From NCBI GenBank assembly GCA_016458225.1, contig JAEMGR010000001.1:434001-498000 (forward strand): 64,000 bases of DNA. The letters run 5' to 3'. The notes beneath the pieces were generated by a model. The model saw nothing but the letters and a program-made list of their open reading frames with translations. It was not told the origin of the DNA and made no database searches. The position numbers were made by a program, and so were the translations under genes. This document shows positions 1 to 64,000 of this stretch, one piece after another; the first letter of the stretch is position 1, and each line of letters starts with the position of its first letter. This stretch comes from Myxococcaceae bacterium JPH2. Lineage in GTDB: Bacteria > Myxococcota > Myxococcia > Myxococcales > Myxococcaceae.

Positions 1-174
1 CGTGATGGTCAGGCAGTGGAATTCCTTGTCGGAGGATTGGGTGACGACCTTGTCCACAATATCGACCTGGGAATTCTCCTTGAGCCACTTGGTGATGTTC
101 TCACCCATGTTCTCGCGGTCACGCGCGAGCGTGGTGGAGAACACCTTGACTCCCGTGAAGCTGGCAACGCCCAT
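1..174 (-). CDS. Small conserved-looking hypothetical protein, C-terminus cut by window edge
   Basis: An ATG at 174 opens a frame of at least 58 codons running off the left edge, beginning MGVASFTGVKVFSTTLARDR and including WLKENSQVDIVDKVV. The composition is soluble and mixed alpha/beta, with no signal peptide or membrane segment. The alternation of polar and hydrophobic residues near the end (FHCLTIT) suggests a beta strand. I recall small proteins of this look in myxobacterial genomes but cannot assign a function. The coding call rests on sensible amino-acid composition in this frame; opposite-strand frames here are low-complexity shadows. Confidence 0.6.
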   Translation of the reverse strand, partial: MGVASFTGVKVFSTTLARDRENMGENITKWLKENSQVDIVDKVVTQSSDKEFHCLTIT

Positions 175-252
175 TCCGACCCTCGAGTAACCAGAGATTC
201 TCGACGTTTACACCGAAGGCCCGCCACCATCAAGAAACGGGCCCGACAAACC

Positions 253-283
253 GGCGCGGGCGTGCCTTGCGCACACCCGCGCC
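253..283 (-). terminator. GC-rich hairpin downstream of the 319-531 gene
   Basis: GGCGCGGG (253-260) pairs with CCCGCGCC (276-283), and GTG/CAC pair further in beyond a mismatch. Read on the minus strand the stem is followed by a short T-containing stretch (GGTTTGTC). It could terminate the small gene that ends at 319. The T tract is weak, so this is a tentative call. Confidence 0.3.
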
Positions 284-318
284 CACGCCCGAGCTCCGCC
301 CTGGGAGGCGGCAGGGGC

Positions 319-531
319 TCACCGCGCGGCGGCGCGGCGGGACAGACAGGCCACCTCGTCCTTGCAGGCGGGCCCGATGCCTTCCGGGTGGGCCGTGAGG
401 GGCGTCTTGTCACTTTCCTCCACCCCACACACCACGCACTTGCGCTTGCGGTTGCGACGCTCCGCGCGGCGCTGCTCGGCGATGGCCTTGGCCCGCTCGC
501 GGGCCGTCTTCGCATCCACCTCGTTGCTCAT
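319..531 (-). CDS. 70-aa protein with four cysteines, zinc-binding candidate
   Basis: Starts at ATG 531 just after a GGACGTGAG stretch that can serve as ribosome-binding site. The first 30 residues are a charged, Arg/Ala/Glu-rich helix (RERAKAIAEQRRAERR). The rest carries C32-x2-C35 and C56-x5-C62, the spacing of a small zinc-ribbon or zinc-knuckle fold. Function is unknown. The four-Cys pattern with a basic helix would suit a nucleic-acid or protein-binding role, but that is inference. It lies 48 nt beyond the thiolase stop on the same strand and could be cotranscribed. Confidence 0.65.
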   Translation of the reverse strand: MSNEVDAKTARERAKAIAEQRRAERRNRKRKCVVCGVEESDKTPLTAHPEGIGPACKDEVACLSRRAAAR

Positions 532-579
532 CTCACGTCCCGTCCCGAAGTCGTGTCCCCGCCAGCCCCGCCCGCGCGC

Positions 580-1776
580 TCAGAGCGCCTCAATCAGCAC
601 GGCGATTCCCTGCCCACCGCCAATGCAGGCGGATCCGATACCATAGCGAGCGCCGCGACGCTTCAGCTCGTACGCCAGCGACATGGTGATGCGCGCGCCC
701 GAGGCACCCAGCGGGTGGCCCACGGCGATGGCGCCGCCGTTGACGTTGGTCGCCTCGCGTGGCAGCCCCAGCTCCTTCTCCACCGCGAGGTACTGCGGCG
801 CGAAGGCCTCGTTGACCTCGAAGAGGTCCACGTCCGACAGCTTGCACTGCGCGCGCGCCAGCAGGTTGCGGATGGCCGGCGCCGGGCCAATGCCCATCAC
901 CTTCGGGTCACATCCGGAGATGCCCCAGTTCACCAGCCGGGCCATGGGCTTCAGGCCGTGCTTCTCCACGAAGCCGCGCGTGGCCATGACCATGCTGCCC
1001 GCGCCGTCACAGATGCCGCTGGCCGCGCCCGCGTGCACCACGCCGTCCTTCTTGAACACCTTGGGCAGCTTGCGCAGCGTGTCCACCGTGGTCTCCGGAC
1101 GGTTGTGCTCGTCGCGGGAGACCACCGTGTCGCCCTTCTTGCCCTTGAGCGTGACGGCGGAGATCTCGTCGTTGAGGCGCCCGGCCTCCTGCGCGGCCGC
1201 GAAGCGCTTCTGCGTGAGCACCGCGTACTCGTCCACCTGCTCCTGGCTGAGCGAGTAGTCCACCGCGAGCTGCTCGGCGGTGAGCGCCATGGCCTGCCCG
1301 GTGTAGCTGTCCGTCAGGGCCGTCCACAGCATGTCCTCCAGGCCACCCTTGCCCAGCGGCAGGCCCCAGCGGGCCCCGCGGATGACGTGGGGCGCCTGGC
1401 TCATGGACTCGGTGCCGCCCGCGAGCACGCACGCGGCCTGCTCGGTGAGCATCATCTCCGCGGCCGTCACGAAGGCCTGGAAGCCCGAGCCGCACAGCCG
1501 ATTCACGCCCAGCGCGCCCACCGGCACCGGCACGCCCGTGCGCAGGCCCACGTGCCGAGGCAGGTAGATGGCGTCCGCGCTCGTCTGGACCACGTTGCCG
1601 TACACGACGTGCTCGATGAGCTCAGGGGCCACCTTCGCCTGGGCGAGGGCCGCCTTCGCGGACTCCACCGCGAGGTCGGTGGCGCTGAGATCCTTGAGGC
1701 TGCCCCCGTAGGTGCCAAACGGGGTGCGCTTGCCGGACAGGAAGAAGATCTCCTCGGACTTGGACACGCTCTTCAT
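580..1776 (-). CDS. Acetyl-CoA acetyltransferase (thiolase)
   Basis: 398 aa, normal length for thiolase family II. It catalyses thiolytic cleavage of, or Claisen condensation to, acetoacyl-CoA in the cytoplasm. All three catalytic landmarks are present: acylated Cys95 in VNRLCGSGFQ, His354 in AVGHPLGASG, and Cys384 in SACIGGGQG. The stretch GGTESMSQAPH is also typical of the family. The start is ATG 1776 (MKSVSKSEEIF). It is the first of a run of minus-strand genes but is separated by about 70 nt from the next upstream gene. Whether it acts in degradation or biosynthesis (polyketide precursor, mevalonate, PHB) cannot be told from context. Confidence 0.95.
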   Translation of the reverse strand: MKSVSKSEEIFFLSGKRTPFGTYGGSLKDLSATDLAVESAKAALAQAKVAPELIEHVVYGNVVQTSADAIYLPRHVGLRTGVPVPVGALGVNRLCGSGFQAFVTAAEMMLTEQAACVLAGGTESMSQAPHVIRGARWGLPLGKGGLEDMLWTALTDSYTGQAMALTAEQLAVDYSLSQEQVDEYAVLTQKRFAAAQEAGRLNDEISAVTLKGKKGDTVVSRDEHNRPETTVDTLRKLPKVFKKDGVVHAGAASGICDGAGSMVMATRGFVEKHGLKPMARLVNWGISGCDPKVMGIGPAPAIRNLLARAQCKLSDVDLFEVNEAFAPQYLAVEKELGLPREATNVNGGAIAVGHPLGASGARITMSLAYELKRRGARYGIGSACIGGGQGIAVLIEAL

Positions 1777-1845
1777 GGTGCTCGTCTACCTACTCTCGTG
1801 GGGCGCGCGGTGCACGCGCGCCGTGGATATCCAGGGTGAGGCGAG

Positions 1846-2493
1846 TCAGGAAGCCCGCCGCCCCAGGAAGGCGCTGGCGACGATGGCAAGCGCGATGGCG
1901 GTCCACAACAGCCCTTGCAGGTTCTGCCGGCGGATTTCATGGCGCCCCAGCCCCTGATACCAGGAACGCCCCGCCTGCACGCGCCCCTCCCAGGTGAAGT
2001 CTCCCGTGGGAGACAGCCCCTCCAGGCGCCGCGCGTGGGCCCTCAGCAGGCGCTCGGGGGAAGCGTCGTCCAGTGAACCCGACCGGTAGCGCCCCGGGAG
2101 GTCCAGCGCGGGGCGGCGGTAGTCCGCCGTGATGACGAAGCCCTCGGGGGCCAGGGGCGTGAGCAGGTACAGCCGGGGCGAGCCCTGGCGCCCCTCGTGG
2201 AGCGTGGCGAAGACCTGCTCGGTGGGGTGGGCCCAGTCGTAGGAACGGCTGGCTCGCTGGAGGAGCGGCTTCTCGTCGTGGCTGCCGAGCGCCACGAAGC
2301 CGAGCGCCTCCAACTGCCGGGCGAGCGGCCGCAGTGCCTCCGGCAGCGCCATCTGGTCCGCGGGGGCCTCCGCCTCCACCCGCACGCTGCTCGGGAAGAG
2401 GTAGAGCAGCGCCCGCCAGAAGTTGAGGGACAGGAGCACGCCGGCGAGCACGATGCCGCCGACCACGATGCCAAGCTGGGTGAAGACGTGCAT
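1846..2493 (-). CDS. Membrane protein with N- and C-terminal TM segments, unknown function
   Basis: 215 aa. An N-terminal hydrophobic helix (about residues 5-32, GIVVGGIVLAGVLLSL and on) and a C-terminal one (about 193-212, GLLWTAIALAIVASAFLG) bracket a soluble domain of roughly 155 aa. The start ATG 2493 is chosen because upstream codons in the same frame overlap the neighbouring isomerase gene and are Arg-rich shadow sequence. It starts 13 nt after the stop of the 2507-3163 gene, so the two are probably one operon. No family recognised. Confidence 0.75.
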   Translation of the reverse strand: MHVFTQLGIVVGGIVLAGVLLSLNFWRALLYLFPSSVRVEAEAPADQMALPEALRPLARQLEALGFVALGSHDEKPLLQRASRSYDWAHPTEQVFATLHEGRQGSPRLYLLTPLAPEGFVITADYRRPALDLPGRYRSGSLDDASPERLLRAHARRLEGLSPTGDFTWEGRVQAGRSWYQGLGRHEIRRQNLQGLLWTAIALAIVASAFLGRRAS

Positions 2494-2506
2494 GCGCGGG
2501 CGACCG

Positions 2507-3163
2507 TCAGCGCCGGGACGCCGACGCGGGCAGGTGCTGCCAACGCGCCAGGTCCGCGGCGGTGAGCGGATCCTCGCCGCGCAGGAACTGCTCCAGGTGA
2601 CCCAGCGAGTCCTGTCCCCAGAACAGCTCGCCATCCGCCAGGACGGAGGGCACGCCGAACGCGCCCGCCGCCAGCGCCGCCTCGGTGTCGCGGCGCACGC
2701 GCTCCTTGACCTCGTCCGAGCGGGCCGCGGCCAGGAGCGCCGGGGCATCCAGCCCCACGGACGCGATGACGGCGCCCACCTGCTCCGGCGTCTCGATGCC
2801 CGTGCCGCCGCCCCAGGTGGCCGCGTAGAGCGCCGAGATGAGCCGCGCGCGCGCCTCGGGCTCGCTCACCGCCGCCGTCACGCGCAGCGCGAGGAGCGGA
2901 TTGAACGGATGCGCGGGCGGGGGCGCGAAGGGCACGCCCAGGTCATGGGCCAGTCGGAAGGTCTGCTTGAAGACCCACACGCGCTTGGGCGGAATCTCCG
3001 CGGGGCCAATGGAGCCCAGCGCGTTGAGCATCCCCGCGAAGAGGACGGGCACCGGCTCCAGCGCGCGCCCGTGCCGCGCGGCCAGCGCGGGCATCCGCGT
3101 CCAGGCGAGGTACGCGTAGGGTGAGATGTAGTCGAAATAGAAGCGCAGCGGGGCATTCGCCAT
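2507..3163 (-). CDS. 2-hydroxychromene-2-carboxylate isomerase / DsbA-like kappa-class GST family protein
   Basis: 218 aa from ATG 3163; a GTG three codons upstream is the alternative start. The N-terminus FYFDYISPYAYLAW is the signature of HCCA isomerases, whose Ser in the SPYAYL loop replaces the DsbA cysteine and activates glutathione. The late motif AGAFGVPSVLADGELFWGQD is the cis-Pro loop region. Members isomerise 2-hydroxychromene-2-carboxylate in naphthalene degradation, but in myxobacteria the substrate is unknown and a general glutathione-dependent isomerase or transferase is safer. Likely co-operonic with the 1846-2493 membrane protein. Confidence 0.9.
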   Translation of the reverse strand: MANAPLRFYFDYISPYAYLAWTRMPALAARHGRALEPVPVLFAGMLNALGSIGPAEIPPKRVWVFKQTFRLAHDLGVPFAPPPAHPFNPLLALRVTAAVSEPEARARLISALYAATWGGGTGIETPEQVGAVIASVGLDAPALLAAARSDEVKERVRRDTEAALAAGAFGVPSVLADGELFWGQDSLGHLEQFLRGEDPLTAADLARWQHLPASASRR

Positions 3164-3215
3164 GGCGGGCACTCTACCCCTCCCACCCGAGGCGCGGGGA
3201 AGCCGGGCCCACCGC

Positions 3216-6200
3216 TCAGGCCGTGCGCTTCACCAGACACTGGCGCTGCATCGCGCCCCGCAGCGACTCGGCCAGCGCATGGAGGTTCACCGCCTTCGCC
3301 GCGAGGAAGGCGCGCTCGGCGATCTCCAGCTCGCGCACCGAGTCCTCGGGCGCGGGCTGGCGCTCCGCATGGGCGAGGTAGACGTGGCCCACCTGGAGGA
3401 CGTTGCCCGTGGCCTCGGCCAGGAGCAGCGCGCGCCGCAGGTGCTGCGCGCCTTCTTCCGCGGGCACCAAGGGCGCCAGGGCCCGGCGCGCCAGGATTTC
3501 GTCCCAGGGATTGGCCAGCACGGGATCCAACGCGCGAGCCAGCGCGGCCTCCGCCGCGGTGCGCGCCGCCGCGAGGTTGCCCTGCTCCCGCTCGAAGCGG
3601 GACTCGTACACGCGCACCAGCGTCTCCATGCGCAGGTGGCCCGCGCGCGCGGCCTCCAGCGCCCGCGGCAGCGACTCGCGCGCCGCCGCCGCGTCCTCGA
3701 ACAGCACGTCCCGGCACGCCTGGTACACGCGCACGTGGTACTGCAGCCGCTGATCCTCCGGCATCACCCGCGCGAGCGACTCCGCGCGCGCCACCACCGC
3801 GGCCACCAGCTCGTGCTCGCCGCGCTCCAGGTAGTACGGCGGCGTGAAGACGGCGAGGTTGCGCTCCATCAACCGGGGGTTGCCCAGCCGGCGCACCAGC
3901 TCGGCCTTCTCGGTGAACGCGGGCACGAACGCGGCGCCGTCTCCGGTGAAGGCCGCGCGCGCCACGCGCGAGAACAGGTGGAAGGCGCGCACGTCCAGGA
4001 AGCCGTAGGCCTCCGCGAGCGCCAGCCCCTCGTGGACGACCTCTTCGTCCAGCGGCTCACCGCGCAGGGCGCGGTTGACGTTCATCAAGTAGCCGCCCAT
4101 CCCCAGCGCCCACGCGAGTCGCCGAGGCGGCCGGCCCACCAGGTTGCGGAAGCCCCGCAGCCGCTCCACCTGCTCGCGCTGCGCCTCCAGCACGCCGGCC
4201 CACTGGCCGCTGTATGCGCTGAGCGAAGCGCGCGCGATGAGCACGCCCGCGCGATACGGCGAGTCCTCCGGGTGCTCGGCCTTCACGCGCTCCTGGAGCC
4301 GCTCGAAGTCCTCGGTGCGCCCCAGCACGGTCAGCGCCATGCTCTCCAGGATGCGCAGCTCGGAGTGCTTCCAGAAGACATCCACCGGCGCCATGCGCGC
4401 ATCCACCGCCACCTCGCGGAAGAGCGGGCACAGCCGCTCCGCGCGCTCGGTCGCCGAGCCCTCCCGCGCGGACTCCAACCTCGCGAGCGCCTCGCGTCGG
4501 CCCAGCTCCAGCGCAGGTGACGCGGCCCAGTGCGCGGACAGGCGCTCCGCGTACGTCAGCGACGTGGGCGGGTCACTCGAATAGCCCACCTCCACCAGCG
4601 ACACCCACGTGCGCAGCAGCTGATCCGCGCGCTCCGGGAAGTCTGGCGCCACCTCCAGGAGCCCCGCGGCCTCCGTCAGCAGCAGCGTGGCATCCAGCAG
4701 CGCCTGGGCCTCGATGGCGGCGCGCCCCGCCTCCAGCAACGGCACGATGGCGCGCTGAGGCTCCTCCGAGCGCGCGAAGTGCCAACCCACCGCCCGAGCC
4801 AGGCCCTTTCTTTGCGCGTGCAGCGCCTGGAGCGCGCGAGCCACCCGGCCATGATGGACGCGCCGCTCGGCCTCGGGCGTGGTGTCGTAGACGGCCTGGT
4901 GCACGGTGTCGTGCGTGAAGACGTAGCGGCCCTCCACCTCCTGGAGGAACTGCCGCTCGACGATGCCATCGAGCACCGCGAACAGCTCCGCCTCGGGCAG
5001 CTCCGCCAGCGCGCGCACGAGCGGGAGATCCAACAACCGACCCGCGGGCGCGAGCCGCCGCAAGAGCGCCACCTGCTCCTGGGGCGCGCTCGCCAGTCGC
5101 GCCAGCACCGCGTCCTGGATGCTCGCGGGCAGCTCGCGCGTGCCCAGGTCCTCGGCCGCGCTCCAACGTCCGCCCACGCGCGTGAGCGCCCCCGCCTCCA
5201 CCAGCATGCGCAGGCACTCGGTGGCGAAGAACGCGTTGCCGCCTGTCGTGGCATGCAGCCGCGTCACGAAGCCCTCCGGCATGGACAAGCCCGGCAGCGC
5301 CAGCTCCACCAACGTGCCCACGTGCGCCGCGGACAAGGGCTCCAGGTCCAGCCGCGCGGTGAGCTTCTCGTCCACCGTCTGGAAGGCCAGGCTCAGCCGG
5401 CTCAGCTCACCGGAGCGGAAGCTGCCTACCAGCATTCCGCGCGTGCCGTGCAGCGCGCGGATGAGCACGTTGAGCACCTCCAGCGAGGCGCTGTCCGCCC
5501 ACTGCAGGTCCTCGAAGCACAGCACGAAGGGCAACCGCTGCCCCAGCGCGCGCACCCACTCGGCCAGCGCCTCGAAGAACGCCAGCTTCTCCTCGCCCTC
5601 CTCGCGCAGCGCTCCCTCGGGCGCGTCCGAGGACAGCCACGGCAACAGGCGCGACAGCCTGGGCGACAGCCGCTCCAGCATCTCCGTGGGCGTGTGCGGC
5701 AAGAGGCACCGCAAGGCCTGCGTCACGGGCGTCAGCGGCGCCAGTCCCTCCGCGCGACACTGGCCTCGACCGAAGGGCAGCTCCGCGAGCTTCGCCTGCA
5801 GCTCGAACTCTTGCAGCAGCCGCGTCTTGCCCACGCCCGCGGGCGCGCCGATGAGCACCGCGCGCGACTGGCCCCAGTCCGCCTCGGCCAGGCCGTTCAT
5901 CAGGCCCTCCAGCTCCGCTTCGCGCCCCACCACTTCGGGCACGTGGAGGTAGCTGGCTCGCGCGGACAGCGGCTCCTCGGGCAGCGGCTCGCCGCTGGCG
6001 TGGCACAGCGCCTCCAGGAGTTCACCCGCGTCCTGGAAGCGCTCGCGCGGATCCTTCGCCATGAGCAGGAGGATGATCTCCTCCAGGTGCGGATCCACCG
6101 GGCAGAGGCTGGAGGGCCGCGGCGGCGGGCGCGTCAGGTGATCCGCCAGCAGCACCGCGGGGTTGGTGCGCTTGAACGGCAGCCGACGCGTGGCCAGGTA

Positions 6201-6929
6201 GTAGGCCATCACGCCCAGCGAGTAGAGGTCCGCGCGCCCGTCGATGCTCGCGCCGCGCTGCCACTCCGGCGCCAGGTACTCCAGCGTCCCCTTGAGGCGG
6301 CCCGGGCTCGGCGTGCCCAGCTGGTGCATCACGCCGAAGTCCATCAGCTTCACCGCGCCGGACTCGGTGATGCGCACGTTGCTCGCCTTGATGTCGCAGT
6401 GCACGTAGAGGCGCGAGTGGATGAACGCCAACACCTGCGCCATCTGGATGAGCACCCGGTACAGCGCGCTCGCCTCCATCGGCACGTCCCGCACGAGCGT
6501 GCTCAGGTCCTGCCCGCCCACCACTTCCATCGTGATGAAGCGATTGCCCGCCTCGGTCAGTCCGCAGTCGAACACGCGCAGCGTGGACGGGTGCTGCAGC
6601 TTCTTCATGGCGAAGAACTCGTGCCGGAACATCAGCACCAGGTCCTCCACCTTCGACTGCGTCAGCCCCGCGGGGACCTGCATCTCCTTGAGCGCCACGC
6701 GGCGCATCTCGTGCGTGTCGTCCGCCAGCCAGATGCGGCCCATGCCGCCCTCGCCCAACAGCGACGCCACCCGGTAGCGGCCCGTCACCACCATCCCCGG
6801 CTCCAACGAGCGGCGCTCCCCCAACCCCGCCCACGGCAAGGTGACGGGTGTGCGCGGCCGCTCCCCCCAGGTGCTGGAGGACGCGCGCGTGCGCTCGTCG
6901 AGGACCGTCGTTTTCTCTTCGTCGCTCAC
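3216..6929 (-). CDS. Serine/threonine protein kinase fused to AAA-type ATPase and TPR-like region
   Basis: About 1237 aa. An N-terminal Hanks-type kinase has glycine loop GEGGMG, Lys81 (VALKE), catalytic loop HCDIKASN (177-184), DFG 197-199 and APE near 221. A STAND/AAA-like ATPase follows, with Walker A GAPAGVGKT (361-369) and LCFEDLQWAD as Walker B, then a long helical TPR-like C-terminus of about 500 aa. This architecture is abundant in myxobacteria and acts in signalling, presumably coupling a ligand- or protein-sensing ATPase to phosphorylation. The catalytic loop is HCD, so it is a non-RD kinase. The start is uncertain: GTG 6929 is preferred over TTG 6941, and neither has a clear ribosome-binding site. 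No transmembrane segment is seen. Confidence 0.93.
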   Translation of the reverse strand: MSDEEKTTVLDERTRASSSTWGERPRTPVTLPWAGLGERRSLEPGMVVTGRYRVASLLGEGGMGRIWLADDTHEMRRVALKEMQVPAGLTQSKVEDLVLMFRHEFFAMKKLQHPSTLRVFDCGLTEAGNRFITMEVVGGQDLSTLVRDVPMEASALYRVLIQMAQVLAFIHSRLYVHCDIKASNVRITESGAVKLMDFGVMHQLGTPSPGRLKGTLEYLAPEWQRGASIDGRADLYSLGVMAYYLATRRLPFKRTNPAVLLADHLTRPPPRPSSLCPVDPHLEEIILLLMAKDPRERFQDAGELLEALCHASGEPLPEEPLSARASYLHVPEVVGREAELEGLMNGLAEADWGQSRAVLIGAPAGVGKTRLLQEFELQAKLAELPFGRGQCRAEGLAPLTPVTQALRCLLPHTPTEMLERLSPRLSRLLPWLSSDAPEGALREEGEEKLAFFEALAEWVRALGQRLPFVLCFEDLQWADSASLEVLNVLIRALHGTRGMLVGSFRSGELSRLSLAFQTVDEKLTARLDLEPLSAAHVGTLVELALPGLSMPEGFVTRLHATTGGNAFFATECLRMLVEAGALTRVGGRWSAAEDLGTRELPASIQDAVLARLASAPQEQVALLRRLAPAGRLLDLPLVRALAELPEAELFAVLDGIVERQFLQEVEGRYVFTHDTVHQAVYDTTPEAERRVHHGRVARALQALHAQRKGLARAVGWHFARSEEPQRAIVPLLEAGRAAIEAQALLDATLLLTEAAGLLEVAPDFPERADQLLRTWVSLVEVGYSSDPPTSLTYAERLSAHWAASPALELGRREALARLESAREGSATERAERLCPLFREVAVDARMAPVDVFWKHSELRILESMALTVLGRTEDFERLQERVKAEHPEDSPYRAGVLIARASLSAYSGQWAGVLEAQREQVERLRGFRNLVGRPPRRLAWALGMGGYLMNVNRALRGEPLDEEVVHEGLALAEAYGFLDVRAFHLFSRVARAAFTGDGAAFVPAFTEKAELVRRLGNPRLMERNLAVFTPPYYLERGEHELVAAVVARAESLARVMPEDQRLQYHVRVYQACRDVLFEDAAAARESLPRALEAARAGHLRMETLVRVYESRFEREQGNLAAARTAAEAALARALDPVLANPWDEILARRALAPLVPAEEGAQHLRRALLLAEATGNVLQVGHVYLAHAERQPAPEDSVRELEIAERAFLAAKAVNLHALAESLRGAMQRQCLVKRTA

Positions 6930-7206
6930 ACGATGGGTCAAGCCGGGCTAATTCAGAAGTCAGAGGAATATCACGTTTTCATGGGAACGACGCAGGGTGG
7001 GAGAGGTGGGAACACACCAAGTTGGACACTTTCGAGGAAAGCTGGGTCCGACATCGCCTCCATCCACGCACCGGGTGGGTGAGACCGCGCGTCTGTCCGC
7101 CCCCACCGCGCCCAAGCGAGTCGGACGCACGGGTGTCCAGGGCGCGCGAGACGCCGCAGCTTGAGACACGCGGGCGCGAGCGCGACCCAAGGAAAGGCGA
7201 GTCACC
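6930..7206. other. Divergent intergenic region between the kinase and a small plus-strand gene
   Basis: 277 nt without a gene. Around 6950-6990 the sequence is markedly AT-richer than its surroundings (TAATTCAG, GGAATATCACGTTTTCATGG), as expected of promoter DNA. The remainder is GC-rich. I could not place a convincing -35/-10 pair or sigma-54 site on either strand. Confidence 0.5.
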
Positions 7207-7413
7207 ATGGCCAGCCCCCAGCACGAAGACTTCCAGCCGCGAGATCGCGGCCAGGTCGAGGACGCCCTCGACCGTGACGCCGCCGAGACGAGCCGGGAGT
7301 TGTCCGCGCGCGCGGACGTGGACCCCAGCCCCCTCGAGGAGACACCGTGGGAGGCGAGCGTGGAGCGCGGCGAACAGTGGACGACGGAGAAGAAGACGCC
7401 GCCCAAACGCTAG
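7207..7413 (+). CDS. 68-aa hydrophilic, acidic hypothetical protein
   Basis: ATG 7207 follows GGAAAGGCGAGTCACC, a reasonable ribosome-binding site. The protein is rich in Asp, Glu, Arg and Gln (RGQVEDALDRDAAETSRELS, then ALEETPWEAS-like sequence), has no cysteines and no hydrophobic core, and ends KKTPPKR. It is probably intrinsically disordered. Function unknown. It stands alone between the kinase and the receiver-domain gene. Confidence 0.55.
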   Translation: MASPQHEDFQPRDRGQVEDALDRDAAETSRELSARADVDPSPLEETPWEASVERGEQWTTEKKTPPKR

Positions 7414-7512
7414 GGCACAGTCGCCCTCCATGGGGTGGCACGGACCTCTTGCTCGGTACCGGACAGTGGGGGGATGCTGCGTGCCCGTCCCTCTGGCGCG
7501 AAGGCCGCGCCC

Positions 7513-7950
7513 ATGCGCCGGACACTGGTCCCCTCGGAGTCGAAGCCCGTGAAGCCCAAGGTCCTCATCGTCGAGAACTCCTGGACCATGCGCGAGACGC
7601 TGCGGCTCTTGCTGTCCGGTGAGTTCGACTGCACGGTGTCCGCCGACGGCGAAGCGGGGCTGGCGCTGGCGCTGGCGCAGCCGCCGGACCTGCTCCTGTC
7701 GGACGTGAACATGGACGGCCTGGATGGCTACGCGCTGTGCCGTCGGTTCCGCGCCGAGCCGAGCCTCCAGCACATCCCCGTCGTCTTCGTCAGCGGCTAC
7801 GCACCGCGTCCAGGCGAAGCCGCCGAGCAGCCCGGACCGGATGCGTACCTGGTGAAGCCCGTGAAGCCCGCGGTGCTCATCGCGCAGCTCCATGCCGTGC
7901 TGCAGCGCGCGCGGGGCGCCGCGGCGGAGCGGGCAGCGGGCGAGCGCTGA
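7513..7950 (+). CDS. Single-domain response regulator (CheY-like receiver)
   Basis: About 145 aa from ATG 7513; an ATG at 7474 is the alternative. The receiver fold begins at KVLIVEN. The phospho-acceptor is Asp64 in LLLSDVNMDG, the switch Ser94 is in VFVSGYA, and Lys115 is in YLVKPVKP. The acidic pocket reads Glu-Asn rather than the usual Asp-Asp or Glu-Asp, so Mg2+ binding may be atypical. There is no output domain; it would act by protein-protein contact in a phosphorelay. No histidine kinase lies nearby, so the partner is unknown. Confidence 0.9.
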   Translation: MRRTLVPSESKPVKPKVLIVENSWTMRETLRLLLSGEFDCTVSADGEAGLALALAQPPDLLLSDVNMDGLDGYALCRRFRAEPSLQHIPVVFVSGYAPRPGEAAEQPGPDAYLVKPVKPAVLIAQLHAVLQRARGAAAERAAGER

Positions 7951-8041
7951 GCCGCTCTCACGGCGAGCGGACCGGAAGAAACGGCCGAGTGAGCGCGTTG
8001 GCGCCGATGTCGGAGCCCGAACGCGCGTCCTGGGTTGCACG

Positions 8042-8070
8042 CTGACCCGGGGCGTCTGGCGGGCTATATG
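8042..8070 (+). promoter_or_regulatory. Possible sigma-70-type promoter of the dehydrogenase gene
   Basis: CTGACC (8042-8047), a 17-nt spacer and TATATG (8065-8070) lie about 39 nt before the GTG start at 8109. Each element matches the consensus at four of six positions. The TATATG is one of very few AT-rich hexamers in the area. Confidence 0.4.
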
Positions 8071-8108
8071 TCCCCCCGCTCATTTCTTTTCGTCCCGAGG
8101 TCCTTCGC

Positions 8109-9764
8109 GTGATCAACGCCATTCCCCGCGTCCCCGCTCCCAAGAACGAGCCCGTCCTTTCGCACGCCCCCGGCACGCCGGAGCGCGCCGAGCTCCAGGC
8201 CACGCTCAAGCGCATGAGCGGCGAGAAGATCGAGATCCCCGTCGTCATCGGCGGCAAGCACATCCGCACCGGCAAGACGGACACCGTGCGCATGCCGCAC
8301 AAGCACCAGCACGTGCTGGCCACGCTGCACGAGGCGGATGCCAGCCACGTGGAGCAGGCCATCCAGAACGCCCTCTCCGTCAAGGAAGAGTGGGCGCGGA
8401 TGCCCTTCCACGCGCGCGCCGCCATCTTCCTGCGCGCCGCGGAGCTGCTGGCCACGCGCTACCGCCCGCTGCTCAACGCGTCCACCATGCTGGGCCAGTC
8501 GAAGACGGCGCATCAGGCGGAGATCGACGCGTCCTGCGAGCTCATCGACTTCCTGCGCTACAACGTCCACTTCGCCGAGCAGATCCTCTCCACGCAGCCG
8601 GAGAACTCGCCGCAGACGTGGAACATGCTGGACTACCGGCCGCTGGACGGCTTCGTGTTCGCCGTCGCGCCGTTCAACTTCTCGTCCATCGCCGTCAACC
8701 TGGCCGTGACGCCCGCCATCATGGGCAACGTGGTGCTGTGGAAGCCGTCCTCCACCGCGGCGCTCAGCGCGTGGTACGGCCTGGAGCTGTTGCGCGAGGC
8801 GGGCCTGCCCGACGGCGTCATCAACATGCTGCCCGGCGACGGTCCCACCGTGGGCAACCCGGTGATGGCCAGCCCGCACCTGGGCGGCATCCACTTCACC
8901 GGCTCCACGCCGACCTTCAACAGCATGTGGCGCACCGTGGGCGAGAACATCGGCCGCTACAAGCAGTACCCGCGGCTGGTGGGCGAGACGGGCGGCAAGG
9001 ACTTCATCTTCGCGCACGCGTCCGCGGCGGATGACCTGGAGGCGCTCGCCGTCGCCATCGTCCGGGGCGGCTTCGAGTACCAGGGCCAGAAGTGCTCGGC
9101 GGCCAGCCGCGTCTACGTGCCCGAGTCGCTGTGGGGCAAGCTCAAGCCGCGCCTCCAGGAGCTGATCCACGAGCTGCGCATGGGCGACGTGGCGGACTTC
9201 CGCAACTTCATGGGCGCCGTCATCGACGAGAAGTCCTTCAAGAAGGTCTCCTCGTACATCGAGCTGGCGAAGACGGGCGGCAGCGAGGCGACCATCGTCG
9301 CCGGCGGCGAGACGGACCGCAGCGAGGGCTGGTTCGTGCGCCCCACGCTGGTGCAGCTGACCAACCCGCGCCACCGCATCATGCAGGAGGAAATCTTCGC
9401 GCCGCTGGTGGGCCTGCACGTCTACCCGGACAACCGCTTCGAGGAGACGCTGCGCGAGTGCGACCAGTCCGCAGCCTACGCGCTCACGGGCGCGGTGTTC
9501 GCGCGCGACCGCAAGGCCATCGAGACCATGCAGCGCGAGCTGCGCCACGCGGCGGGCAACTTCTACATCAACGACAAGCCCACGGGCGCCGTCGTGGGTC
9601 AGCAGCCCTTCGGCGGCTCGCGCGCGTCGGGCACGAACGACAAGTCGGGCTCGATGATCAACCTGTTCCGCTGGAGCAGCCCGCGCACCATCAAGGAGAA
9701 CTTCGTCCCGCCGACGAAGGTCGCCTATCCGTTCATGGACGTGGATCCGCGCGAGGGGAAGTAA
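8109..9764 (+). CDS. pruA: L-glutamate gamma-semialdehyde (delta-1-pyrroline-5-carboxylate) dehydrogenase
   Basis: 551 aa, starting at GTG 8109 after a GAGG ribosome-binding site. An aldehyde-dehydrogenase fold with general-base Glu293 (LVGETGGKD) and nucleophile Cys329 (YQGQKCSAASR). Full-length similarity in pattern to the 1-pyrroline-5-carboxylate dehydrogenase group (NMLDYRPLDGFVFAVAPFNF, QPFGGSRASGTNDKSG). It oxidises glutamate semialdehyde to glutamate with NAD+, the second step of proline catabolism. It is the monofunctional form; no proline dehydrogenase gene is in the window. An aldose-epimerase-like gene starts 9 nt after its stop and is probably cotranscribed. Confidence 0.95.
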   Translation: MINAIPRVPAPKNEPVLSHAPGTPERAELQATLKRMSGEKIEIPVVIGGKHIRTGKTDTVRMPHKHQHVLATLHEADASHVEQAIQNALSVKEEWARMPFHARAAIFLRAAELLATRYRPLLNASTMLGQSKTAHQAEIDASCELIDFLRYNVHFAEQILSTQPENSPQTWNMLDYRPLDGFVFAVAPFNFSSIAVNLAVTPAIMGNVVLWKPSSTAALSAWYGLELLREAGLPDGVINMLPGDGPTVGNPVMASPHLGGIHFTGSTPTFNSMWRTVGENIGRYKQYPRLVGETGGKDFIFAHASAADDLEALAVAIVRGGFEYQGQKCSAASRVYVPESLWGKLKPRLQELIHELRMGDVADFRNFMGAVIDEKSFKKVSSYIELAKTGGSEATIVAGGETDRSEGWFVRPTLVQLTNPRHRIMQEEIFAPLVGLHVYPDNRFEETLRECDQSAAYALTGAVFARDRKAIETMQRELRHAAGNFYINDKPTGAVVGQQPFGGSRASGTNDKSGSMINLFRWSSPRTIKENFVPPTKVAYPFMDVDPREGK

Positions 9765-9773
9765 GCCTCACCC

Positions 9774-10622
9774 ATGAGTGCTCCGTTCCCGGGCATCGCG
9801 GGTCTGGACACCTATGCCTTGCGTGATGGCGAGTGCCGCGTGGAGGTCATCCCCTCCCGCGGCGCGCTCGTCACGCGCATGGTGGTGGGAGGCGACGAGG
9901 TCCTCTTCCTCGACGCCGCCTCCGTGGCCGACCCTTCCAAGAACGTGCGGGGCGGCATCCCCGTGCTGTTTCCCATCGCTGGCCCGCTGCCGGGCGACAC
10001 GTATCCGGCGGAGCGCAAGGCGTACACCCTGCCGCAGCACGGCTTCGCGCGGCGGCTGCCGTGGACCGTGCGGCAGGCGGAGGACTCGCTCTTGGTGGTG
10101 GGCCTGTCCTCCTCCGAGGAGACGCTGAAACAGTTCCCCTGGGCGTTCGATGCGCAGCTCACCTTCTCGCTGGTGGGCCACCGCCTCACGCTGGACTTCG
10201 ACGTGGAGAACCGGGACTCGCGGCCCTTGCCGCTGCACCTGGGCTTCCACCCGTACTTCAGCGTCCCCGACGCAGCGAAGGCCGAGGCGCGCGTGGACAC
10301 CGACGCCACGCACGCGTGGGACAACCACCACAAGCGAGAGGTGCCCTTCACGGGGTTCGACCTCACGCTCGATGAAGTGGACCTGCACCTGCGCGACCAC
10401 TCGCGTCCTGGCACCCGCCTGGACCGAGGGCCGGGCCTGCGTCCGGTGACGCTCTCGTGGAGCCCCGAGTTCCGCCTGCTCGTCGTGTGGACGTTGAAGG
10501 GGAAGGACTTCGTCTGCGTGGAGCCCTGGACTGCGGCCGGGGGCGCGCTCGCCACCGGTGAGGGCCTGCTGCACGTGGCGCCGGGGGAGCGCGCGTCGCT
10601 CGCCTTCGACATCGAGGCCTGA
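9774..10622 (+). CDS. Aldose 1-epimerase family protein (D-hexose-6-phosphate mutarotase-like)
   Basis: 282 aa. The galactose-mutarotase beta-sandwich is recognisable from GGIPVLFPIAGPLPG, the first conserved His in LPQHGFARRLPW, and the second in LHLGFHPYFSV. The C-terminal CVEPWTA holds the usual acidic residue. It interconverts alpha and beta anomers of a hexose or hexose phosphate. The start ATG 9774 is close behind the dehydrogenase stop (9764), implying one transcript, although no metabolic link to proline breakdown is obvious. Confidence 0.9.
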   Translation: MSAPFPGIAGLDTYALRDGECRVEVIPSRGALVTRMVVGGDEVLFLDAASVADPSKNVRGGIPVLFPIAGPLPGDTYPAERKAYTLPQHGFARRLPWTVRQAEDSLLVVGLSSSEETLKQFPWAFDAQLTFSLVGHRLTLDFDVENRDSRPLPLHLGFHPYFSVPDAAKAEARVDTDATHAWDNHHKREVPFTGFDLTLDEVDLHLRDHSRPGTRLDRGPGLRPVTLSWSPEFRLLVVWTLKGKDFVCVEPWTAAGGALATGEGLLHVAPGERASLAFDIEA

Positions 10623-10722
10623 CGTCTTGCCCGAGGGGCACGCGGACCTCCGCTCGCCCCGCCCTCCCCTCCCCGCTTGCCTCCGGGCGCGCGCATCCCC
10701 AAGCCGTGGGAGGAGGGTCGTC

Positions 10723-11889
10723 ATGTCCAACAGGTCCAGGCCGAGCCCCGGAGGACAGGGGCGTGCGTTGCTCCTCATGTTCTTGTGCTGGGGTGTCCTC
10801 GCGCCGCTGTCCGCGCGAGCGGCCACGGTGCGCACCGGGCAGGTGGTGACGGTGGGGCCCCAGGAGATCATCAACGATGACCTCTACGTCTTCGCGAGAG
10901 AGGTCCACGTCGAAGGCACGGTGCGGGGCGACGTGGTGGCGGCCGGGCAGAAGGTGGACGTCACTGGCACCGTGGGCGGCGACGTGCAGACCGCCGCGAG
11001 CGAGACGCACCTGTCCGGGCGCATCGCCGGCAGCGTGCGGGCAGCCAGCAACGTGCTCGACCTGAGCGGTCCGGTGGGCAAGGACGCCATGCTCGCCGCG
11101 AATGACCTGCGGATGGGCCGCTCCGCCAGCGTGGGGGGCGACCTCTTCTTCGCGGGCAACCGCGCCGAGGTGGCTTCACCGGTGAAGGGCCGGCTCCAGG
11201 CCGCGGCGCAGACGCTCATCGTCTCCGCGCCCGTGGGAGGCGACGTGCACGCGCAGGTGGACACGCTGCGGCTCACGAGCGGCGCCGACGTGCACGGCAA
11301 CCTGAGCTATCGCGGCGGAGAGGGCGCCATCATCGACCCAGGCGCTTCCGTGGCGGGTCAGCTCGAGCGCCTCCCCGTGCAGCACCGACGCGCGGGCCCG
11401 CTCATGCTCGCGTACACGTGGGTCCGCTCGGTGGTGGGCCTCTTCGCGCTGGGCATGGTGGTCGCGCTGCTGTCACCTCGCTTCGCGCGCCGCGCGCCCG
11501 CAGTGCTTCGAGAGCAACCGTGGAAGAGCCTGGGCTGGGGCGCGGTGCTCTTCTTCGGTCTGCCCGTGCTCGCGGCCGGGGTGTTCTTCGTGGGTGCGCT
11601 GGTGGGCGGCTGGTGGCTGGGGTTGTTCGTGCTGGCCGTGTATGCGCTGGGCCTCGTCCTCGCGTTCCCGGTCGTCGGGATGATGGTGGGCCAGTGGCTG
11701 ATGCAGCGCTTCGGGCGCGCGGGCACTTCGCTCGCGCTGAGCTTGCTGGTGGGGCTGATGCTGTTGATGGCGGTGCGCTGGGTGCCGCTCGTGGGTGGGC
11801 TCGTGGCCCTGGCCACGGTGCTGTTCGGCCTGGGCGCGATGACCCTCGCGGCCGCGCGCGGCCGAGGCCCCTTGGAGGCCCCGACCTGA
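10723..11889 (+). CDS. Secreted/membrane bactofilin-like polymer-forming protein with C-terminal TM bundle
   Basis: 388 aa, ATG 10723 behind GGGAGGAGGG. After a signal-like hydrophobic segment (about 15-35), residues 45-210 form a right-handed beta-helix of degenerate repeats around Gly-Xaa-Val-Xaa-Gly-Asp-Val (VEGTVRGDVVA, VTGTVGGDVQT, VSAPVGGDVHA), as in bactofilins (polymer-forming cytoskeletal family). The C-terminal 150 aa hold about four TM helices (LGMVVALLS, VLFFGLPVLAAGVFFVGALV, and on). Classical bactofilins are small, cytoplasmic and lack TM segments, so here the helix domain is probably outside the cytoplasmic membrane or tethered to it. Function beyond a structural role is not known. 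Confidence 0.85.
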   Translation: MSNRSRPSPGGQGRALLLMFLCWGVLAPLSARAATVRTGQVVTVGPQEIINDDLYVFAREVHVEGTVRGDVVAAGQKVDVTGTVGGDVQTAASETHLSGRIAGSVRAASNVLDLSGPVGKDAMLAANDLRMGRSASVGGDLFFAGNRAEVASPVKGRLQAAAQTLIVSAPVGGDVHAQVDTLRLTSGADVHGNLSYRGGEGAIIDPGASVAGQLERLPVQHRRAGPLMLAYTWVRSVVGLFALGMVVALLSPRFARRAPAVLREQPWKSLGWGAVLFFGLPVLAAGVFFVGALVGGWWLGLFVLAVYALGLVLAFPVVGMMVGQWLMQRFGRAGTSLALSLLVGLMLLMAVRWVPLVGGLVALATVLFGLGAMTLAAARGRGPLEAPT

Positions 11890-11908
11890 GTCACGCCGCG
11901 GCGCGCGA

Positions 11909-13099
11909 CTATCCCGCGTGCGCGATGAGCGGGAAGGACAGCGGCCCGCGCACGGTGAGCGACCCGTTCCACTTCAGCGGCCCCGCGGCGCTGAAGCCGC
12001 TGAAGCGCGACAGCAAAACCTCCAGCGCCACGCGCGCCTCCAGTCGAGCCAGGGGCGCGCCCAGGCAGAAGTGGATGCCGTGACCGAAGGGGAGGTTGTT
12101 CACGCCCTCGCGGTCCATGTCGAAGGTGCCCGGGTTGGAGAAGCGCGACTCGTCGTGGCAGGCCGAGCCGATGAGCAGCAGCACGCGCGCGCCCGCCGGA
12201 ATCGTCACCCCGTGCAGCGGGGTGTCCTGCGTCGTGACGCGCACGATGCCGTGCACGGAGGGCTCGAAGCGCAGCACCTCCTCCACGAAGCGAGCTATCT
12301 GCGTGCGGTCCGCGCGCAGGCGCGCCGTCAGGTGCGGGTGCTCGATGAGCATGCGCACGCAGTGGCTCACGAGCTGCACCGTCGTCTCCAGCCCCGCCAC
12401 GACGAGCAGGAACAGGAAGCTCATCAACTCCGCGTCGCTGAGGGCCTCGCCCTCCACGCGCGAGTTGAGGAGGTCCGTCACCATGTCATCGCGAGGATGC
12501 GCGCGCCGATCCGCCACCACCTCGGAGAGGTACTGCTCCATCTCGCGCACGGTGTCGCGGATGGACGCGTGCCGGTGGACGTCCTTCTCCGTCGTGGCGG
12601 ACACGCTGGACAGCTCCACCGACCAGCGCTTGTAGCGGTCCGTCAGCGCGGGGTCCAAGCCGAACAGCTCGCCGATGACGCTCGCGGGCAGCGGCATGGC
12701 GAACGTCTCCACGAAGTCCGTCACCTGCTCGGCGCGCAGGCGCTCCGCCAGTCCCTGGGTGAAGGTGCGGATGCGCGCCTCCATGCGCTGCACCGCCGTG
12801 GGAGTCCACGCGCGGCTCACCAGCGCGCGCAGCCGGCCATGGTTCGGCGGATCCATGACGATCATCGACTCGGAGAACGGGTTGTGCCCCAGCCACGCCG
12901 GCGCCGTCGTCGTGCGCACTCCCGCCGAGGAGAACACCTGCGGGTTCTTGAACGCCGCGGACACGTCCTCGTACCGAGACAGGGCCCACAGCCCGCCGGG
13001 ATCCACCTGCACGACGGGCGCGTCGCGCCGCAACGTCGCGTAGACAGGATAGGGATTGGCCCGGACTTCCGGGGCCATCAAGTTCACGCGTCCATTCAT
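11909..13099 (-). CDS. Cytochrome P450
   Basis: 396 aa from ATG 13099, preceded on its strand by GGAAAGGAAG. Diagnostic motifs: I-helix AGLETT (235-240), ExxR at Glu274-Arg277, and heme-ligand Cys345 in FGHGIHFCLGAPLARLE. Length and motifs fit soluble bacterial class I P450s (CYP107-like) that take electrons from ferredoxin. No ferredoxin, reductase or biosynthetic gene adjoins it, so the substrate is unknown. It is convergent with the bactofilin-like gene (19 nt gap) and divergent from the lipoprotein gene at 13280. Confidence 0.95.
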   Translation of the reverse strand: MNGRVNLMAPEVRANPYPVYATLRRDAPVVQVDPGGLWALSRYEDVSAAFKNPQVFSSAGVRTTTAPAWLGHNPFSESMIVMDPPNHGRLRALVSRAWTPTAVQRMEARIRTFTQGLAERLRAEQVTDFVETFAMPLPASVIGELFGLDPALTDRYKRWSVELSSVSATTEKDVHRHASIRDTVREMEQYLSEVVADRRAHPRDDMVTDLLNSRVEGEALSDAELMSFLFLLVVAGLETTVQLVSHCVRMLIEHPHLTARLRADRTQIARFVEEVLRFEPSVHGIVRVTTQDTPLHGVTIPAGARVLLLIGSACHDESRFSNPGTFDMDREGVNNLPFGHGIHFCLGAPLARLEARVALEVLLSRFSGFSAAGPLKWNGSLTVRGPLSFPLIAHAG

Positions 13100-13279
13100 G
13101 GAAGAACTTCCTTTCCGGACTAAAATCCGTATACCGAGGAAGAAGCCGGCTGGCCAGCGGCAGCCGTCGTGCGCGGACCTGTCGCGAGAAGGCGCCCACG
13201 GTCGAGGCGAGCCGGCGAGAATCGCGGCACCCACCCCTGGCGGGACCTGTTCGGTAGGTCCTTTTCATCCGAGAGCATC

Positions 13280-14221
13280 ATGTCCCGAGTCCTCTGGTCC
13301 GCCCTGCTCGTGCTGAGCGTTGCCGCGTGCTCCGACGAGCCCACTGAGCCTCCATCCACTTCCACCGATGCGGGCATCGACGCCGGGACAACCCCGGACA
13401 GCGGCACGGACCCCATCGTGGATGCGGGCACCGATGCCGGCACGGGGCCGAGCAGCTCACACGGCTCCGGCAAGCTGACGTGCGAGACGACGGGCACGGT
13501 GGTCAACAACGGGACGACGTACTCGTACTGCGTGGTGCAGGTGGCGGGTTCGCAGTTGAAGATTGTCGAGCCCGCCGCCACGACGTCCACGGAGCCGCTG
13601 CGGCTGGCCATCTACCTGCACGGCGACGGCGCGCGCGCGCATGATGGCAACACGGCCCCACGACTCCAGGTGCCGTGGACGTCCAGCCACCGCACGCTCT
13701 ACGTGTCCGCGCGCGCCCCCAACAACTGCGCCTGGTGGACGAAGCCCTCGCTGACGACGTGCACGGACAACGCGACCAGCGCGGACCGGGACCTGGCCGG
13801 CGAGAACGCCGCGACGCTGGTGAAGGTCATCGAGGCGCTGCGCAAGGGATGGGACCTGCTCGATGAGCCCATCCTGTTCGGCGGCTCGTCGGGCGGCTCC
13901 GTCTTCCTGACCGCGAGCTTCCTGCCGAAGTACGGCGACACGTACCGGGGCGTGTATGCGCTCGGCTGTGGCGGTGAGGCGCCGTGGTCGGGCTCGCTCG
14001 ACTGGGACAGCACGAACGCGACGAAGCGCGGCTCGACGAAGCTCTATTACACGTACGGCAGCAAGGACATGTACCTCACCGACATCCAGGGCAGCATCAC
14101 CGCCTATCGCAACCTGCACTTCCCCCTGGACGAGAAGGTCATCGCGGACGCGGAGCACTGCGCGTTCGATCACATCGGTCGGGCCGTGGAGGTCTGGAAC
14201 ACGGCGACGGGCGGCAACTAG
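13280..14221 (+). CDS. Lipoprotein alpha/beta-hydrolase (esterase-like)
   Basis: 313 aa from ATG 13280. A signal peptide ends in lipobox SVAAC with lipidated Cys17, followed by a Thr/Asp/Ala/Gly low-complexity linker (TDAGIDAGTTPDSGTD-type repeats), then an alpha/beta hydrolase core. The nucleophile elbow is FGGSSGGSVF and a likely catalytic His lies in DAEHCAFDHIG near the C-terminus; YLHGDGARAHDG is the oxyanion region. Family members are extracellular esterases or depolymerases; the substrate is unknown. As the next residues after Cys17 are Ser-Asp, myxobacterial sorting of the lipoprotein cannot be predicted safely. Confidence 0.82.
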   Translation: MSRVLWSALLVLSVAACSDEPTEPPSTSTDAGIDAGTTPDSGTDPIVDAGTDAGTGPSSSHGSGKLTCETTGTVVNNGTTYSYCVVQVAGSQLKIVEPAATTSTEPLRLAIYLHGDGARAHDGNTAPRLQVPWTSSHRTLYVSARAPNNCAWWTKPSLTTCTDNATSADRDLAGENAATLVKVIEALRKGWDLLDEPILFGGSSGGSVFLTASFLPKYGDTYRGVYALGCGGEAPWSGSLDWDSTNATKRGSTKLYYTYGSKDMYLTDIQGSITAYRNLHFPLDEKVIADAEHCAFDHIGRAVEVWNTATGGN

Positions 14222-14320
14222 CCGCACGACAGGAGAGCGAGGGGCGCGGCGGTCCCCTTCGCTCTCGCACCGCCACACGAAGGGCCTGCCGAGCACGAGC
14301 ATGGGCGCTAGATCCCTTCG

Positions 14321-15148
14321 GTGCCCACCTCTCTCAGCCCCGCCCACGCCGGCGGCTTCTTCGTGACGCGGGAGGATGCGAAGTCGTACGTGCCCGCTCG
14401 GTGCACCGCGACCACGCATGACCACGCCACGCTGCTCCTGTACACGCGCGGCCGAGCCGTCATGGAGCAGCGCACCCGCCTGTCCCTCACGCCGGGCGAC
14501 GTGCTCCTCGTGCCCCCTGGCGAGCGGCACCACCTGCTCAGCTCCGAGCAGGCGGGCGTCTGGTGTGTGGGCCTCTATCCCCTGGCGCTCACGCTCTCGG
14601 AAGCGAGCGCGCTGCTCGACCCGTTCGAGCGCGTGCGCGGCGGGGCCTCGGCCGTGGTGCGCATCCCCTCCGCGAGACAGGAGCACCTGGTCCGACTCAT
14701 CTCCGAGCTGCAGGACGAGGCGCGCGTGACGGACCGTCCTCTCGGGGAGCGCGTGTCGGCGAGCCTGCTGACACTCATCCTCGCGGAGGTCACCCGCGCC
14801 CGAGACTGGAGCCACGGCGAGGCGCGACCTCCGCTCGTCGCGCAGGCGCTCGGGTACATCGAGCGGCACTGCCTGGAGCCCATTTCCCTGCGCGACGTGG
14901 CGACGGCGGTGGGCCGCACGCCCGCGCACGTCACCACCGTGCTCAAGCGCTCCACGGGCCGCAGCGCTGTCGAGTGGATCATCTCGGGCCGGGTGGCGGA
15001 CGCGCGCCGTCGGCTGCTGCACACCGACGAGCGCGTGGACATCATCGCCGAGCGCGTGGGCTATGCGGACCCCACGCACTTCATCCGCGTGTTCCGCCGC
15101 GCGGAGGGGATGACGCCCGCGGCCTGGCGCCGCCAGCATCGCCCCTGA
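14321..15148 (+). CDS. AraC-family transcriptional regulator
   Basis: 275 aa from GTG 14321. The N-terminal cupin-like sensor has TPGDVLLVPPGERHHL, and the C-terminal double helix-turn-helix (about 175-275) has ISLRDVATAVGRTPAHVTTV and the recognition motif VGYADPTHFIRVFRRAEGMTP. Such proteins bind promoters as ligand-responsive activators or repressors. Its target is not obvious: the flavoprotein gene that follows is convergent (10 nt between stops) and the lipoprotein gene is 99 nt upstream on the same strand. Confidence 0.93.
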   Translation: MPTSLSPAHAGGFFVTREDAKSYVPARCTATTHDHATLLLYTRGRAVMEQRTRLSLTPGDVLLVPPGERHHLLSSEQAGVWCVGLYPLALTLSEASALLDPFERVRGGASAVVRIPSARQEHLVRLISELQDEARVTDRPLGERVSASLLTLILAEVTRARDWSHGEARPPLVAQALGYIERHCLEPISLRDVATAVGRTPAHVTTVLKRSTGRSAVEWIISGRVADARRRLLHTDERVDIIAERVGYADPTHFIRVFRRAEGMTPAAWRRQHRP

Positions 15149-15158
15149 TGACGAAGAC

Positions 15159-16091
15159 TCAGGTGGGCCAGGGCTCGCCCGCGATGACGCGTTCCACATT
15201 CTCCTGATTGAGCGCGTGGTTCATCGCGTAGGCCGCGCTCGCTCCCGCGCTGGCCGCCACGAGCGCGCCCTGGAGCATCGTCGTGACGTCACCCGCCGCG
15301 TGCAGGCCGGGCACCGAGGTCTCCTTGTACGGCTCGGTCACCATCACGAAGCCCTGCTCGGTGAGGTCGAGCCCCAACCGCCGCACGAACTCCGGCAGGT
15401 GCTGAGGCGGCCGGGCGAAGAGGACCTCGCGCGCCACGCGCGTGCCGTCCACCAGCTCGATGGACTCCAGGTGCCCGTTCGTTCCGTGCAGCGCGCGCAT
15501 GGGGCGCTCCTCCGCTTTCAGGCCCGCGCGCACGAGACGCGCGCGCTGCTCGGGGGTGAGGACGAGCGGCGCCGCGACGAAGACGACGAGGTCGCGCGAC
15601 CAGCCCGTGAGGAACAGCGCGAAGTCCAGGTGCGCGGGCTCGGTGGCCAGCACGCCGAAGGGGCGATCCCTCACCTCCCACCCGTGACAGTAGGGACACT
15701 GGACGATGGAGGTGCCCCACAGCTCGCGGAAGCCCGGCAGCTCCGGCACCTCGTCAATGACACCCACCGCGAGGAGCACGCGGCGCGCGTCCACCCGTGT
15801 GCCGTCTTCAAAGCGCACCTGGAAGCCAGGACGCATCACGTCCACCGCGGCCACGCGCGCGTCCCGCACCTCCACGTTGGGATAGGGCTGGAGCTGCTCG
15901 CGCCCGATGCGCCGGAACTCCGGCGGCGGCGTGCCGTCTCGCGTGACGAAGCCCTGCATGTGCTCCGCCCTCGCGTTGCGCGGAGAGCCCGCGTCACACA
16001 GCAACACGCGCTTGCGCGCCCGCCCGAACACCAGCGCGGCGCTCAAGCCCGCTGGCCCTGCTCCCACGATGACCACGTCGTACCGCTGCAT
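15159..16091 (-). CDS. Thioredoxin-reductase-like FAD/NAD(P) oxidoreductase
   Basis: 310 aa. N-terminal FAD-binding motif VVIVGAGPAGLSAAL (6-20), redox-active CPYCHGWE with Cys132 and Cys135, and a C-terminal FAD contact LHAAGDVTT. The CPYCHGWE form is typical of the small group of flavoproteins related to thioredoxin reductase that reduce low-molecular-weight disulfides or remain of unknown substrate, rather than of classical TrxB (CATC). No thioredoxin gene is adjacent. The start ATG 16091 leads into the long 16.1-16.57 kb control region, from which it is transcribed divergently to metY. Confidence 0.9.
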   Translation of the reverse strand: MQRYDVVIVGAGPAGLSAALVFGRARKRVLLCDAGSPRNARAEHMQGFVTRDGTPPPEFRRIGREQLQPYPNVEVRDARVAAVDVMRPGFQVRFEDGTRVDARRVLLAVGVIDEVPELPGFRELWGTSIVQCPYCHGWEVRDRPFGVLATEPAHLDFALFLTGWSRDLVVFVAAPLVLTPEQRARLVRAGLKAEERPMRALHGTNGHLESIELVDGTRVAREVLFARPPQHLPEFVRRLGLDLTEQGFVMVTEPYKETSVPGLHAAGDVTTMLQGALVAASAGASAAYAMNHALNQENVERVIAGEPWPT

Positions 16092-16242
16092 TCGCTTCGC
16101 TCCGGAAGATGTCCTCCGGAAAAGCTAACGGCGGCATTCCAGCCCCAACAGGGCGGGTCTTTCGATGCGAGCGGCGGAAGTTGAGACACGAGCAAGCGTC
16201 CGGCCGACAACGCGTGACACCTGAGCGTCACAGGCCCCTGGC

Positions 16243-16271
16243 TTGACAGCGCGCGGAGGTGCCGCTACTTC
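16243..16271 (+). promoter_or_regulatory. Candidate promoter driving the met leader transcript
   Basis: A perfect -35 TTGACA at 16243-16248 is followed after 15-17 nt by GCTACTTC (16264-16271), a poor but possible -10. If it is used, transcription would begin only a few nucleotides before, or at, the leader ATG at 16282. The leader ORF would then be nearly leaderless, which fits the lack of a Shine-Dalgarno sequence directly upstream. Confidence 0.4.
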
Positions 16272-16281
16272 TGCTGCCCTC

Positions 16282-16359
16282 ATGTCCGCATCCTTCGCCA
16301 ACATGTACATGTGTCTGAAGCCTGTTCCGGGTGGGCCCAAGCCCGCCGCGGTCGGCTGA
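16282..16359 (+). CDS. Candidate leader peptide of the methionine operon (25 aa, Met-Tyr-Met-Cys)
   Basis: ATG 16282 to TGA 16357-16359. Codons 8-11 read ATG TAC ATG TGT (Met-Tyr-Met-Cys), followed by LKPVPGGPKPAAVG. Methionine and cysteine are the end product and a sulfur source related to the downstream metY/metX genes. The ORF ends just before a terminator-like hairpin. The sequence GGGTGGGC within its codons (16329-16336) can pair with GCCCACCC (16389-16396), which is the 5' arm of that hairpin. This is the layout of ribosome-mediated attenuation. Translation itself is inferred. Confidence 0.55.
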   Translation: MSASFANMYMCLKPVPGGPKPAAVG

Positions 16360-16396
16360 GACACAGCCGCCCCTGGCGAGTCACCGGAGCCCACCC
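16329..16396 (+). promoter_or_regulatory. Antiterminator-forming segments of the met attenuator
   Basis: Segment X, GGGTGGGC at 16329-16336, can pair either locally with GCCCGCC at 16341-16347 (CCAA loop, one G-U pair) or, over 8 perfect pairs, with GCCCACCC at 16389-16396. The second pairing excludes the downstream terminator. A further hairpin, CGGCT (16353-16357) with AGCCG (16366-16370), spans the leader stop codon. Alternative pairings are seen directly; their use in vivo is inference. Confidence 0.5.
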
Positions 16397-16426
16397 ACCC
16401 GCGAGGGTCGGTGGGCTTCGTCGTTT
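16388..16426 (+). terminator. GNRA-capped attenuator/terminator hairpin before metY
   Basis: AGCCCACC (16388-16395) pairs with GGTGGGCT (16410-16417). After a C-C mismatch, ACCC pairs with GGGT, closing a GCGA tetraloop at 16401-16404. The stem is followed by TCGTCGTTT. It lies 150 nt before the metY start and 28 nt after the leader ORF stop. Confidence 0.7.
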
Positions 16427-16504
16427 CAGGCCTCCGCTCTCGCTCCTACCGAGCAGCGTCGCAGCGCCGTCCGTCCCCCGCCCCGCCGTCCGCAGTCCCA
16501 CTGA

Positions 16505-17866
<1,362 letters not shown>

Positions 17867-17892
17867 CGCCACATCCCGACCGGAGCCTTGCC

Positions 17893-19209
17893 GTGAGCAC
17901 CGCCTTCCGCGCGCCATCGCCGCGCTTGTTCGATTTGACCCTGCCCGACCTGCCCCTGGAGGCCGGCGCGCGGGTGGCGCCGCACCTCGTGAGGGGTTGG
18001 TGGTGGGGGCCCGAGGAGGATCTCCCCTGGCTCCAGTCCCGCGCGCAGGTGCTCTCCGAGGAGGCGGCACGGGAGGCCACGTTCCGCGTCGTGCGTCGCA
18101 CCGCCGCCGAGCAACGCCCCGTCGTCGAGCCGCTGCGTCGCCCCTCGCCTCCCCGCGCGCCCGCGCCCGTGCCCACGGTGCTCGTGGTGCACGCGCTCAC
18201 GGGTGACATGCGCGCGGGTGGCGAGGGCGGCTGGTGGGAGCCCGTCATCGGCCCGGGCCGGGCGCTCGACCCCACGCGCATGCGGCTGCTGTGCTTCAAC
18301 AACCTGGGCTCCTGCTACGGCACCTCGGGTCCGGCGGATGAAGGGTTCCCTCGACGCGTGGACGATTCGCGCTTCGGGCCCGCGGCTCCGCTGGAGAAGG
18401 GAGACCTGCAAGTGGATGAGCGGCTCCTGCCCGCCACGCTGACGCCGTGGGACCAGGCGCGCTCCATCCTGTTCGCGCTGGATGCGCTCGGCGTGGACCA
18501 GGTGGCGCTCGTCACGGGCGGCTCGCTGGGCGGAATGATTGTCTTGTGCCTCGCCGCGTTGGATCCCGAGCGCTTCGCGCGCATGGCCCCCATCGCCACG
18601 GCCGAGTGCGCCTCGGCGTGGGTGGTGGGCTGGAACCACGTGGCGCGCCAAGTGCTGCTGCTGGACCCGGACTATCCCGAGTCCCCCAGACGGGGGCTCG
18701 AGGTGGCGCGGCAGCTCGCCACGCTCACGTATCGCGCCGAGACCGGCCTCGACGCGAAGCAACCTCGACCGCAGGCGTGGTCATCGCGCGCGCTGTATCC
18801 GGTGCAGAGCTACCTGGAGCATCAGGGCGCGAAGCTGGAGGCCCGCTTCGACGGGCGCTCCTACCTCGCGCTGCTCGGCGCGATGGACCATCACGACCTG
18901 TCACGGGTGCCCGAGGCGCGGGGAGGCCCCGGCATCGGCCGCATCCTCGCGAGCACGCTGAGCATCGGAATCGACCGGGACCAGCTCTTCTTCCCCGAGC
19001 ACATGGTGGCGCTCGCGCGGCGCCTGCGCTCGGCGGGCCGCCACGCCGAGCACGCCGTACTGTCCAGTCAGCACGGGCATGACGGCTTCCTCTTGGAGTG
19101 GGGACCGCTGTCGGCCTTGCTCACCCGCGCGCTCGCGCTCCCGCCGGGAGTCCCCGGTCGCGAGACGCGCGCGTCCGCGCTCCCTGGAGCGGTGGCGAGG
19201 AGGACGTGA
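17893..19209 (+). CDS. metX: Homoserine O-acetyltransferase
   Basis: 438 aa from GTG 17893. An alpha/beta-hydrolase acyltransferase transferring acetyl from acetyl-CoA to homoserine. Nucleophile Ser211 sits in TGGSLGGMIV; the Asp and His are probably in GIDRDQLFF and HGHDGFLLEW. It is longer than most MetX (about 380 aa) because of extra N-terminal sequence around residues 45-95 rich in Arg and Pro (RRPSPPRAPAPVP). The stop TGA at 19207-19209 overlaps by one base the ATG of a 40-codon ORF, with AGGAGG just before. That is a strong sign of translational coupling to what follows. Confidence 0.95.
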   Translation: MSTAFRAPSPRLFDLTLPDLPLEAGARVAPHLVRGWWWGPEEDLPWLQSRAQVLSEEAAREATFRVVRRTAAEQRPVVEPLRRPSPPRAPAPVPTVLVVHALTGDMRAGGEGGWWEPVIGPGRALDPTRMRLLCFNNLGSCYGTSGPADEGFPRRVDDSRFGPAAPLEKGDLQVDERLLPATLTPWDQARSILFALDALGVDQVALVTGGSLGGMIVLCLAALDPERFARMAPIATAECASAWVVGWNHVARQVLLLDPDYPESPRRGLEVARQLATLTYRAETGLDAKQPRPQAWSSRALYPVQSYLEHQGAKLEARFDGRSYLALLGAMDHHDLSRVPEARGGPGIGRILASTLSIGIDRDQLFFPEHMVALARRLRSAGRHAEHAVLSSQHGHDGFLLEWGPLSALLTRALALPPGVPGRETRASALPGAVARRT

Positions 19210-19331
19210 TGACGGGGTCACGCTCCATCAGGTGCGACTCACCCCACCGGCTGGACTCAGCAGTCCTACACGCCGCGATCCTTGGGCGCACACCCACTCC
19301 GCCTTGCGCAATCGCGTGCAGGACATGTTGA
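19209..19331 (+). CDS. 40-aa overlapping small ORF A (repeat copy 1)
   Basis: ATG 19209 shares its A with the metX stop (TGATG) and sits 5 nt after AGGAGG, a near-ideal coupled start. The peptide begins MTGSRSIRC, carries HRLDS in the middle and ends CAIACRTC, with four cysteines. It stops at TGA 19329-19331, overlapping the next small ORF. In the repeat register its first codon corresponds to the AK-HSD start codon. It may be a real coupled peptide, a leader peptide, or a relic of duplication. Confidence 0.4.
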   Translation: MTGSRSIRCDSPHRLDSAVLHAAILGRTPTPPCAIACRTC

Positions 19332-19450
19332 CCGCGTTCGTCTATGTCGCGGGGTACTTGCCCACTCGGCTGGACTCAGAGGGCCGACACGTTTCACTTC
19401 CTGCGCGCGCACCCACTCTGTCCCGCTCGGTGGCTCTCAAGACTTCATGA
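19325..19450 (+). CDS. 41-aa overlapping small ORF B (repeat copy 2)
   Basis: ATG 19325 (GCAGGAC just upstream) overlaps the stop of ORF A as ATGTTGA. The stop TGA 19448-19450 overlaps the AK-HSD start as ATGA. It begins MLTAFVYVAGYLPTRLDSEG. Compared with the AK-HSD N-terminus it keeps the pattern Thr-Ala-x-Val-Tyr-Val-x-x-Tyr-x-Pro-x-x-Leu-Asp; compared with ORF A it keeps Arg-Leu-Asp-Ser. Conservation at the amino-acid level in the same register suggests these frames were, or are, translated. Confidence 0.4.
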   Translation: MLTAFVYVAGYLPTRLDSEGRHVSLPARAPTLSRSVALKTS

Positions 19451-21960
19451 CCGCTCCTGTCTATGTCACGCGCTATGCGCCCCTCTTGCTCGACACCGCG
19501 GAGGGACTCGCGTCCATCGCATTGCAGCTCGCTCGCGAGCCCGCGCCGGCCACGCGCGTGGCCGTGCTCTCCTCTCCGTCGTGGCTGACCGCGCGCTTGG
19601 AGGCCGCGCTCGCGGAGTCCCTTCAGGGCTCCGCTGCGCGCGCTCGGCAGGAACTCGATGCCGTGCTCGCGCGGGGCCTGCTGCTCTTGGAAGAAGCGGA
19701 GCGCAGACTCGGAGCGTCGAACCCGCTGGCGACTCCGGAGGAGGACGGCGCTCGCTACCTCGGTTCATGGCTGGAGCCCGCACGTCGCGCGCTGGACGGC
19801 ACCCGCTCGACCCGTGAGCCCAACGTCTCGCTGGAGCAAGCCGTGTCCGGCGCGGGCGAGCGGTTCACGGTCGCACTGCTCTCGCGCTTGCTGGCCCGAC
19901 GCGGCCTGCCCACGCTGGAGGTGGACGCCGCGGACTGGGTGGTGCTGGAGGCAGCACCTGGCCCGGCGCGAGTCAGTCGCGAACACACGCGCGCCCGCGT
20001 GGCGGACCTGCGCGTCCAGTGGGAGGGCCGCACGAGCCTCCACGCGAGTGGCTTCGGACGAAGCCACGATGCACGCACCCTCCTCCGCGTCCCGGGCGGC
20101 GCGGACGAGACGGCCGCCGTGCTCGCCGCGCTCCTCGGCACGCCCCTCACGCTCTGGACGGATGTCCCCGGGGTGATGACCGCGGATCCCGCCTACGTCG
20201 CGGATGCGCGACCCGTACCGCACCTGAGCTACACGGAGGCGCTGGAGCTGGCGCACCTGGGCATGACCACGCTGCATCCTCGCGCGCTGGCCATGCTGCG
20301 CGACGCGGACGTGCCCTCCCGCGTCCGGCACCTCGAGCACCCCGAGGAGCCGGGCACGCTCATCGACTCGCCTGGTTCGCGCGACGGCAGCCTGCCCACG
20401 TGCGTGGTGTCTCTGGAAGACCTCGCGCTGCTCTCCCTGGAGAGTGGCGCGGTGGAGTCCGCGCGACACGTGGGCCCGCGCGCGCTCCAGGCGCTGGAGG
20501 CCGAGGGCCTCACGGCGTGGATGGCCGCGCAGTCTCCTCCCGGCCATGCGGTGGCCATCGTGCTGCCGCGCGCCCAGGTCGCTCGCGCGGAAGAAGTCCT
20601 ACGCCGCGCGCTGGCCACGGAGCTGGAACGTGGTGAGCTGGTTCCACCTCGCCTTCGCGCCCCCGTGACGCAGGTCGCGCTCGTGGCCGAGGCCATGGGC
20701 CAGGGCGTGAACGTGGCGGGACGCCTGTTCCATCCCATCGGAGCGCTCGGCATCAACGTGCGCGCGGTGGCGCAGGCGGCGACCGCGCGTTCGCTGTCCT
20801 TCGTGGTGGATGGTCCGGACACCTCGCTCGCGGTGCGCACGGTGCACGCGGCCTTCCACATCGCCCACGAGGAAGTCAGCCTGCTCGTGCTCGGACATGG
20901 CACGGTGGGAAGTCACCTCCTGGAGCAGATCCGCGCGCAGCAGGAGACGCTCGCGCGCGAGCACGGCGTTCAGCTCCATCTCGTGGGGCTCGCGGACAGT
21001 CGCCGCGTCCTCTTCTCCCCGGGAGGCATTCCGCCCAAGCAGTGGCGTGAGCGCATCGAGAGCGTGCCCATCGGCGCCTCGCCTCCCGTGGTGCGCGCAC
21101 TGCTGGAACCGCTGCGCCGGCTGCCCGCGCCCATCCTGGTGGACTGCACCGCCGCCGAGGACATGGAGTCGCTCTACCTGGAGGCCTTCCAGCGGGGCAT
21201 CCACGTCGTCGCCGCGAACAAGAAGCCACTGACGGGCTCGCTGGAGACGTGGGAGCGATTGCGCGGCACGGCCCGTCATCATCACCGGGCCCACCACTAC
21301 GAGACCACCGTGGGCGCGGGCCTGCCCGTCATCCAGACGCTCAAGGACCTGGTGCGCACGGGCGACTGCGTGCACCGCGTGGAGGGCTCGTTCTCGGGAA
21401 CGCTCGGCTACCTCAGCGATGAGCTGATGCGCGGCGTGCCCTTGTCCCGCGCCGTGCGCACCGCTCGGGAGCGAGGCTTCACGGAGCCCCATCCTCGCGA
21501 GGACCTCGCCGGAACGGACGCCGCGCGCAAGGCGCTCATCCTCGCGCGAGAGATGGGCCTGCCCCTGTCCTTGGAGGATGTGACGGTGGAGCCGTTTGTC
21601 CCGCAGGCGCTGCTGGAAGAGCGCGATGTGGAGCGCTTCCTCGCGTCGCTCGAAGGGCTCGATGGCACCTTCACCCAGCGCATCGAGGGACTGCGGGCCG
21701 AGGGCAAGACGCTGCGCTACCTGGCCCGCATCGACCCGCGCGCGGAGGACGGCGCGGTGCTCCGCGTGGGCCCGATGGCCGTGGGCCCCGAGCACCCCGC
21801 GACGCGACTGCGAGGCTCGGAGGCGTTCGTGGCCTTCGCCACCGAGCGCTACGCGGACTTCCCGCTGCTCGTGCAGGGCGCGGGAGCCGGCGGCGCGGTC
21901 ACCGCGGCCGGCGTGCTCGCGGACATCCTGAAGATTGCCCAGGCCCTGCGCGGGCGCTGA
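19447..21960 (+). CDS. Bifunctional aspartokinase/homoserine dehydrogenase with degenerate kinase N-terminus
   Basis: 837 aa with ThrA/MetL architecture: aspartokinase region about 1-310, ACT-type regulatory segment about 320-470, homoserine dehydrogenase 476-837. The dehydrogenase is intact: NAD(P) motif LGHGTVG (482-488), catalytic AANKKPL, then TVGAGLPVI, GSFSGTLGY and EPHPREDLAGTDAARKAL. It reduces aspartate semialdehyde to homoserine. The kinase half keeps GERF (137-140) and LWTDVPGVMTADP (236-248). The invariant Lys-Phe-Gly-Gly-Thr-Ser near the N-terminus is replaced by Arg-Tyr-Ala-Pro-Leu-Leu (9-14), and the Gly-Ser-Asp loop by GGAD (217-220). Kinase activity is therefore doubtful. The start ATG overlaps small ORF B. 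Confidence 0.9.
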   Translation: MTAPVYVTRYAPLLLDTAEGLASIALQLAREPAPATRVAVLSSPSWLTARLEAALAESLQGSAARARQELDAVLARGLLLLEEAERRLGASNPLATPEEDGARYLGSWLEPARRALDGTRSTREPNVSLEQAVSGAGERFTVALLSRLLARRGLPTLEVDAADWVVLEAAPGPARVSREHTRARVADLRVQWEGRTSLHASGFGRSHDARTLLRVPGGADETAAVLAALLGTPLTLWTDVPGVMTADPAYVADARPVPHLSYTEALELAHLGMTTLHPRALAMLRDADVPSRVRHLEHPEEPGTLIDSPGSRDGSLPTCVVSLEDLALLSLESGAVESARHVGPRALQALEAEGLTAWMAAQSPPGHAVAIVLPRAQVARAEEVLRRALATELERGELVPPRLRAPVTQVALVAEAMGQGVNVAGRLFHPIGALGINVRAVAQAATARSLSFVVDGPDTSLAVRTVHAAFHIAHEEVSLLVLGHGTVGSHLLEQIRAQQETLAREHGVQLHLVGLADSRRVLFSPGGIPPKQWRERIESVPIGASPPVVRALLEPLRRLPAPILVDCTAAEDMESLYLEAFQRGIHVVAANKKPLTGSLETWERLRGTARHHHRAHHYETTVGAGLPVIQTLKDLVRTGDCVHRVEGSFSGTLGYLSDELMRGVPLSRAVRTARERGFTEPHPREDLAGTDAARKALILAREMGLPLSLEDVTVEPFVPQALLEERDVERFLASLEGLDGTFTQRIEGLRAEGKTLRYLARIDPRAEDGAVLRVGPMAVGPEHPATRLRGSEAFVAFATERYADFPLLVQGAGAGGAVTAAGVLADILKIAQALRGR

Positions 21961-22878
21961 CTACTCCGCCCGGGCCTCGGCGTGAGCCTGCCGTGCCCAC
22001 TCGGCCGGCAGGCCAATGCCGAGGAACACCGAGTAGCCCAGGCCCGGATACGCGGCGATGACACGCTCGCGAATCCGCTTCTGCGCCGCGTCCGTCAGCG
22101 CACCGTGGGGCTTCTCCACCGCCACCTCCGCGATGACGCGCTCCAGGTACGCGGTCTCCTGCTCCAACAGGCCCGCGCCCCCCGACGGTCCGCGCCCCGG
22201 GTGGACGAACTTGGGGTTCAGCGCGCGCAGCTCGGCGAGGCGCCGCAGCCACTCGTCCGTCTTCCCAATCTCCAGCCAGCTGTGCGCGTTGTTCGCCACC
22301 AGGTCTCCCGCGAACAGGTGCCCCTCGTACTCCACCGCCACGTGGGCCTCGCTGCACCCCGCGCCCAGGACGTGCGCCTTCACCGTGACGCCGCCCGCGC
22401 TCAGCTCCGTCGTCGCATCCCCGAAGCTGTCCGGCAACGGCACCTCGGTCGGGTAGTCCGGCTGATAGCGAGACAGGAACGCCTTCGTGCGCTTCACGTG
22501 AATGGCCGGGATGAGCGCGCGCACCTGGGCGCTCGTCACCACGCGGATGCCTCGGCGGCGCAGCACGTCCGTGCCGTTGAACTTGTCCGGGTTGGCGTGC
22601 AGCACGATGGCCAGCTCCGCCTTCTTCCCCGTGACGTGCTCCGCCCAGGTGACGAACTCCTCCGCCGCCGAGGGCAGGAATTGGGTGTCGATGAGGATGA
22701 GCCCCGTGGGGCCCTCAATCCAATACGACGACGTGCTGAAGCCCCAGGGTGAGGACACATACGTGCCCACGCGCGCATCGCCATGCGAGGCCAGGGTCAC
22801 TTGTGCCCCCACCGGAGCACGCGCCGAGACACAGCCACTCACCAGGACGAACAGCAGCACGGACACGAAGCGAGACAT
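21961..22878 (-). CDS. Metallo-beta-lactamase-fold lipoprotein with altered metal motif
   Basis: 305 aa from ATG 22878 behind GGAG. Signal peptide with lipobox LVSGC. The MBL fold is recognisable from GLILIDTQFLP, FAGDLVANNAHSW and KFVHPGRGP. The usual His-x-His-x-Asp-His motif reads HANPDK, and the downstream GxGH position reads GAGC. Several zinc ligands are thus replaced, and the site may bind one metal, a different metal, or none. It is probably periplasmic or outer-membrane-anchored. Its stop codon directly abuts, with no gap, the stop codon of the convergent AK-HSD gene. The RCK gene ends 72 nt upstream on the same strand. Confidence 0.82.
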   Translation of the reverse strand: MSRFVSVLLFVLVSGCVSARAPVGAQVTLASHGDARVGTYVSSPWGFSTSSYWIEGPTGLILIDTQFLPSAAEEFVTWAEHVTGKKAELAIVLHANPDKFNGTDVLRRRGIRVVTSAQVRALIPAIHVKRTKAFLSRYQPDYPTEVPLPDSFGDATTELSAGGVTVKAHVLGAGCSEAHVAVEYEGHLFAGDLVANNAHSWLEIGKTDEWLRRLAELRALNPKFVHPGRGPSGGAGLLEQETAYLERVIAEVAVEKPHGALTDAAQKRIRERVIAAYPGLGYSVFLGIGLPAEWARQAHAEARAE

Positions 22879-22950
22879 GCGCGAGCGCTCCAAGCAGCAG
22901 GGGGCGCGTGTCTTATTCAGCGTGCCGCGTCGCCGCAATCCAATGCGCGG

Positions 22951-24042
22951 CTACCCGACGTCGCGGTGGCCCGGCATGAGGAAGTTGTCGCGGTCCGTCC
23001 ACGCGGGAGGCGGCCCCTCCTGCGTGAAGGCGCGAAGCCGCAAGTACTCGGGATAAGGCGCCTGGAGCGTCACCAGGTCCCCGTCCCGCAAGGCCTCATC
23101 TCCCGAGGGATTGAGCACCTCCTGCGGCCCCCGGTGCAGGGCCAGCGCGAGGGCGCCGAAGCGATCTCTCACCTGCGACACCGTCATGCCCGTGAGCCCC
23201 TCGCGCACCTCGAAGAGGGACACCACCATCAGGTGCTGCGCGATGCGGAACGAGTGGATGATGCGCGGATCCAACGCCGCCAGCGCCATGGCCGGCGCCG
23301 CGAGCGAGGAACTGGAGAGCGCCTCGACGTGGAAGGTGTCTCGCACCTTGGCGCCCAGGTCGTCGTCGAACAGGCGGATGACCACGCGGATGTCTGGATT
23401 CAGCCGCCGCGCGTCCAGCGCGATGTTGAGGTTGGCCAGGTCATCGTCCGTGGCGCAGACGATGGCGGACGCGTGCTTCACGTGCGTGCGCGGCAGACAC
23501 AGCGGGCTGCGCGTGTCGTCAATCAACAGCGGGACGTTCTCGTCGCGCAGCGCCGAGACGAAGGCGGCATCCTCGCGCTTCTCCACCACCACCACGTCGC
23601 GGCCCATCTCGCGCAGCTGCGTCACCACGCGGTAGCCCACGCGGCCAGCGCCGCACACCACGACGTGTCCCTTCATCGTCTCGGAGACCACGGCGACCCA
23701 CTCCTTGTCGTTCTTGTGGCGGGCGAAGAACAGGTACGCGAAGCGCACCACGCCATCCGCCACCAGCGCGATGCCCACCGGCGGGATGACGAAGTTGAGC
23801 GTCTCCACCAGCCAGTCGTTGACGTACGGCAACGACGGCTGACCGAAGAGCAGGAAGTAGACGTGGTGCAGCGCCTCGCCGAACGAGATGCCCTCGCCGC
23901 TCGGGCCCACGTAGCGCCAGTGGAAGAGCAGCGGCCCCACGCCGTACAGCCCCAGGGCCAACAGCAACGTCGTGCGGAACCTGCGCATCAGCGCGCGCAG
24001 GTAACGCAGGTTCACCAGCAGCCGTCGCCCCCAGGAGGCCAT
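22951..24042 (-). CDS. TrkA-N/RCK domain membrane protein (ion channel-like)
   Basis: 363 aa. The N-terminal third has hydrophobic segments (about 22-40, 58-70, 80-105) and the rest is an RCK module: Rossmann TrkA-N starting at HVVVCGAGRVGYRVV, with VVVEKRED, then TrkA-C ending around residue 340. It resembles bacterial ligand-gated potassium channel subunits. The pore region reads LLFGQPSLPYVND with no Thr-Val-Gly-Tyr-Gly filter, so a potassium pore is not demonstrated. It starts 10 nt after tatC on the same strand and may be cotranscribed with tatBC. Confidence 0.85.
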   Translation of the reverse strand: MASWGRRLLVNLRYLRALMRRFRTTLLLALGLYGVGPLLFHWRYVGPSGEGISFGEALHHVYFLLFGQPSLPYVNDWLVETLNFVIPPVGIALVADGVVRFAYLFFARHKNDKEWVAVVSETMKGHVVVCGAGRVGYRVVTQLREMGRDVVVVEKREDAAFVSALRDENVPLLIDDTRSPLCLPRTHVKHASAIVCATDDDLANLNIALDARRLNPDIRVVIRLFDDDLGAKVRDTFHVEALSSSSLAAPAMALAALDPRIIHSFRIAQHLMVVSLFEVREGLTGMTVSQVRDRFGALALALHRGPQEVLNPSGDEALRDGDLVTLQAPYPEYLRLRAFTQEGPPPAWTDRDNFLMPGHRDVG

Positions 24043-24052
24043 GGCGCCAATC

Positions 24053-25258
24053 CTACGGCACCGGCGCGATGTCCGTGGTGGCCGCGGCCTTGTTGCGGCG
24101 CTTCTCGATGAGCCACACCGCCAGGACGCCCAGCTCGTAGCACATGAGCATGGGGCCAGCCATGAGCGACAGGTTCACCACGTCGCCCGTGGGCGTAATC
24201 ACCGCCGCGGCGATGAGGCACACCACGAAGGCGTGGCGCTGGTAGCGGAACAGCCAGCGCGACTGCACCACGCCGACAATGCCCAGCACCGCCATCACCA
24301 GCGGCATCTCGAAGATGATGCCGAAGGCGAGGATGAGCAGCAGCACCAGCGAGAGCTGCTCATCCATGGTGAGCATGGGCCGCGTCCACCGCTCCGCTTG
24401 GTTGCGCGCGTGGCCCTCGGCCAGCTCCTTCTCCAGCTTCCACACCCCCGCCAGCTCCTCGCTGTGCGTGGGCGCCACGCCCGCCAACAGGCTGGCCGAC
24501 GCGTCCATCGCGGTCGCCGCCGCCAGGAAGTCCTTCTTGCCGAAGGCCTCCACCGCCTCCACCCGCTTCTCCACCGCCTGCTTCAGCACGCCGCGCGCCT
24601 GCGAGCCCAACCCGGCCGCCACCGCGTCCACCAGCTTGCCGAGTCCCTCCAGGCGCGCCGCCATCTCCACGCTCGCCGCGGGCACCACCTGCGGCGCGTC
24701 GAGCTGTCCATCGCCCGCGGAGGTGAGCGCCGTGCTGGCCTGCTTCGCGAGCTGGCCCGCGCGCTCGGCTTCTCCCACGCGCAGGAAGCGCAGCGCGTCG
24801 TCCGCGGTCAGCTTCGCGGTGTCCAGCCGCTGCTCCAGCGCCAGCGTGTCCTCCTCGTTGAGGAGGAACTTGAACATCGAGGGCAGCACCACGAAGTAGC
24901 AGAACAGCGCGCCCGTGAGGAACGCGACCGAGCCCAGCACCACGAAGGGCGAGGCATACCGGCGCTCCTCCGGATACAGCCCCGGCGAGACGAAGCCCCA
25001 GATCTGCCAGAGGATGACGGGCGTGGTGAGGAAGATGCCGCAGTAGACACCCACCTTCATCAACACGTTGATCTCTTCGATACCCGACGTGTAGATGAGC
25101 GAGCGTCCCTCGGGGGGAAGCGCGTCCAGCACCGGCCGCATCAGCAGGCCGAAGATGGGCTTGGCGAACACGAGCGACACCGCCCCCAACACGAACACCG
25201 CGATGGTGCACTTGAAGAGGCGCGAGCGGAGCTCCGTGAGGTGCTCCACCAGGCTCAT
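24053..25258 (-). CDS. tatC: Sec-independent protein translocase TatC with a large periplasmic insertion
   Basis: 401 aa versus about 250 for typical TatC. The six-helix core is clear: HLTELRSRLF at the N-terminus, WQIWGFVSPGLYPEERRYA between TM2 and TM3, FEMPL in TM4, then TM5-6 with TPTGD. It recognises twin-arginine signal peptides. Between the end of TM3 (FKFLLNEE, about 135) and TM4 (MLTMDEQLSLVLLL, about 295) lies an extra stretch of about 155 aa, helical and Ala/Glu/Lys-rich (SVEMAARLEGLGKLV, VLKQAVEKRVEAVEAF). In standard topology it lies in periplasmic loop P2. It follows tatB by 39 nt. Confidence 0.95.
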   Translation of the reverse strand: MSLVEHLTELRSRLFKCTIAVFVLGAVSLVFAKPIFGLLMRPVLDALPPEGRSLIYTSGIEEINVLMKVGVYCGIFLTTPVILWQIWGFVSPGLYPEERRYASPFVVLGSVAFLTGALFCYFVVLPSMFKFLLNEEDTLALEQRLDTAKLTADDALRFLRVGEAERAGQLAKQASTALTSAGDGQLDAPQVVPAASVEMAARLEGLGKLVDAVAAGLGSQARGVLKQAVEKRVEAVEAFGKKDFLAAATAMDASASLLAGVAPTHSEELAGVWKLEKELAEGHARNQAERWTRPMLTMDEQLSLVLLLILAFGIIFEMPLVMAVLGIVGVVQSRWLFRYQRHAFVVCLIAAAVITPTGDVVNLSLMAGPMLMCYELGVLAVWLIEKRRNKAAATTDIAPVP

Positions 25259-25297
25259 GCGCAGTTCGGAAGAGTCAGCGCTCGGGCGAATCAGGGC

Positions 25298-25756
25298 TCA
25301 GCTCCGTTTCGGGGCGTTGCGCGCCACCGTGCCAGGAATGGGCGTGGGCGCGGGAGAGGAGGCGAGCGCGGGCTCTGGCTCGGTCTCGGAAGGGGCCGCC
25401 AGGGACTCGGTCGCCACGCTGGCCGCGGTCGTCTCCGGCAGCAGCGCGGGCTCGGCGGGCGTCACGGCGGCCTCGGCCTGTGGGGGCACCGGCACCGGCA
25501 CAACGGGCGGCGCGGCATCCGGCGGCGCGAAGCGCGAACCGGGGCGGCCCATGGGCGGGGGCGGCGCGCGGTTGACTTCCTCGTCCATGGCGTAGAACTC
25601 GCGCTCCACGACGTTGCGGACATCGTCCGTGTGTCGGCGGAACTCGCGCATGAACTTGCCGATGGCGCGCGCCAGCTCGGGCAGCCGCTGCGGCCCGAGC
25701 ACGAGCAGCGCGGCCACCAGGATGAGCACCATTTCGCCTGCGCCGATGTTGAACAT
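25298..25756 (-). CDS. tatB: Twin-arginine translocase subunit TatB (TatA/B family)
   Basis: 152 aa from ATG 25756. N-terminal TM MVLILVAALLVLG, hinge GPQRLPELAR, amphipathic helix IGKFMREFRRHTDDVRNVVE, then a Pro/Ala-rich tail of about 95 aa. The Asn-Ile-Gly start and the polar residue (Glu8) before the TM fit TatB. It forms the receptor complex with TatC, encoded next. TatA is not in the window. Confidence 0.92.
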   Translation of the reverse strand: MFNIGAGEMVLILVAALLVLGPQRLPELARAIGKFMREFRRHTDDVRNVVEREFYAMDEEVNRAPPPPMGRPGSRFAPPDAAPPVVPVPVPPQAEAAVTPAEPALLPETTAASVATESLAAPSETEPEPALASSPAPTPIPGTVARNAPKRS

Positions 25757-25784
25757 GGTCTGACGGCTCCAGAAGACTGGCGGG

Positions 25785-25813
25785 GTTATCGCGCCCCGGG
25801 ACGGCGGGTGCAA
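25785..25813 (-). promoter_or_regulatory. Candidate promoter of tatB-tatC
   Basis: On the minus strand TTGCAC (25808-25813), a 17-nt spacer and GATAAC (25785-25790) lie 29 nt before the tatB start, inside the 175-nt gap behind the MFS gene. The -10 matches the consensus at four of six positions and the -35 at three. Confidence 0.45.
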
Positions 25814-25931
25814 CCAACACCGACCCACGGGCATTCGCATGTCCCCCCGCGCGGCGGGCGACCGGACCACCGCGCCCCCTACCCCACGGCCTGGATTCGC
25901 GGCGCGGCGGCCCGCCTGGCAGGGCTGGCCG

Positions 25932-27197
25932 TCAGCGGGTGGCCGGTACCGGGGCGCCGACCGGGGCCGCCTGGGCTCGGGCGCGCAGCCGGTTCTCGAC
26001 GATCCACAGCATGGGAGGAACCCCCAGGGCCAGGACGATGGAGACCGTGGCGACGGTCGGGATGCCCCCCAGGTGGCCATTCGGCTCGTCCGTCAGGATC
26101 TGCGAGGACAGGAAGGCCCCCAGCGCCGAGGCCATGTGCTGGACCGCCGACTGGAGCGACATGAAGCGGGCGCGCACCGCCGGCTCGGGCACCTTGGTCA
26201 CCAGCGTGCTGTAGGACACATTCCGCACGCCGTTGGCCAGCATGAAGGCCATGAACAGCACGGGGATGGGCAGCCAGCGGGGGAAGTCGACGAAGCCCAC
26301 GTAGATGGAGGCGACGCCCAGCGCCACGCCCACCGTGCCCACCCGGAACGAGCCGTACACGTCCACGAGCCGGCCCGCCGTCCGCAGCGCGAGGAAGCTC
26401 ATCACGCCGCCAGCCAGGTAGATGTTGCCCAGGTTCTCGCGCGGGTAGTCCAGGTTCTGCAGCAGGTAGGGCGCGATGTTGGGGATGAGCATGAACGCGC
26501 TCATCATCACCAGCGCCGTCGTCAGATAGGAGAGCTGCACATCCGTGCGCCCCAGCAGTTGCAGGACGCTCACCGGCCGCGCGGCCTGTCGCTCCGGTGA
26601 CAGATGTCCGCGCACCGGCGGCAAGAGGAAGATGGCGCCCGCGACCACCAACAGGCCCAGCGCCGCCACCCCGAGGAACGGGATGCGCCAGCCGCCCATC
26701 TCCGCCAACCGCAGCGCGATGGGCACGCCCAGCACCGAGGTGATGGAGAACGCCATCATCACCAGGCCCAGCGCGCGGCCGCGTTTCTCAGCGGGGATGA
26801 GGTCCGCGATGATGGACATGGACAGCGCCGTGGCGGGCCCGCCGAACACGCCCGCGCACACCCGCGCGAGCAACAGCGTCACGAGTCCCGTGGACAGACC
26901 GCCCGCCGCCGTGGAGGCGACCAGCCCCATCATGCAGACCGCCAGCGCCTTGCGACGGTCGAACCGGTCCAGGAACGTGCCGGCCACCAAGCCCGCCACG
27001 CTCGCGGCCGCGGTGTAGCTGCCGCCAATCGTCCCAATGTGTGACGACGCGATGCCCAGGCCACTGGAGAAGTAGGGGCCCAGCGGCATCACCATCACGA
27101 AGTCGAGGATGTTGATGAACTGCACTGCGCCGATGAGCAGCACCACCGTGCGCTCGAAGGGGGTGAGAGAGGAAGGCGCGGCTTGGGGAGCAGACAT
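25932..27197 (-). CDS. MFS transporter (drug/metabolite exporter type)
   Basis: 421 aa, ATG 27197 (MSAPQAAPSS); a longer start 12 codons upstream is possible. Twelve TM segments, MFS motif A as FLDRFDRRKALAV between TM2 and TM3, and GRALGLVMMAFSITSVLGVP in the fifth-helix region, typical of DHA1-type exporters (AraJ/Bcr-like). Starts 53 nt after the stop of a second MFS gene on the same strand, with which it shares the N-terminal pattern SLTPxER. Substrate unknown. Confidence 0.9.
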   Translation of the reverse strand: MSAPQAAPSSLTPFERTVVLLIGAVQFINILDFVMVMPLGPYFSSGLGIASSHIGTIGGSYTAAASVAGLVAGTFLDRFDRRKALAVCMMGLVASTAAGGLSTGLVTLLLARVCAGVFGGPATALSMSIIADLIPAEKRGRALGLVMMAFSITSVLGVPIALRLAEMGGWRIPFLGVAALGLLVVAGAIFLLPPVRGHLSPERQAARPVSVLQLLGRTDVQLSYLTTALVMMSAFMLIPNIAPYLLQNLDYPRENLGNIYLAGGVMSFLALRTAGRLVDVYGSFRVGTVGVALGVASIYVGFVDFPRWLPIPVLFMAFMLANGVRNVSYSTLVTKVPEPAVRARFMSLQSAVQHMASALGAFLSSQILTDEPNGHLGGIPTVATVSIVLALGVPPMLWIVENRLRARAQAAPVGAPVPATR

Positions 27198-27250
27198 GAA
27201 GACTTTCAAGAGGACGCGGCGCGAAACGGACAAGAGCGCCGCGATGAGAA

Positions 27251-28516
27251 CTAACGCGGTGGGGAGGCGCCGGACAACTCCGTGTCGGAGGAGTCCTCCC
27301 TGGGCTCGCGCACGGCCTCCTGCAACTGCGACAGCACCGCCACGATCGCCAGCACGAGTCCTCCGCAGATCGCGATCGTAAGCCCGGACATCGGCCGGTG
27401 CAGTTCCTCAACCGACTGAGGGGCGGGGTGGATCCACTGGGCCGCGATGGTGACCAGGGACGTGACCGCGGCGACCAGCGACATGAAGCGTCCGCTTGCT
27501 CCTGAGCCCGCGACCCGCGCCACCGCTTCGAAGCTGGCTACCCGCAGCACCCATTGCAGCACGGAGAAGAGGACGACCCCCAACGCCGCCAGGGCTCCTG
27601 TCCGAAACCACAGGCAACTGACGAAAACGAACCCCACGGCCAGCGCCCTCAACGTCACATGCAGCGCTCCGAACCGATCGGACAACCGGCCCACGATGAC
27701 CAGCCCCACGAGGCACAGCCCCCCCACCAGGAGCCGCTCATCGACAGGAGCCGAGAGATGATTGAAGGGGCTCGCAAGGCGGTACCTCATGGCACCCGCG
27801 ATCGCCAAGCCCCCGGCCACGGTGACCAGGCCGGGCAGCACGTACGCGAGCCACGCCTCCTTCGGCTCGAACAGCCACCGCGCGCTCCCCCGAGCCGCGT
27901 CCACGTCGTGGCCCCCGCGACCGGGCGGCAGCCTCCAGAGGGCAAATGCCAGCCCCAGGGACAAGAGCACCACGGCGCCCCGCAGCCAGGGAAGCGCCGC
28001 ACCATGCCCCCATGACGCATCCCCGGGCGGCGTCACGGCATACACCGTTGCGTTCTGGGCGAACACCGCCAGGGCCGAGGCCATCCCCATCACCAGGCCG
28101 CGGCGGCCCGGGCCGACCTGCTCCACGATGACGGCCATCGACGACGGCAGCAGGATGCCCCCTGAGACCGCGGCGACGACGTAGGACAGGGCACTCAGCG
28201 TCGCGTCTGCGTGCACGGACCCCAGCCCCATCGCCACCAGGAGCGTCACCGTGCCCACAGCCAGCACGGCGCGGCGCGAGAAGCGATCCTGGAACACGAT
28301 TCCCAAGAGCGCCACGCCCAGCCCGATGAACAAGGTGGATCGAGAGAGAACCGCCAGCACGGCGCTGGGCTCCTGCGCGGGCCTTGTTCCGTCGATTCCG
28401 GCGATTGGGAGCCATCCGAAGGCGAAGATGAGCGCCTGGACGATGGCGACGATGACAACCACCCCGCGTTCCACCGGGGTGAGGGAGAACGACGACCGAG
28501 ACTCGGGAGGGGTCAT
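27251..28516 (-). CDS. Divergent MFS-type transporter, tandem paralog
   Basis: 421 aa, the same length as its neighbour. N-terminal SLTPVERGVVVIV parallels SLTPFERTVVLLI next door, and motif A survives as FQDRFSRRAVLAV. Helices are less conserved and the third-to-fifth helix region is altered (SSMAVIVEQVGPGRRGLVMG). Its TTG/ATG context is good: ATG 28516 just downstream of the chemoreceptor stop (28528) on the same strand. Possibly a specialised or decaying duplicate; substrate unknown. Confidence 0.8.
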   Translation of the reverse strand: MTPPESRSSFSLTPVERGVVVIVAIVQALIFAFGWLPIAGIDGTRPAQEPSAVLAVLSRSTLFIGLGVALLGIVFQDRFSRRAVLAVGTVTLLVAMGLGSVHADATLSALSYVVAAVSGGILLPSSMAVIVEQVGPGRRGLVMGMASALAVFAQNATVYAVTPPGDASWGHGAALPWLRGAVVLLSLGLAFALWRLPPGRGGHDVDAARGSARWLFEPKEAWLAYVLPGLVTVAGGLAIAGAMRYRLASPFNHLSAPVDERLLVGGLCLVGLVIVGRLSDRFGALHVTLRALAVGFVFVSCLWFRTGALAALGVVLFSVLQWVLRVASFEAVARVAGSGASGRFMSLVAAVTSLVTIAAQWIHPAPQSVEELHRPMSGLTIAICGGLVLAIVAVLSQLQEAVREPREDSSDTELSGASPPR

Positions 28517-28527
28517 GAAGGCGGGGT

Positions 28528-30591
28528 TCAGACGCGGAAGCGCCGGACCTCGGCGCGGAGGATCTCCGCCTGGCGCTGGAGGTTGTCGATGGCTTCTTCC
28601 AACTGGCGCACCGAGCGCGTCTGGTGCTCGGAGACGCCCTTGATGGTCTCCACCGCCTTGAGCACCTGCTCGCTGCCCTTGGTCTGCTCCTTCTGGGCGC
28701 GGTTCAGGTGGGTGACCATCTCGTTGATGCTCTCGATGGAGCGGGTGATCTGCTTGCTGCCGTGCGCCTGCTCCTGACTGGAGCGCTGCACGTGCTGGGT
28801 GAGCGCCTTCATCCGCTCGGCGCTCTTCATGATCTGCTCGCCGCCCTTGGCCTGCTCGTTGGAGGCCTTGGAGATCTGCTGCACCGTCTCCGAGATGCGG
28901 TGGATGGCGGCCGTCACCTGCTTGCTGCCGCGCGCCTGCTCCACCGTGGCGCGGGCAATGGCCTTCACCATCTGCGTGGACTTCTGCGTGCTGTCGTTGA
29001 TCTTCCGGAGCGCGCCCTCGGCCTCGCGCCCCAGCTGCACGCCGTCCTCCACGTTCTTCACGCCCTGGTTCATCACCACCACGGCGTTGCGGCTCTCCTC
29101 CTGGATGCTGCGCACCAGCTCGGCGATCTCCTTCGTGGAGGCGCCGGTGCGCTCGGCCAGGTCCTTGATCTCCTCGGCCACCACCGCGAAGCCCTTGCCG
29201 TGCTCACCGGCTTGCGCGGCGATGATGGCGGCGTTGAGCGCCAGGAGGTTGGTCTGCTCGGCCACGTCGTCGATGACGTTGAGGATGTTGCCAATCTCGG
29301 AGATGTGGCGCCCCAGGCTGTCGATGACGCCCGCCGCGCTGCGGCTGTTCTCCTTGATGCGGTCGATGCCCGACAGCGTCTTGCGCAGCGCCTCCACGCC
29401 CGTCTGCGCGTCCTCGAAGACCTGCTCGGACAGGCGCGCCGTCTCGTTGGCGTTGGCCTCCACCTGCCCAATCGCCGCGTCCATCTGGCTGATGGCCGAG
29501 GACGTGTCCTCCGTGGACGTGGACAGCGCGGTGATGTTGAGCGCCACTTCCTTGATGGAGAACGTCATCTCCTCGATGGCGCTGGTCGTCTCCTCCACGC
29601 TGGCCGCCATGGCCTGCACGTTCTCCGCGACCTCGTCGTTGGTGGCGGCCATCTCCATGATGGAGGAGCTGCTCTCCTCGGCGCTCTGGTAGAGCACCTC
29701 GACGTTCTCCGCGATGCCGCGGAGCGAGGCCATCATCTGCACCATGGAGGAGGACGTCTCCTCCACGCGCGACTGCACCGTGCCCGCGCCCGAGGACACC
29801 GTGGTGCCCGTGCGGTGGATCTGCTCGATGACGCCCGCCACCACGTCGGACACGCCGCGCACGCGGCCCAGCGTGTCGCGCCAGCTCTGGCCCATGCGGT
29901 TGAGCGCCTCGGCCAGCTCGCCCAGCTCGTCCGTGGAGTGGCGCACCTCCACGCGGCCGGTGAGGTCCGCCTCCGCGAGCTTGCGCGCCATGGACATCAT
30001 CGCGTCCAGCGGCAGGATGATGAACGCGTGCGAGATGAGGAACGCCACCAGCAGGAACAGCACCAGCCCCACGCCGAACGCCGCGAGCACCGTGTGGCGC
30101 AGCGACTGGAGCACCGGGTTGAGGCGCGTGAAGTCCACCACCACCATCACCTGCCCCGTGGCACCACCCGCGAGCGCCACCTGCTCCACCACCGCCACGT
30201 CCCCGTTGGAGAACGTCAGCCCATCCAGCGGAGGAAGGGGCGAGCGCGCATGACGCGCGCGCAGCTCGTCGGTGAACCAGGGCGGCGGCGTGAGGGGCGA
30301 GGCGGCGAGCACGTCGCCCGACGCGGACAGCACCGCCACGACCTTGAAGTCATCATCCGGGCGGTACAGGCGCTCCAATCCGAGCGGAGCCTGCGTGCCT
30401 GACTGCCCCGCGAGCAGCCCTTGGAGTTCCTGGGCCTTGTCGTGTCCGTGCGCGAGCAGCCGCTGCACCAGATGGTCTTCCACCTGTGCGGGAACGACGA
30501 AGTAGAGCGCGCCCAGGATGAGCGCCAGGGCCAGCGCGAACGAGCCGAGGAGGATGCCCCGGAGACCGGGTTTCTTGAAGCGACGTGCCAA
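28528..30591 (-). CDS. Methyl-accepting chemotaxis protein with 28-residue C-terminal repeats
   Basis: About 687 aa, apparently from TTG 30591 (MARRFKKPGLRG); no ATG fits and no clear ribosome-binding site is visible, so the start is uncertain. TM1 13-33, periplasmic sensor 34-167, TM2 168-190, HAMP about 190-245, then a long methyl-accepting coiled coil with hairpin tip EQTNLLALNAAIIAAQAGEHGKG split across DDVAEQTNLLAL and AGEHGKGFAVVAEEI. Residues 551-662 are four tandem 28-aa units each starting Glu-Gln-(Ala/Thr)-x-Gly. It would signal through CheA/CheW-type proteins, none of which is nearby. Confidence 0.9.
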   Translation of the reverse strand: MARRFKKPGLRGILLGSFALALALILGALYFVVPAQVEDHLVQRLLAHGHDKAQELQGLLAGQSGTQAPLGLERLYRPDDDFKVVAVLSASGDVLAASPLTPPPWFTDELRARHARSPLPPLDGLTFSNGDVAVVEQVALAGGATGQVMVVVDFTRLNPVLQSLRHTVLAAFGVGLVLFLLVAFLISHAFIILPLDAMMSMARKLAEADLTGRVEVRHSTDELGELAEALNRMGQSWRDTLGRVRGVSDVVAGVIEQIHRTGTTVSSGAGTVQSRVEETSSSMVQMMASLRGIAENVEVLYQSAEESSSSIMEMAATNDEVAENVQAMAASVEETTSAIEEMTFSIKEVALNITALSTSTEDTSSAISQMDAAIGQVEANANETARLSEQVFEDAQTGVEALRKTLSGIDRIKENSRSAAGVIDSLGRHISEIGNILNVIDDVAEQTNLLALNAAIIAAQAGEHGKGFAVVAEEIKDLAERTGASTKEIAELVRSIQEESRNAVVVMNQGVKNVEDGVQLGREAEGALRKINDSTQKSTQMVKAIARATVEQARGSKQVTAAIHRISETVQQISKASNEQAKGGEQIMKSAERMKALTQHVQRSSQEQAHGSKQITRSIESINEMVTHLNRAQKEQTKGSEQVLKAVETIKGVSEHQTRSVRQLEEAIDNLQRQAEILRAEVRRFRV
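28606..28941 (-). repeat. Four tandem 84-nt (28-aa) coding repeats in the chemoreceptor gene
   Basis: Units begin at residues 551, 579, 607 and 635: EQARGSKQV, EQAKGGEQI, EQAHGSKQI and EQTKGSEQV, each exactly 28 residues (four heptads) apart. The length suits a register-preserving extension of the signalling coiled coil. Confidence 0.8.
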
Positions 30592-30699
30592 GGCCGTCGC
30601 ACTGTAGGGAGGGAGACACCCGCGGAGCAAGAACCGGGGAAGCGGCGAACAAGCCCCTGGGCCTGACTTCCCCCCACCCGGATGCGTAAGGTCGTGTGG

Positions 30700-31734
30700 A
30701 TGACGCGCACGCTGCTGCTCACCGACCCCCTCTTCCTCCAGCATGACCCGGGTGCGGGACACCCAGAGTCGCCCGCTCGGCTGCGGAGCATCCTCGGCGT
30801 GCTGGCGCGCACCCCCGTGGAGGGCACGCGGCTCATCGCGCCGCGCTCCGCGACCGAGGCGGAGCTGGCCTCCGTGCACTCCGCCCCGATGCGCGCGTCC
30901 CTGGAGGCGCTCAGCGGGCAGAGCGCGCGCATCGACGCGGACACGCAGGTGTCCCCCGACAGCGTGGACGCGGCGCGGCTGGCGGCGGGCGCCGCGGTGC
31001 AGGCCGTGGAGGCGGTGATGGCGGGCGAGGCACGGAACGCCTTCGCCCTCGTGCGCCCCCCGGGCCACCACGCCGAGCCCGAGCGCGCCATGGGGTTCTG
31101 CCTCTTCAACAACGCCGCCATCGCGGCCGAGGCCGGCCGGAGGCTGGGCGCCGAGCGCGTGCTGGTGCTCGACTGGGACGTCCACCACGGCAACGGCACG
31201 CAGGCCGCCTTCTGGAACCGGCGCGACGTGCTCTACCAGTCCGTCCACCAGTTCCCCTACTACCCAGGCACCGGCGCGGCGCCCGAGATCGGCACAGGCG
31301 AGGGCGAGGGCTACACCGTCAACTGCGGCCTGCCCGGTGGCAACAGCGACGCGGACTACGGGATGATTTTCGAGGAGCTGCTGCTGCCCGTGGCCCAGGC
31401 CTATCGCCCCCAGCTCATCCTCGTGTCCGCCGGCTTCGACCCCCACCGACACGACCCCATAGGTGGCATGGACCTCACCGAGCGAGGCTTCGCCGCCATG
31501 TGCTCCGCGGTGCGCGCGCTCGCCGAGGAGGTCAGCGGCGGCAAGCTGGTGCTGCTGCTGGAAGGGGGCTACTCGCTGCCCGGCCTGTCCCAGTCCGTGC
31601 ATGCCTGCGTGGAGGTCCTCGCGGGCCGACGCGACTCGTTCCCCACCGAGCCCGTCCACCGGGATGCCCGCGACGCCGTGGCCGCCAGCCGCCTCGCGCT
31701 CCAGCGCTACTGGCCGGTGCTCACGCGAGGCTGA
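30700..31734 (+). CDS. Histone deacetylase superfamily protein (AcuC/acetylpolyamine amidohydrolase-like)
   Basis: 344 aa from ATG 30700; ATG 30682 is the alternative. Catalytic features: tandem His123-His124 in RPPGHHAEPERAMGFC, zinc ligands in LDWDVHHGNGT (Asp160, His162) and AGFDPHRHDPIGG, and late GGYSL with the transition-state Tyr. It removes acyl groups from protein lysines, polyamines or small molecules. The acetyltransferase partner is not in the window. It is divergent from the chemoreceptor gene and convergent, with a 3-nt gap, to a receiver gene. Confidence 0.93.
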   Translation: MTRTLLLTDPLFLQHDPGAGHPESPARLRSILGVLARTPVEGTRLIAPRSATEAELASVHSAPMRASLEALSGQSARIDADTQVSPDSVDAARLAAGAAVQAVEAVMAGEARNAFALVRPPGHHAEPERAMGFCLFNNAAIAAEAGRRLGAERVLVLDWDVHHGNGTQAAFWNRRDVLYQSVHQFPYYPGTGAAPEIGTGEGEGYTVNCGLPGGNSDADYGMIFEELLLPVAQAYRPQLILVSAGFDPHRHDPIGGMDLTERGFAAMCSAVRALAEEVSGGKLVLLLEGGYSLPGLSQSVHACVEVLAGRRDSFPTEPVHRDARDAVAASRLALQRYWPVLTRG

Positions 31735-31737
31735 GCC

Positions 31738-32139
31738 TCATCCGCGCGAAGGCTCCGCCACGCGCCGCCCCGCCGCGGTGTGGCGCGCGACCTCGTCCAG
31801 GAGCTGGTCCAGGCTCAGCGGCTTCTTCAGGTAGCCGTCCACGCCGAACGAGGCGGCCTCGCGCGCGCTCACGCCCTGTCCGCTCACGACCACCACGGGG
31901 ATGTCCGCCAGCTGCGCGTCCGAGAGCTGGCGCGCGCGGAACTCCCAGCCATTCATCCGTGGCATCAGCAGGTCCAACAGGATGACGGCCGGGCGCAGGC
32001 CGCGCGACATGAGCGCCAGCGCCTCGTCGCCGCTGCGCGCGAGCGCCACGCCGTAGCCCTCCAGCTCCAGCACGTCCTTGAAGGCGAGCAGGATGTCGGG
32101 GTCGTCGTCCACGGCCAGCACGCAGTTCCACGACCCCAT
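31738..32139 (-). CDS. Single-domain response regulator
   Basis: 133 aa, start ATG 32139 chosen over an ATG ten codons upstream because GGGAG precedes it at good spacing. Acidic pocket VDDDPD (11-14), phospho-acceptor Asp56 in LLDLLMPRMNGWEF, Ser86 and Lys105-Lys106 in YLKKPL. A CheY-like protein with no output domain; cognate kinase unknown. Confidence 0.9.
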   Translation of the reverse strand: MGSWNCVLAVDDDPDILLAFKDVLELEGYGVALARSGDEALALMSRGLRPAVILLDLLMPRMNGWEFRARQLSDAQLADIPVVVVSGQGVSAREAASFGVDGYLKKPLSLDQLLDEVARHTAAGRRVAEPSRG

Positions 32140-32336
32140 GTGCGGTGCTCCCTGAAGAGGATGCCCCACGGTGCGACCGGGTCAGAACGCACGCCATCGC
32201 CCTGGTGGCGCGCGGCGATGACGGCCCTTGAACCGCACCCCGCCCCATGGGGCCACACCGCCACGCATTTGTGTGCCCGAGGCCCGGCCAACCATGGCAG
32301 AAGCGTTGCGCCCCGAAGCGCGGGCGCGGAGGACAC

Positions 32337-33098
32337 ATGGCGGAGACGAGCTATCGGACGGCCCTGGTGACAGGTGCCTCGAGCGGCCTGGGTCGAGGCC
32401 TGGCGCTGTGGCTGGCGAAGCAAGGGCTGCGCGTGTTCGCCACCGGACGGCGCCTGTCGCAGCTGGACGCGCTGGCGGCCGAGGCCCGAGCGGCCGGCGC
32501 TACCGTGGAGCCGGTGGAGATGGACGTCACCGACGAGGCCCGGACCCGGGCGCGCATCCAGCAGCTCGACGACGAGTGCGGCGGCCTGGACCTCATCGTG
32601 GCCAACGCGGGCGTCGGCGGCCCCACCCATGGAAAGCGCATGGAGTGGGAGCGCGTGGGCGCCATCATCGACACCAACGTCACCGGCGCCTGCGCCACGC
32701 TGTGCGCGGTGCTGCCTCGCATGGTGGAGCGCGGACGCGGGCACCTGGTGGGCATCTCCAGCCTCGCGGGCCAGCGCGGACTGTCGGGCCACGCCGCCTA
32801 CTCCGCCTCCAAGGCGTTCCTCTCCACCTTCCTGGAGAGCCTGCGGGTGGACCTGTCCGGCACGGGCGTCCACGTCACGTGCGTCTATCCCGGCTTCGTG
32901 AAGAGCGAGATGACGGCGAAGAACCGCTTCCCCATGCCCTTCCTCATGGAGACCGAGGACGCCGTGGAGCGCATGGGCCGCGCCATCTTCCGCGCCCAGG
33001 CCGAGGTCCGCTTCCCCTGGCAGCTCTCCGCGCCCATGCGGCTGGTGAAGGTGCTGCCCAATCCCCTTTTCGACGCCGCCGCGCGCCGGCTCAAGTGA
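32337..33098 (+). CDS. Short-chain dehydrogenase/reductase
   Basis: 253 aa from ATG 32337 (GGACAC before it). Classical SDR: NAD(P) motif TGASSGLGRG, NAG in the fourth strand (VANAGVGG), catalytic Ser in ISSLAG, and YSASK holding the Tyr and Lys. The substrate is unknown. pyrF starts 8 nt after its stop, so they are probably one transcript. It is not the short-chain developmental protein CsgA, whose sequence I remember as different. Confidence 0.93.
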   Translation: MAETSYRTALVTGASSGLGRGLALWLAKQGLRVFATGRRLSQLDALAAEARAAGATVEPVEMDVTDEARTRARIQQLDDECGGLDLIVANAGVGGPTHGKRMEWERVGAIIDTNVTGACATLCAVLPRMVERGRGHLVGISSLAGQRGLSGHAAYSASKAFLSTFLESLRVDLSGTGVHVTCVYPGFVKSEMTAKNRFPMPFLMETEDAVERMGRAIFRAQAEVRFPWQLSAPMRLVKVLPNPLFDAAARRLK

Positions 33099-33106
33099 GG
33101 TCCTCC

Positions 33107-33964
33107 ATGTCGTCCCGTCCATCCTTCGCCCAGCGCTTCGCGCTCCTCGCGGCGCAGCGCTCTCCCTTCTGCCTGGGCATTGATCCGTCGCGTGACCTGC
33201 TCGCGCGCTGGGGACTGCCGGACACCGTCCAGGGGCTGGGCGATTTCTGCGAGCGGCTGGCGGACGCGGTGGGCCCGCGCGTGGCGGTGGTGAAGCCGCA
33301 GAGCGCCTTCTTCGAGCGCCACGGCCCCGGCGGACTCCAGGTCCTCCAGCGGCTGCTCGTGCGCTTCAAGCAGGAGGGCGCGCTCACGCTGCTGGACGTC
33401 AAGCGCGGCGACATCGGCTCCACGATGGACGCGTACGCGGAGGCCCTCTTCGGCGCGGGCAGTCCCTATGACGTGGACGCGGCCACCTTCACCGCGTACC
33501 TGGGCCTGGGCGCGCTCGCCAAGACGGTGGAGCGCGCGCGAGCCCACGGCGCCTGCGCCTTCGTCGTCGTGCGCTCGTCCAACCCCGAGGGCGTGGGCCT
33601 CCAGTCCGCCCTGGACTCAGAGGGCCGCACCGTGGCCCAGGCGCTGGCGGACGGCATCCGCGCCTTCAACACGCAGGCGGGCCCGGACGCGCTGCCCGTG
33701 GGCGCGGTGATGGGCGCCACGCTGCCGGAGGGCGACCGCGCCGTCGTCGAGCGGCTGGGCGGCGCGCTGCTGCTCACGCCCGGCATCGGCTCGCAGGGCG
33801 CGGGCTTCGGAGACCTGCCCCGCCTCTTCGCCGGGCGCGAGCGGCAGGTCATCCCCACCGCCGCGCGCTCCGTGTTGGAGGCGGGCCCCGACGCGGCCTC
33901 GCTGCGCAAGGCGCTGGAGGAGCACGTCGAGCCCTCGCGCCGATTCCACGGCGCCGGGGCCTGA
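33107..33964 (+). CDS. pyrF: Orotidine-5'-phosphate decarboxylase (type 2)
   Basis: 285 aa from ATG 33107 (GAGGTCC before it). The last step of UMP synthesis. The catalytic Asp-x-Lys-x-x-Asp array is in LLDVKRGDIGST, with CLGIDPS at the start and VVRSSNPEG in the middle. The length of about 285 and these motifs fit the PyrF type 2 (mycobacterial/myxobacterial) subfamily. Follows an SDR gene within 8 nt. Confidence 0.96.
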   Translation: MSSRPSFAQRFALLAAQRSPFCLGIDPSRDLLARWGLPDTVQGLGDFCERLADAVGPRVAVVKPQSAFFERHGPGGLQVLQRLLVRFKQEGALTLLDVKRGDIGSTMDAYAEALFGAGSPYDVDAATFTAYLGLGALAKTVERARAHGACAFVVVRSSNPEGVGLQSALDSEGRTVAQALADGIRAFNTQAGPDALPVGAVMGATLPEGDRAVVERLGGALLLTPGIGSQGAGFGDLPRLFAGRERQVIPTAARSVLEAGPDAASLRKALEEHVEPSRRFHGAGA

Positions 33965-34007
33965 AGCGCGTCGCCAGAAGGACCTCCCGAGCAGCGCCCA
34001 CTGATGG

Positions 34008-34052
34008 GCGCTCCCGCGAAGGGAGCCCGCGCTTGTGCGCTCCCGTGAAGGG
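34008..34052. repeat. Two 16-nt direct repeats between pyrF and PBP1A
   Basis: GCGCTCCCGCGAAGGG at 34008-34023 recurs as GCGCTCCCGTGAAGGG at 34037-34052, 29 nt apart and differing at one base. Both lie in the convergent gap. Confidence 0.6.
34010..34026. terminator. Small hairpin between convergent pyrF and PBP1A genes
   Basis: GCTCCC (34010-34015), loop GCGAA, GGGAGC (34021-34026): a perfect 6-bp stem between two genes that face each other. No T tract on either strand, so terminator function is uncertain. Confidence 0.35.
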
Positions 34053-34058
34053 CGGCCG

Positions 34059-36632
34059 CTACTGGGCGCCCATCATGAACTGGTCGACGCCGACCTGGTT
34101 CTTGTCGGGCACCTCTTCCTTCGGCTCGGTGCCCTTCTTGAAGAACATGATCTCGGAGTTCTTCGCGCCGAGCGGGGCCACCTTCCCCGTCTTCTTGTCG
34201 ATGTTGAGGCGCACCAGGTCCATGGACTGCCACGGGTAGAACTCGGACTGCGGCCGGCCCTCCAGCGCGCGCTTCATGTACGCCAGCCAGATGGGCAGCG
34301 CCGCGCGTCCGCCCGTCTCGTAGCGGCCCAGCGGGTGCGGGTTCAGGTCGTAGCCCACCCACGCCACCGTCACGAGGTCGCGCGTGAAGCCAGAGAACCA
34401 CGCGTCGAACGAGTCGTTGGTGGTGCCCGTCTTGCCGGCCGCGGGCTTGCCCAACCGCTGCGCGGGACCGCCGGTGCCCTGGAGCACCACGCCGCGCAGG
34501 AGGTGCGTGAGGATGAAGCCCGTCTCGGGGCTCATCACCTGATCGCCCGGCTCGAAGAGGCGCGCGTAGCCCGCGGCGACGCGGTCCTGGAGCGGCGCCC
34601 AGGGGTCATCGAACGCGGTGTGGTCCTCCAGCGTGCGGCCGAAGCGGTCCTCCACCTTGCGGATGAAGTACGTGGGCTTCTTGCGGCCGTAGCGGTTGAA
34701 CGTCGAGTACACGTTGGCCAGGTCCCACGGGTACACGCACGAGGAGCCGAGCGCCGCGGAGAAGTCCATGTTCATCGGCGTCGTCATGCCGAGCTTCTTG
34801 GCCCACTCGGCCATGGGCTTCACGCCCACCGCCGCGAACGTCTTCACCGCGGGGATGTTCATGGAGTTCACCAGCGCGGTGCGCAGCAGCACGTCGCCCA
34901 CGAACGCCTCGCTGTAGTTCTCCGGCTTCCACGACACCTTGTTGTCCGGGTCGTGCTCCACGATGGGCGAGTCCACGATGACGGTGGCCTCGGTCCAGTT
35001 CAGGTTCTCCAGCGCCGCCGAGTACACGAACGGCTTGAAGGAGCTGCCCGGCTGACGGCACGCCTGGAAGGCGCGGTTGAACTCGTTGTCGTCGAAGTCG
35101 TACCCGCCCACCATGGCGCTCAGGTACTGGCGATGCGGGTCGATGGAGACGAGCGCGCTCTGGGCCTCGGGGGTCTGCTCCAGCCGGAAGAGCTTCGCGC
35201 CCTCCTCGGGGATGTCCTCCGCGAGCTTCTTGTCCCACTGCTCCTTGTCGTCCGTGAGGTCCTTCTTCGTCACGTGCCGCACCACGATGACGTCGCCCAC
35301 GCTCAGGGCCTTCTTCACCGAGGTGATCATCATCGCGGGGTAGTAACCCTCCGGATTCACCTTGCGCGCCCAGCGCATGCCCAAGAGCGGCAGCCGGCCC
35401 TGGTACGGGCCCACCTGCACGTCGGCGCCCTTCCCGTCGTCGTCCATCGCGGTGACGATGCCCACGTAGAGCCGGCCGTCGACCAGCTCCTCCTTGCCCA
35501 TGGCCTTCTTGGCCTTCTCGATGAAGGCGCGGCGCTCGGCCTCACCGGCGAGCTGCTGCACCGGCCCGCGGTAGCCCTGGCGCTTGTCCACGGAGAGCAG
35601 GCCGTCCATCACCGCGTCCTGCGCGGCGCGCTGGCGCTCGCTGTCCATGGTGGTGAAGACCTTGAGGCCTTCCTTCAGGAGGACGGGGTTGCCGTAGCGG
35701 TCCACCACGTCCTTGCGCACCTGCTCGGTGAAGTACGGCGCGAACTCGTGGAAGACGTCCTCCACCGGATACACCTTCACCGGCTCGGCGTTGGCGGCGT
35801 CATGCTCCGCCTTGGAGATCATCCCCTCCGTCAGCATGCGGCCCAGCACGTACGAGCGGCGCCGGCGCGCGGCCTCCGGACGCAGGAAGGGCGAGTAGCG
35901 GCTGGGCGCCTGCGGCAGACCCGCGATGAGCGTCATCTCGCCCAGTGTCAGGTCGCGAACATCCTTGCGGTAGTAGTTCTCCGCCGCGCTCTGCACGCCG
36001 TAGCTGTGGTGCCCGAGGAAGACGTTGTTGAGATAGAGATAGAGGATCTCTTCCTTGGTCAGCGCCTGCTCCAGCCGGAACGCGAGGATGGCCTCGCGAA
36101 TCTTGCGCTTGGGCGTCTTGGCGGTGGCTTCCTTGTAGCCCTCGGCGGAGATGAGCACCGCCTTGGCGGTCTGCTGCGTGAGGGTGGAGCCACCCTGGAC
36201 GCCGCCGGCCCGCAGGTGCAGCTTGGACATCACCGTCTTGGAGACAGCGCGCGCGGTGCCCAGCACGTCCACGCCCTGGTGGTCGAAGAAGCTCGAGTCC
36301 TCGCTGGCGATGAAGGCCTGCACGAGCCGCTTGGGGATGCGCTCGTAGGGCACCACCTTGCGGCGCTCGTTGTAGAACTCGCCGGCCAGCACCGCGTCGT
36401 CGGTGTAGACCTCGGTGACGATGGGGGGCGAGTACTCGTCCACCTTCGGGATGGCGGGCAGCCCATCGGAGAAGATGTAGTAGGCGGTCACCACGGCGAG
36501 CACGGCGGCGGTGGCGCCCGACAGCGCCAGCACGCACACCAGCTTCAGCAAGCGCACCAGAAAGAAGCGCTGGGGGGGCACGCCGTCGAGGACCAGCTTC
36601 GAGCGGCTGCGGTCGTTCTTCGGGTCGGACAT
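34059..36632 (-). CDS. Penicillin-binding protein 1A (glycosyltransferase/transpeptidase)
   Basis: 857 aa. One N-terminal TM helix (about 23-52), GT51 transglycosylase with catalytic Glu in FIASEDSSFFDHQGVD (Glu111) and GGSTLTQQTAKAVL, an OB-like insertion, then a transpeptidase domain with SxxK in PGSSFKPFVYSA, SMN in LVNSMNIPAVK, and KTGTTNDS. It polymerises and cross-links peptidoglycan in the periplasm. ATG 36632. The pseudouridine synthase gene ends 24 nt upstream on the same strand, so they may share a transcript. Confidence 0.96.
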   Translation of the reverse strand: MSDPKNDRSRSKLVLDGVPPQRFFLVRLLKLVCVLALSGATAAVLAVVTAYYIFSDGLPAIPKVDEYSPPIVTEVYTDDAVLAGEFYNERRKVVPYERIPKRLVQAFIASEDSSFFDHQGVDVLGTARAVSKTVMSKLHLRAGGVQGGSTLTQQTAKAVLISAEGYKEATAKTPKRKIREAILAFRLEQALTKEEILYLYLNNVFLGHHSYGVQSAAENYYRKDVRDLTLGEMTLIAGLPQAPSRYSPFLRPEAARRRRSYVLGRMLTEGMISKAEHDAANAEPVKVYPVEDVFHEFAPYFTEQVRKDVVDRYGNPVLLKEGLKVFTTMDSERQRAAQDAVMDGLLSVDKRQGYRGPVQQLAGEAERRAFIEKAKKAMGKEELVDGRLYVGIVTAMDDDGKGADVQVGPYQGRLPLLGMRWARKVNPEGYYPAMMITSVKKALSVGDVIVVRHVTKKDLTDDKEQWDKKLAEDIPEEGAKLFRLEQTPEAQSALVSIDPHRQYLSAMVGGYDFDDNEFNRAFQACRQPGSSFKPFVYSAALENLNWTEATVIVDSPIVEHDPDNKVSWKPENYSEAFVGDVLLRTALVNSMNIPAVKTFAAVGVKPMAEWAKKLGMTTPMNMDFSAALGSSCVYPWDLANVYSTFNRYGRKKPTYFIRKVEDRFGRTLEDHTAFDDPWAPLQDRVAAGYARLFEPGDQVMSPETGFILTHLLRGVVLQGTGGPAQRLGKPAAGKTGTTNDSFDAWFSGFTRDLVTVAWVGYDLNPHPLGRYETGGRAALPIWLAYMKRALEGRPQSEFYPWQSMDLVRLNIDKKTGKVAPLGAKNSEIMFFKKGTEPKEEVPDKNQVGVDQFMMGAQ

Positions 36633-36656
36633 ACGCGTTCTATCGAGTCCTGGGGC

Positions 36657-37622
36657 TCAAGGCTGGAGCGCGGCCCGCTTCAGCACGTCCAGCAGCTCCG
36701 GGGGCATGGGCGCCTCGACGGCGACCTTCCCCCCATGTTCGGGGTGCGGAAACTCAATGCGCTCAGCGTGCAGGAACAAACGTTTGAGCCCCCAGCGCGC
36801 CCGCACGTCGCGGTTGAAGGCGAAGTCACCGTACTTCTTGTCCCCGGCCACCGGGTGGCCAATGGCCGTCAAGTGCCTTCTTATCTGATGGGTGCGCCCT
36901 GTCTCGATGGTGCAGGAAAGAAGGGCCGCCTCGCTCGATTGGCGGACGAGCGTCCAGCGGGTGAGGGCCTCCTGCATGTTCACCCCCCGACGCGCCTTGG
37001 ACTCGGCGGTCTGTTGGTGCTCGGACAGGGGCAGGTCGATGGTGCCCGAGTCGCGGGGCATCTTCCCCTTCACCAGCGTGAGGTAGCGCTTCTTGGGGTG
37101 GCCGTGGGTGAAGATCTCGGTGAAGTGCACCATCGCCGGGCGGCGCTTGGCCACCAGGATGACGCCCGAGGTTTCCCGGTCCAGCCGGTGCGCCGGGGAC
37201 GCGGCGAAGTCGTTGCGGACCGCCTTGGGGCCCAGGTAGGCGCGCACATAGTCCACCAGCGTACCGCCGGTGATGCCGCTGCCGGTGTGGACCGCCATGC
37301 CGCTGGGCTTGTCCACGGCCATGAACCAGTCGTCCTCCGTGAGGATGACCAGCCGGTCCGGCTCCAGGGGCGGCGGCGGGGGGGGCGGACGGTCCGATTT
37401 CGGACGCTCCGCGTGGAGCAGCTGCTCCTCACTGCCTCGGATGGTGAGCACGTCGCCTTCGGCGAGCTGTTGCTCGGGCTGGGCCCGCTTCCCATTCACC
37501 CGCACCTTCTTGGTGCGGATCATCTTGAAGAGGTGGCTGACGGGAACGTTGGGCATCCGCTTGCGCAGGTGCTTGTCCAGGCGCATCCCGGCGGTGTCGG
37601 CTTCGATTCGGTACTCGATCAT
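36657..37622 (-). CDS. RluA-family pseudouridine synthase (RluC/RluD-like)
   Basis: 321 aa. N-terminal S4 RNA-binding domain (MRLDKHLRKRMPNVPVS and KVRVNGKRAQP) followed by the synthase domain with catalytic Asp in AHRLDRETSGVILVAK, plus TGRTHQIRRHL. It isomerises uridines, most likely in 23S rRNA. A Pro-rich stretch (PPPPPPPLEPDR) links the two domains. Divergent from the pentapeptide-repeat gene across 44 nt. Confidence 0.94.
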   Translation of the reverse strand: MIEYRIEADTAGMRLDKHLRKRMPNVPVSHLFKMIRTKKVRVNGKRAQPEQQLAEGDVLTIRGSEEQLLHAERPKSDRPPPPPPPLEPDRLVILTEDDWFMAVDKPSGMAVHTGSGITGGTLVDYVRAYLGPKAVRNDFAASPAHRLDRETSGVILVAKRRPAMVHFTEIFTHGHPKKRYLTLVKGKMPRDSGTIDLPLSEHQQTAESKARRGVNMQEALTRWTLVRQSSEAALLSCTIETGRTHQIRRHLTAIGHPVAGDKKYGDFAFNRDVRARWGLKRLFLHAERIEFPHPEHGGKVAVEAPMPPELLDVLKRAALQP

Positions 37623-37666
37623 TTGTGCTGGCGCCCGGACCAGACCACACGAATAATTCCCGGTCC

Positions 37667-39139
37667 ATGCCGAAAGCCCCCAGTATCGAGAAGCTGCTCC
37701 AGAATGGCTCGGCGGAATGGAACCGGCTGCGCAAGGCCGGCCAGGTTCCGACCGATCATACCGGCGCCACGTTCACGCAGCTCTTCTCCGCCAACACGGA
37801 CTTGTCGGGCCTTGGCCTGATTGGTTCGGAATGGGAGCGGTGCGACCTGTCGAAGGTGAACTTCCGCGACTCGGACCTCTCCAACGCCTACTTCCATGGA
37901 GGTCGCTTGCAGGACTGCGACTTCCGCGGCGCCAACCTCGAGGGCTGTACCTTCGAGAAGTTGAAGCTGCTTCGCTGTGACTTCACGGGCGCCAAGGGCC
38001 TGGAAGACATCGAGATGGACGACGTGGACATGGACCGCGTCGTGGGCCTGGATGGCGAAGAAGCGCCGCCGCCGCCCCCACCGCCCGCTCAGGGCATCAC
38101 CGCCTTCACCCGCGAGCAACGAGACAAGGTGCTCGGCACGCAGGGTGGCGCCCCGTCCATCCTGGGCAACGAGCCCCTGGGTGACGACCTGCCGCCCTTC
38201 CGTCCGCAGGACCCGCCCGGCTCGCTCTTCTTCCGGGCCCTCAAGCGGATGCCCATGCCGCCCCTGTGGGTGTTGGACGTGCCGGGACTCCGGCCGCTCC
38301 TGCCGCAGCGGCTTCCGCCGGGCAACGCGCTGGAGACGCTCTACCGCGAGGCCGTGAAGACGCGGCTGGAGAACAAGAAGCCGTCGGCGGACCCCGGCGC
38401 GGTGGACCGCGCGCAGAAGGCCCTGCGCATGGGCACCAAGGACGCCCACGTGGCGGCCATGTACCTGCGCGAAGTGGGCGTGCTGCCGCTGTTCCGCTTC
38501 GCCACCGCGAAGACGCTCAAGGACATGCTGCGCGCCTCGGTGGAGGTGGATGACCTGACGGGCGACATCGACCCGCGGACGACGGGCGCGCTCCTGGAGC
38601 TGCGGCTGCCGCACGAGGTGGTGGAGCACCTGCAGGAGGCGCGGCGCCGGCTGGCGGCCACGCAGCTGTACACCTCGCTGCTGGAGGCCGGCTTCAGCCC
38701 GGAGAACAACTGGGACGAGGCGCTCGAGTCCAGCGACGCGGCCATGGAGCTGGCGCAGCTGGCCACCGGGGAGGACCGCACCGCCCTCTTCGAGGGCTTC
38801 CAGGTCTTCGCCGCGCTGCCGGACGAGTCGCGACTGCGGCGGCTGGCGTACCTGGCCGAGTCCGTCACCAACCTGGAGCTGGTCAGCCGGCTGCCCGAGG
38901 GCATGGAGCCGGCGTGGCTCACCGGGCCCGAGACGCGCGAGTGCCACGAGCGCGAGATGACCTACGTGCAGTCGCTCAAGGCCTCGGAGATTCCGGAGAA
39001 GGTCGCGGCGCTCGCGAAGGCCGAGCTGGGCGTGCCCGAGGGCGAGGTGCCCGAGGAGAGCGAGGGCGACCTGTTCGTCCACCTGCGCTGCGACGTGTGC
39101 GGCAAGGAGAAGCTCATCGTCCAGTCGCCGGAAGAGTAA
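37667..39139 (+). CDS. Pentapeptide-repeat protein with long helical C-terminus and CxxC end
   Basis: 490 aa from ATG 37667. Residues about 40-115 hold pentapeptide repeats (TDLSG, CDLSK, VNFRD, SDLSN, CDFRG, ANLEG), forming a quadrilateral beta-helix. A Pro-rich hinge (EEAPPPPPPPAQG) precedes about 330 mostly helical residues of unknown fold. The tail carries Cys-Asp-Val-Cys (CDVCGKEKLIV), possibly half of a metal site. Function unknown. A strong intrinsic terminator follows. Confidence 0.85.
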   Translation: MPKAPSIEKLLQNGSAEWNRLRKAGQVPTDHTGATFTQLFSANTDLSGLGLIGSEWERCDLSKVNFRDSDLSNAYFHGGRLQDCDFRGANLEGCTFEKLKLLRCDFTGAKGLEDIEMDDVDMDRVVGLDGEEAPPPPPPPAQGITAFTREQRDKVLGTQGGAPSILGNEPLGDDLPPFRPQDPPGSLFFRALKRMPMPPLWVLDVPGLRPLLPQRLPPGNALETLYREAVKTRLENKKPSADPGAVDRAQKALRMGTKDAHVAAMYLREVGVLPLFRFATAKTLKDMLRASVEVDDLTGDIDPRTTGALLELRLPHEVVEHLQEARRRLAATQLYTSLLEAGFSPENNWDEALESSDAAMELAQLATGEDRTALFEGFQVFAALPDESRLRRLAYLAESVTNLELVSRLPEGMEPAWLTGPETRECHEREMTYVQSLKASEIPEKVAALAKAELGVPEGEVPEESEGDLFVHLRCDVCGKEKLIVQSPEE

Positions 39140-39144
39140 GGCGA

Positions 39145-39167
39145 CGCCGGGCGCACTCCGCCCGGCG
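39145..39167 (+). other. Perfect 9-bp hairpin right after the pentapeptide-repeat gene
   Basis: CGCCGGGCG (39145-39153) and CGCCCGGCG (39159-39167) around a CACTC loop, five bases after the stop codon. It is not followed by T residues, so it may stabilise the mRNA end rather than terminate transcription. Confidence 0.5.
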
Positions 39168-39182
39168 CTGAACGGAAGCACG

Positions 39183-39227
39183 AGAAGGCCCGGTGCGCGT
39201 GAGAGCGGCCGGGCCTTCTGCTTTTCT
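39183..39227 (+). terminator. Strong intrinsic terminator
   Basis: AGAAGGCCCGG (39183-39193) pairs over 11 perfect base pairs with CCGGGCCTTCT (39209-39219), followed by GCTTTTCTC. It sits between the convergent pentapeptide-repeat and thioredoxin-like genes and probably serves the former. Confidence 0.85.
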
Positions 39228-39796
39228 CACCGGTGCGTGGCGGCGCTCGCCACCGAGGGCGCGCCCGCGGCGGCCATGGCCTGGCCCATCTTCGCGGCGG
39301 CGCTCGGGAAGGGGCCGCGCGCCAGCTCCTGGCCCGTGGCGCTCACCACCTGGGCCTGCGCCTGGTGGAAGCCCTTCTCCATCCCCAGCCCCTGGTGCGG
39401 CGAGCCGTCCGAGTCCGCGACCATGAAGAAGGACGCGTCCAGGTCCGCGGGCGGGGACTCGCCGTGCTCGCGGAAGAGCTGGCGCATCTCGTCCAAGGAC
39501 TCGGCGTAGCTCTTGCGGATCTCCTTGCGCGCGGTGCCCTTGAAGAGACCGGGGATGTCTCGCAGGTCCACGTGCACCACCACCACGGGGTGCTCCTGGC
39601 GCAGGCTGTAGGCGAACCGGAAGGCGTGGTCGCGCAGCACCTCGCGGGTGCCTCGGTTCGCGTACAGCACGAGCGCCGGTCGCCCCTTGCCGACGGGGAC
39701 GTCTCGGCCCAGGACATCCTTGGCTTCATCCGCATGGGCCGGAATGGCCGCCATCAGTCCCAGTACACAGGCGAGTCCCACGAGAGAGGGCTTCAT
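39227..39796 (-). CDS. Secreted protein with thioredoxin-like pattern, unknown function
   Basis: 189 aa from ATG 39796. Signal peptide (LVGLACVLGLMAAIPAHA, cleavage near AHA-DE), then a compact domain with VLYANRGTREV, VVVHVDLRDIPGLF and FMVADSDGSPHQG. The strand-helix-strand order resembles a thioredoxin-fold protein, but there is no CxxC. Family not recognised. The last codons overlap the 3' end of the neighbouring gene's terminator, which may act in both directions. Confidence 0.75.
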   Translation of the reverse strand: MKPSLVGLACVLGLMAAIPAHADEAKDVLGRDVPVGKGRPALVLYANRGTREVLRDHAFRFAYSLRQEHPVVVVHVDLRDIPGLFKGTARKEIRKSYAESLDEMRQLFREHGESPPADLDASFFMVADSDGSPHQGLGMEKGFHQAQAQVVSATGQELARGPFPSAAAKMGQAMAAAGAPSVASAATHR

Positions 39797-39994
39797 CGGC
39801 AAGAGGTGCCTCCTAGGCATCATCAGGTGGACCTCCGCAACAGCACGACCCCCAAGGTGCTGCCCGGCCTCCTTCCCCAGCTCCCGCGGCAGGCCGTAAG
39901 GCGAGCGTGGACCGAGGCCCCGCTTCGGGAACGGCCCAGGGCGAGCAGGACTTCGGGCGCCCTGCCCCGCTCTCGGCGAGCTGCGCGCGAGACG

Positions 39995-40588
39995 TCAGCT
40001 CGCGGGACTTCCGCCGGGCAGCGAGTACGTCACTGGCGCGGGCAGCATCACGCGCACTTCGTCGCCCGCGCGCACGAGGCCCGGACGCTCCACCCACGCC
40101 ACCAGTCCTCGGCGCTGGAAGGCGGCCTTCACGAAGCGGCTCGCGAGTCCCTCGCGGTCCGGGTGATGCTCCGCGATGACTTCCCCCGGGCCGGTGCAGG
40201 GCATGTTCTCGCCCTCCACCACCAGCGTGGCCTCCTCGGGAAAGAAGAGCCGGGTGCCGGGCGGCAGGTGCGTCAAGCGGGGGACTCGGGACAGCTCCAG
40301 GTTCGCGCCCAGCCACGCGGCCAGCACTTGCGGCACACCGAGCTTGGAGGCCACCTCCGCCAGCTCGTCGTCCGCCACGAGCGACAGTTGCCGCGTGTTG
40401 CGGATGGGCGTGCCCCGAGGGAACCACGGTGTGCGGACATCCGCTGGGCGCGTCAGCCCCGCGTGACGGTCTCCCTCGATGCCCTCGAACGAGAGCCGCA
40501 CCTCGGGCACCTCCCGCGTGACGAACGTCTTCTGCTCGGTGCACACGAGCACGCGGACGAGGCGACCAGTGAGGTGGGGAGCGCGCAT
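39995..40588 (-). CDS. MOSC domain-containing protein
   Basis: 197 aa. GIEGDRHAGLTRPADVR and IRNTRQLSLVADDELAEVA are standard MOSC features, and MPCTGPG carries the conserved cysteine. MOSC domains handle sulfur for molybdenum-cofactor enzymes or transfer of toxic N-hydroxylated compounds. No molybdenum-cofactor gene is adjacent. Starts 36 nt before the stop of the MBL exonuclease-like gene. Confidence 0.88.
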   Translation of the reverse strand: MRAPHLTGRLVRVLVCTEQKTFVTREVPEVRLSFEGIEGDRHAGLTRPADVRTPWFPRGTPIRNTRQLSLVADDELAEVASKLGVPQVLAAWLGANLELSRVPRLTHLPPGTRLFFPEEATLVVEGENMPCTGPGEVIAEHHPDREGLASRFVKAAFQRRGLVAWVERPGLVRAGDEVRVMLPAPVTYSLPGGSPAS

Positions 40589-40624
40589 GGAGGCCCCTGT
40601 TCTACTCCGCCGCGCGACGCCGCG

Positions 40625-41599
40625 TCAGAGCAACGCGAGCTGCTGCGGCTTGCCCAAGGCTCGCGCATCCAGGCCCGCATCGCGCAGGGCCTGCGCCAGC
40701 TCATCCGCGAAGCCGTGACAGGTGACGACCTCGCTTGCGCCCGTGGCCTTCGCGTACGCCACCAGCGAGGGGAAGTCCGCGTGGTCCGACACCGGGAACG
40801 CCACGTCCGCGCTGTAGCGTCGCGCCGCGCCAGGGTCCATGGCCCACCCCGTCAGCACCGCCGTGGCCCGAGGCCACAACGGAGCGAGCCCACCTCCGCG
40901 AACCTTGTGCGGCGGGAAGAAGAGGACCTCGCCCGGCTCCACCGCGCCCTCGTAGCGACGCACGTTCCCGACGGGCATGCCCAGCTCCGCGTACAGCTCG
41001 GCCATCTCGTAGATGGAGTCGTGCGCCACCAGGCGGAAGCCTCGGCCGGACAGGTACTTCATCGCCTCCTGGCTCTTGCCCAGCGGGTAGCCCAACAGCA
41101 CGGGCACCGCGCCCCGCTCCAAGTGCGCGCGCACCCACGACTCCACCTGCCCCAGCACCTCCGCGCGCGGCGGGAAGCGGTAGCGCGGGTGGCCGAACGT
41201 CGACTCGATGACGAGCGTGTCGCACTCGGCCACCTCGGTCGCCTCGGCGGTGAGCGAGGGCACCACGTTCAGGTCGCCCGTGTAGACGATGCGGCGGCCG
41301 TCACTCCGGATGACGCGCAGCTGCGCGCTGCCGAGGATGTGCCCCGCCGGCAGCAGCTCCAGGACGAGCGGCCCCAGCTCGAAGGGCTGACGGTAGGGCA
41401 CGGCCAGCGGCGCGCTGATGGGCCCCAGCCGGTGCGTCATGAAGCGCAGCGTGGCCGCCGTGGCGATGGTCCGCTCGTGGCGCGCGATGTGGTCCGCGTG
41501 CCCATGACTGACGAAGGACAGCGGCGACTTGCGCTTCGCGTCCAGGGACAGCGCGGTCCCCGTCAAGTGCAACCCGTTTCGCCTCAGCTCCACACTCAT
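40625..41599 (-). CDS. MBL-fold exonuclease-like protein (ligase-associated/CPSF-like)
   Basis: 324 aa. FVSHGHADHIARH is the first zinc motif, LPAGHILGSAQL the second histidine block, YTGDLN the bridging Asp, and PVSDHADFPSLV the C-terminal His motif. VIESTFGHPRYRFP and LLGYPLGKSQEAM are typical of the mRNA 3'-processing-factor/DNA-ligase-associated exonuclease family. It probably processes nucleic-acid ends. Neither an ATP-dependent DNA ligase nor a Lhr-type helicase lies nearby, the usual partners of the ligase-associated form. Confidence 0.85.
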   Translation of the reverse strand: MSVELRRNGLHLTGTALSLDAKRKSPLSFVSHGHADHIARHERTIATAATLRFMTHRLGPISAPLAVPYRQPFELGPLVLELLPAGHILGSAQLRVIRSDGRRIVYTGDLNVVPSLTAEATEVAECDTLVIESTFGHPRYRFPPRAEVLGQVESWVRAHLERGAVPVLLGYPLGKSQEAMKYLSGRGFRLVAHDSIYEMAELYAELGMPVGNVRRYEGAVEPGEVLFFPPHKVRGGGLAPLWPRATAVLTGWAMDPGAARRYSADVAFPVSDHADFPSLVAYAKATGASEVVTCHGFADELAQALRDAGLDARALGKPQQLALL

Positions 41600-41671
41600 C
41601 GGAAGGGCTGGGGGTATAGCGCGTCCGAGCGACGTGCGCCGCTGACACTTGGGCGTTCGGCCGCCCGCGTC

Positions 41672-42583
41672 TCAGGCGGCCGTGCCCTGCTGTCGCGCGC
41701 GCCACCAGCCCCACGCCGCGGTGCCCACATCCGAGGCCAGCACCCCCGTGAGGATGAGACCGCCGCCCCACCACTCGCGCGGGCCCAGCACCTCGTAGCC
41801 CATCGCGACCGAGTAGCCCGCCGCGAAGACCGGCTCCATCGCGTAGATGAGCGACGCGCGCACCGCCGTGGTGCGCGCCTGTCCCCACGTCTGGACGCTG
41901 ATGGCCAGCGCGCTGGCGAACACCCCGCACACCAGCACGCCTCCCACGAAGGACGGCGTCCACGTCACCGAGCGATTCACGAAGGGCAGGCACGCCAGGG
42001 ACAGCAGCGACACACCCCACAGCTGCACCGCCACCAGCCCCATCACCCCTTCCTTGGGCGCATAGCGCTCCGTGAGGGTGATGTGGCCCGCGTAGGCCAC
42101 CGCGCATCCGAGCGTCAGCAGGTCGCCCCGCGAGAAGCCCGACGTGCCCGAGCTCGTGTCCGGCCGGGTCATCGCGTACAGGCCGATGGCCGCCAGCACC
42201 GCGCCCAGCACCGAGCCCAGGCGCGGCACCCGACGGAACAACACCAGCGACAGGAGCGGGACGAACAGCACGCACATGCCGGTGATGAAGGCCGAGCGCG
42301 ACGGCGTCGTCTCCGCCAGCCCCATCGTCTGGAGCGCGAACCCCAGGAACAGCAGCGTGGCCAAGAGCGCGCCATGGCGCAGGTTGCGCGGACGCAGCAC
42401 CTCGCGGCCCGCCAGCGCGCTCAAGAGCAGCGCGCCGACCCCAAAGCGCAGCGCGAGGAACGAGAAGGGGTCGCTGTAGCCCAGCGCGTCCTTCACCACC
42501 ACGAAGGTGACGCCCCACAGCGCGGTGATGAGCGCCAGGGCGCCGTCGGCCTGGAGCCTCGCCGACCCCGGGGTGCTCCGCAT
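41672..42583 (-). CDS. EamA/DMT-family transporter
   Basis: 303 aa from ATG 42583; a TTG eight codons upstream is the alternative. Ten hydrophobic helices in two EamA repeats (ALITALWGVTFVVVK at the N-terminus, ASLIYAMEPVFAAGYSVAMG in the second). Such permeases export amino acids or small metabolites. The C-terminus WGWWRARQQGTAA is basic and cytoplasmic. Substrate unknown. Confidence 0.9.
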   Translation of the reverse strand: MRSTPGSARLQADGALALITALWGVTFVVVKDALGYSDPFSFLALRFGVGALLLSALAGREVLRPRNLRHGALLATLLFLGFALQTMGLAETTPSRSAFITGMCVLFVPLLSLVLFRRVPRLGSVLGAVLAAIGLYAMTRPDTSSGTSGFSRGDLLTLGCAVAYAGHITLTERYAPKEGVMGLVAVQLWGVSLLSLACLPFVNRSVTWTPSFVGGVLVCGVFASALAISVQTWGQARTTAVRASLIYAMEPVFAAGYSVAMGYEVLGPREWWGGGLILTGVLASDVGTAAWGWWRARQQGTAA

Positions 42584-42634
42584 GATGTCCGACGAGGAAT
42601 TCAACACCGACAGCCCGCCACGAAAGAAGGAACG

Positions 42635-43789
42635 CTAGGGGATGAAATAGAAGGTCACGCCGAGGATGGCGTAGACGCCCAGCAGCATCACGCCCTCCAG
42701 CCAGTTGGACTCGCCATCCAGCGCGATGAGCGTCCCGGCGCCCACGCCGATGGCCATGCCCAGCACCTCCATGTGGCTGAACTCCAGCGTCAGCGGCTGG
42801 CCCAGCGGGATGGAGAGCAGCACCAGCACCGGCGCCACGAAGAGGGCGATCTGCTTCGAGGACTCGAAGGCGATGTTGAACGCCAGGTCCATCTTGTTCT
42901 TCAGCGCCATGAGGATGGCGGTCGAGTGCTCGGCCGCGTTGCCCACGATGGCGATGATGATGACGCCCACGAACGTGTGCGTGAATCCGAACGTGGCGAT
43001 GGCCGGCTCGATGGCGTGCACCAGGAACTCGGCCACCACGACGACGCCCAGGGTGGCGCCCAGCAGGACGACGGCGGCCTTCTTGGGGCTCCAGCTCGGC
43101 AGCTCCTCGGGCGTGCCGTGGTCCTCGCCCGCGTACAGGTGCGCGTGCGTGCGCAGCGCGAACAGCAGCGACAGCGCGTAGACGATGAGCAGGATGATGG
43201 AGATGGCCACGGACATCGGGAAGATGACCGCGTCGGCCGCGGGCCCGCGCACCGCATGGAACAGGTCCGGGATGGCCATGGCGGTGAGCGCCAGGAACAT
43301 GATGGCCGAGCCGGACAGGGCCGCCGTCGTGTTGAACGTCTGCTTGGGGAACTTCAGCCCACCCGCGAGGATGGCCGCGCCCAGCACCAGCAGGATGTTG
43401 CCCAGGATGGCGCCGGTGATGGAGGCCTTCACCACGTCCGAGTGGCCCGAGCGCAGCGCCGCCAGCGCGATGATGAGCTCGGCGGCGTTACCGAACGACG
43501 CGTTCATCAGGCCGCCCAGGCCGCTGCCCAGCTTGTGGGCGATGACCTCGGTGGCCTCGCCCATCAGGCGCGCCAGCGGGACGAGCGCCACGGCGCACAG
43601 GATGAACGTCCACGTGCCCGGGAAGAAGAAGTGGGAGGCGACCGCCAGGGGGAAGAACACCACCAGCAGCCCCAGGAAGACGCGGTCGGCGTTGAGCCAC
43701 GAGCCGTCCCCATTCTTGGGGGCGGGGGCACCCGACGACGGGGGCGTCACGGCAGACAGCGGTGGAGTCGCGGAAGCGGGCGTGCTCAC
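42635..43789 (-). CDS. Calcium/proton (cation) exchanger, CaCA family
   Basis: 384 aa from GTG 43789 (CGAGG before it); frames further upstream run into the acetyltransferase gene. Two alpha-repeats each with the key acidic residue: FGNAAELIIALAALR and VGNAAEHSTAILMALKN, the signature of Ca2+/H+ antiporters such as ChaA/VCX1. About eleven TM segments. The N-terminal 30 residues are Pro/Ser/Thr-rich. It exports Ca2+ or another divalent cation from the cytoplasm. It follows the S26-GNAT gene by 80 nt and may be read through from that operon. Confidence 0.92.
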   Translation of the reverse strand: MSTPASATPPLSAVTPPSSGAPAPKNGDGSWLNADRVFLGLLVVFFPLAVASHFFFPGTWTFILCAVALVPLARLMGEATEVIAHKLGSGLGGLMNASFGNAAELIIALAALRSGHSDVVKASITGAILGNILLVLGAAILAGGLKFPKQTFNTTAALSGSAIMFLALTAMAIPDLFHAVRGPAADAVIFPMSVAISIILLIVYALSLLFALRTHAHLYAGEDHGTPEELPSWSPKKAAVVLLGATLGVVVVAEFLVHAIEPAIATFGFTHTFVGVIIIAIVGNAAEHSTAILMALKNKMDLAFNIAFESSKQIALFVAPVLVLLSIPLGQPLTLEFSHMEVLGMAIGVGAGTLIALDGESNWLEGVMLLGVYAILGVTFYFIP

Positions 43790-43869
43790 GAGGGCCTCGG
43801 CTCGAGATGGCGGAAAACGGGACGCGTGCTTTTCACTCAGCCGGGCGGGGCAGCGCAACCCCTGGTGCG

Positions 43870-44850
43870 TCAGTCCTCGAACACCCGCTCGAGGACCACC
43901 AGGCGCTTGCTCCCTCCCGCCGCGTCCCATTCCTGGTTCGTGCGCTGGGTAAGCGAGGGCGGGGCCGGACGAAAGCTCAGCCCGCGAAAAGTCCTGAGCG
44001 AGGCCGTGTTGTCCTCGTCGATGTCCGCCCGGACGCGGTCCGCGCCCTGCCGCCGCGCCTCGGCCAGCAGGCAGCGCACCAGCCCGGAGGCCACGCCCAT
44101 CCGCCGCGCTCGGGGCGCCACCACCAGCGAGCGGACCCACAGCCCCTCCAGGGCCAGTCCCTCCTGCCGGTAGTCGTCCACCCAGGCGAAGCCATGCAGG
44201 CGCCCCGAGTCGTCGAAGGCGCCAGCCGCCGCGCCCGCGCGCTCCTCGGGCCGCAGACCCCACCGCTCACGGAGCTGGCGGCGCAGGAAGCCGGCGGACA
44301 CCACCAGCCCCTCGCCCGCGAAGACGAGCAGCGCGTCCAGGTCCTCCTCCCGCAACAGGCGCACTGACAGCGCCCCCACGAAGAGGCGCCGCAACGGAAG
44401 CGACCAGCCGGAGAAGAAGAAGTCGCGCACGTGCCGGTAGACTACCCGGGCTCGGGGCCGCGCCCAGATGGCCGAGAGGCCCCGGTGTGCCAGCCACAAC
44501 GCGGGTCGGGACGGCCGGGGCAACGGCACCACCACCCTTCCCCGCCGCACCGCCACGACCCGCCCGAGCGGCTCGCCCCCAGGCGGGTCCAGGTTCCCCA
44601 GCAATGACGCCGTCGTCCAAGGTTCAGTGGAGCACACCACGTGCGCGGTGAGCTGCCGCCCTCGGCGCACCAGGGCCACGTCCCCGGGTGCCAGGGACTC
44701 CACGCCGCAGCGCTGCACGCGGACCGCATCCCCGCTGCGCAGGAGCGGGTACAGGCTCCGCCCCGCGCCGCGCACCCAGAGACGGTGCCCGTGAGGCAGC
44801 TGGGCCAGGAGGTCCAGGAGGGCGTCAGCGGCCGGAGGCTGTCGTGCCAT
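43870..44850 (-). CDS. S24/S26 signal-peptidase-like domain fused to GNAT acetyltransferase
   Basis: 326 aa from ATG 44850. Residues 1-110 resemble the catalytic domain of signal peptidase/LexA-type proteases: GRSLYPLLRSGDAVRV gives candidate nucleophile Ser32 and Asp41, then LAPGDVALVRRG and His70 in LTAHVV, as in Ser-His peptidases that lack the usual Lys. Residues about 160-326 are a GNAT fold with acetyl-CoA loop VAPRARRMGVASGL. There is no membrane anchor. The start overlaps the end of the HPr-kinase-like gene by 26 nt. In this operon it is the best candidate for maturing and/or acetylating the small peptide encoded upstream. That role is inference. Confidence 0.7.
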   Translation of the reverse strand: MARQPPAADALLDLLAQLPHGHRLWVRGAGRSLYPLLRSGDAVRVQRCGVESLAPGDVALVRRGRQLTAHVVCSTEPWTTASLLGNLDPPGGEPLGRVVAVRRGRVVVPLPRPSRPALWLAHRGLSAIWARPRARVVYRHVRDFFFSGWSLPLRRLFVGALSVRLLREEDLDALLVFAGEGLVVSAGFLRRQLRERWGLRPEERAGAAAGAFDDSGRLHGFAWVDDYRQEGLALEGLWVRSLVVAPRARRMGVASGLVRCLLAEARRQGADRVRADIDEDNTASLRTFRGLSFRPAPPSLTQRTNQEWDAAGGSKRLVVLERVFED

Positions 44851-45598
44851 GCGCCACCCACTCCGCGAGGAAGCCCGCCACCGCCACGTCCTTGCGGAAG
44901 GCGAGCCGGAAGCCCGGCACATCGGCCACCACCGCGCCCACCGAGGTCAGCACCCGAGGCCCCGGCTCCAGCTCCGCCACCGCGCGGAACCGCTGGCCCA
45001 ACAGCGCCGCGAGCAGCTCGGACGAAGCCACGGGAGTGAGCCGCTCGGCGGGGGCCTTCTCCAAGAGCAGCAGGGCGTGGGCGCGGGCCTCGACGCGCGA
45101 GGCGGCCAGGTCCGGCTCGGACGAAAACGGACTGCCCAGCACACGCCCCCCGGGCAAGAGCGCCACGAGCTCATCCGACAGCAGCGCCGCGCCGGACTGG
45201 AGGCACAGCCGAGACAAGGTGGACTTGCCCGCGCCGCTCGGCCCCAGCGCCACCAGCGCCGCGTCCGCCAGGACGACGCCCGCGCCGTGGACGCAGAAGC
45301 CGCCCTGGCGCAGCACCGCGAGTTGGAACAGCGCGCGCAGGGCGAACTCGGCTGGGTACGTGGAGAGTGGCGCGGAGGTGCGCAGCGTGCTCCCTTCCAA
45401 CGCGAAGCCGCCGAGTTCAGGCCGAGCGCGCTGGAAGAGGTGCCCGCCCGGGCTCAGCGCAGTGTCGCGCTCAAGCCACAGGTCGGGGTGAGACTCGGGC
45501 CCCACGAGGAAGGGGCCCGCCTGGCATCGCGGCCGCGCCGCTGCGAGGAGCGCGTCATCGACGTCGCAGACGCACTCGCCGATGCGCAGCCGCGCCAT
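44825..45598 (-). CDS. HPr kinase-like (HprK-related) protein
   Basis: 257 aa. The C-terminal-type HprK fold: His104 in FCVHGAGVVLADAALVALG, P-loop GPSGAGKST (119-127), and LLSDELVALL with Asp142-Glu143. The HprK C-terminal hexamer loop sequence is missing, as in HprK-related kinases A/B that accompany PqqD-like proteins and in the peptide-modifying kinases of some lasso-peptide clusters. It probably phosphorylates a peptide or small molecule. It starts 9 nt after the 49-aa peptide gene and overlaps the next gene, so it is firmly in the operon. Confidence 0.85.
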   Translation of the reverse strand: MARLRIGECVCDVDDALLAAARPRCQAGPFLVGPESHPDLWLERDTALSPGGHLFQRARPELGGFALEGSTLRTSAPLSTYPAEFALRALFQLAVLRQGGFCVHGAGVVLADAALVALGPSGAGKSTLSRLCLQSGAALLSDELVALLPGGRVLGSPFSSEPDLAASRVEARAHALLLLEKAPAERLTPVASSELLAALLGQRFRAVAELEPGPRVLTSVGAVVADVPGFRLAFRKDVAVAGFLAEWVAHGTTASGR

Positions 45599-45607
45599 GC
45601 CAGGTCC

Positions 45608-45757
45608 TCAGTTGCAGGCGGGCCGCGGATCGTAAACGGGGTCGCAGTCGAGCGGGCGGCTCACCGTGAACAGGTCCGAGACGAGCAGCTTCTCGGACCG
45701 CACCTGGGGTGGGCGGTAGGGCTTCTTCTGGGACGGCGCCTTCGGTTCCGACCTCAT
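45608..45757 (-). CDS. 49-aa candidate RiPP-type precursor peptide
   Basis: ATG 45757 behind AAGGGGA, an excellent ribosome-binding site, 10 nt after the stop of the giant lipoprotein gene and 9 nt before the HprK-like gene. The N-terminal half is basic and leader-like (KKPYRPPQV, Tyr14-x-x-Pro17-x-Val19, then SEKLLVSDLF). The C-terminal half (TVSRPLDCDPVYDPRPACN) is acidic, Pro-rich and holds two Cys, at 38 and 48, which could form a ring. The YxxPx(L/V) pattern resembles leader motifs bound by PqqD-type RRE proteins, and a PqqD-like gene opens this operon. Function is inferred from context only. Confidence 0.65.
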   Translation of the reverse strand: MRSEPKAPSQKKPYRPPQVRSEKLLVSDLFTVSRPLDCDPVYDPRPACN

Positions 45758-45767
45758 GGGTGTCCCC

Positions 45768-48700
45768 TTAATACCAGACCGTGATTTTACCGGGCGTGTC
45801 GAACGGGTCGCCCGCCGCCACGTCCACGGCGCCATCGCCGTTGAAGTCGCCCACCGCCAGCCCCGAGCCGAGCGACTTGATGCCCTTGAAGCGCGTCTGC
45901 GCGAACCCGTCGCCCGCCACCGCGTCGAAGGGCGTGGGCCCGGAAGCGCCGTGGTACATCACCCACACCGACGAGCCCGCCGTGGCGGCCTCGCTCACCA
46001 CGAGGTCCGGCAGCGTGTCGCCGTTGATGTCCGCGGTCGCCAGCACGTAGCCGAAGAAGCGCGCTCCCGACACGCTGGCATCGTCCGCCACCTGGAGGCT
46101 GGAGGTGGGCTGCGCGCTGAACCCGGCCGTGGTGCCGTCCAGATAGAAGTTCACCCGGTTCACGCTCGGCTGGGACACCACGAGGTCCACGGCCGCCGTG
46201 CCACCGAAGCTCGTGGCGCCCACCACGTCCACGCCGAAGCCGTTGGGTCCACCGCCACCGGCCGCGCCCAGCGTCAGCGTCTGGAGCGCCTCGGAGGCGA
46301 GCAACGTGCGGTCCGCCACGTTCGGCCCGGAGCGCGACGCCAGCAGGCTGCCCCGGAAGATGTACACGAGGTTGAACTTGTCGTTGGGGACCGAGAGCGA
46401 CAGCTCGGGATGACCGTCGCCGTCCAGGTCGCCCACGTTCGCCTGTCCGCGCCGCCGGCCGAACAGCGTGGACGTCGCGGGCGCGATGGGGGCCTCGGTG
46501 CCCTCGATGATGCGGTCCGCCGAGTCCATGGGGATGAAGGGCACGTTGTCCGCTTCGTGTCCGGTCGCGGCGGCCAGCCAGTCCGCGCGCGTGCGTCCGA
46601 AGAAGAGGAACATGCGCCCGCGTCCGCCATTCTCGCCGTCCGCGCTGAGGAGCACCTCGCCCATCCCATCGCCGTTGAGGTCCGGGAGGATGCGCACGGC
46701 CCAGCCCAGGTTGGTGGCGCCGACACCCGCGTGGCCTCGGAACTCCACCGGCGAGGGGTCCACCGTCTGATTGGCCCGGCCGAAATACAGGAACGCGCGG
46801 CCCCGGAACGCGGACCAGCGCGGCGAGCCGACCAGCACGTCCGGCCGCCGCTCGTTGGCCGCGTCGCCCACGTTGCCCACGGCCACCTCGGTGCCGAAGT
46901 ACTGCTGCGCCTCGGACGTGGGCGGCAGCAGCACCTGCGGCGCGACGCTCGCGTTGGTCGCGTCGTAGTAGATGTACACGCCGCCCATGTCCGCGGTGCC
47001 CGACGAGGCGTTGCGGAAGTTGCCCGCCACCAGGTCATCGCGGCCGTCACCGTTGAGGTCGCCGCTGGCGAGCGCCGAGCCGAAGATGCCCAGCGTGGCG
47101 GTGGGGTTGGTCAGCGTCGTCGCGTGCGAGTTGACCAGCGCGGGGATGGTGCGCGGGTCGGAGAGGTTGCCCACCTCGTCGCGCGCGCGCACCTCGATGA
47201 AGTACGTCGCCAGCGGCGGCAACGTGAGCCGGCGCGAGGTGTCGCCCGCGGGCAACAGACCACCGGTCTCCTGACGGACCTTGTTGCTGTACCAGGTCGT
47301 CTCGTTCGGGATGCCGCCCGGGAGCTGCGTCTCGGTCGTCCAGCGCAGGTCGTAGCCCGTGGGTACGCCGGACACGCCGTCGTCGCCGCTGGCCGTCCAC
47401 GCCACGTCCACCTGCGCCCTGCGCTCCGCGCCGCTGACGAGCGTGCGCGTCACCGAGACCTGCGCCGGAGGAACCACGTCCACCACCGCCGTGACGGTGC
47501 GCACCGCCGTGTTGCCGGCCCGGTCCCGCACGCGAAGCTCCAGCGAACCGCTGGTGTCATGCGGCAGCACCAGGCGCACCGTCTGCGGCTGGCCGTCCTG
47601 CGCCACGCTCGCCGAGGTGGAGACGGGCTGGCCTCGGTAGAAGAACTGGAACGCGCCACCCACGGCCCCCGCCACCGTCACGTCGAAGTCCGCCTCGGCG
47701 TCGCCGCCCGGGGAGACGTCCTTCACGTAGCCCGCCTCGGGCGTGGGGAACAGGTGCGCGTTGGACGCGGCCACGAAGGTGAGCTGCGTCGCGGGAGGCG
47801 ACACCGTCGAGATGGTCGGCGGCGTGATGTCCACCGTGTAGTCGACGAAGTCGGAGGTGTGGTTGTTGTTGGCGTCCACCATCTCCACGCTCAGCCGGCC
47901 CTGCTCGCCATCGGCCAGCGTCACGGGGAACGTGAAGTCGCCGGAGCTGGCGTCCGCGAGCGAGGTGCCCACCGCGACGGCCGGCGTGCCCTTGAGCAGC
48001 GACACGGTGCGGCCCGCGCAGCGCGAGGTGTGGCCACGCACCGTGTACTGGAGCCCGGGCGTACCCGGAGCCGCGTCGTCCGCTTGGATGAAGTCGCGCA
48101 CGGCGTCGGCCGGCGAGGTGAGCGACACGTCACAGCCCACCAGGTGGACATCCACGCCGGCCGCGCTGGCGGTGCCGCGATTGCCCGCGGGGTCATCCAC
48201 CTCCACCGTCACCGCCTGCCGACCATCCGGGAAGTTGAGCGTGCCCTGGGCCACGCCCTGGGACACGGGCAGCGCTCCCACCTGGACGCGGGTGCCGCTC
48301 CCCTCGGGCGTCGAGTAGACGCGCGCCGTCAGCCCGTCTCCGCCCTGCACCGCCACGCGAACCGCGACGAGCGCCGAGTCGGACTGCTGGCCCGCCGTGG
48401 GGCTCTCCAGCGAGAGCACCGGGGCCTCCAGGTCCACCGTCACGATGCGAGTCACCGCCGTGCTGGGGTTGCCCGCGCTGTCGCGAGCGGTGACGGTCAG
48501 CGTGTACGTCTGCGTGCCCGACGCCGGCACGGTGAAGTCGTGCGTCACCGCGCGGCCCGAGGGCGTGAGGGACACCGGCGTGAGCCCCGGCTCCAGCGTG
48601 AAGAGGACGCCATCCGCGCCCACGTCCGCGCTGGTCAGCATGCTGACGCGGAGCTGATAGCCCGAGGCCATCGGATCCGCGTCCTGCGCGGGCCCCAGCG

Positions 48701-51650
48701 TGGCGCCCACCGCGGGCGCGCTCACGTTGACCGTGGGCGGCACGCGGTCCACTCGGAAGTCCGTCAGCGCCGCCGCGTTGAGCGGATCCAACGGGTTGGG
48801 CGGATTGGCCTGCACCGTGCGGTTCACGTTGCCCACCGTGTCCGTGAGCACCACCACGAGCGCCGCATCCGCCTCGGACAGCGAAGCCATCGACGTGAGG
48901 GTGACATCCGTGCGCGAGCCCGTGGAGACGGCCTGCCCGATGAGCGCGAGCGACCGCGCGTCACGCACCTGCACGGGCCGCCCGGCCTCCAGGCCCGTGG
49001 TGGACACGCGCAGCACCGGCGCGCCGCTCGGAGACTCAGCGAGGTTGAGGATGCGGTCGCCGTTGCTATCCCCGACGAACTCGAGCGCCGTCACCTCCGG
49101 CCGCGCGCCGTCCACGCGCAGCGTCACCGGCGCGGACTCGGACGTGCGGCCCGAGTCATCCAGCACCACCTTCAGCGAGTACTGACCATCCGGGTATGAG
49201 AAGCGCGTGGTATCCGGGGGCAGCGACGACGCCAGGGTGAACCAGCCGCTGCCATCGCGGCACGGCGTGCGGTCCACGGTGAGCGCGATGTCCGTGCACA
49301 CGTCCACCACGGCCGACGACGACGCGCCGTTGAGCGTGAAGGACAGCGGGCGCTGGATGCCCGGCGTGGCGGGGTCCTGGTCCTCGTTGAGCGAGTACTG
49401 CGTGGAGGCACCCGGCGCGGTGAGCGCGATGGCCTCGGGCGTGGTGTCCAGCGTGTAGAGCGCGCTGGCGCAGGCCCCCGCGCCCGCGGTGTTGGTGAGC
49501 ACCGCGCGCAGCACGTTGACGCCCTCGCTCAGCGTGACGGCCGTGAACGTCTTCTTTTCCTCCGCGGAGGCCACGTCCATCGAGCCCACCTCCGTGGTGT
49601 CGCGGTACAGCTTCAGCACGCCGGACACGCCCTCGCCGAACGCGAGCGTCATGGGCACCGACAGTCCGCCCGTCACCGCCGTGCCGTCCGCGGGGCCCAG
49701 CGTCCGGTTCGGATCCGGCGCCGCGAACGACAGCGAGGACTCCGCGAAGGCGGACGCCACCGCCACCGTCTGCGTGGCAGAGTTGCCCGCCGGGTCCACC
49801 GCGCGCACCGTCAAGGTGCACGTCCCCGTCGCCGGCACGCTGATGCCACGCAGCGTGGCCACCCCCGCGCCATTGGCGACCGCGGACGCGGTGCCCGTCA
49901 GGCCACAGCCGTCCACGAACACCTGCGAGTCCGCGTCCGTCTTCACGTCCAGCACCACCTGCATGCCGGGCTGCACGGACGTGTCGACGAAGTTCGCCCC
50001 GATGCGCCCGTCCACCGCGTCGCGCACGGTGGCCGTCAGCGCGGGCTTCGCCGTGTCTCGCCGCGCGATGACACGCTGGCTGCGACCGCCGCCCGCGCAC
50101 GAGGCCACCAGGCTCCACGCGCCATCCTGCGTCAGCGGCGCGGTGAGCGTCGCGGCGCCACCCGAGGCCGTGGCGGACACGCTGATGGTGGTGCCATCCG
50201 ACGCGACCTCAGCCAGCGTCACCGCCCCGTTGGGCGCATCCACCCGGACCGCCACCGAGCCACCCGTGACGAACTCACGCGCGGCCGGCTCCACGATGCG
50301 GCACGTGGAGCGCCCCGTCTGCACGGACACCGTCGTGGGCTGCGAGCAGGTCTGCAGGCCCGCCGCGTTGCGCACGCACGCCTTCACGGTGTTGGCGCCC
50401 TCGGCCAGGTCCAACTGGAACGCCGCCACCCGGTCCGCGCCACTCGCCACCGTCGCCACGCGAAGCGGCTGTCCTAGCCGGCTCGTCACGGTGGTCCACA
50501 GCTCCACGTCCGTGCCCACCGGCAGCCCGTTCACCTTCACGGTCGCCGGAGCCTGCACCCCGTCCGCCGCGTCGCCGTTGGCGTCGCTCGTCACCAGCGC
50601 GGGCACCTCCAGCGCGAGCACCGGCACCGCGCTCGCCACCACCACGCGCAGGGGCTGCTCGGTGACGTTGCCGCCCGAGTCCGTCAGCCGCAGGCGGAAG
50701 TCGAAGGCGCCATCCCCCGGCACGGTGACCGCGGTGAAGGTGACCGCTCCCGCGCGCACCTGCGTCTGCACCGAGTCCGCGCCTTCGCGCGACAGCATCG
50801 CCGTGCTGCCGTCCTCCACCGAGCGCACCACCGCCACCACGTCGAACGTGGGGCTCGCCACCGGAGCGACGGGCGAGGCCACCACCAGCCGAGGCGCCTC
50901 GGTGTCCAGCGTGAAGCCGCGCGGCGCGGACGTCACGTCACCCGTGGCGCGCTTGAGCACCGCGGTGCAGCGGGCCATCTGCGCCTCCCGCACGGGCTCG
51001 GTGAGCGTGGCCACCACGGTGGCGCTGCCGTCCTGGCCCAGCGTGAAGGGCACGGGCGCAAGGCCGCACACGCCCGCGCAAGACAGGAGGCCGCTGGCGC
51101 CGCGCAGTGCGGTGCCCTTCAGCCCGAAGCGCACCTGGTAGCCCGGCGTGGTCGGATCCGCGTCGTCCGCCTCGCGCAGCACCTGACCTTCGGCGGGCGA
51201 GGAGAGGTCCACGCTGGGCACCTCCGTGCCCACCGCCACCGTGACTGTCTGCGTGGCCGTGCGGTGAGAGCCGGACTCCTCCACCGTCACGCGCAGCACG
51301 CTGGTGCGCAGCGGCAGCGTGACCGAGGAGAAGCGCACCTTGGCGCCGTCGATGCGCGCGGAGGGGCCCGCCGTCCAGGCCTGCTCACTGCCGGCGCGCA
51401 CCTCCAGCTTCGCGCTGGAGAGCTTCACCTCGCGGCCCGCCGTGTCGCGGCCCACCGCCACCACGTCCTGCTGGAAGCCGTCCGTGGCGGAGTCCGCATC
51501 CTCGTCGAGCGCCAGGCGCTGCCCGTCCTTGGGGGACTCGAAGTCCACCGCGAGCTGTGACTCGACGGGCGGCTCGCCGCCGCAGGAACACCCGGAGATC
51601 CACACCGCGGCCATCGCCGCCAGCAAGCCAGTCCAAGTCGCTCGATGCAT
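45768..51650 (-). CDS. Giant lipoprotein with Ig-like/FN3-like domains and FG-GAP (VCBS) repeats
   Basis: 1960 aa from ATG 51650. A signal peptide ends in lipobox WISGC, followed by CGGE. Residues about 30-1380 are many beta-sandwich domains, several opened by a motif with an acidic run and Pro-Gly-Tyr-Gln (EADDADPTTPGYQ, NEDQDPATPGIQ, QADDAAPGTPGLQ, AQDADPMASGYQ). About 1390-1510 is FN3-like (YDLRWTTE, FIEVRARDEVGN). About 1520-1960 holds some six FG-GAP blades with Ca2+-loop DLNGDGRDDL-type motifs (LNGDGMGE, LDGDGHPE, INGDTLPD, FNGDGAVD). It is probably a cell-surface adhesin or scaffold. It lies 5 nt after the PqqD-like gene and 10 nt before the peptide gene. Confidence 0.9.
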   Translation of the reverse strand: MHRATWTGLLAAMAAVWISGCSCGGEPPVESQLAVDFESPKDGQRLALDEDADSATDGFQQDVVAVGRDTAGREVKLSSAKLEVRAGSEQAWTAGPSARIDGAKVRFSSVTLPLRTSVLRVTVEESGSHRTATQTVTVAVGTEVPSVDLSSPAEGQVLREADDADPTTPGYQVRFGLKGTALRGASGLLSCAGVCGLAPVPFTLGQDGSATVVATLTEPVREAQMARCTAVLKRATGDVTSAPRGFTLDTEAPRLVVASPVAPVASPTFDVVAVVRSVEDGSTAMLSREGADSVQTQVRAGAVTFTAVTVPGDGAFDFRLRLTDSGGNVTEQPLRVVVASAVPVLALEVPALVTSDANGDAADGVQAPATVKVNGLPVGTDVELWTTVTSRLGQPLRVATVASGADRVAAFQLDLAEGANTVKACVRNAAGLQTCSQPTTVSVQTGRSTCRIVEPAAREFVTGGSVAVRVDAPNGAVTLAEVASDGTTISVSATASGGAATLTAPLTQDGAWSLVASCAGGGRSQRVIARRDTAKPALTATVRDAVDGRIGANFVDTSVQPGMQVVLDVKTDADSQVFVDGCGLTGTASAVANGAGVATLRGISVPATGTCTLTVRAVDPAGNSATQTVAVASAFAESSLSFAAPDPNRTLGPADGTAVTGGLSVPMTLAFGEGVSGVLKLYRDTTEVGSMDVASAEEKKTFTAVTLSEGVNVLRAVLTNTAGAGACASALYTLDTTPEAIALTAPGASTQYSLNEDQDPATPGIQRPLSFTLNGASSSAVVDVCTDIALTVDRTPCRDGSGWFTLASSLPPDTTRFSYPDGQYSLKVVLDDSGRTSESAPVTLRVDGARPEVTALEFVGDSNGDRILNLAESPSGAPVLRVSTTGLEAGRPVQVRDARSLALIGQAVSTGSRTDVTLTSMASLSEADAALVVVLTDTVGNVNRTVQANPPNPLDPLNAAALTDFRVDRVPPTVNVSAPAVGATLGPAQDADPMASGYQLRVSMLTSADVGADGVLFTLEPGLTPVSLTPSGRAVTHDFTVPASGTQTYTLTVTARDSAGNPSTAVTRIVTVDLEAPVLSLESPTAGQQSDSALVAVRVAVQGGDGLTARVYSTPEGSGTRVQVGALPVSQGVAQGTLNFPDGRQAVTVEVDDPAGNRGTASAAGVDVHLVGCDVSLTSPADAVRDFIQADDAAPGTPGLQYTVRGHTSRCAGRTVSLLKGTPAVAVGTSLADASSGDFTFPVTLADGEQGRLSVEMVDANNNHTSDFVDYTVDITPPTISTVSPPATQLTFVAASNAHLFPTPEAGYVKDVSPGGDAEADFDVTVAGAVGGAFQFFYRGQPVSTSASVAQDGQPQTVRLVLPHDTSGSLELRVRDRAGNTAVRTVTAVVDVVPPAQVSVTRTLVSGAERRAQVDVAWTASGDDGVSGVPTGYDLRWTTETQLPGGIPNETTWYSNKVRQETGGLLPAGDTSRRLTLPPLATYFIEVRARDEVGNLSDPRTIPALVNSHATTLTNPTATLGIFGSALASGDLNGDGRDDLVAGNFRNASSGTADMGGVYIYYDATNASVAPQVLLPPTSEAQQYFGTEVAVGNVGDAANERRPDVLVGSPRWSAFRGRAFLYFGRANQTVDPSPVEFRGHAGVGATNLGWAVRILPDLNGDGMGEVLLSADGENGGRGRMFLFFGRTRADWLAAATGHEADNVPFIPMDSADRIIEGTEAPIAPATSTLFGRRRGQANVGDLDGDGHPELSLSVPNDKFNLVYIFRGSLLASRSGPNVADRTLLASEALQTLTLGAAGGGGPNGFGVDVVGATSFGGTAAVDLVVSQPSVNRVNFYLDGTTAGFSAQPTSSLQVADDASVSGARFFGYVLATADINGDTLPDLVVSEAATAGSSVWVMYHGASGPTPFDAVAGDGFAQTRFKGIKSLGSGLAVGDFNGDGAVDVAAGDPFDTPGKITVWY

Positions 51651-51655
51651 GCCCG

Positions 51656-51988
51656 TCACTCCTTGTGCCGAAGTGGGGACCCGGTTCCCCGTGCCGCGAG
51701 CACCAACACCTGCCGCTCCACCAGGAGCGCCACGAAGCGCGCCGTGTCCTGACGACATAGCGCTGGATCCACGTCGAACTCCTCGCACAGCTGCCGCGAG
51801 ATGTCCTCCACCGAGCGCTCGCCATCCGCCAGCTCCAGGATGCGCTCGGCGACCTGGGAGGCCCCTGCGTCATCCTCGAAGGTGTGGAGGAACGTCTCCC
51901 CCGGTCCCAGGACCGAGAGCACGCCCCGCGACCGCACGGAGACGGCGTCAGGGTGCAGTCGGGGCACCGCGCTCAGCCAGTCGTCCAT
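51656..51988 (-). CDS. PqqD-like (RRE) peptide-binding protein
   Basis: 110 aa from ATG 51988. VAERILELADGERSVEDISRQL followed by DPALCRQDTARFVALLVERQVLVL is the helix-turn-helix-like second half of PqqD/RRE proteins, and the first half has the beta-strand pattern (GVLSVLGPGETFLHTF). RRE proteins hold the leader of a precursor peptide for modifying enzymes. It is the first gene of the operon that includes a 49-aa peptide, an HprK-like kinase and an S26-GNAT protein. No radical-SAM enzyme is present. Confidence 0.75.
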   Translation of the reverse strand: MDDWLSAVPRLHPDAVSVRSRGVLSVLGPGETFLHTFEDDAGASQVAERILELADGERSVEDISRQLCEEFDVDPALCRQDTARFVALLVERQVLVLAARGTGSPLRHKE

Positions 51989-52232
51989 GGAGTTACGGCT
52001 CGGGGCATGGGGGCGGACACCGTTCTGTCTCCGGGAGTGGAATCGCGGTGTCCCGTGCTTCCCCGGCCCTGACGGAGCACGGCGGGCATGCTACCCGGGG
52101 AGGGAGGACGCCACCAAGTGTGGGGAAGCGGCCGGATGGGCGCGGGGGCCATGGCCGTCCCGGCGCGACCATGGTTGATGGCGGCCCCGCGTTCCCTCCG
52201 GCCCGGAGCGGCGCGCGGAGGGGAGCGGCGCC
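51989..52232. other. Divergent region between the PqqD-like operon and the Coa1-like gene
   Basis: 244 nt with no credible gene. It must hold the promoter of the five-gene minus-strand operon. GGTGTCC at 52018-52024 on the minus strand is echoed by GGTGTCC on the plus strand at 52048-52054, forming an imperfect inverted arrangement. I could not place a clear -35/-10. Confidence 0.35.
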
Positions 52233-52736
52233 ATGGAGGCAATGCCGGATGGTGGACACGCGCCTGCCCCGCGGCAGGGGTGGTGGGGACGACACTGGAA
52301 GTGGGTGATGGTCATCATCCTCGTGGGCGCGCTCGGTGCCTGCGGCTGCCTGGGCGCCCTGCTGCTCGGACTCGGCTCGCTCAAGGACAGCGCGGGCGCC
52401 TACGCGGAGGCGGTGGCCATCGCGAGGGACCATCCCCAGGTGCAGCAGGAGCTGGGCGCGCCCATCCACCCGAGCTTCCCTCGCCACGCCACCACGAGCA
52501 CCGTCAACGGACACACGCGCACGGCCTTCACGCTGCCGCTCGACGGCGCGCGCGCCAACGGGACGCTGCACGTGGAGGCCGACGAGCAAGAGGGCCAGTG
52601 GGTCTTCCAGCAGCTCTACGTGGAGCTGGAGGACGGGCGCATCCTCGACCTGCGCTCGGGCGAGGACGCCACGCCCCGGACGGCGCATCCTCCACCGGAG
52701 GCCGCACCCGGACGCGGACGCGACATCGAGCTGTAG
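52233..52736 (+). CDS. Coa1-like (cytochrome c oxidase assembly factor 1 family) membrane protein
   Basis: 167 aa from ATG 52233 (GGAG before it). One TM helix (about 25-48, VMVIILVGALGACGCLGALLLG) then a soluble domain beginning AGAYAEAVAIARDHPQVQQELG, the signature start of the Coa1 family, with a lysine-free but similar beta-sheet pattern after it. It could help membrane complex assembly. No cytochrome oxidase genes are adjacent, so the cellular role is open. Its C-terminal tail is Pro/Arg-rich. Confidence 0.7.
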   Translation: MEAMPDGGHAPAPRQGWWGRHWKWVMVIILVGALGACGCLGALLLGLGSLKDSAGAYAEAVAIARDHPQVQQELGAPIHPSFPRHATTSTVNGHTRTAFTLPLDGARANGTLHVEADEQEGQWVFQQLYVELEDGRILDLRSGEDATPRTAHPPPEAAPGRGRDIEL

Positions 52737-52751
52737 CCCCACAACGGCACA

Positions 52752-52786
52752 GGGGCGGCGCGGAAGTGCTGCTCCGCGTCCGCCCC
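52752..52786. terminator. Long GC hairpin between convergent Coa1-like and etfA genes
   Basis: GGGGCGG (52752-52758) pairs with CCGCCCC (52780-52786) and, beyond a bulged T, CGCGG with CCGCG, closing a 10-nt loop: 12 base pairs in all. The downstream T content is modest on both strands. Its location between converging stops supports bidirectional termination. Confidence 0.5.
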
Positions 52787-52820
52787 CGTCTTCAGCCGTC
52801 ACCCCATGAGGGGCGCGTGA

Positions 52821-53786
52821 CTACTTGAGGCCGTGGATGGCCTGGCGCAGCGCGGGGAGCACCTTGAAGAGGTCCTCCACGAGCCCGTAGTCCGCCACCT
52901 GGAAGATGGGGGCCTCGGGGTCCTTGTTGATGGCCACGATGGTCTTCGAGCTCTTCATGCCCGCCAGGTGCTGGATGGCGCCGCTGATGCCCGCCGCGAT
53001 GTACAGCTGCGGAGCGACGACCTTGCCCGTCTGGCCGACCTGCAAGTCGTTGGGAACCCAGCCGGCGTCGCACACCGCGCGCGAGGCACCGACGGCGGCG
53101 CCCAGCTCATCGGCCAGCGCCTCAATCTCCTTGAAGTCGCCCTTGGTGCCGCGACCGCCGGACACCACCACGCGCGCCTCGGTCAGCTCGGGGCGGGCGC
53201 TCTTCACTTCCTTGAAGTCGACGAACTTCGTCTTGGAGGCCTCGACCTTCGCGGCGAAGGTCTTCACCTCGGCGGCGCCCGCGCCCGTCGCGGCGGCCGG
53301 GAACTCCGTGGCGCGCACGGTGAACACCTTCACCGGCGTGGTGAGCTTCACCTCGGCGAACACGTTGCCGGCCCACATGGGGCGCGTGAAGGTGATGTCC
53401 GCGCCCGAGCCGTTGATGGCCATGACGTCGGTGGCCATGGCGGCCTTGAGGCGACCGGCCACGCGCGGCAGCAGGTCCTTGCCCTGCGCCGTGGAGGCCA
53501 TGCCCACGTAGTCCGCCTTCAGCTCCTGGGCGAGCGCCGCGATGGCGGGCGCGTAGGTCTCGGCGAGGTAGTGCTCGAACTCGGGGGCGGCGGCGGTGTG
53601 GACCGCCTTGGCGCCGGTGCCCTTGAGCTCCTCGGCCAGCTTCGCCGGGTCCTTGGCGAGCAACACCAGGTGCAACTCCGCGCCGGCCTTGTCGGCCAGG
53701 GCCTTGCCCGCGGAGATGGCGTTGAGGGAGGCCTTGCGCAGGTTCCCGTCCGGCTGCTGCTCGGCGACGATGAGAACGATTGGCAT
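52821..53786 (-). CDS. etfA: Electron transfer flavoprotein alpha subunit
   Basis: 321 aa. N-terminal domain [19 protein letters not shown] and C-terminal FAD domain with [32 protein letters not shown], and [28 protein letters not shown], the ETF-alpha signature. It carries FAD and shuttles electrons from acyl-CoA dehydrogenases to the quinone pool. Encoded 55 nt after etfB and downstream of an acyl-CoA dehydrogenase gene, its likely electron donor. Confidence 0.97.
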
Positions 53787-53841
53787 CTGTCTGACTCCAG
53801 TCTCTCGAAAGGGTGCGTGACGAAGGGAGCGCTCGCGCGAC

Positions 53842-54639
53842 TCAGACGACCTTCGCCTCGTTGTGAAGCTTCTCCACCAGCGTGGCCACGTCCGGCACCT
53901 TGATGCCCGCCTTGCGCGCGGGGGGCGCGGACATCTTCAGCACCTGGATGCGCGGCGTGACGTCCACGCCCAGCTTCTCCGGCGTCAGCTCCTCGATGGG
54001 CTTGCTCTTGGCCTTCATGATGCCCGGCAGGCTCGCGTAGCGCGGCTGGTTCAGGCGCAGGTCCGTGGTGACGACGGCCGGCAGCTGCACTTCCAGCGTG
54101 GCCAACCCGTTGTCGACCTCGCGCACCACGCGCACGGCCTTGCCGTCCGCGGTCAGCGCCACCGCGGGCACCTTGTTCTTCTCCGCCTCGCTCTCCAGCG
54201 ACTCGACCTTGGAGGCGAACGTGGCCTGGCCCCAGCCCAGGAACTCGGCCAGGTACTGGCCCACCTGGTTCTGGTCATCGTCGATGGACTGCTTGCCCAG
54301 CACGACGAGGTCCGGCTTCACGTTCTCCACCACCTTCTGGAGCAGCGCCGCGATGCCGAGCTGATCCAACGCCCCGGCGTGGTTCACCCACACCGCCTTG
54401 TGGGCGCCCATGGCCAGCGCGTGCCGCAGCTGCTCCTGCACGTCCTTGGGGCCGATGGACACGACGATGACTTCGCCGCCGTGCTTCGTCGCGAGCCGAA
54501 GCCCTTCCTCGACGCCGATTTCGTCGAAGGGGTTGATCTTGTACTTCAACCCTTCCTGGACGATGCCCGATCCGTCCGGCTTGACCTTGATCTTCGACTC
54601 GGGATCTTCCACGCGCTTGGCGGTGACGAGAATCTTCAC
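53842..54639 (-). CDS. etfB: Electron transfer flavoprotein beta subunit
   Basis: 265 aa from GTG 54639 behind AAGGAGA; the longer frame to 54693 lacks a ribosome-binding site. Begins MKILVTAKRVEDPESKI. AMGAHKAVWV and VLGKQSIDDDQNQVGQYLAEFLGW are the ETF-beta AMP-binding and subunit-contact motifs. Forms the heterodimer with EtfA. Confidence 0.97.
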   Translation of the reverse strand: MKILVTAKRVEDPESKIKVKPDGSGIVQEGLKYKINPFDEIGVEEGLRLATKHGGEVIVVSIGPKDVQEQLRHALAMGAHKAVWVNHAGALDQLGIAALLQKVVENVKPDLVVLGKQSIDDDQNQVGQYLAEFLGWGQATFASKVESLESEAEKNKVPAVALTADGKAVRVVREVDNGLATLEVQLPAVVTTDLRLNQPRYASLPGIMKAKSKPIEELTPEKLGVDVTPRIQVLKMSAPPARKAGIKVPDVATLVEKLHNEAKVV

Positions 54640-54795
54640 GGCGTTGCTTCTCCTTGCGAGGAGCGACTGGAAAGTGCGGCGGGCCAACAACACCCTGCGC
54701 GGTGACTTGACGCACCGCGCGACCGGGCAGGATTAATAGGCATTCGCGTGACGCGGCGGCAACGGGAAACGGCCGCCGGTCACAGTTTTGCTGTA

Positions 54796-55932
54796 CTACT
54801 TGAACAGTTCCTTCGCGATGACGAGCCGCTGGACCTGGCTGGTCCCTTCGTAGACCTGGATGAGCTTCGCGTCGCGCATCAGCTTCTCCACGGGGTACTC
54901 CTTCATGTACCCGTAGCCGCCGTAGACCTGCACCGCGTCCGTGGTGACCTTCATGGCCATGTCCGCCGCGAAGCACTTCGCGTAGCTGGACTGGAGCGTG
55001 TTGCGCTGGCCCTGGTCCAGCACCCAGGCGCTCTCGTAGGTGAGCAGGCGCGCGCCGTGCGTGTTCATGGCCATGTCCGCCAGCATGAACTGCACGCCCT
55101 GGTGCTCGCGGATGGGCTTGCCGAAGGTCTGCCGCTGGGCGGAGTACTCCAGCGAGTGCTCCAGCGCGGCGCGGGCGATGCCCACGGAGATGCTCGCGGT
55201 GAGCGGGCGGCTGTTGTCCAGCGTGGCCATGGCCACGAGGAAGCCCTGGCCCTCCTCGCCGATGCGATTGGCGACCGGCACGCGCACCTCGTCGAACGTG
55301 ACGGTGGTGGTGTTGCTGGCGCGCTGGCCCATCTTGTTCTCGTGCTTGCCGGTGGTCAGGCCCTGCGGACGGCCCTCCACCACGAAGCAGGTGATGCCCT
55401 TGTGCTTCTTCGCCTTGTCCACCGTGGCGAAGACGGTGAACTGGTCGGCATAGCCGCCGTTGGTGATGAAGCACTTGGAGCCGTTGAGCACGTAGAAGTC
55501 GCCCTCGCGGCGGGCGGTGGTGCTCATGGCGGCCACGTCCGAGCCGGCGCCCGGCTCGGTGAGGCAGAAGGAGGAGAACTTCACCTTCTGCGTGAAGGGC
55601 GTCAGCAGCCGCTTCTTCTGGTCATCCGTGCCGTGAAGGATGATGGGCAGGTTGGCCAGGTCGTTGGCGATGAGCGACGTGGCCACGCCCGCGCAGCCCC
55701 ACGCCAGCTCCTCGCACACCATCACCTGCTCGAGGTGCGACAGGCCCAGGCCGCCGTACTCGGACGGGATGGCCATGTTGATGAGTCCCAGCTCGAACGC
55801 CGCGGACAGCAGGTCCTTGGGGAACTCCGACGTCTCGTCGTAGTGCGCGGCCTTGGGGCGGACCACTTCGCGGGCGTACTTGCGCGCCGCGTCCTGCAAA
55901 GCGCGCTGCGATTCGGTGAGCTGGAAGTCCAT
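54796..55932 (-). CDS. Acyl-CoA dehydrogenase
   Basis: 378 aa. FCLTEPGAGSDVAAMST is the first family signature, and QVYGGYGYMKEYPVEKLMRDAKLIQVYEGTSQ (here cited by its parts QVYGGYGYMKEYP and EGTSQVQRLVI) the second, with the catalytic-base Glu in YEGTS (short-chain type position). Oxidises acyl-CoA to enoyl-CoA with FAD, passing electrons to ETF encoded downstream. An inverted repeat lies just before the start. Confidence 0.96.
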   Translation of the reverse strand: MDFQLTESQRALQDAARKYAREVVRPKAAHYDETSEFPKDLLSAAFELGLINMAIPSEYGGLGLSHLEQVMVCEELAWGCAGVATSLIANDLANLPIILHGTDDQKKRLLTPFTQKVKFSSFCLTEPGAGSDVAAMSTTARREGDFYVLNGSKCFITNGGYADQFTVFATVDKAKKHKGITCFVVEGRPQGLTTGKHENKMGQRASNTTTVTFDEVRVPVANRIGEEGQGFLVAMATLDNSRPLTASISVGIARAALEHSLEYSAQRQTFGKPIREHQGVQFMLADMAMNTHGARLLTYESAWVLDQGQRNTLQSSYAKCFAADMAMKVTTDAVQVYGGYGYMKEYPVEKLMRDAKLIQVYEGTSQVQRLVIAKELFK

Positions 55933-55944
55933 GCGGCTCCTCGG

Positions 55945-55962
55945 GTTGATTCAGTAGTCAAC
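55945..55962. promoter_or_regulatory. Possible operator upstream of the acyl-CoA dehydrogenase
   Basis: GTTGATTCAGTAGTCAAC: 5-bp arms GTTGA and TCAAC around an 8-nt centre, inside a short AT-rich patch ending 12 nt before the ATG. The position suits a repressor site controlling the acyl-CoA dehydrogenase-etf genes. No regulator gene is adjacent. Confidence 0.3.
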
Positions 55963-56000
55963 AATTACCCTTGGAGCCGCCGGACCGCCAGTCCTACGTA

Positions 56001-56654
56001 CTAGCCCTTCGTCTTGGGGACCTTCTCCCAGTCCGCGAGGAACTTCTTGATGCCCGCGTCGGTCAGCGGGTGGTTGGCCAGCTGGGTGATGACGCTGTAG
56101 GGGAGCGTGGCCACGTGCGCCCCCATGCGGGCGGACTGGAGCACGTGCACCGGGTTGCGCACGCTGGCGACCAGCACCTGGGTGTCGAAGTCGTAGTTCT
56201 GGAAGATTTCCAGGATGTGGGCGATGAGCTCCATGCCGTCCTGGGAGATGTCATCCAGGCGTCCCACGAAAGGCGACACGTAGGTGGCGCCGGCCTTGGC
56301 GCACAAGAGGGCCTGGTTGGCGGAGAAGCAGAGGGTGACGTTGGTGCGGATGCCCTCGGCGGTGAGCGCCTTGACGGCCTTCATGCCCTCGACGCCCATG
56401 GGAATCTTCACGACGACGTTGTCGTGAATCTTCGCCAGGCCGCGGCCTTCCTTGATGAGCTCGGGCGCCTCGAGCGAGACACACTCGGCGCTGATGGGGC
56501 CGTCCACGATGGTACAGATTTCGCGGATGGTCTCGTCCAGGCTCCGGCCCACCTTGGCCAGGAGTGACGGATTGGTGGTGACGCCATCCACGCAGCCCAT
56601 CTCGTGGGCCTTGCGGATCTCCCCGACGTCGGCGCTGTCGATGAAGAACTTCAT
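56001..56654 (-). CDS. Transaldolase (TalC/fructose-6-phosphate aldolase subfamily)
   Basis: 217 aa from ATG 56654, the short TalC-type length. [15 protein letters not shown] at the N-terminus, [11 protein letters not shown], Schiff-base Lys in [34 protein letters not shown] and [12 protein letters not shown]. Moves a dihydroxyacetone unit in the non-oxidative pentose phosphate pathway. Whether it is a true transaldolase or an aldolase is not decided by sequence reading alone. Confidence 0.94.
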
Positions 56655-56802
56655 CTCGTCCCCTTTGGGATTGAACCTGCAGGTAGAGGGTGGGTGCGGC
56701 CAGTCGCAGGCAGCCGGCCGTGCAGGCCCGTAACCGATGGCCCCCCATGCGTCAAGGGTGGCCAGGGCCCCGGGCCCGGGGATAAAGGTAGCGCCCGTCG
56801 CC

Positions 56803-57867
56803 ATGGCTCGCTCCCCTCGCTCCCCTGCCAAGAAGCCCCGCTTGCGGGCCCTCCCCGGCCGCTCCGCTCCCACCTCGCCGCCCCCCGTGGACGAGGACGC
56901 CGCCGCCACGCTCGCCTACGCGAGAGGCGTGCTGGAGGCGGAGGCCCACGCCATCCTCGGCGTCACCGAGCGACTGGGCCCGTCCTTCCTCCGCGCGCTC
57001 AAGCTGGTGCGCGAGTGCACCGGCCAGGTCGTCGTCACGGGCATGGGCAAGGCGGGGCTCATCGGCCAGAAGCTGTCCTCCACGCTGGCGTCCACGGGCG
57101 TGCGCTCCGTCTTCCTGCACCCCGCCGAGGCGGTGCACGGCGACCTGGGCCGCGTGGGCCGGGGCGACGTCATCCTCGCCATGTCCAACAGCGGCGCCAC
57201 CGAGGAGCTGGTGCGCCTGCTGCCGTCCTTCAAGCGCATGGGCGTGCCCGTGGTGGCGCTCACCGGCGACGCGGAGAGCGCGCTGGCGCGGGGCTCGGAC
57301 GTGGTGTTGGACATCGGCCGGATTGAAGAGGCGTGCCCCATGGGGCTGGTGCCCACCGCCTCCACGGCCGCGCTGCACGCGGTGGGCGACGCGCTGGCCA
57401 TGACGCTCTTGCGCTCGCGGCCGTTCGGCACGGACGACTACGCGCTCTTGCACCCGGGCGGCAAGCTGGGCCGCTCCGTGCTGCGCGTGTTCGAGCTGAT
57501 GCGCTCGGGGCCGTCCAACCCGGTGGTGCGCGACACCGCGCGCCTGTCCGAGACGGTGGTGGTGATGACCAACACGCCGGGCCGCCCGGGCGCGGCCTGC
57601 GTGGTGGACGCGGACGGACTGCTGGTGGGCATCTTCACGGACGGAGACCTGCGCCGGCTCGTGGAGCGCGGCCACACCGACTTCGACGTGCCGGTGCGCG
57701 CCGTCATGGGCAAGCGCCCTCGGTGCGTGACGCCGGACACGCTGGTGCTCGCGGCCACGGCGCAGATGCGGGAGCTGCGCGTGGATCAGCTCCCGGTGGT
57801 GGACGTGGAGGGCCGCGCGGTGGGCCTGCTCGACGTGCAGGACCTGCTGGCCTCCAAGTTCGTCTGA
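56803..57867 (+). CDS. kdsD: Arabinose-5-phosphate isomerase (KpsF/GutQ family)
   Basis: 354 aa from ATG 56803. An N-terminal SIS domain ([24 protein letters not shown] and [14 protein letters not shown]) with [10 protein letters not shown], then two CBS domains ([19 protein letters not shown] and [20 protein letters not shown]). Converts ribulose-5-phosphate to arabinose-5-phosphate, the first step of Kdo synthesis for lipopolysaccharide. An extra basic N-terminal tail of about 30 aa ([16 protein letters not shown]) is unusual. Divergent from the transaldolase, which acts on the same sugar-phosphate pool. Confidence 0.94.
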
Positions 57868-57880
57868 AGTCTGGCGGGGC

Positions 57881-59311
57881 CTACTGGGCCATCTTGGCCT
57901 GGAGGCCCGCCTTGCCCGCGTACTCGGGCGCGTCCTGGGCCAGCTTCTCCCAGAGCGCCTTGGCGCCCTTGGCGTCGCCCTTGGACTTGAGCGTGTCGCC
58001 CAGCGCGTCCACCGCGGCGGCGTCCGACTGCACCGCCACGCCCCAGATGCGCGTGGCCATGGGACGCCCCAGGCCCACGAGCGCCCAGGCCATGCCCGCC
58101 TTGGCGCGCCCGTTCTGCGGCTGGAAGGGCACCACGCGCGTGTAGTTGGCCAGGGCCTCCTGGTAGCGGCCGTGAGCCAGGTGCTCCTCGCCCTCCTCCA
58201 CCAGCTTCGCCAGCCCCTGGTCCATCTCCGGCGTGTGCTCGGTGTTCTGCACCGCCTCCACCATCTCCGGCGTGAGCGCGCGCGGGCCATCGGCCTCGGC
58301 GGGGTTGCCCCGGGCCGGCATGGCGGCCACCGCCTGGGACAGCCGGATGCGGCGATCCGCGGCGCGCGTCTCCAGGTACTTCTGACGCCCGCCGGCCTTC
58401 ACCGTGTCCTTGGCCGTCTGGCTGAGCTGCTTGGCCATGGGCGCGCGCGGCGAGTTGGGGCGCGCATCCGCCAGCATGTCGAAGCCCTCGGCCGCCTTCT
58501 TCAGCGCGGCCAGGTCCTCACCGTTGGACTCGAACAGGACCGACGAGCGCGCGAAGAGCGCCTCCTCCTGGCCGGGCTCCAGCTCCAGCACGCGGGTGTA
58601 CACCGCGAGCGCGCCCGCCGAGTTGCCGGTGAGGTAGAGCGAGTTGCCGCGCATCACCTCCACGTCCAGCACCGGCGTCAGCGCCGCGCGCGCGCACGCC
58701 GCCGCGCCCGCCGTGTCGCCCTTCTTCACCCGCTCCTGCGCCACCGTGGCCATGGCCTCCAGCGCCATGCCGGGCGTGAAGCCGCAGTTCGCCGCCTCCG
58801 CCGTGGGCACGGGCGCCTTGCCCAGCTTCTTGCGCGCGGCGAGGAACACGTCGCGCACCGGCTGCGCGCGTCCCTCGGCCTGCTGCAGGTAGGTGATGGC
58901 GTCCGTGTGCCGGCCATTCAGGTAGTAGAGCCGCCCCAGCGACGAGGCGATCTCGAACGTCTTCTCGCGCTCGCGCAGGCCCTGGGTGGAGTCGAGCTGC
59001 TTGAGCAGCTCCTCGGCGGACGGAGGCGCCCGGCCCGACTCGGCCACGGGCGGATGCCCCTGCGGCAGCGGCCCATTGGGCGCGGCCGGCGCCGTGCCCG
59101 GCGCGCCCAGCGTGGGATGTCCGGGAGGCAGCGCGCCCGAGGGAGCCGCGGACGCGGTGCCCATCGCGGGGTGGCCCGCGGGCATCGCGGCGGAGGGCGC
59201 GGTCGTGGGCGAGGCCTGCGTCCCCGGAGGAATGACCGGGTGGCCGGGAGGAAGCGTCGAGGGCTCGGCGGCGAGCAGCGCCGCGGTCGCCAGGGCGAGG
59301 GGAAGGCTCAT
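57881..59311 (-). CDS. Secreted TPR protein with four PxGHP repeats
   Basis: 476 aa from ATG 59311, which overlaps the folK stop by four bases (ATGA). A short signal peptide (LALATAALLAAEP), then a Pro/Ala/Gly linker holding PPGHP, PAGHP, PPGHP and PQGHP at intervals of about 20 residues (residues 18-95), then tetratricopeptide repeats (RLYYLNGRHTDAITYLQQAEG; NSLYLTGNSAGALAVYTRVLEL; HLAHGRYQEALANYTRVVPF). The repeated histidines could bind metal or heme-related groups; this is speculative. It is the last gene of the lys/dap/folK operon. Confidence 0.8.
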   Translation of the reverse strand: MSLPLALATAALLAAEPSTLPPGHPVIPPGTQASPTTAPSAAMPAGHPAMGTASAAPSGALPPGHPTLGAPGTAPAAPNGPLPQGHPPVAESGRAPPSAEELLKQLDSTQGLREREKTFEIASSLGRLYYLNGRHTDAITYLQQAEGRAQPVRDVFLAARKKLGKAPVPTAEAANCGFTPGMALEAMATVAQERVKKGDTAGAAACARAALTPVLDVEVMRGNSLYLTGNSAGALAVYTRVLELEPGQEEALFARSSVLFESNGEDLAALKKAAEGFDMLADARPNSPRAPMAKQLSQTAKDTVKAGGRQKYLETRAADRRIRLSQAVAAMPARGNPAEADGPRALTPEMVEAVQNTEHTPEMDQGLAKLVEEGEEHLAHGRYQEALANYTRVVPFQPQNGRAKAGMAWALVGLGRPMATRIWGVAVQSDAAAVDALGDTLKSKGDAKGAKALWEKLAQDAPEYAGKAGLQAKMAQ

Positions 59312-59844
59312 GAGTCGTTCACCGGAAGGCGGGAAGTGCTCGCGTCGGGCCACCAGAGGGCCTCGCGCTTGTGGACATCCTGCGGGGCGAGCTTCCCCAG
59401 GAGTTCCTTCACGGACATCCCCAACACGGGATGCTTCACCTCGGGGGCGAGCTGCGAGAGCGGCTCCAGCGCGAAGCGGCGCTTGTGCAGCTCCAGGTGC
59501 GGCACCTGGAGATTCGGGTCCGCGACCACCTGCTCGTCCCACAAGAGGATGTCCAGGTCGATGGGCCGGGGAGACCAGCGGGGCCCTCCCCGACGGCGTC
59601 CCAGGTCTTCCTCAATCTGCTGGAGGATGCACAGCAGGCGCTGCGGTGCCACCCCGCACTCCAGGGCCACCACCGCGTTGAGGAAGCGAGGCTGCTCGGG
59701 CCCCACGGGCGCGCTGTCGAACAACGACGAGCACGCCAGCACGGCCACGGCGTCAATGCGGGACATGGCGTAGAGGGCGGCGACGAGTTGAGCCTCGCGG
59801 TCCCCCTCGTTGGACCCCAGGCCGACGTAGACGGTAGCGCTCAC
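59308..59844 (-). CDS. folK: 2-amino-4-hydroxy-6-hydroxymethyldihydropteridine diphosphokinase
   Basis: 178 aa. VYVGLGSNEGDREAQL at the N-terminus and RWSPRPIDLDILLWDEQ, the HPPK signature with the Mg2+-binding Asp-Leu-Asp. Transfers pyrophosphate to hydroxymethyldihydropterin in folate synthesis. Start ATG overlaps the FAH-family stop by four bases, and its own stop overlaps the TPR gene, so all three are translationally coupled. Confidence 0.97.
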   Translation of the reverse strand: MSATVYVGLGSNEGDREAQLVAALYAMSRIDAVAVLACSSLFDSAPVGPEQPRFLNAVVALECGVAPQRLLCILQQIEEDLGRRRGGPRWSPRPIDLDILLWDEQVVADPNLQVPHLELHKRRFALEPLSQLAPEVKHPVLGMSVKELLGKLAPQDVHKREALWWPDASTSRLPVNDS

Positions 59845-60608
59845 GGCTCCATCTCAACCGGATTCACCAGGGTTCCGATTCCCTCGACCTCCACCTCCAC
59901 CGTGTCCCCGGCCTCCAGCTTCCCCACGCCCGAGGGCGTCCCCGTGCTCACCAGGTCGCCGGGCAGCAGCGTCATCACGTGCGAGATGAAGGACACCAGG
60001 CGGGCGGCGTTGAACACCATGTCCGACGTCCGGCTGTCCTGCCGCACCTGTCCGTTGACGCGGGCCTGGATGCGCAGGTCTCCGGACGCCAGCCCCGTCA
60101 CGGCCCACGGGCCCGCGCAGGCGAAGGTGTCGTAGCCCTTGGCGCGCGTGTGTTGAATCTCGCGCTTCTGGATGTCGCGCGCCGTCACGTCGTTGAAGCA
60201 GGTCAGGCCCCAGATGGCGCGCGCGGCGGTGGCCTCGTCCGCGTTCTTCAGCCGCTCACCGATGAGCAGCGCCAGCTCCGCTTCGTAGTGCACTTCCTGG
60301 CTCGCGCGGGGAATGCGGATGGGCGAGCCGTGGCCGTTGAGGGCCGTGGAGGGCTTGGTGAAGAGGAGCGGCTCGGAGGGAATGGGCTTGCCCATCTCCT
60401 CCGCGTGCTTGCGGTAGTTCTGCCCGATGCAGACCACCTTGGACGCCTCCGAGGGCACCAGCAGCGTCAGCCCGCCCAGCGAGCGGCGGATGCCCGTCTC
60501 CTTGCCTCCCGCCCAGGGCGCCGCGGTGAGGACCACCACCTCGTTGCCCTCGACCCGGCCGTGGTGCGCGCGGCCCTCGTGAAGGAAGCGGCAGTAACGC
60601 GCGGTCAT
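59841..60608 (-). CDS. Fumarylacetoacetate hydrolase family protein
   Basis: 255 aa from ATG 60608, overlapping the dapB stop by four bases. CIGQNYRKHAEEMG, HYEAELALLIG with the metal-binding Glu-x-Glu, NDVTARDIQKRE and STGTPSGVG define the FAH fold. Relatives are acylpyruvate hydrolases, oxaloacetate decarboxylases or 2-hydroxyhepta-2,4-diene-1,7-dioate isomerases. The position between dapB and folK does not reveal the substrate; house-cleaning of an oxo-acid by-product is possible. Confidence 0.92.
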   Translation of the reverse strand: MTARYCRFLHEGRAHHGRVEGNEVVVLTAAPWAGGKETGIRRSLGGLTLLVPSEASKVVCIGQNYRKHAEEMGKPIPSEPLLFTKPSTALNGHGSPIRIPRASQEVHYEAELALLIGERLKNADEATAARAIWGLTCFNDVTARDIQKREIQHTRAKGYDTFACAGPWAVTGLASGDLRIQARVNGQVRQDSRTSDMVFNAARLVSFISHVMTLLPGDLVSTGTPSGVGKLEAGDTVEVEVEGIGTLVNPVEMEP

Positions 60609-61399
60609 TTCGTCCCCTGGAGGCCGAGCACGTCGGCCATGTCGTAGAGCCCGGGCGCGCGCTTCGCCACCCACCGCGCGGCGCGCAGCGCGCCCAGCCC
60701 GAATTGGTCTCGATTCGTGGCCCGGTGGGTGAGTTCGATGCGCTCGCCCTCGCCGAAGAAATACACCGTGTGCTCGCCCACCACGTCGCCGCCGCGCAGG
60801 GTCTGCACGCCAATCTCGCCCGGCGGGCGCGCGCCCACCTGGCCTTGCCGCGCGAAGGTGAAGTCGTCGCTCGAGCGCCCGAGCGCCTCGGCCAGCACCT
60901 CCGCCAACCGCAGCGCCGTGCCGCTGGGCGCGTCCTTCTTCATGCGGTGGTGGGCCTCCAACACTTCGACGTCGAAGCTCGGGCCCAGCACCCGCGCCAG
61001 CTCGGCGGCCACGCGGAAGACGAGGTTCACGCCCACCGACGTGTTGGGCGCCGCGACGATGGGGACCTTCGCCGCGCTCCCCCGCAGCGCCTCGGTCCGC
61101 TCGGGCGTGAAGCCCGTGGAGCCCACCACCATCGCCACGCCGCGCTCGGCGCACGCGCGCGCGTGGGCCACGCTCAGCTCCGCGCTGGTGAAGTCCACCA
61201 CCACGTCCGCGGAGGCCGCATCCAGCGCGAGCCCGAGCTCCTCCTCCACGCACGTCAGGCCCGTGGAGGCCTTTGCCTCCGCCGCGCGTCCCGGCCGCAC
61301 CGTGGCTCCCACCACTTGCAGGTCCGTCGTGGCCCGCGCGAGCCGCAGGAGCGTGCCGCCCATGCGGCCGGTGATGCCGGTGATGACGATGCGAGTCAT
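60605..61399 (-). CDS. dapB: 4-hydroxy-tetrahydrodipicolinate reductase
   Basis: 264 aa. NAD(P) motif VITGITGRMGGTLL, VVDFTSAE, and the DapB signature EAHHRMKKDAPSGTALR with the catalytic His and Lys. Reduces hydroxytetrahydrodipicolinate in the diaminopimelate/lysine pathway. Starts 20 nt after the dapA stop. Confidence 0.97.
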   Translation of the reverse strand: MTRIVITGITGRMGGTLLRLARATTDLQVVGATVRPGRAAEAKASTGLTCVEEELGLALDAASADVVVDFTSAELSVAHARACAERGVAMVVGSTGFTPERTEALRGSAAKVPIVAAPNTSVGVNLVFRVAAELARVLGPSFDVEVLEAHHRMKKDAPSGTALRLAEVLAEALGRSSDDFTFARQGQVGARPPGEIGVQTLRGGDVVGEHTVYFFGEGERIELTHRATNRDQFGLGALRAARWVAKRAPGLYDMADVLGLQGTK

Positions 61400-61419
61400 G
61401 CGCGCGCCCTCGGGCCGGC

Positions 61420-62304
61420 CTACTTCAGCAACCCCAGCTGCGTCAGCGCGGCCTTCATCAGCGGCGCCTGCGACTCGGACAGGGGCACCAGCGGCAGGCG
61501 GACCTCGGGACCGAACAGGCCCATTAGGTGCAGCGCCCACTTCACGGGGATGGGGTTGGACTCCGCGAACAGGCGCCGGTGCAGCTCGTTGAGCCGCACC
61601 TGGAGGTCGAGCGCGCGCGCCATGTCCCCACCGCGCGCCGCGGCGACGAGGTCCGCCATCATGCGGGGCGCCACGTTGGAGGACACCGAGATGACGCCCT
61701 TGCCTCCGCACGCCATGGTGGGCAGCACGGTGAAGTCGTCACCGGACAGGACGATGAGCCGCTCGCCGCACTTCTCGCGCAGCTCCAGCGCGCGCCACGG
61801 ATTGCCGGTGGCCTCCTTGATGGCGACGACCTCGGGGAGGTCGCACAGCCGCTGCATCGTCTCGGGCAGGAGGTCCACGCCCGTGCGGCCCGGGACGTTG
61901 TACGCCACGATGGGGAAGCCCGGGTGCGCCTTGGCCACCGCACGGTAGTGCTCCACCAGGCCCGCCTGCGTGGGCTTGTTGTAGTAGGGCGTGACGATGA
62001 GCGAGGCATCCGCGCCCACCTCGCGCGCGCGGCGCACGGACTCGATGGTCTCCGCGGTGCTGTTGCTGCCCACGCCGGCGATCACCGTCGCGCGCCCCTT
62101 CGCCTCCTCCACCACCACGGCCACGGCGCGCGCGCGCTCGTCGGCGTTCATCGTCGCCGCTTCGCCGGTGGTGCCCATGGGGATGAGGCCGACCGTGCCG
62201 CCATCAATCTGATAGCGAACGAGGGCGCGATAGGCCGCCTCATCCAGGGCCCCGTCCTTGAACGGGGTGGCCAGCGCCGTCATGGAGCCTTCGAAGGTCT
62301 TCAT
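61420..62304 (-). CDS. dapA: 4-hydroxy-tetrahydrodipicolinate synthase
   Basis: 294 aa from ATG 62304 (MKTFEGSMTALATPF). PMGTTGEAATM, YYNKPTQAG, YNVPGRTGVDL and Schiff-base Lys in VVAIKEATGN. Condenses pyruvate with aspartate semialdehyde, the branch point into diaminopimelate. It lies 16 nt after the lysA stop. The competing homoserine branch enzyme is encoded 40 kb away in the same window. Confidence 0.97.
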   Translation of the reverse strand: MKTFEGSMTALATPFKDGALDEAAYRALVRYQIDGGTVGLIPMGTTGEAATMNADERARAVAVVVEEAKGRATVIAGVGSNSTAETIESVRRAREVGADASLIVTPYYNKPTQAGLVEHYRAVAKAHPGFPIVAYNVPGRTGVDLLPETMQRLCDLPEVVAIKEATGNPWRALELREKCGERLIVLSGDDFTVLPTMACGGKGVISVSSNVAPRMMADLVAAARGGDMARALDLQVRLNELHRRLFAESNPIPVKWALHLMGLFGPEVRLPLVPLSESQAPLMKAALTQLGLLK

Positions 62305-62320
62305 GCCGGCGCTTATACGT

Positions 62321-63562
62321 TCAGGCCCGCTCGCCGCGCCACAGTTCCTCGACGCGCTCCCGCTCTCGGATGACACGCCAGGCGGCCTTGTCCACGAGCA
62401 CCTCCGCGGGACGCGGCCGCGAGTTGTAGTTCGAGGCCATGCTCATCCCGTAAGCCCCGGCACTCATGAAGGCGAACAGCTCGCCTGCTCGGGGGAGGAG
62501 CAACGGACGGGCCTTGGCCAGCACGTCGGTGGACTCGCACACCGGCCCCACCACGTCCACCTCCACCGCCTTGCCTCGGCGACGCACGAGCGGCTGGAGC
62601 GCGTGGTGGGCTTCATACAGCGCGGGACGCAGCAGGTCGTTCATGCCCGCGTCCACCACGACGAAGGTCCGCTCCGGCGTCTGCTTCCGGTACAGCACGC
62701 GGGTGAGGAGCACGCCCGCGTTGCCCACCAACGAGCGGCCCGGCTCCAGGATGAGCGTGGCGCCCGTCGCACGCGTCGCATCCAGCACCGTGCGCGCGTA
62801 CTCCACGGGCGATGGCGGCGTCTCGTCCGAGTAGGTGATGCCCAGCCCCCCGCCCACGTCCAGGTACTCCAGCGCGTGGCCGCGGGCCTGGAGCGCGCCG
62901 TACAGCTCCGCCACCTTCGACAAGGCCGCGCGCAAGGGCGCGGTGGCGGTGAGCTGCGAGCCGATGTGGCAGTCGAGCCCCAACGCGCGCACGCCCTTCA
63001 TCTTCTTCGCGCGCGTGTACAGCGCGAGCGCCTCCTCGAACGGCACGCCGAACTTGGAGGTCTTCAGCCCGGTGGAGATGTAGCGGTGCGTGCGCGCGTC
63101 CACGTCCGGGTTCACGCGCAGGGCGAACGGCGCGCGCTGGCCCATGCTCCGGCCCACCGCGTCCAGCGCCTCCAGCTCCTCGGCGCTCTCCACGTTGAAC
63201 AGCAGCAGGCCCGCGTCCAGCGCCTGCGCCATCTCGTCCGGCGTCTTGCCCACGCCCGCGAACACCGTCTTGCGCGGGTCTCCGCCGGCGTGCCGCACCC
63301 GAGCCAGCTCGCCGCCCGACACGATGTCGAAGCCGCTGCCCAGCTCGGAGAACAGCCGGAGGATGGCCAGGTTCGAGTTGGCCTTCACCGAGTAGCACAC
63401 GAGGTGCGGCTGCCCGGCGAAGGCCTCGGCCACCTGCTGGAAGCGGCGGGTGAGCGCCGCGCCCGAATAGACATACGTGGGCGTGCCCACCGCGTCCGCG
63501 ATGGCCGACAGGGGCACGGCCTCCGCGTGCAGGCTGCCCTTCTGATAGGCGAAGTCGCTCAC
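62321..63562 (-). CDS. lysA: Diaminopimelate decarboxylase
   Basis: 413 aa from GTG 63562, which overlaps the LptM-like gene's TGA as GTGA. PLP Lys in CYSVKANSNLAIL, SGGELARV, CHIGSQL, DVGGGLGI, and GPVCESTDV with the C-terminal Cys and Glu of the active site. Makes L-lysine from meso-diaminopimelate. Confidence 0.97.
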   Translation of the reverse strand: MSDFAYQKGSLHAEAVPLSAIADAVGTPTYVYSGAALTRRFQQVAEAFAGQPHLVCYSVKANSNLAILRLFSELGSGFDIVSGGELARVRHAGGDPRKTVFAGVGKTPDEMAQALDAGLLLFNVESAEELEALDAVGRSMGQRAPFALRVNPDVDARTHRYISTGLKTSKFGVPFEEALALYTRAKKMKGVRALGLDCHIGSQLTATAPLRAALSKVAELYGALQARGHALEYLDVGGGLGITYSDETPPSPVEYARTVLDATRATGATLILEPGRSLVGNAGVLLTRVLYRKQTPERTFVVVDAGMNDLLRPALYEAHHALQPLVRRRGKAVEVDVVGPVCESTDVLAKARPLLLPRAGELFAFMSAGAYGMSMASNYNSRPRPAEVLVDKAAWRVIRERERVEELWRGERA

Positions 63563-63759
63563 GGGGGGATCCCGCCGTCCGACTGAACGGGGACAGTGGG
63601 GCCCACCGGAGCGACCGCGCCGCGCGCGGGGTCCGTGGGCGGCGCCGTCTCCGTGACGGGAGGTGGACGCGGCGGGCGCGGGTTGCCCTTGATACCGCAC
63701 GCGGAGAGCCCCACGACGAGGCCCCCCGCCATGCACAACCGCCAGAGCACGGAGCGCAT
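63559..63759 (-). CDS. Small LptM/YifL-like lipoprotein
   Basis: 66 aa. Signal peptide with lipobox LSACG (Cys21), then GIKGNPRPPRPPP and a Pro/Ala/Val-rich tail. The Cys-Gly-x-Lys-Gly start after the lipobox and position directly before lysA match LptM (YifL), which helps mature the LPS translocon LptD/E in enterobacteria. The gene is 3 nt after the stop of the upstream envelope-protein gene. Confidence 0.75.
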   Translation of the reverse strand: MRSVLWRLCMAGGLVVGLSACGIKGNPRPPRPPPVTETAPPTDPARGAVAPVGPTVPVQSDGGIPP

Positions 63760-63762
63760 CGC

Positions 63763-64000
63763 CTAGTACTTGATGGCCAGCATGCCGCGGATGCTCTGCG
63801 GCGTGCGGAGGTCCTGGTTCAGCCCCTGCTGGAGGAACATCGCGTCCTTGAGGCCGCCCATGGGGAAGAGGATGCCGTAGGAGATGCCCGCCACGAAGCC
63901 GTCCTCGGTCTCGTAGCGCGCGCCCACGTCCACTTCCAGGCCCAGCGCGTGGTTGACCGCGGAGGGCGTGGACTCGGCGTAGAACGCCTGCGAGTAGATG
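63763..64000 (-). CDS. C-terminal 78 residues of an outer-membrane-type protein, cut by window edge
   Basis: The frame is open from the right edge to TAG at 63763-63765. It shows alternating strands (AFYAESTPSAVNHALGLEVD, then ARYETEDGFVAGISYGILFP) and ends SIRGMLAIKY, like the closing strands of a beta-barrel with a C-terminal aromatic residue. It resembles myxobacterial proteins I recall under the label TIGR04551, but this is from memory. It is the first visible gene of the lptM-lysA-dap operon. Confidence 0.55.
   Translation of the reverse strand, partial: IYSQAFYAESTPSAVNHALGLEVDVGARYETEDGFVAGISYGILFPMGGLKDAMFLQQGLNQDLRTPQSIRGMLAIKY

Follow-up and report, generated by a model that had tools for sequence, protein, structure and literature searches.

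Short open reading frames between metX and AK-HSD: a probable diverged tandem duplication of the gene junction in the Citreicoccus lineage

Genes and short open reading frames at the locus

The 64-kb stretch of DNA analyzed here (the window) carries metX and, downstream of it, a gene encoding a fused aspartokinase-homoserine dehydrogenase (AK-HSD). Two short open reading frames, ORF A and ORF B, are located between these genes (Table 1). The host is a soil predator bacterium, and the repeat array described below lies at the seam of two adjoining genes of the methionine pathway. The gene names metX and metY were adopted from the original prediction and from what we take to be the pathway context.

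The metX gene begins with GTG and ends with the TGA at 19207, which is followed by a second in-frame TGA at 19210. The AK-HSD product matched the Pfam families Homoserine_dh (5.6e-43), NAD_binding_3 and ACT_9, and matched AA_kinase only from profile position 74 onwards. An alignment revealed a canonical homoserine dehydrogenase part, but the kinase motifs KFGGSS and GRNGSD, which are present in relatives, are missing. A paralogue elsewhere in the same genome has retained both.

Table 1. Features at the metX/AK-HSD junction (window positions).
Feature	Position	Strand	Basis
metX, homoserine O-acetyltransferase-like, alpha/beta hydrolase fold	17893..19209	+	ORF; Pfam Abhydrolase_1 1.3e-21
Array, upstream half: the ~42 nt that precede the first start, with homology to units A and B in their 3' parts	19167..19208	+	
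ORF A, 40 aa + stop	19209..19331	+	ORF, offset and junction comparisons
ORF B, 41 aa + stop	19325..19450	+	ORF, offset and junction comparisons
AK-HSD, fused aspartokinase-homoserine dehydrogenase, 837 aa	19447..21960	+	ORF; Pfam; alignment
First ~79 nt of AK-HSD, incomplete downstream part of the array	19447..19525	+	offset-119 bins

The two predicted micro-ORFs of 40 and 41 amino acids were confirmed in the sequence, and so were the overlaps of stop and start codons at every junction: TGATG (19207-19211) between metX and ORF A, ATGTTGA (19325-19331) between ORF A and ORF B, and ATGA (19447-19450) between ORF B and AK-HSD. The start of ORF B that is in register with the other copies is the TTG at 19328, which forms a TTGA overlap; the ATG at 19325 is an in-frame alternative.

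Anatomy of the repeat array

The original prediction described three copies of 119 nt, the third being the start of AK-HSD. The periodicity is real. At an offset of 119 the identity over 19209-19446 amounts to 54.6%, compared with a mean of 28.2% (sd 3.3%; z = 8.05), and this offset is the best among 380 offsets (20-399). In the register of 19209, A and B are identical at 72/119 positions, A and the third copy at 55/119, and B and the third copy at 58/119. A scan of the complete window (110-nt windows, offsets 40-400) yielded 295 clusters at a threshold of 55/110, among which the array ranks second; 119 and 238 are the only offsets among the 25 matches listed that are not multiples of three. 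Tandem Repeats Finder and a general repeat search did not report the array, and a DNA search of the host genome with 19203-19480 gave no match besides the query itself.

The borders and the nature of the unit had to be revised. In a bin-wise scan the number of matches per 20 nt at offset 119 increases from 6 to 12 at 19167, which is 42 nt inside metX. The segment 19167-19208 is 64% identical to the 42 nt before the A|B junction and 60% identical to the 42 nt before the B|AK-HSD junction, and for the next 33 nt upstream the corresponding values are 24% and 21%. At the other end the matches drop from 10/20 (bin 19387) to 4/20 (bin 19407), which places the end of the homology near 19525, about 79 nt inside AK-HSD. 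When the three junctions were compared with each other, the identity was 55-61% on the right side and 60-64% on the left side; the segment further to the left matches between the two interior copies only (64% versus 21-24%). The array therefore extends from 19167 to about 19525, with an uncertainty of the breakpoints of about ten bases, and the overhangs of 42 nt in metX and about 77-79 nt in AK-HSD add up to about one unit of 119 nt. Because the array starts inside metX and the third copy is partial, the repeated unit is the gene junction, consisting of the final ~42 nt of metX and the initial ~77 nt of AK-HSD, rather than the start of the gene by itself.

Unit 1 (19209-19327) accordingly consists of an AK-HSD-like head of ~77 nt and a metX-like tail of ~42 nt; unit 2 comprises 19328-19446. 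A model unit assembled from these two parts of the flanking genes aligned to A and B with z values of 7.0 and 6.7 against 300 shuffles; these and the unit z values given below rest on simple base shuffles. As 119 is 2 modulo 3, each copy joins the start of AK-HSD in frame to the end of metX, and each such copy ends in a further overlap of stop and start codons. ORFs A and B are thus the chimeras expected from the duplication.

The junction in related genomes

A family-wide search covered 96 genomes and included one congener, Citreicoccus inhibens M34, so that all comparisons within the genus rest on a single genome pair. A contig search with AK-HSD revealed three loci, of which M34 was the sole near relative. 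The M34 spacer between metX and AK-HSD measures 349 nt, about three units, and shows homology to itself at an offset of 111-119 (E 2.4e-11). Unit 3 of this spacer is orthologous to B (z 21.8), and unit 2 is clear (z 6.9 to A and 7.6 to B). Unit 1 is weaker, with z 2.0 to A (13/300 shuffles were as good) and 4.7 to B. The start and stop codons of the A|B junction are missing in M34, and the spacer contains one 117-codon ORF (ORF117), which is linked by ATGA at both ends to metX and AK-HSD.

In the nearest genus (g26, presumably Corallococcus as judged from its relationship), the metX/AK-HSD junction is a bare ATGA without copies in 16/16 genomes. In other genera, 12 loci with metX adjoining AK-HSD or HSD were analyzed, and none of them contains array copies. 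Seven of these loci have separate genes whose starts lie, relative to the stop of metX, at -4 (five loci), +3 and +13 nt, and the remaining five are in-frame fusions. The metX genes of the genera g23, g12, g8 and g16 (L071-L075) are not followed by a full AK-HSD. These comparisons largely argue against the original interpretation, since the nearest genus lacks the copies and the congener has a spacer of another length without the A|B start and stop.

In view of these data, the feature probably goes back to a tandem duplication of the metX/AK-HSD junction whose copies have since diverged, and which would have arisen in the Citreicoccus lineage after its split from the nearest sampled genus. According to this model, the copied segment comprised the 3'-terminal ~42 nt of metX, the overlap of the ATGA type and the initial ~77 nt of AK-HSD, and each extra copy would have been born as an ORF of about 40 codons flanked by its own termination-reinitiation site. 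Ribosomes leaving metX could then be handed from ORF to ORF until they reach AK-HSD. As every copy brought its own termination-reinitiation site, the insertion was perhaps tolerated by such a hand-over.

Possible coupling of translation across the spacer

The original prediction also proposed that translation of AK-HSD may depend on ribosomes passing the micro-ORFs, which is possible. A rival explanation is that a continuous chain of ORFs from metX to AK-HSD, whatever the peptide, has been kept by selection because AK-HSD relies on reinitiation. An unbroken chain is present in both genomes with the array (metX-A-B-AK-HSD and metX-ORF117-AK-HSD), and only 18% of 3000 shuffled window spacers contain such a chain under a tight rule, which in the window requires the TTG start. 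For M34 the corresponding value, likewise for 3000 shuffled spacers, is 40%, and with looser rules the values for window and M34 increased to 24% and 45%, or to 39% and 61%. Chance levels of 18% and 40% in two related and thus non-independent genomes are not significant. In addition, a simulation showed that at 57-64% identity the frame of a unit remains open in roughly half of the cases, and M34 has not conserved the start and stop at A|B.

The putative ribosome binding sites were compared with the Shine-Dalgarno consensus GGAGGT. ORF A has a match of 5/6 at a distance of 4 nt, and the best match of AK-HSD is 4/6 at 12 nt, which would fit a gene relying on reinitiation. Since metX itself reaches only 4/6, the weak match of AK-HSD says little.

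Coupling is known to be lost over long gaps. In a study on E. coli, two gene pairs lost 80-90% of their reinitiation across a gap of 38 nt, and a third pair lost it completely (PMC10666635). In the same study the final 15 nt of the preceding gene were enough for coupling, so that a copy of the junction would be long enough to contain a coupling site. On balance we consider selection for the chain doubtful. A broader formulation, that copying of the junction acts as a self-compatible insertion and that Citreicoccus keeps a relay feeding ribosomes to homoserine dehydrogenase, is also unlikely. In this formulation every copy of 2 modulo 3 would be a complete relay cistron, and operon spacers could therefore lengthen in tandem without uncoupling the genes. 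The relay would consist of two units in one species and of about three units, read as one 117-codon ORF, in the other.

Age of the proposed duplication

The array was found in two genomes only, and the time of its origin is for this reason bracketed rather than dated; the same circumstance leaves little power for selection tests. We infer an origin after the split from the nearest genus. Alternatively, the duplication could predate the split from Corallococcus, where recombination between the copies would then have removed it. Tandem arrays collapse easily, and an identity of ~60% between A and B implies that the event was not recent. However, the lack of copies in all 16 genomes of the nearest genus and at all 12 loci of the other genera makes an older duplication followed by loss in Corallococcus the less parsimonious explanation. 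The first 62 nt of B are also closer to the AK-HSD of the window (0.61) than to four Corallococcus-like AK-HSDs (0.47-0.50), a difference that unequal rates could mimic. We regard the older origin as quite improbable.

Constraint on the encoded peptides

The similarity of ORF B to the N-terminus of AK-HSD had been taken as an argument that the micro-ORFs were translated; together with the open frames, it would speak for A and B as conserved small proteins. The comparison of the window with M34 argues against this assumption. Over 39 codons of this one genome pair, ORF B shows no sign of purifying selection on the peptide: its dN/dS is 1.57, compared with 0.11 for AK-HSD and 0.095 for metX, and the differences are distributed 7/9/5 over the codon positions. 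For 13 codons of ORF A the dN/dS is 0.63. The differences between A and B are likewise even over the codon positions (15/16/15), and a Pfam search of both ORFs gave no match. M34 lacks both the stop of A and the start of B. As ORF B shows no constraint at the protein level, its resemblance to AK-HSD reflects the duplication of coding DNA in a unit of 2 modulo 3, and conserved small proteins are highly unlikely. The peptides appear to be functionless and the array appears to be drifting.

Among the three frames across B, the one in phase with AK-HSD has a dN/dS of 0.41 (10.0 nonsynonymous and 9.0 synonymous changes), and in the window it remains open as far upstream as the stops of metX. We rejected the possibility that AK-HSD is extended at its N-terminus, because this frame contains three stops in the M34 spacer.

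A role as a cis-regulatory RNA of the methionine/threonine pathway, either riboswitch or attenuator, is very improbable for the spacer in spite of its position between two pathway genes and its repeated architecture, since an Rfam search of 18900-19900 gave 0 matches at E <= 1, the folding of 19170-19500 was no better than that of 100 shuffles (z = 0.09), a scan of 19000-19700 detected no promoter-like or terminator-like site, and the spacer diverges fast and has another length in M34.

Comparison with known systems

The tandem duplication of the junction that we favor shares its overlap type, at the junctions of both the window and M34, with the ATGA and TGATG gene pairs for which termination-reinitiation has been described (Huber et al. 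2019, PMC6728339; Huber et al. 2023, PMC10666635). The metX/AK-HSD junction of the nearest genus is of the ATGA type as well. In contrast to those pairs, the overlap itself has been copied in tandem here and short chimeric ORFs intervene, so that any coupling at this locus is a predicted one. A short ORF between genes of an operon is also known from the intergenic regulatory small ORF upstream of a Salmonella Mg2+ transporter gene (PMC8092293), but neither a conserved peptide nor an unusual structure was found at the present locus. Among the matches listed in a search of the open-licence literature, no title or beginning of an abstract dealt with the tandem duplication of a stop/start junction.

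Duplication of a stop/start overlap would provide a route to short ORFs between coupled genes, in which start, stop and frame follow from arithmetic. The ORFs described here look like by-products of copying and may still pass ribosomes from gene to gene. Neither the presence of such ORFs nor their likeness to the next gene should be taken to show a function. Should the relay turn out to be real, the locus would be a natural test of the passage of ribosomes over operon spacers.

Partial tandem gene duplication with decaying fragments is a known process. The array resembles it in the short head-to-tail copies, in the divergence without protein constraint and in a spacer length that varies between species. 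It differs in that the copied segment straddles two genes and the fragments are in-frame chimeras with a start and a stop of their own.

Anatomy of the repeated unit

Two coupled, translated ORFs of 40-41 aa between metX and the fused aspartokinase-homoserine dehydrogenase gene (AK-HSD, 837 aa) had been proposed, with the suggestion that ribosomes may have to traverse both for AK-HSD to be translated. Reading of the sequence confirmed these ORFs (A and B) together with their start/stop overlaps. The original prediction of three 119-nt copies between the genes was right about periodicity and location, but the nature of the unit had been misread, as it is the gene junction itself. Over 19209-19446 the identity at offset 119 is 54.6%, the highest among offsets 20-399, which give 28.2 ± 3.3% (z 8.05). 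Copies A and B agree at 72/119 positions; the start of AK-HSD agrees with copy A at 55/119 and with copy B at 58/119. The array was unreported by two repeat finders. In a self-comparison of the whole window (110-nt windows, offsets 40-400) it ranks second strongest among 295 clusters counted at a threshold of at least 55/110 matches, and its offsets 119 and 238 are the sole non-multiples of three among the best 25 rows, the remainder of which look like codon-periodic coding repeats. Two further regions stand out for strong repeats at constant offsets, 84 and 168 nt, whose identity in a 110-nt window reaches 70% (see table); since both offsets are multiples of three, these regions probably encode repetitive protein.

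Features of the window and its genome, and arrangement of metX and the downstream gene in other genera
Feature	Coordinates	Downstream start relative to metX stop (nt)
metX	17893..19209 (+)	
ORF A	19209..19331	
ORF B	19325..19450	
AK-HSD	19447..21960 (+)	
Constant-offset repeats	28664-29025	
Constant-offset repeats	29490-29768	
Second AK-HSD (locus L080, G000:C9:412700-415700)	G000:C9:413104-415377	
L005, L006, L013, L015, L018		-4
L010		+3
L017		+13
L027-L031 (5/12 loci)		metX and HSD within one open frame

Matches at offset 119, counted in 20-nt bins, set in sharply at 19167, inside metX, and cease near 19525, inside AK-HSD. Pairwise comparison of the junctions metX/A, A/B and B/AK-HSD revealed 55-61% identity in all three pairs over the 62 nt right of the start and 60-64% over the 42 nt left of it. 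Over the next 33 nt leftward A/B and B/AK-HSD share 64%, whereas metX/A shares only 24% and 21% with these two. This is the pattern expected for a copied unit consisting of the last ~42 nt of metX, the overlap and the first ~77 nt of AK-HSD. When the metX and AK-HSD pieces are joined into a model unit, it aligns to A with z 7.0 and to B with z 6.7, and a DNA search found no further copy of the spacer segment in the same genome.

Where the two genes overlap as ATGA, the stop of metX sits one base past the AK-HSD start, and a copied metX stop therefore closes a copy n bases on in frame if n = 2 mod 3. As 119 is 2 mod 3, no selection is needed for open frames at birth. Our verdict is that a gene junction was duplicated in tandem in this lineage, with the micro-ORFs as arithmetic by-products, a clean example, modest in interest, of how coupled micro-ORFs can arise.

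Distribution among relatives

The family comparison comprised 96 genomes, with the genus of the window represented by one other member, Citreicoccus inhibens M34 (M34). In 16/16 genomes of the nearest genus, which is probably Corallococcus, similarity to the window starts 8 nt 5' of the AK-HSD start and metX runs straight into AK-HSD with an ATGA overlap. In other genera metX adjoins AK-HSD or HSD at twelve loci, as separate genes in 7/12. At metX loci of four further genera (L071-L075) no full AK-HSD was found downstream; in L073 metX is followed by a weak, incomplete match to HSD.

In M34, 349 nt lie between metX stop and AK-HSD start. Of the units there, the last is the orthologue of B (z 21.8), the middle one resembles A (z 6.9) and B (z 7.6), and the first, of 112 nt, is weaker (z 2.0 to A and 4.7 to B; against the other two M34 units, 3.9 and 3.6). 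Comparison of the junctions revealed that M34 lacks the A/B stop and start, and its spacer is filled by a single 117-codon ORF with ATGA at each end. This distribution is most simply explained by a single gain on the Citreicoccus stem, followed by copy-number change and drift. The G+C content is 64.6% in the spacer (19210-19446), 70.8% in the window and 71.7% in the M34 spacer.

Possible coupling and relay, and tests for peptide selection

According to the experiments described in PMC10666635, termination-reinitiation coupling requires that the genes overlap or lie very close together; when 38 nt separated them in E. coli, reinitiation fell by 80-90% in two gene pairs and was abolished in a third, and the final 15 nt of the upstream gene were enough for reinitiation. 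If 238 nt of random sequence were inserted, AK-HSD should become uncoupled, whereas a copy of the junction carries its own coupling site. We are committed to the reading that the duplication was probably tolerated for this reason and that the array has presumably been drifting ever since. The best Shine-Dalgarno match is 4/6 at 12 nt for AK-HSD and 5/6 at 4 nt for ORF A, a contrast that is weak evidence because metX itself reaches only 4/6 (at 5 nt).

Alternatively, the chain of ORFs might have been kept as a relay handing ribosomes from metX to AK-HSD, whatever the peptide, a hypothesis so far unsupported. The chain is unbroken in both the window and M34, but these genomes are not independent, and a tight chain also occurs in 18% (window) and 40% (M34) of shuffled spacers (3000 dinucleotide-preserving shuffles each), or in 24-39% and 45-61% under looser rules. 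In a neutral simulation, moreover, the unit frame remains open in about half of the runs at 57-64% identity. A relay may therefore exist, as the less probable reading.

Selection on the peptides fares worse. In one genome pair, window versus M34, dN/dS is 0.111 for AK-HSD, 0.095 for metX and 1.57 for ORF B (16.5 nonsynonymous changes at 83.2 sites, 4.5 synonymous at 33.8 sites; 7/9/5 differences by codon position). Read in its two other frames, the B segment yields 0.90 and 0.41; the latter value belongs to the AK-HSD phase, which is open across the spacer in the window but interrupted by three stops in that of M34. For the second half of A the value is 0.63 over 13 comparable codons, too few to weigh, and A and B differ at 15 first, 16 second and 15 third codon positions. 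The dN/dS values and the even codon-position differences therefore give no sign of conserved A or B peptides, and Pfam has no match for either ORF. The amino-acid similarity once taken to argue for translation is a legacy of copied coding DNA. Within metX, the last 20 codons (19147-19206) have a dN of 0.27 versus 0.03 for the whole gene in the same genome pair.

As to RNA or promoter elements, Rfam has no match for the spacer region, its folding is ordinary (z 0.09) and a site scan around it found no promoter-like or terminator-like site.

The AK-HSD enzyme and its paralogue

The AK domain of the window protein lacks KFGGSS and GRNGSD, which we take to be its kinase motifs. In the same alignment both are kept by five homologues of other genera and also lost in M34 and three Corallococcus-like sequences. 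Pfam AA_kinase matches the window protein from profile position 74 only, and PDB aspartokinase chains match from residue 99 onward; the N-terminus RYAP of the window protein occurs in 16/16 genomes of the nearest genus. Judged by these motifs, the gene probably encodes a homoserine dehydrogenase whose kinase domain is inactive, and not the bifunctional branch-point enzyme. The second AK-HSD of the genome is 50% identical and retains both motifs.
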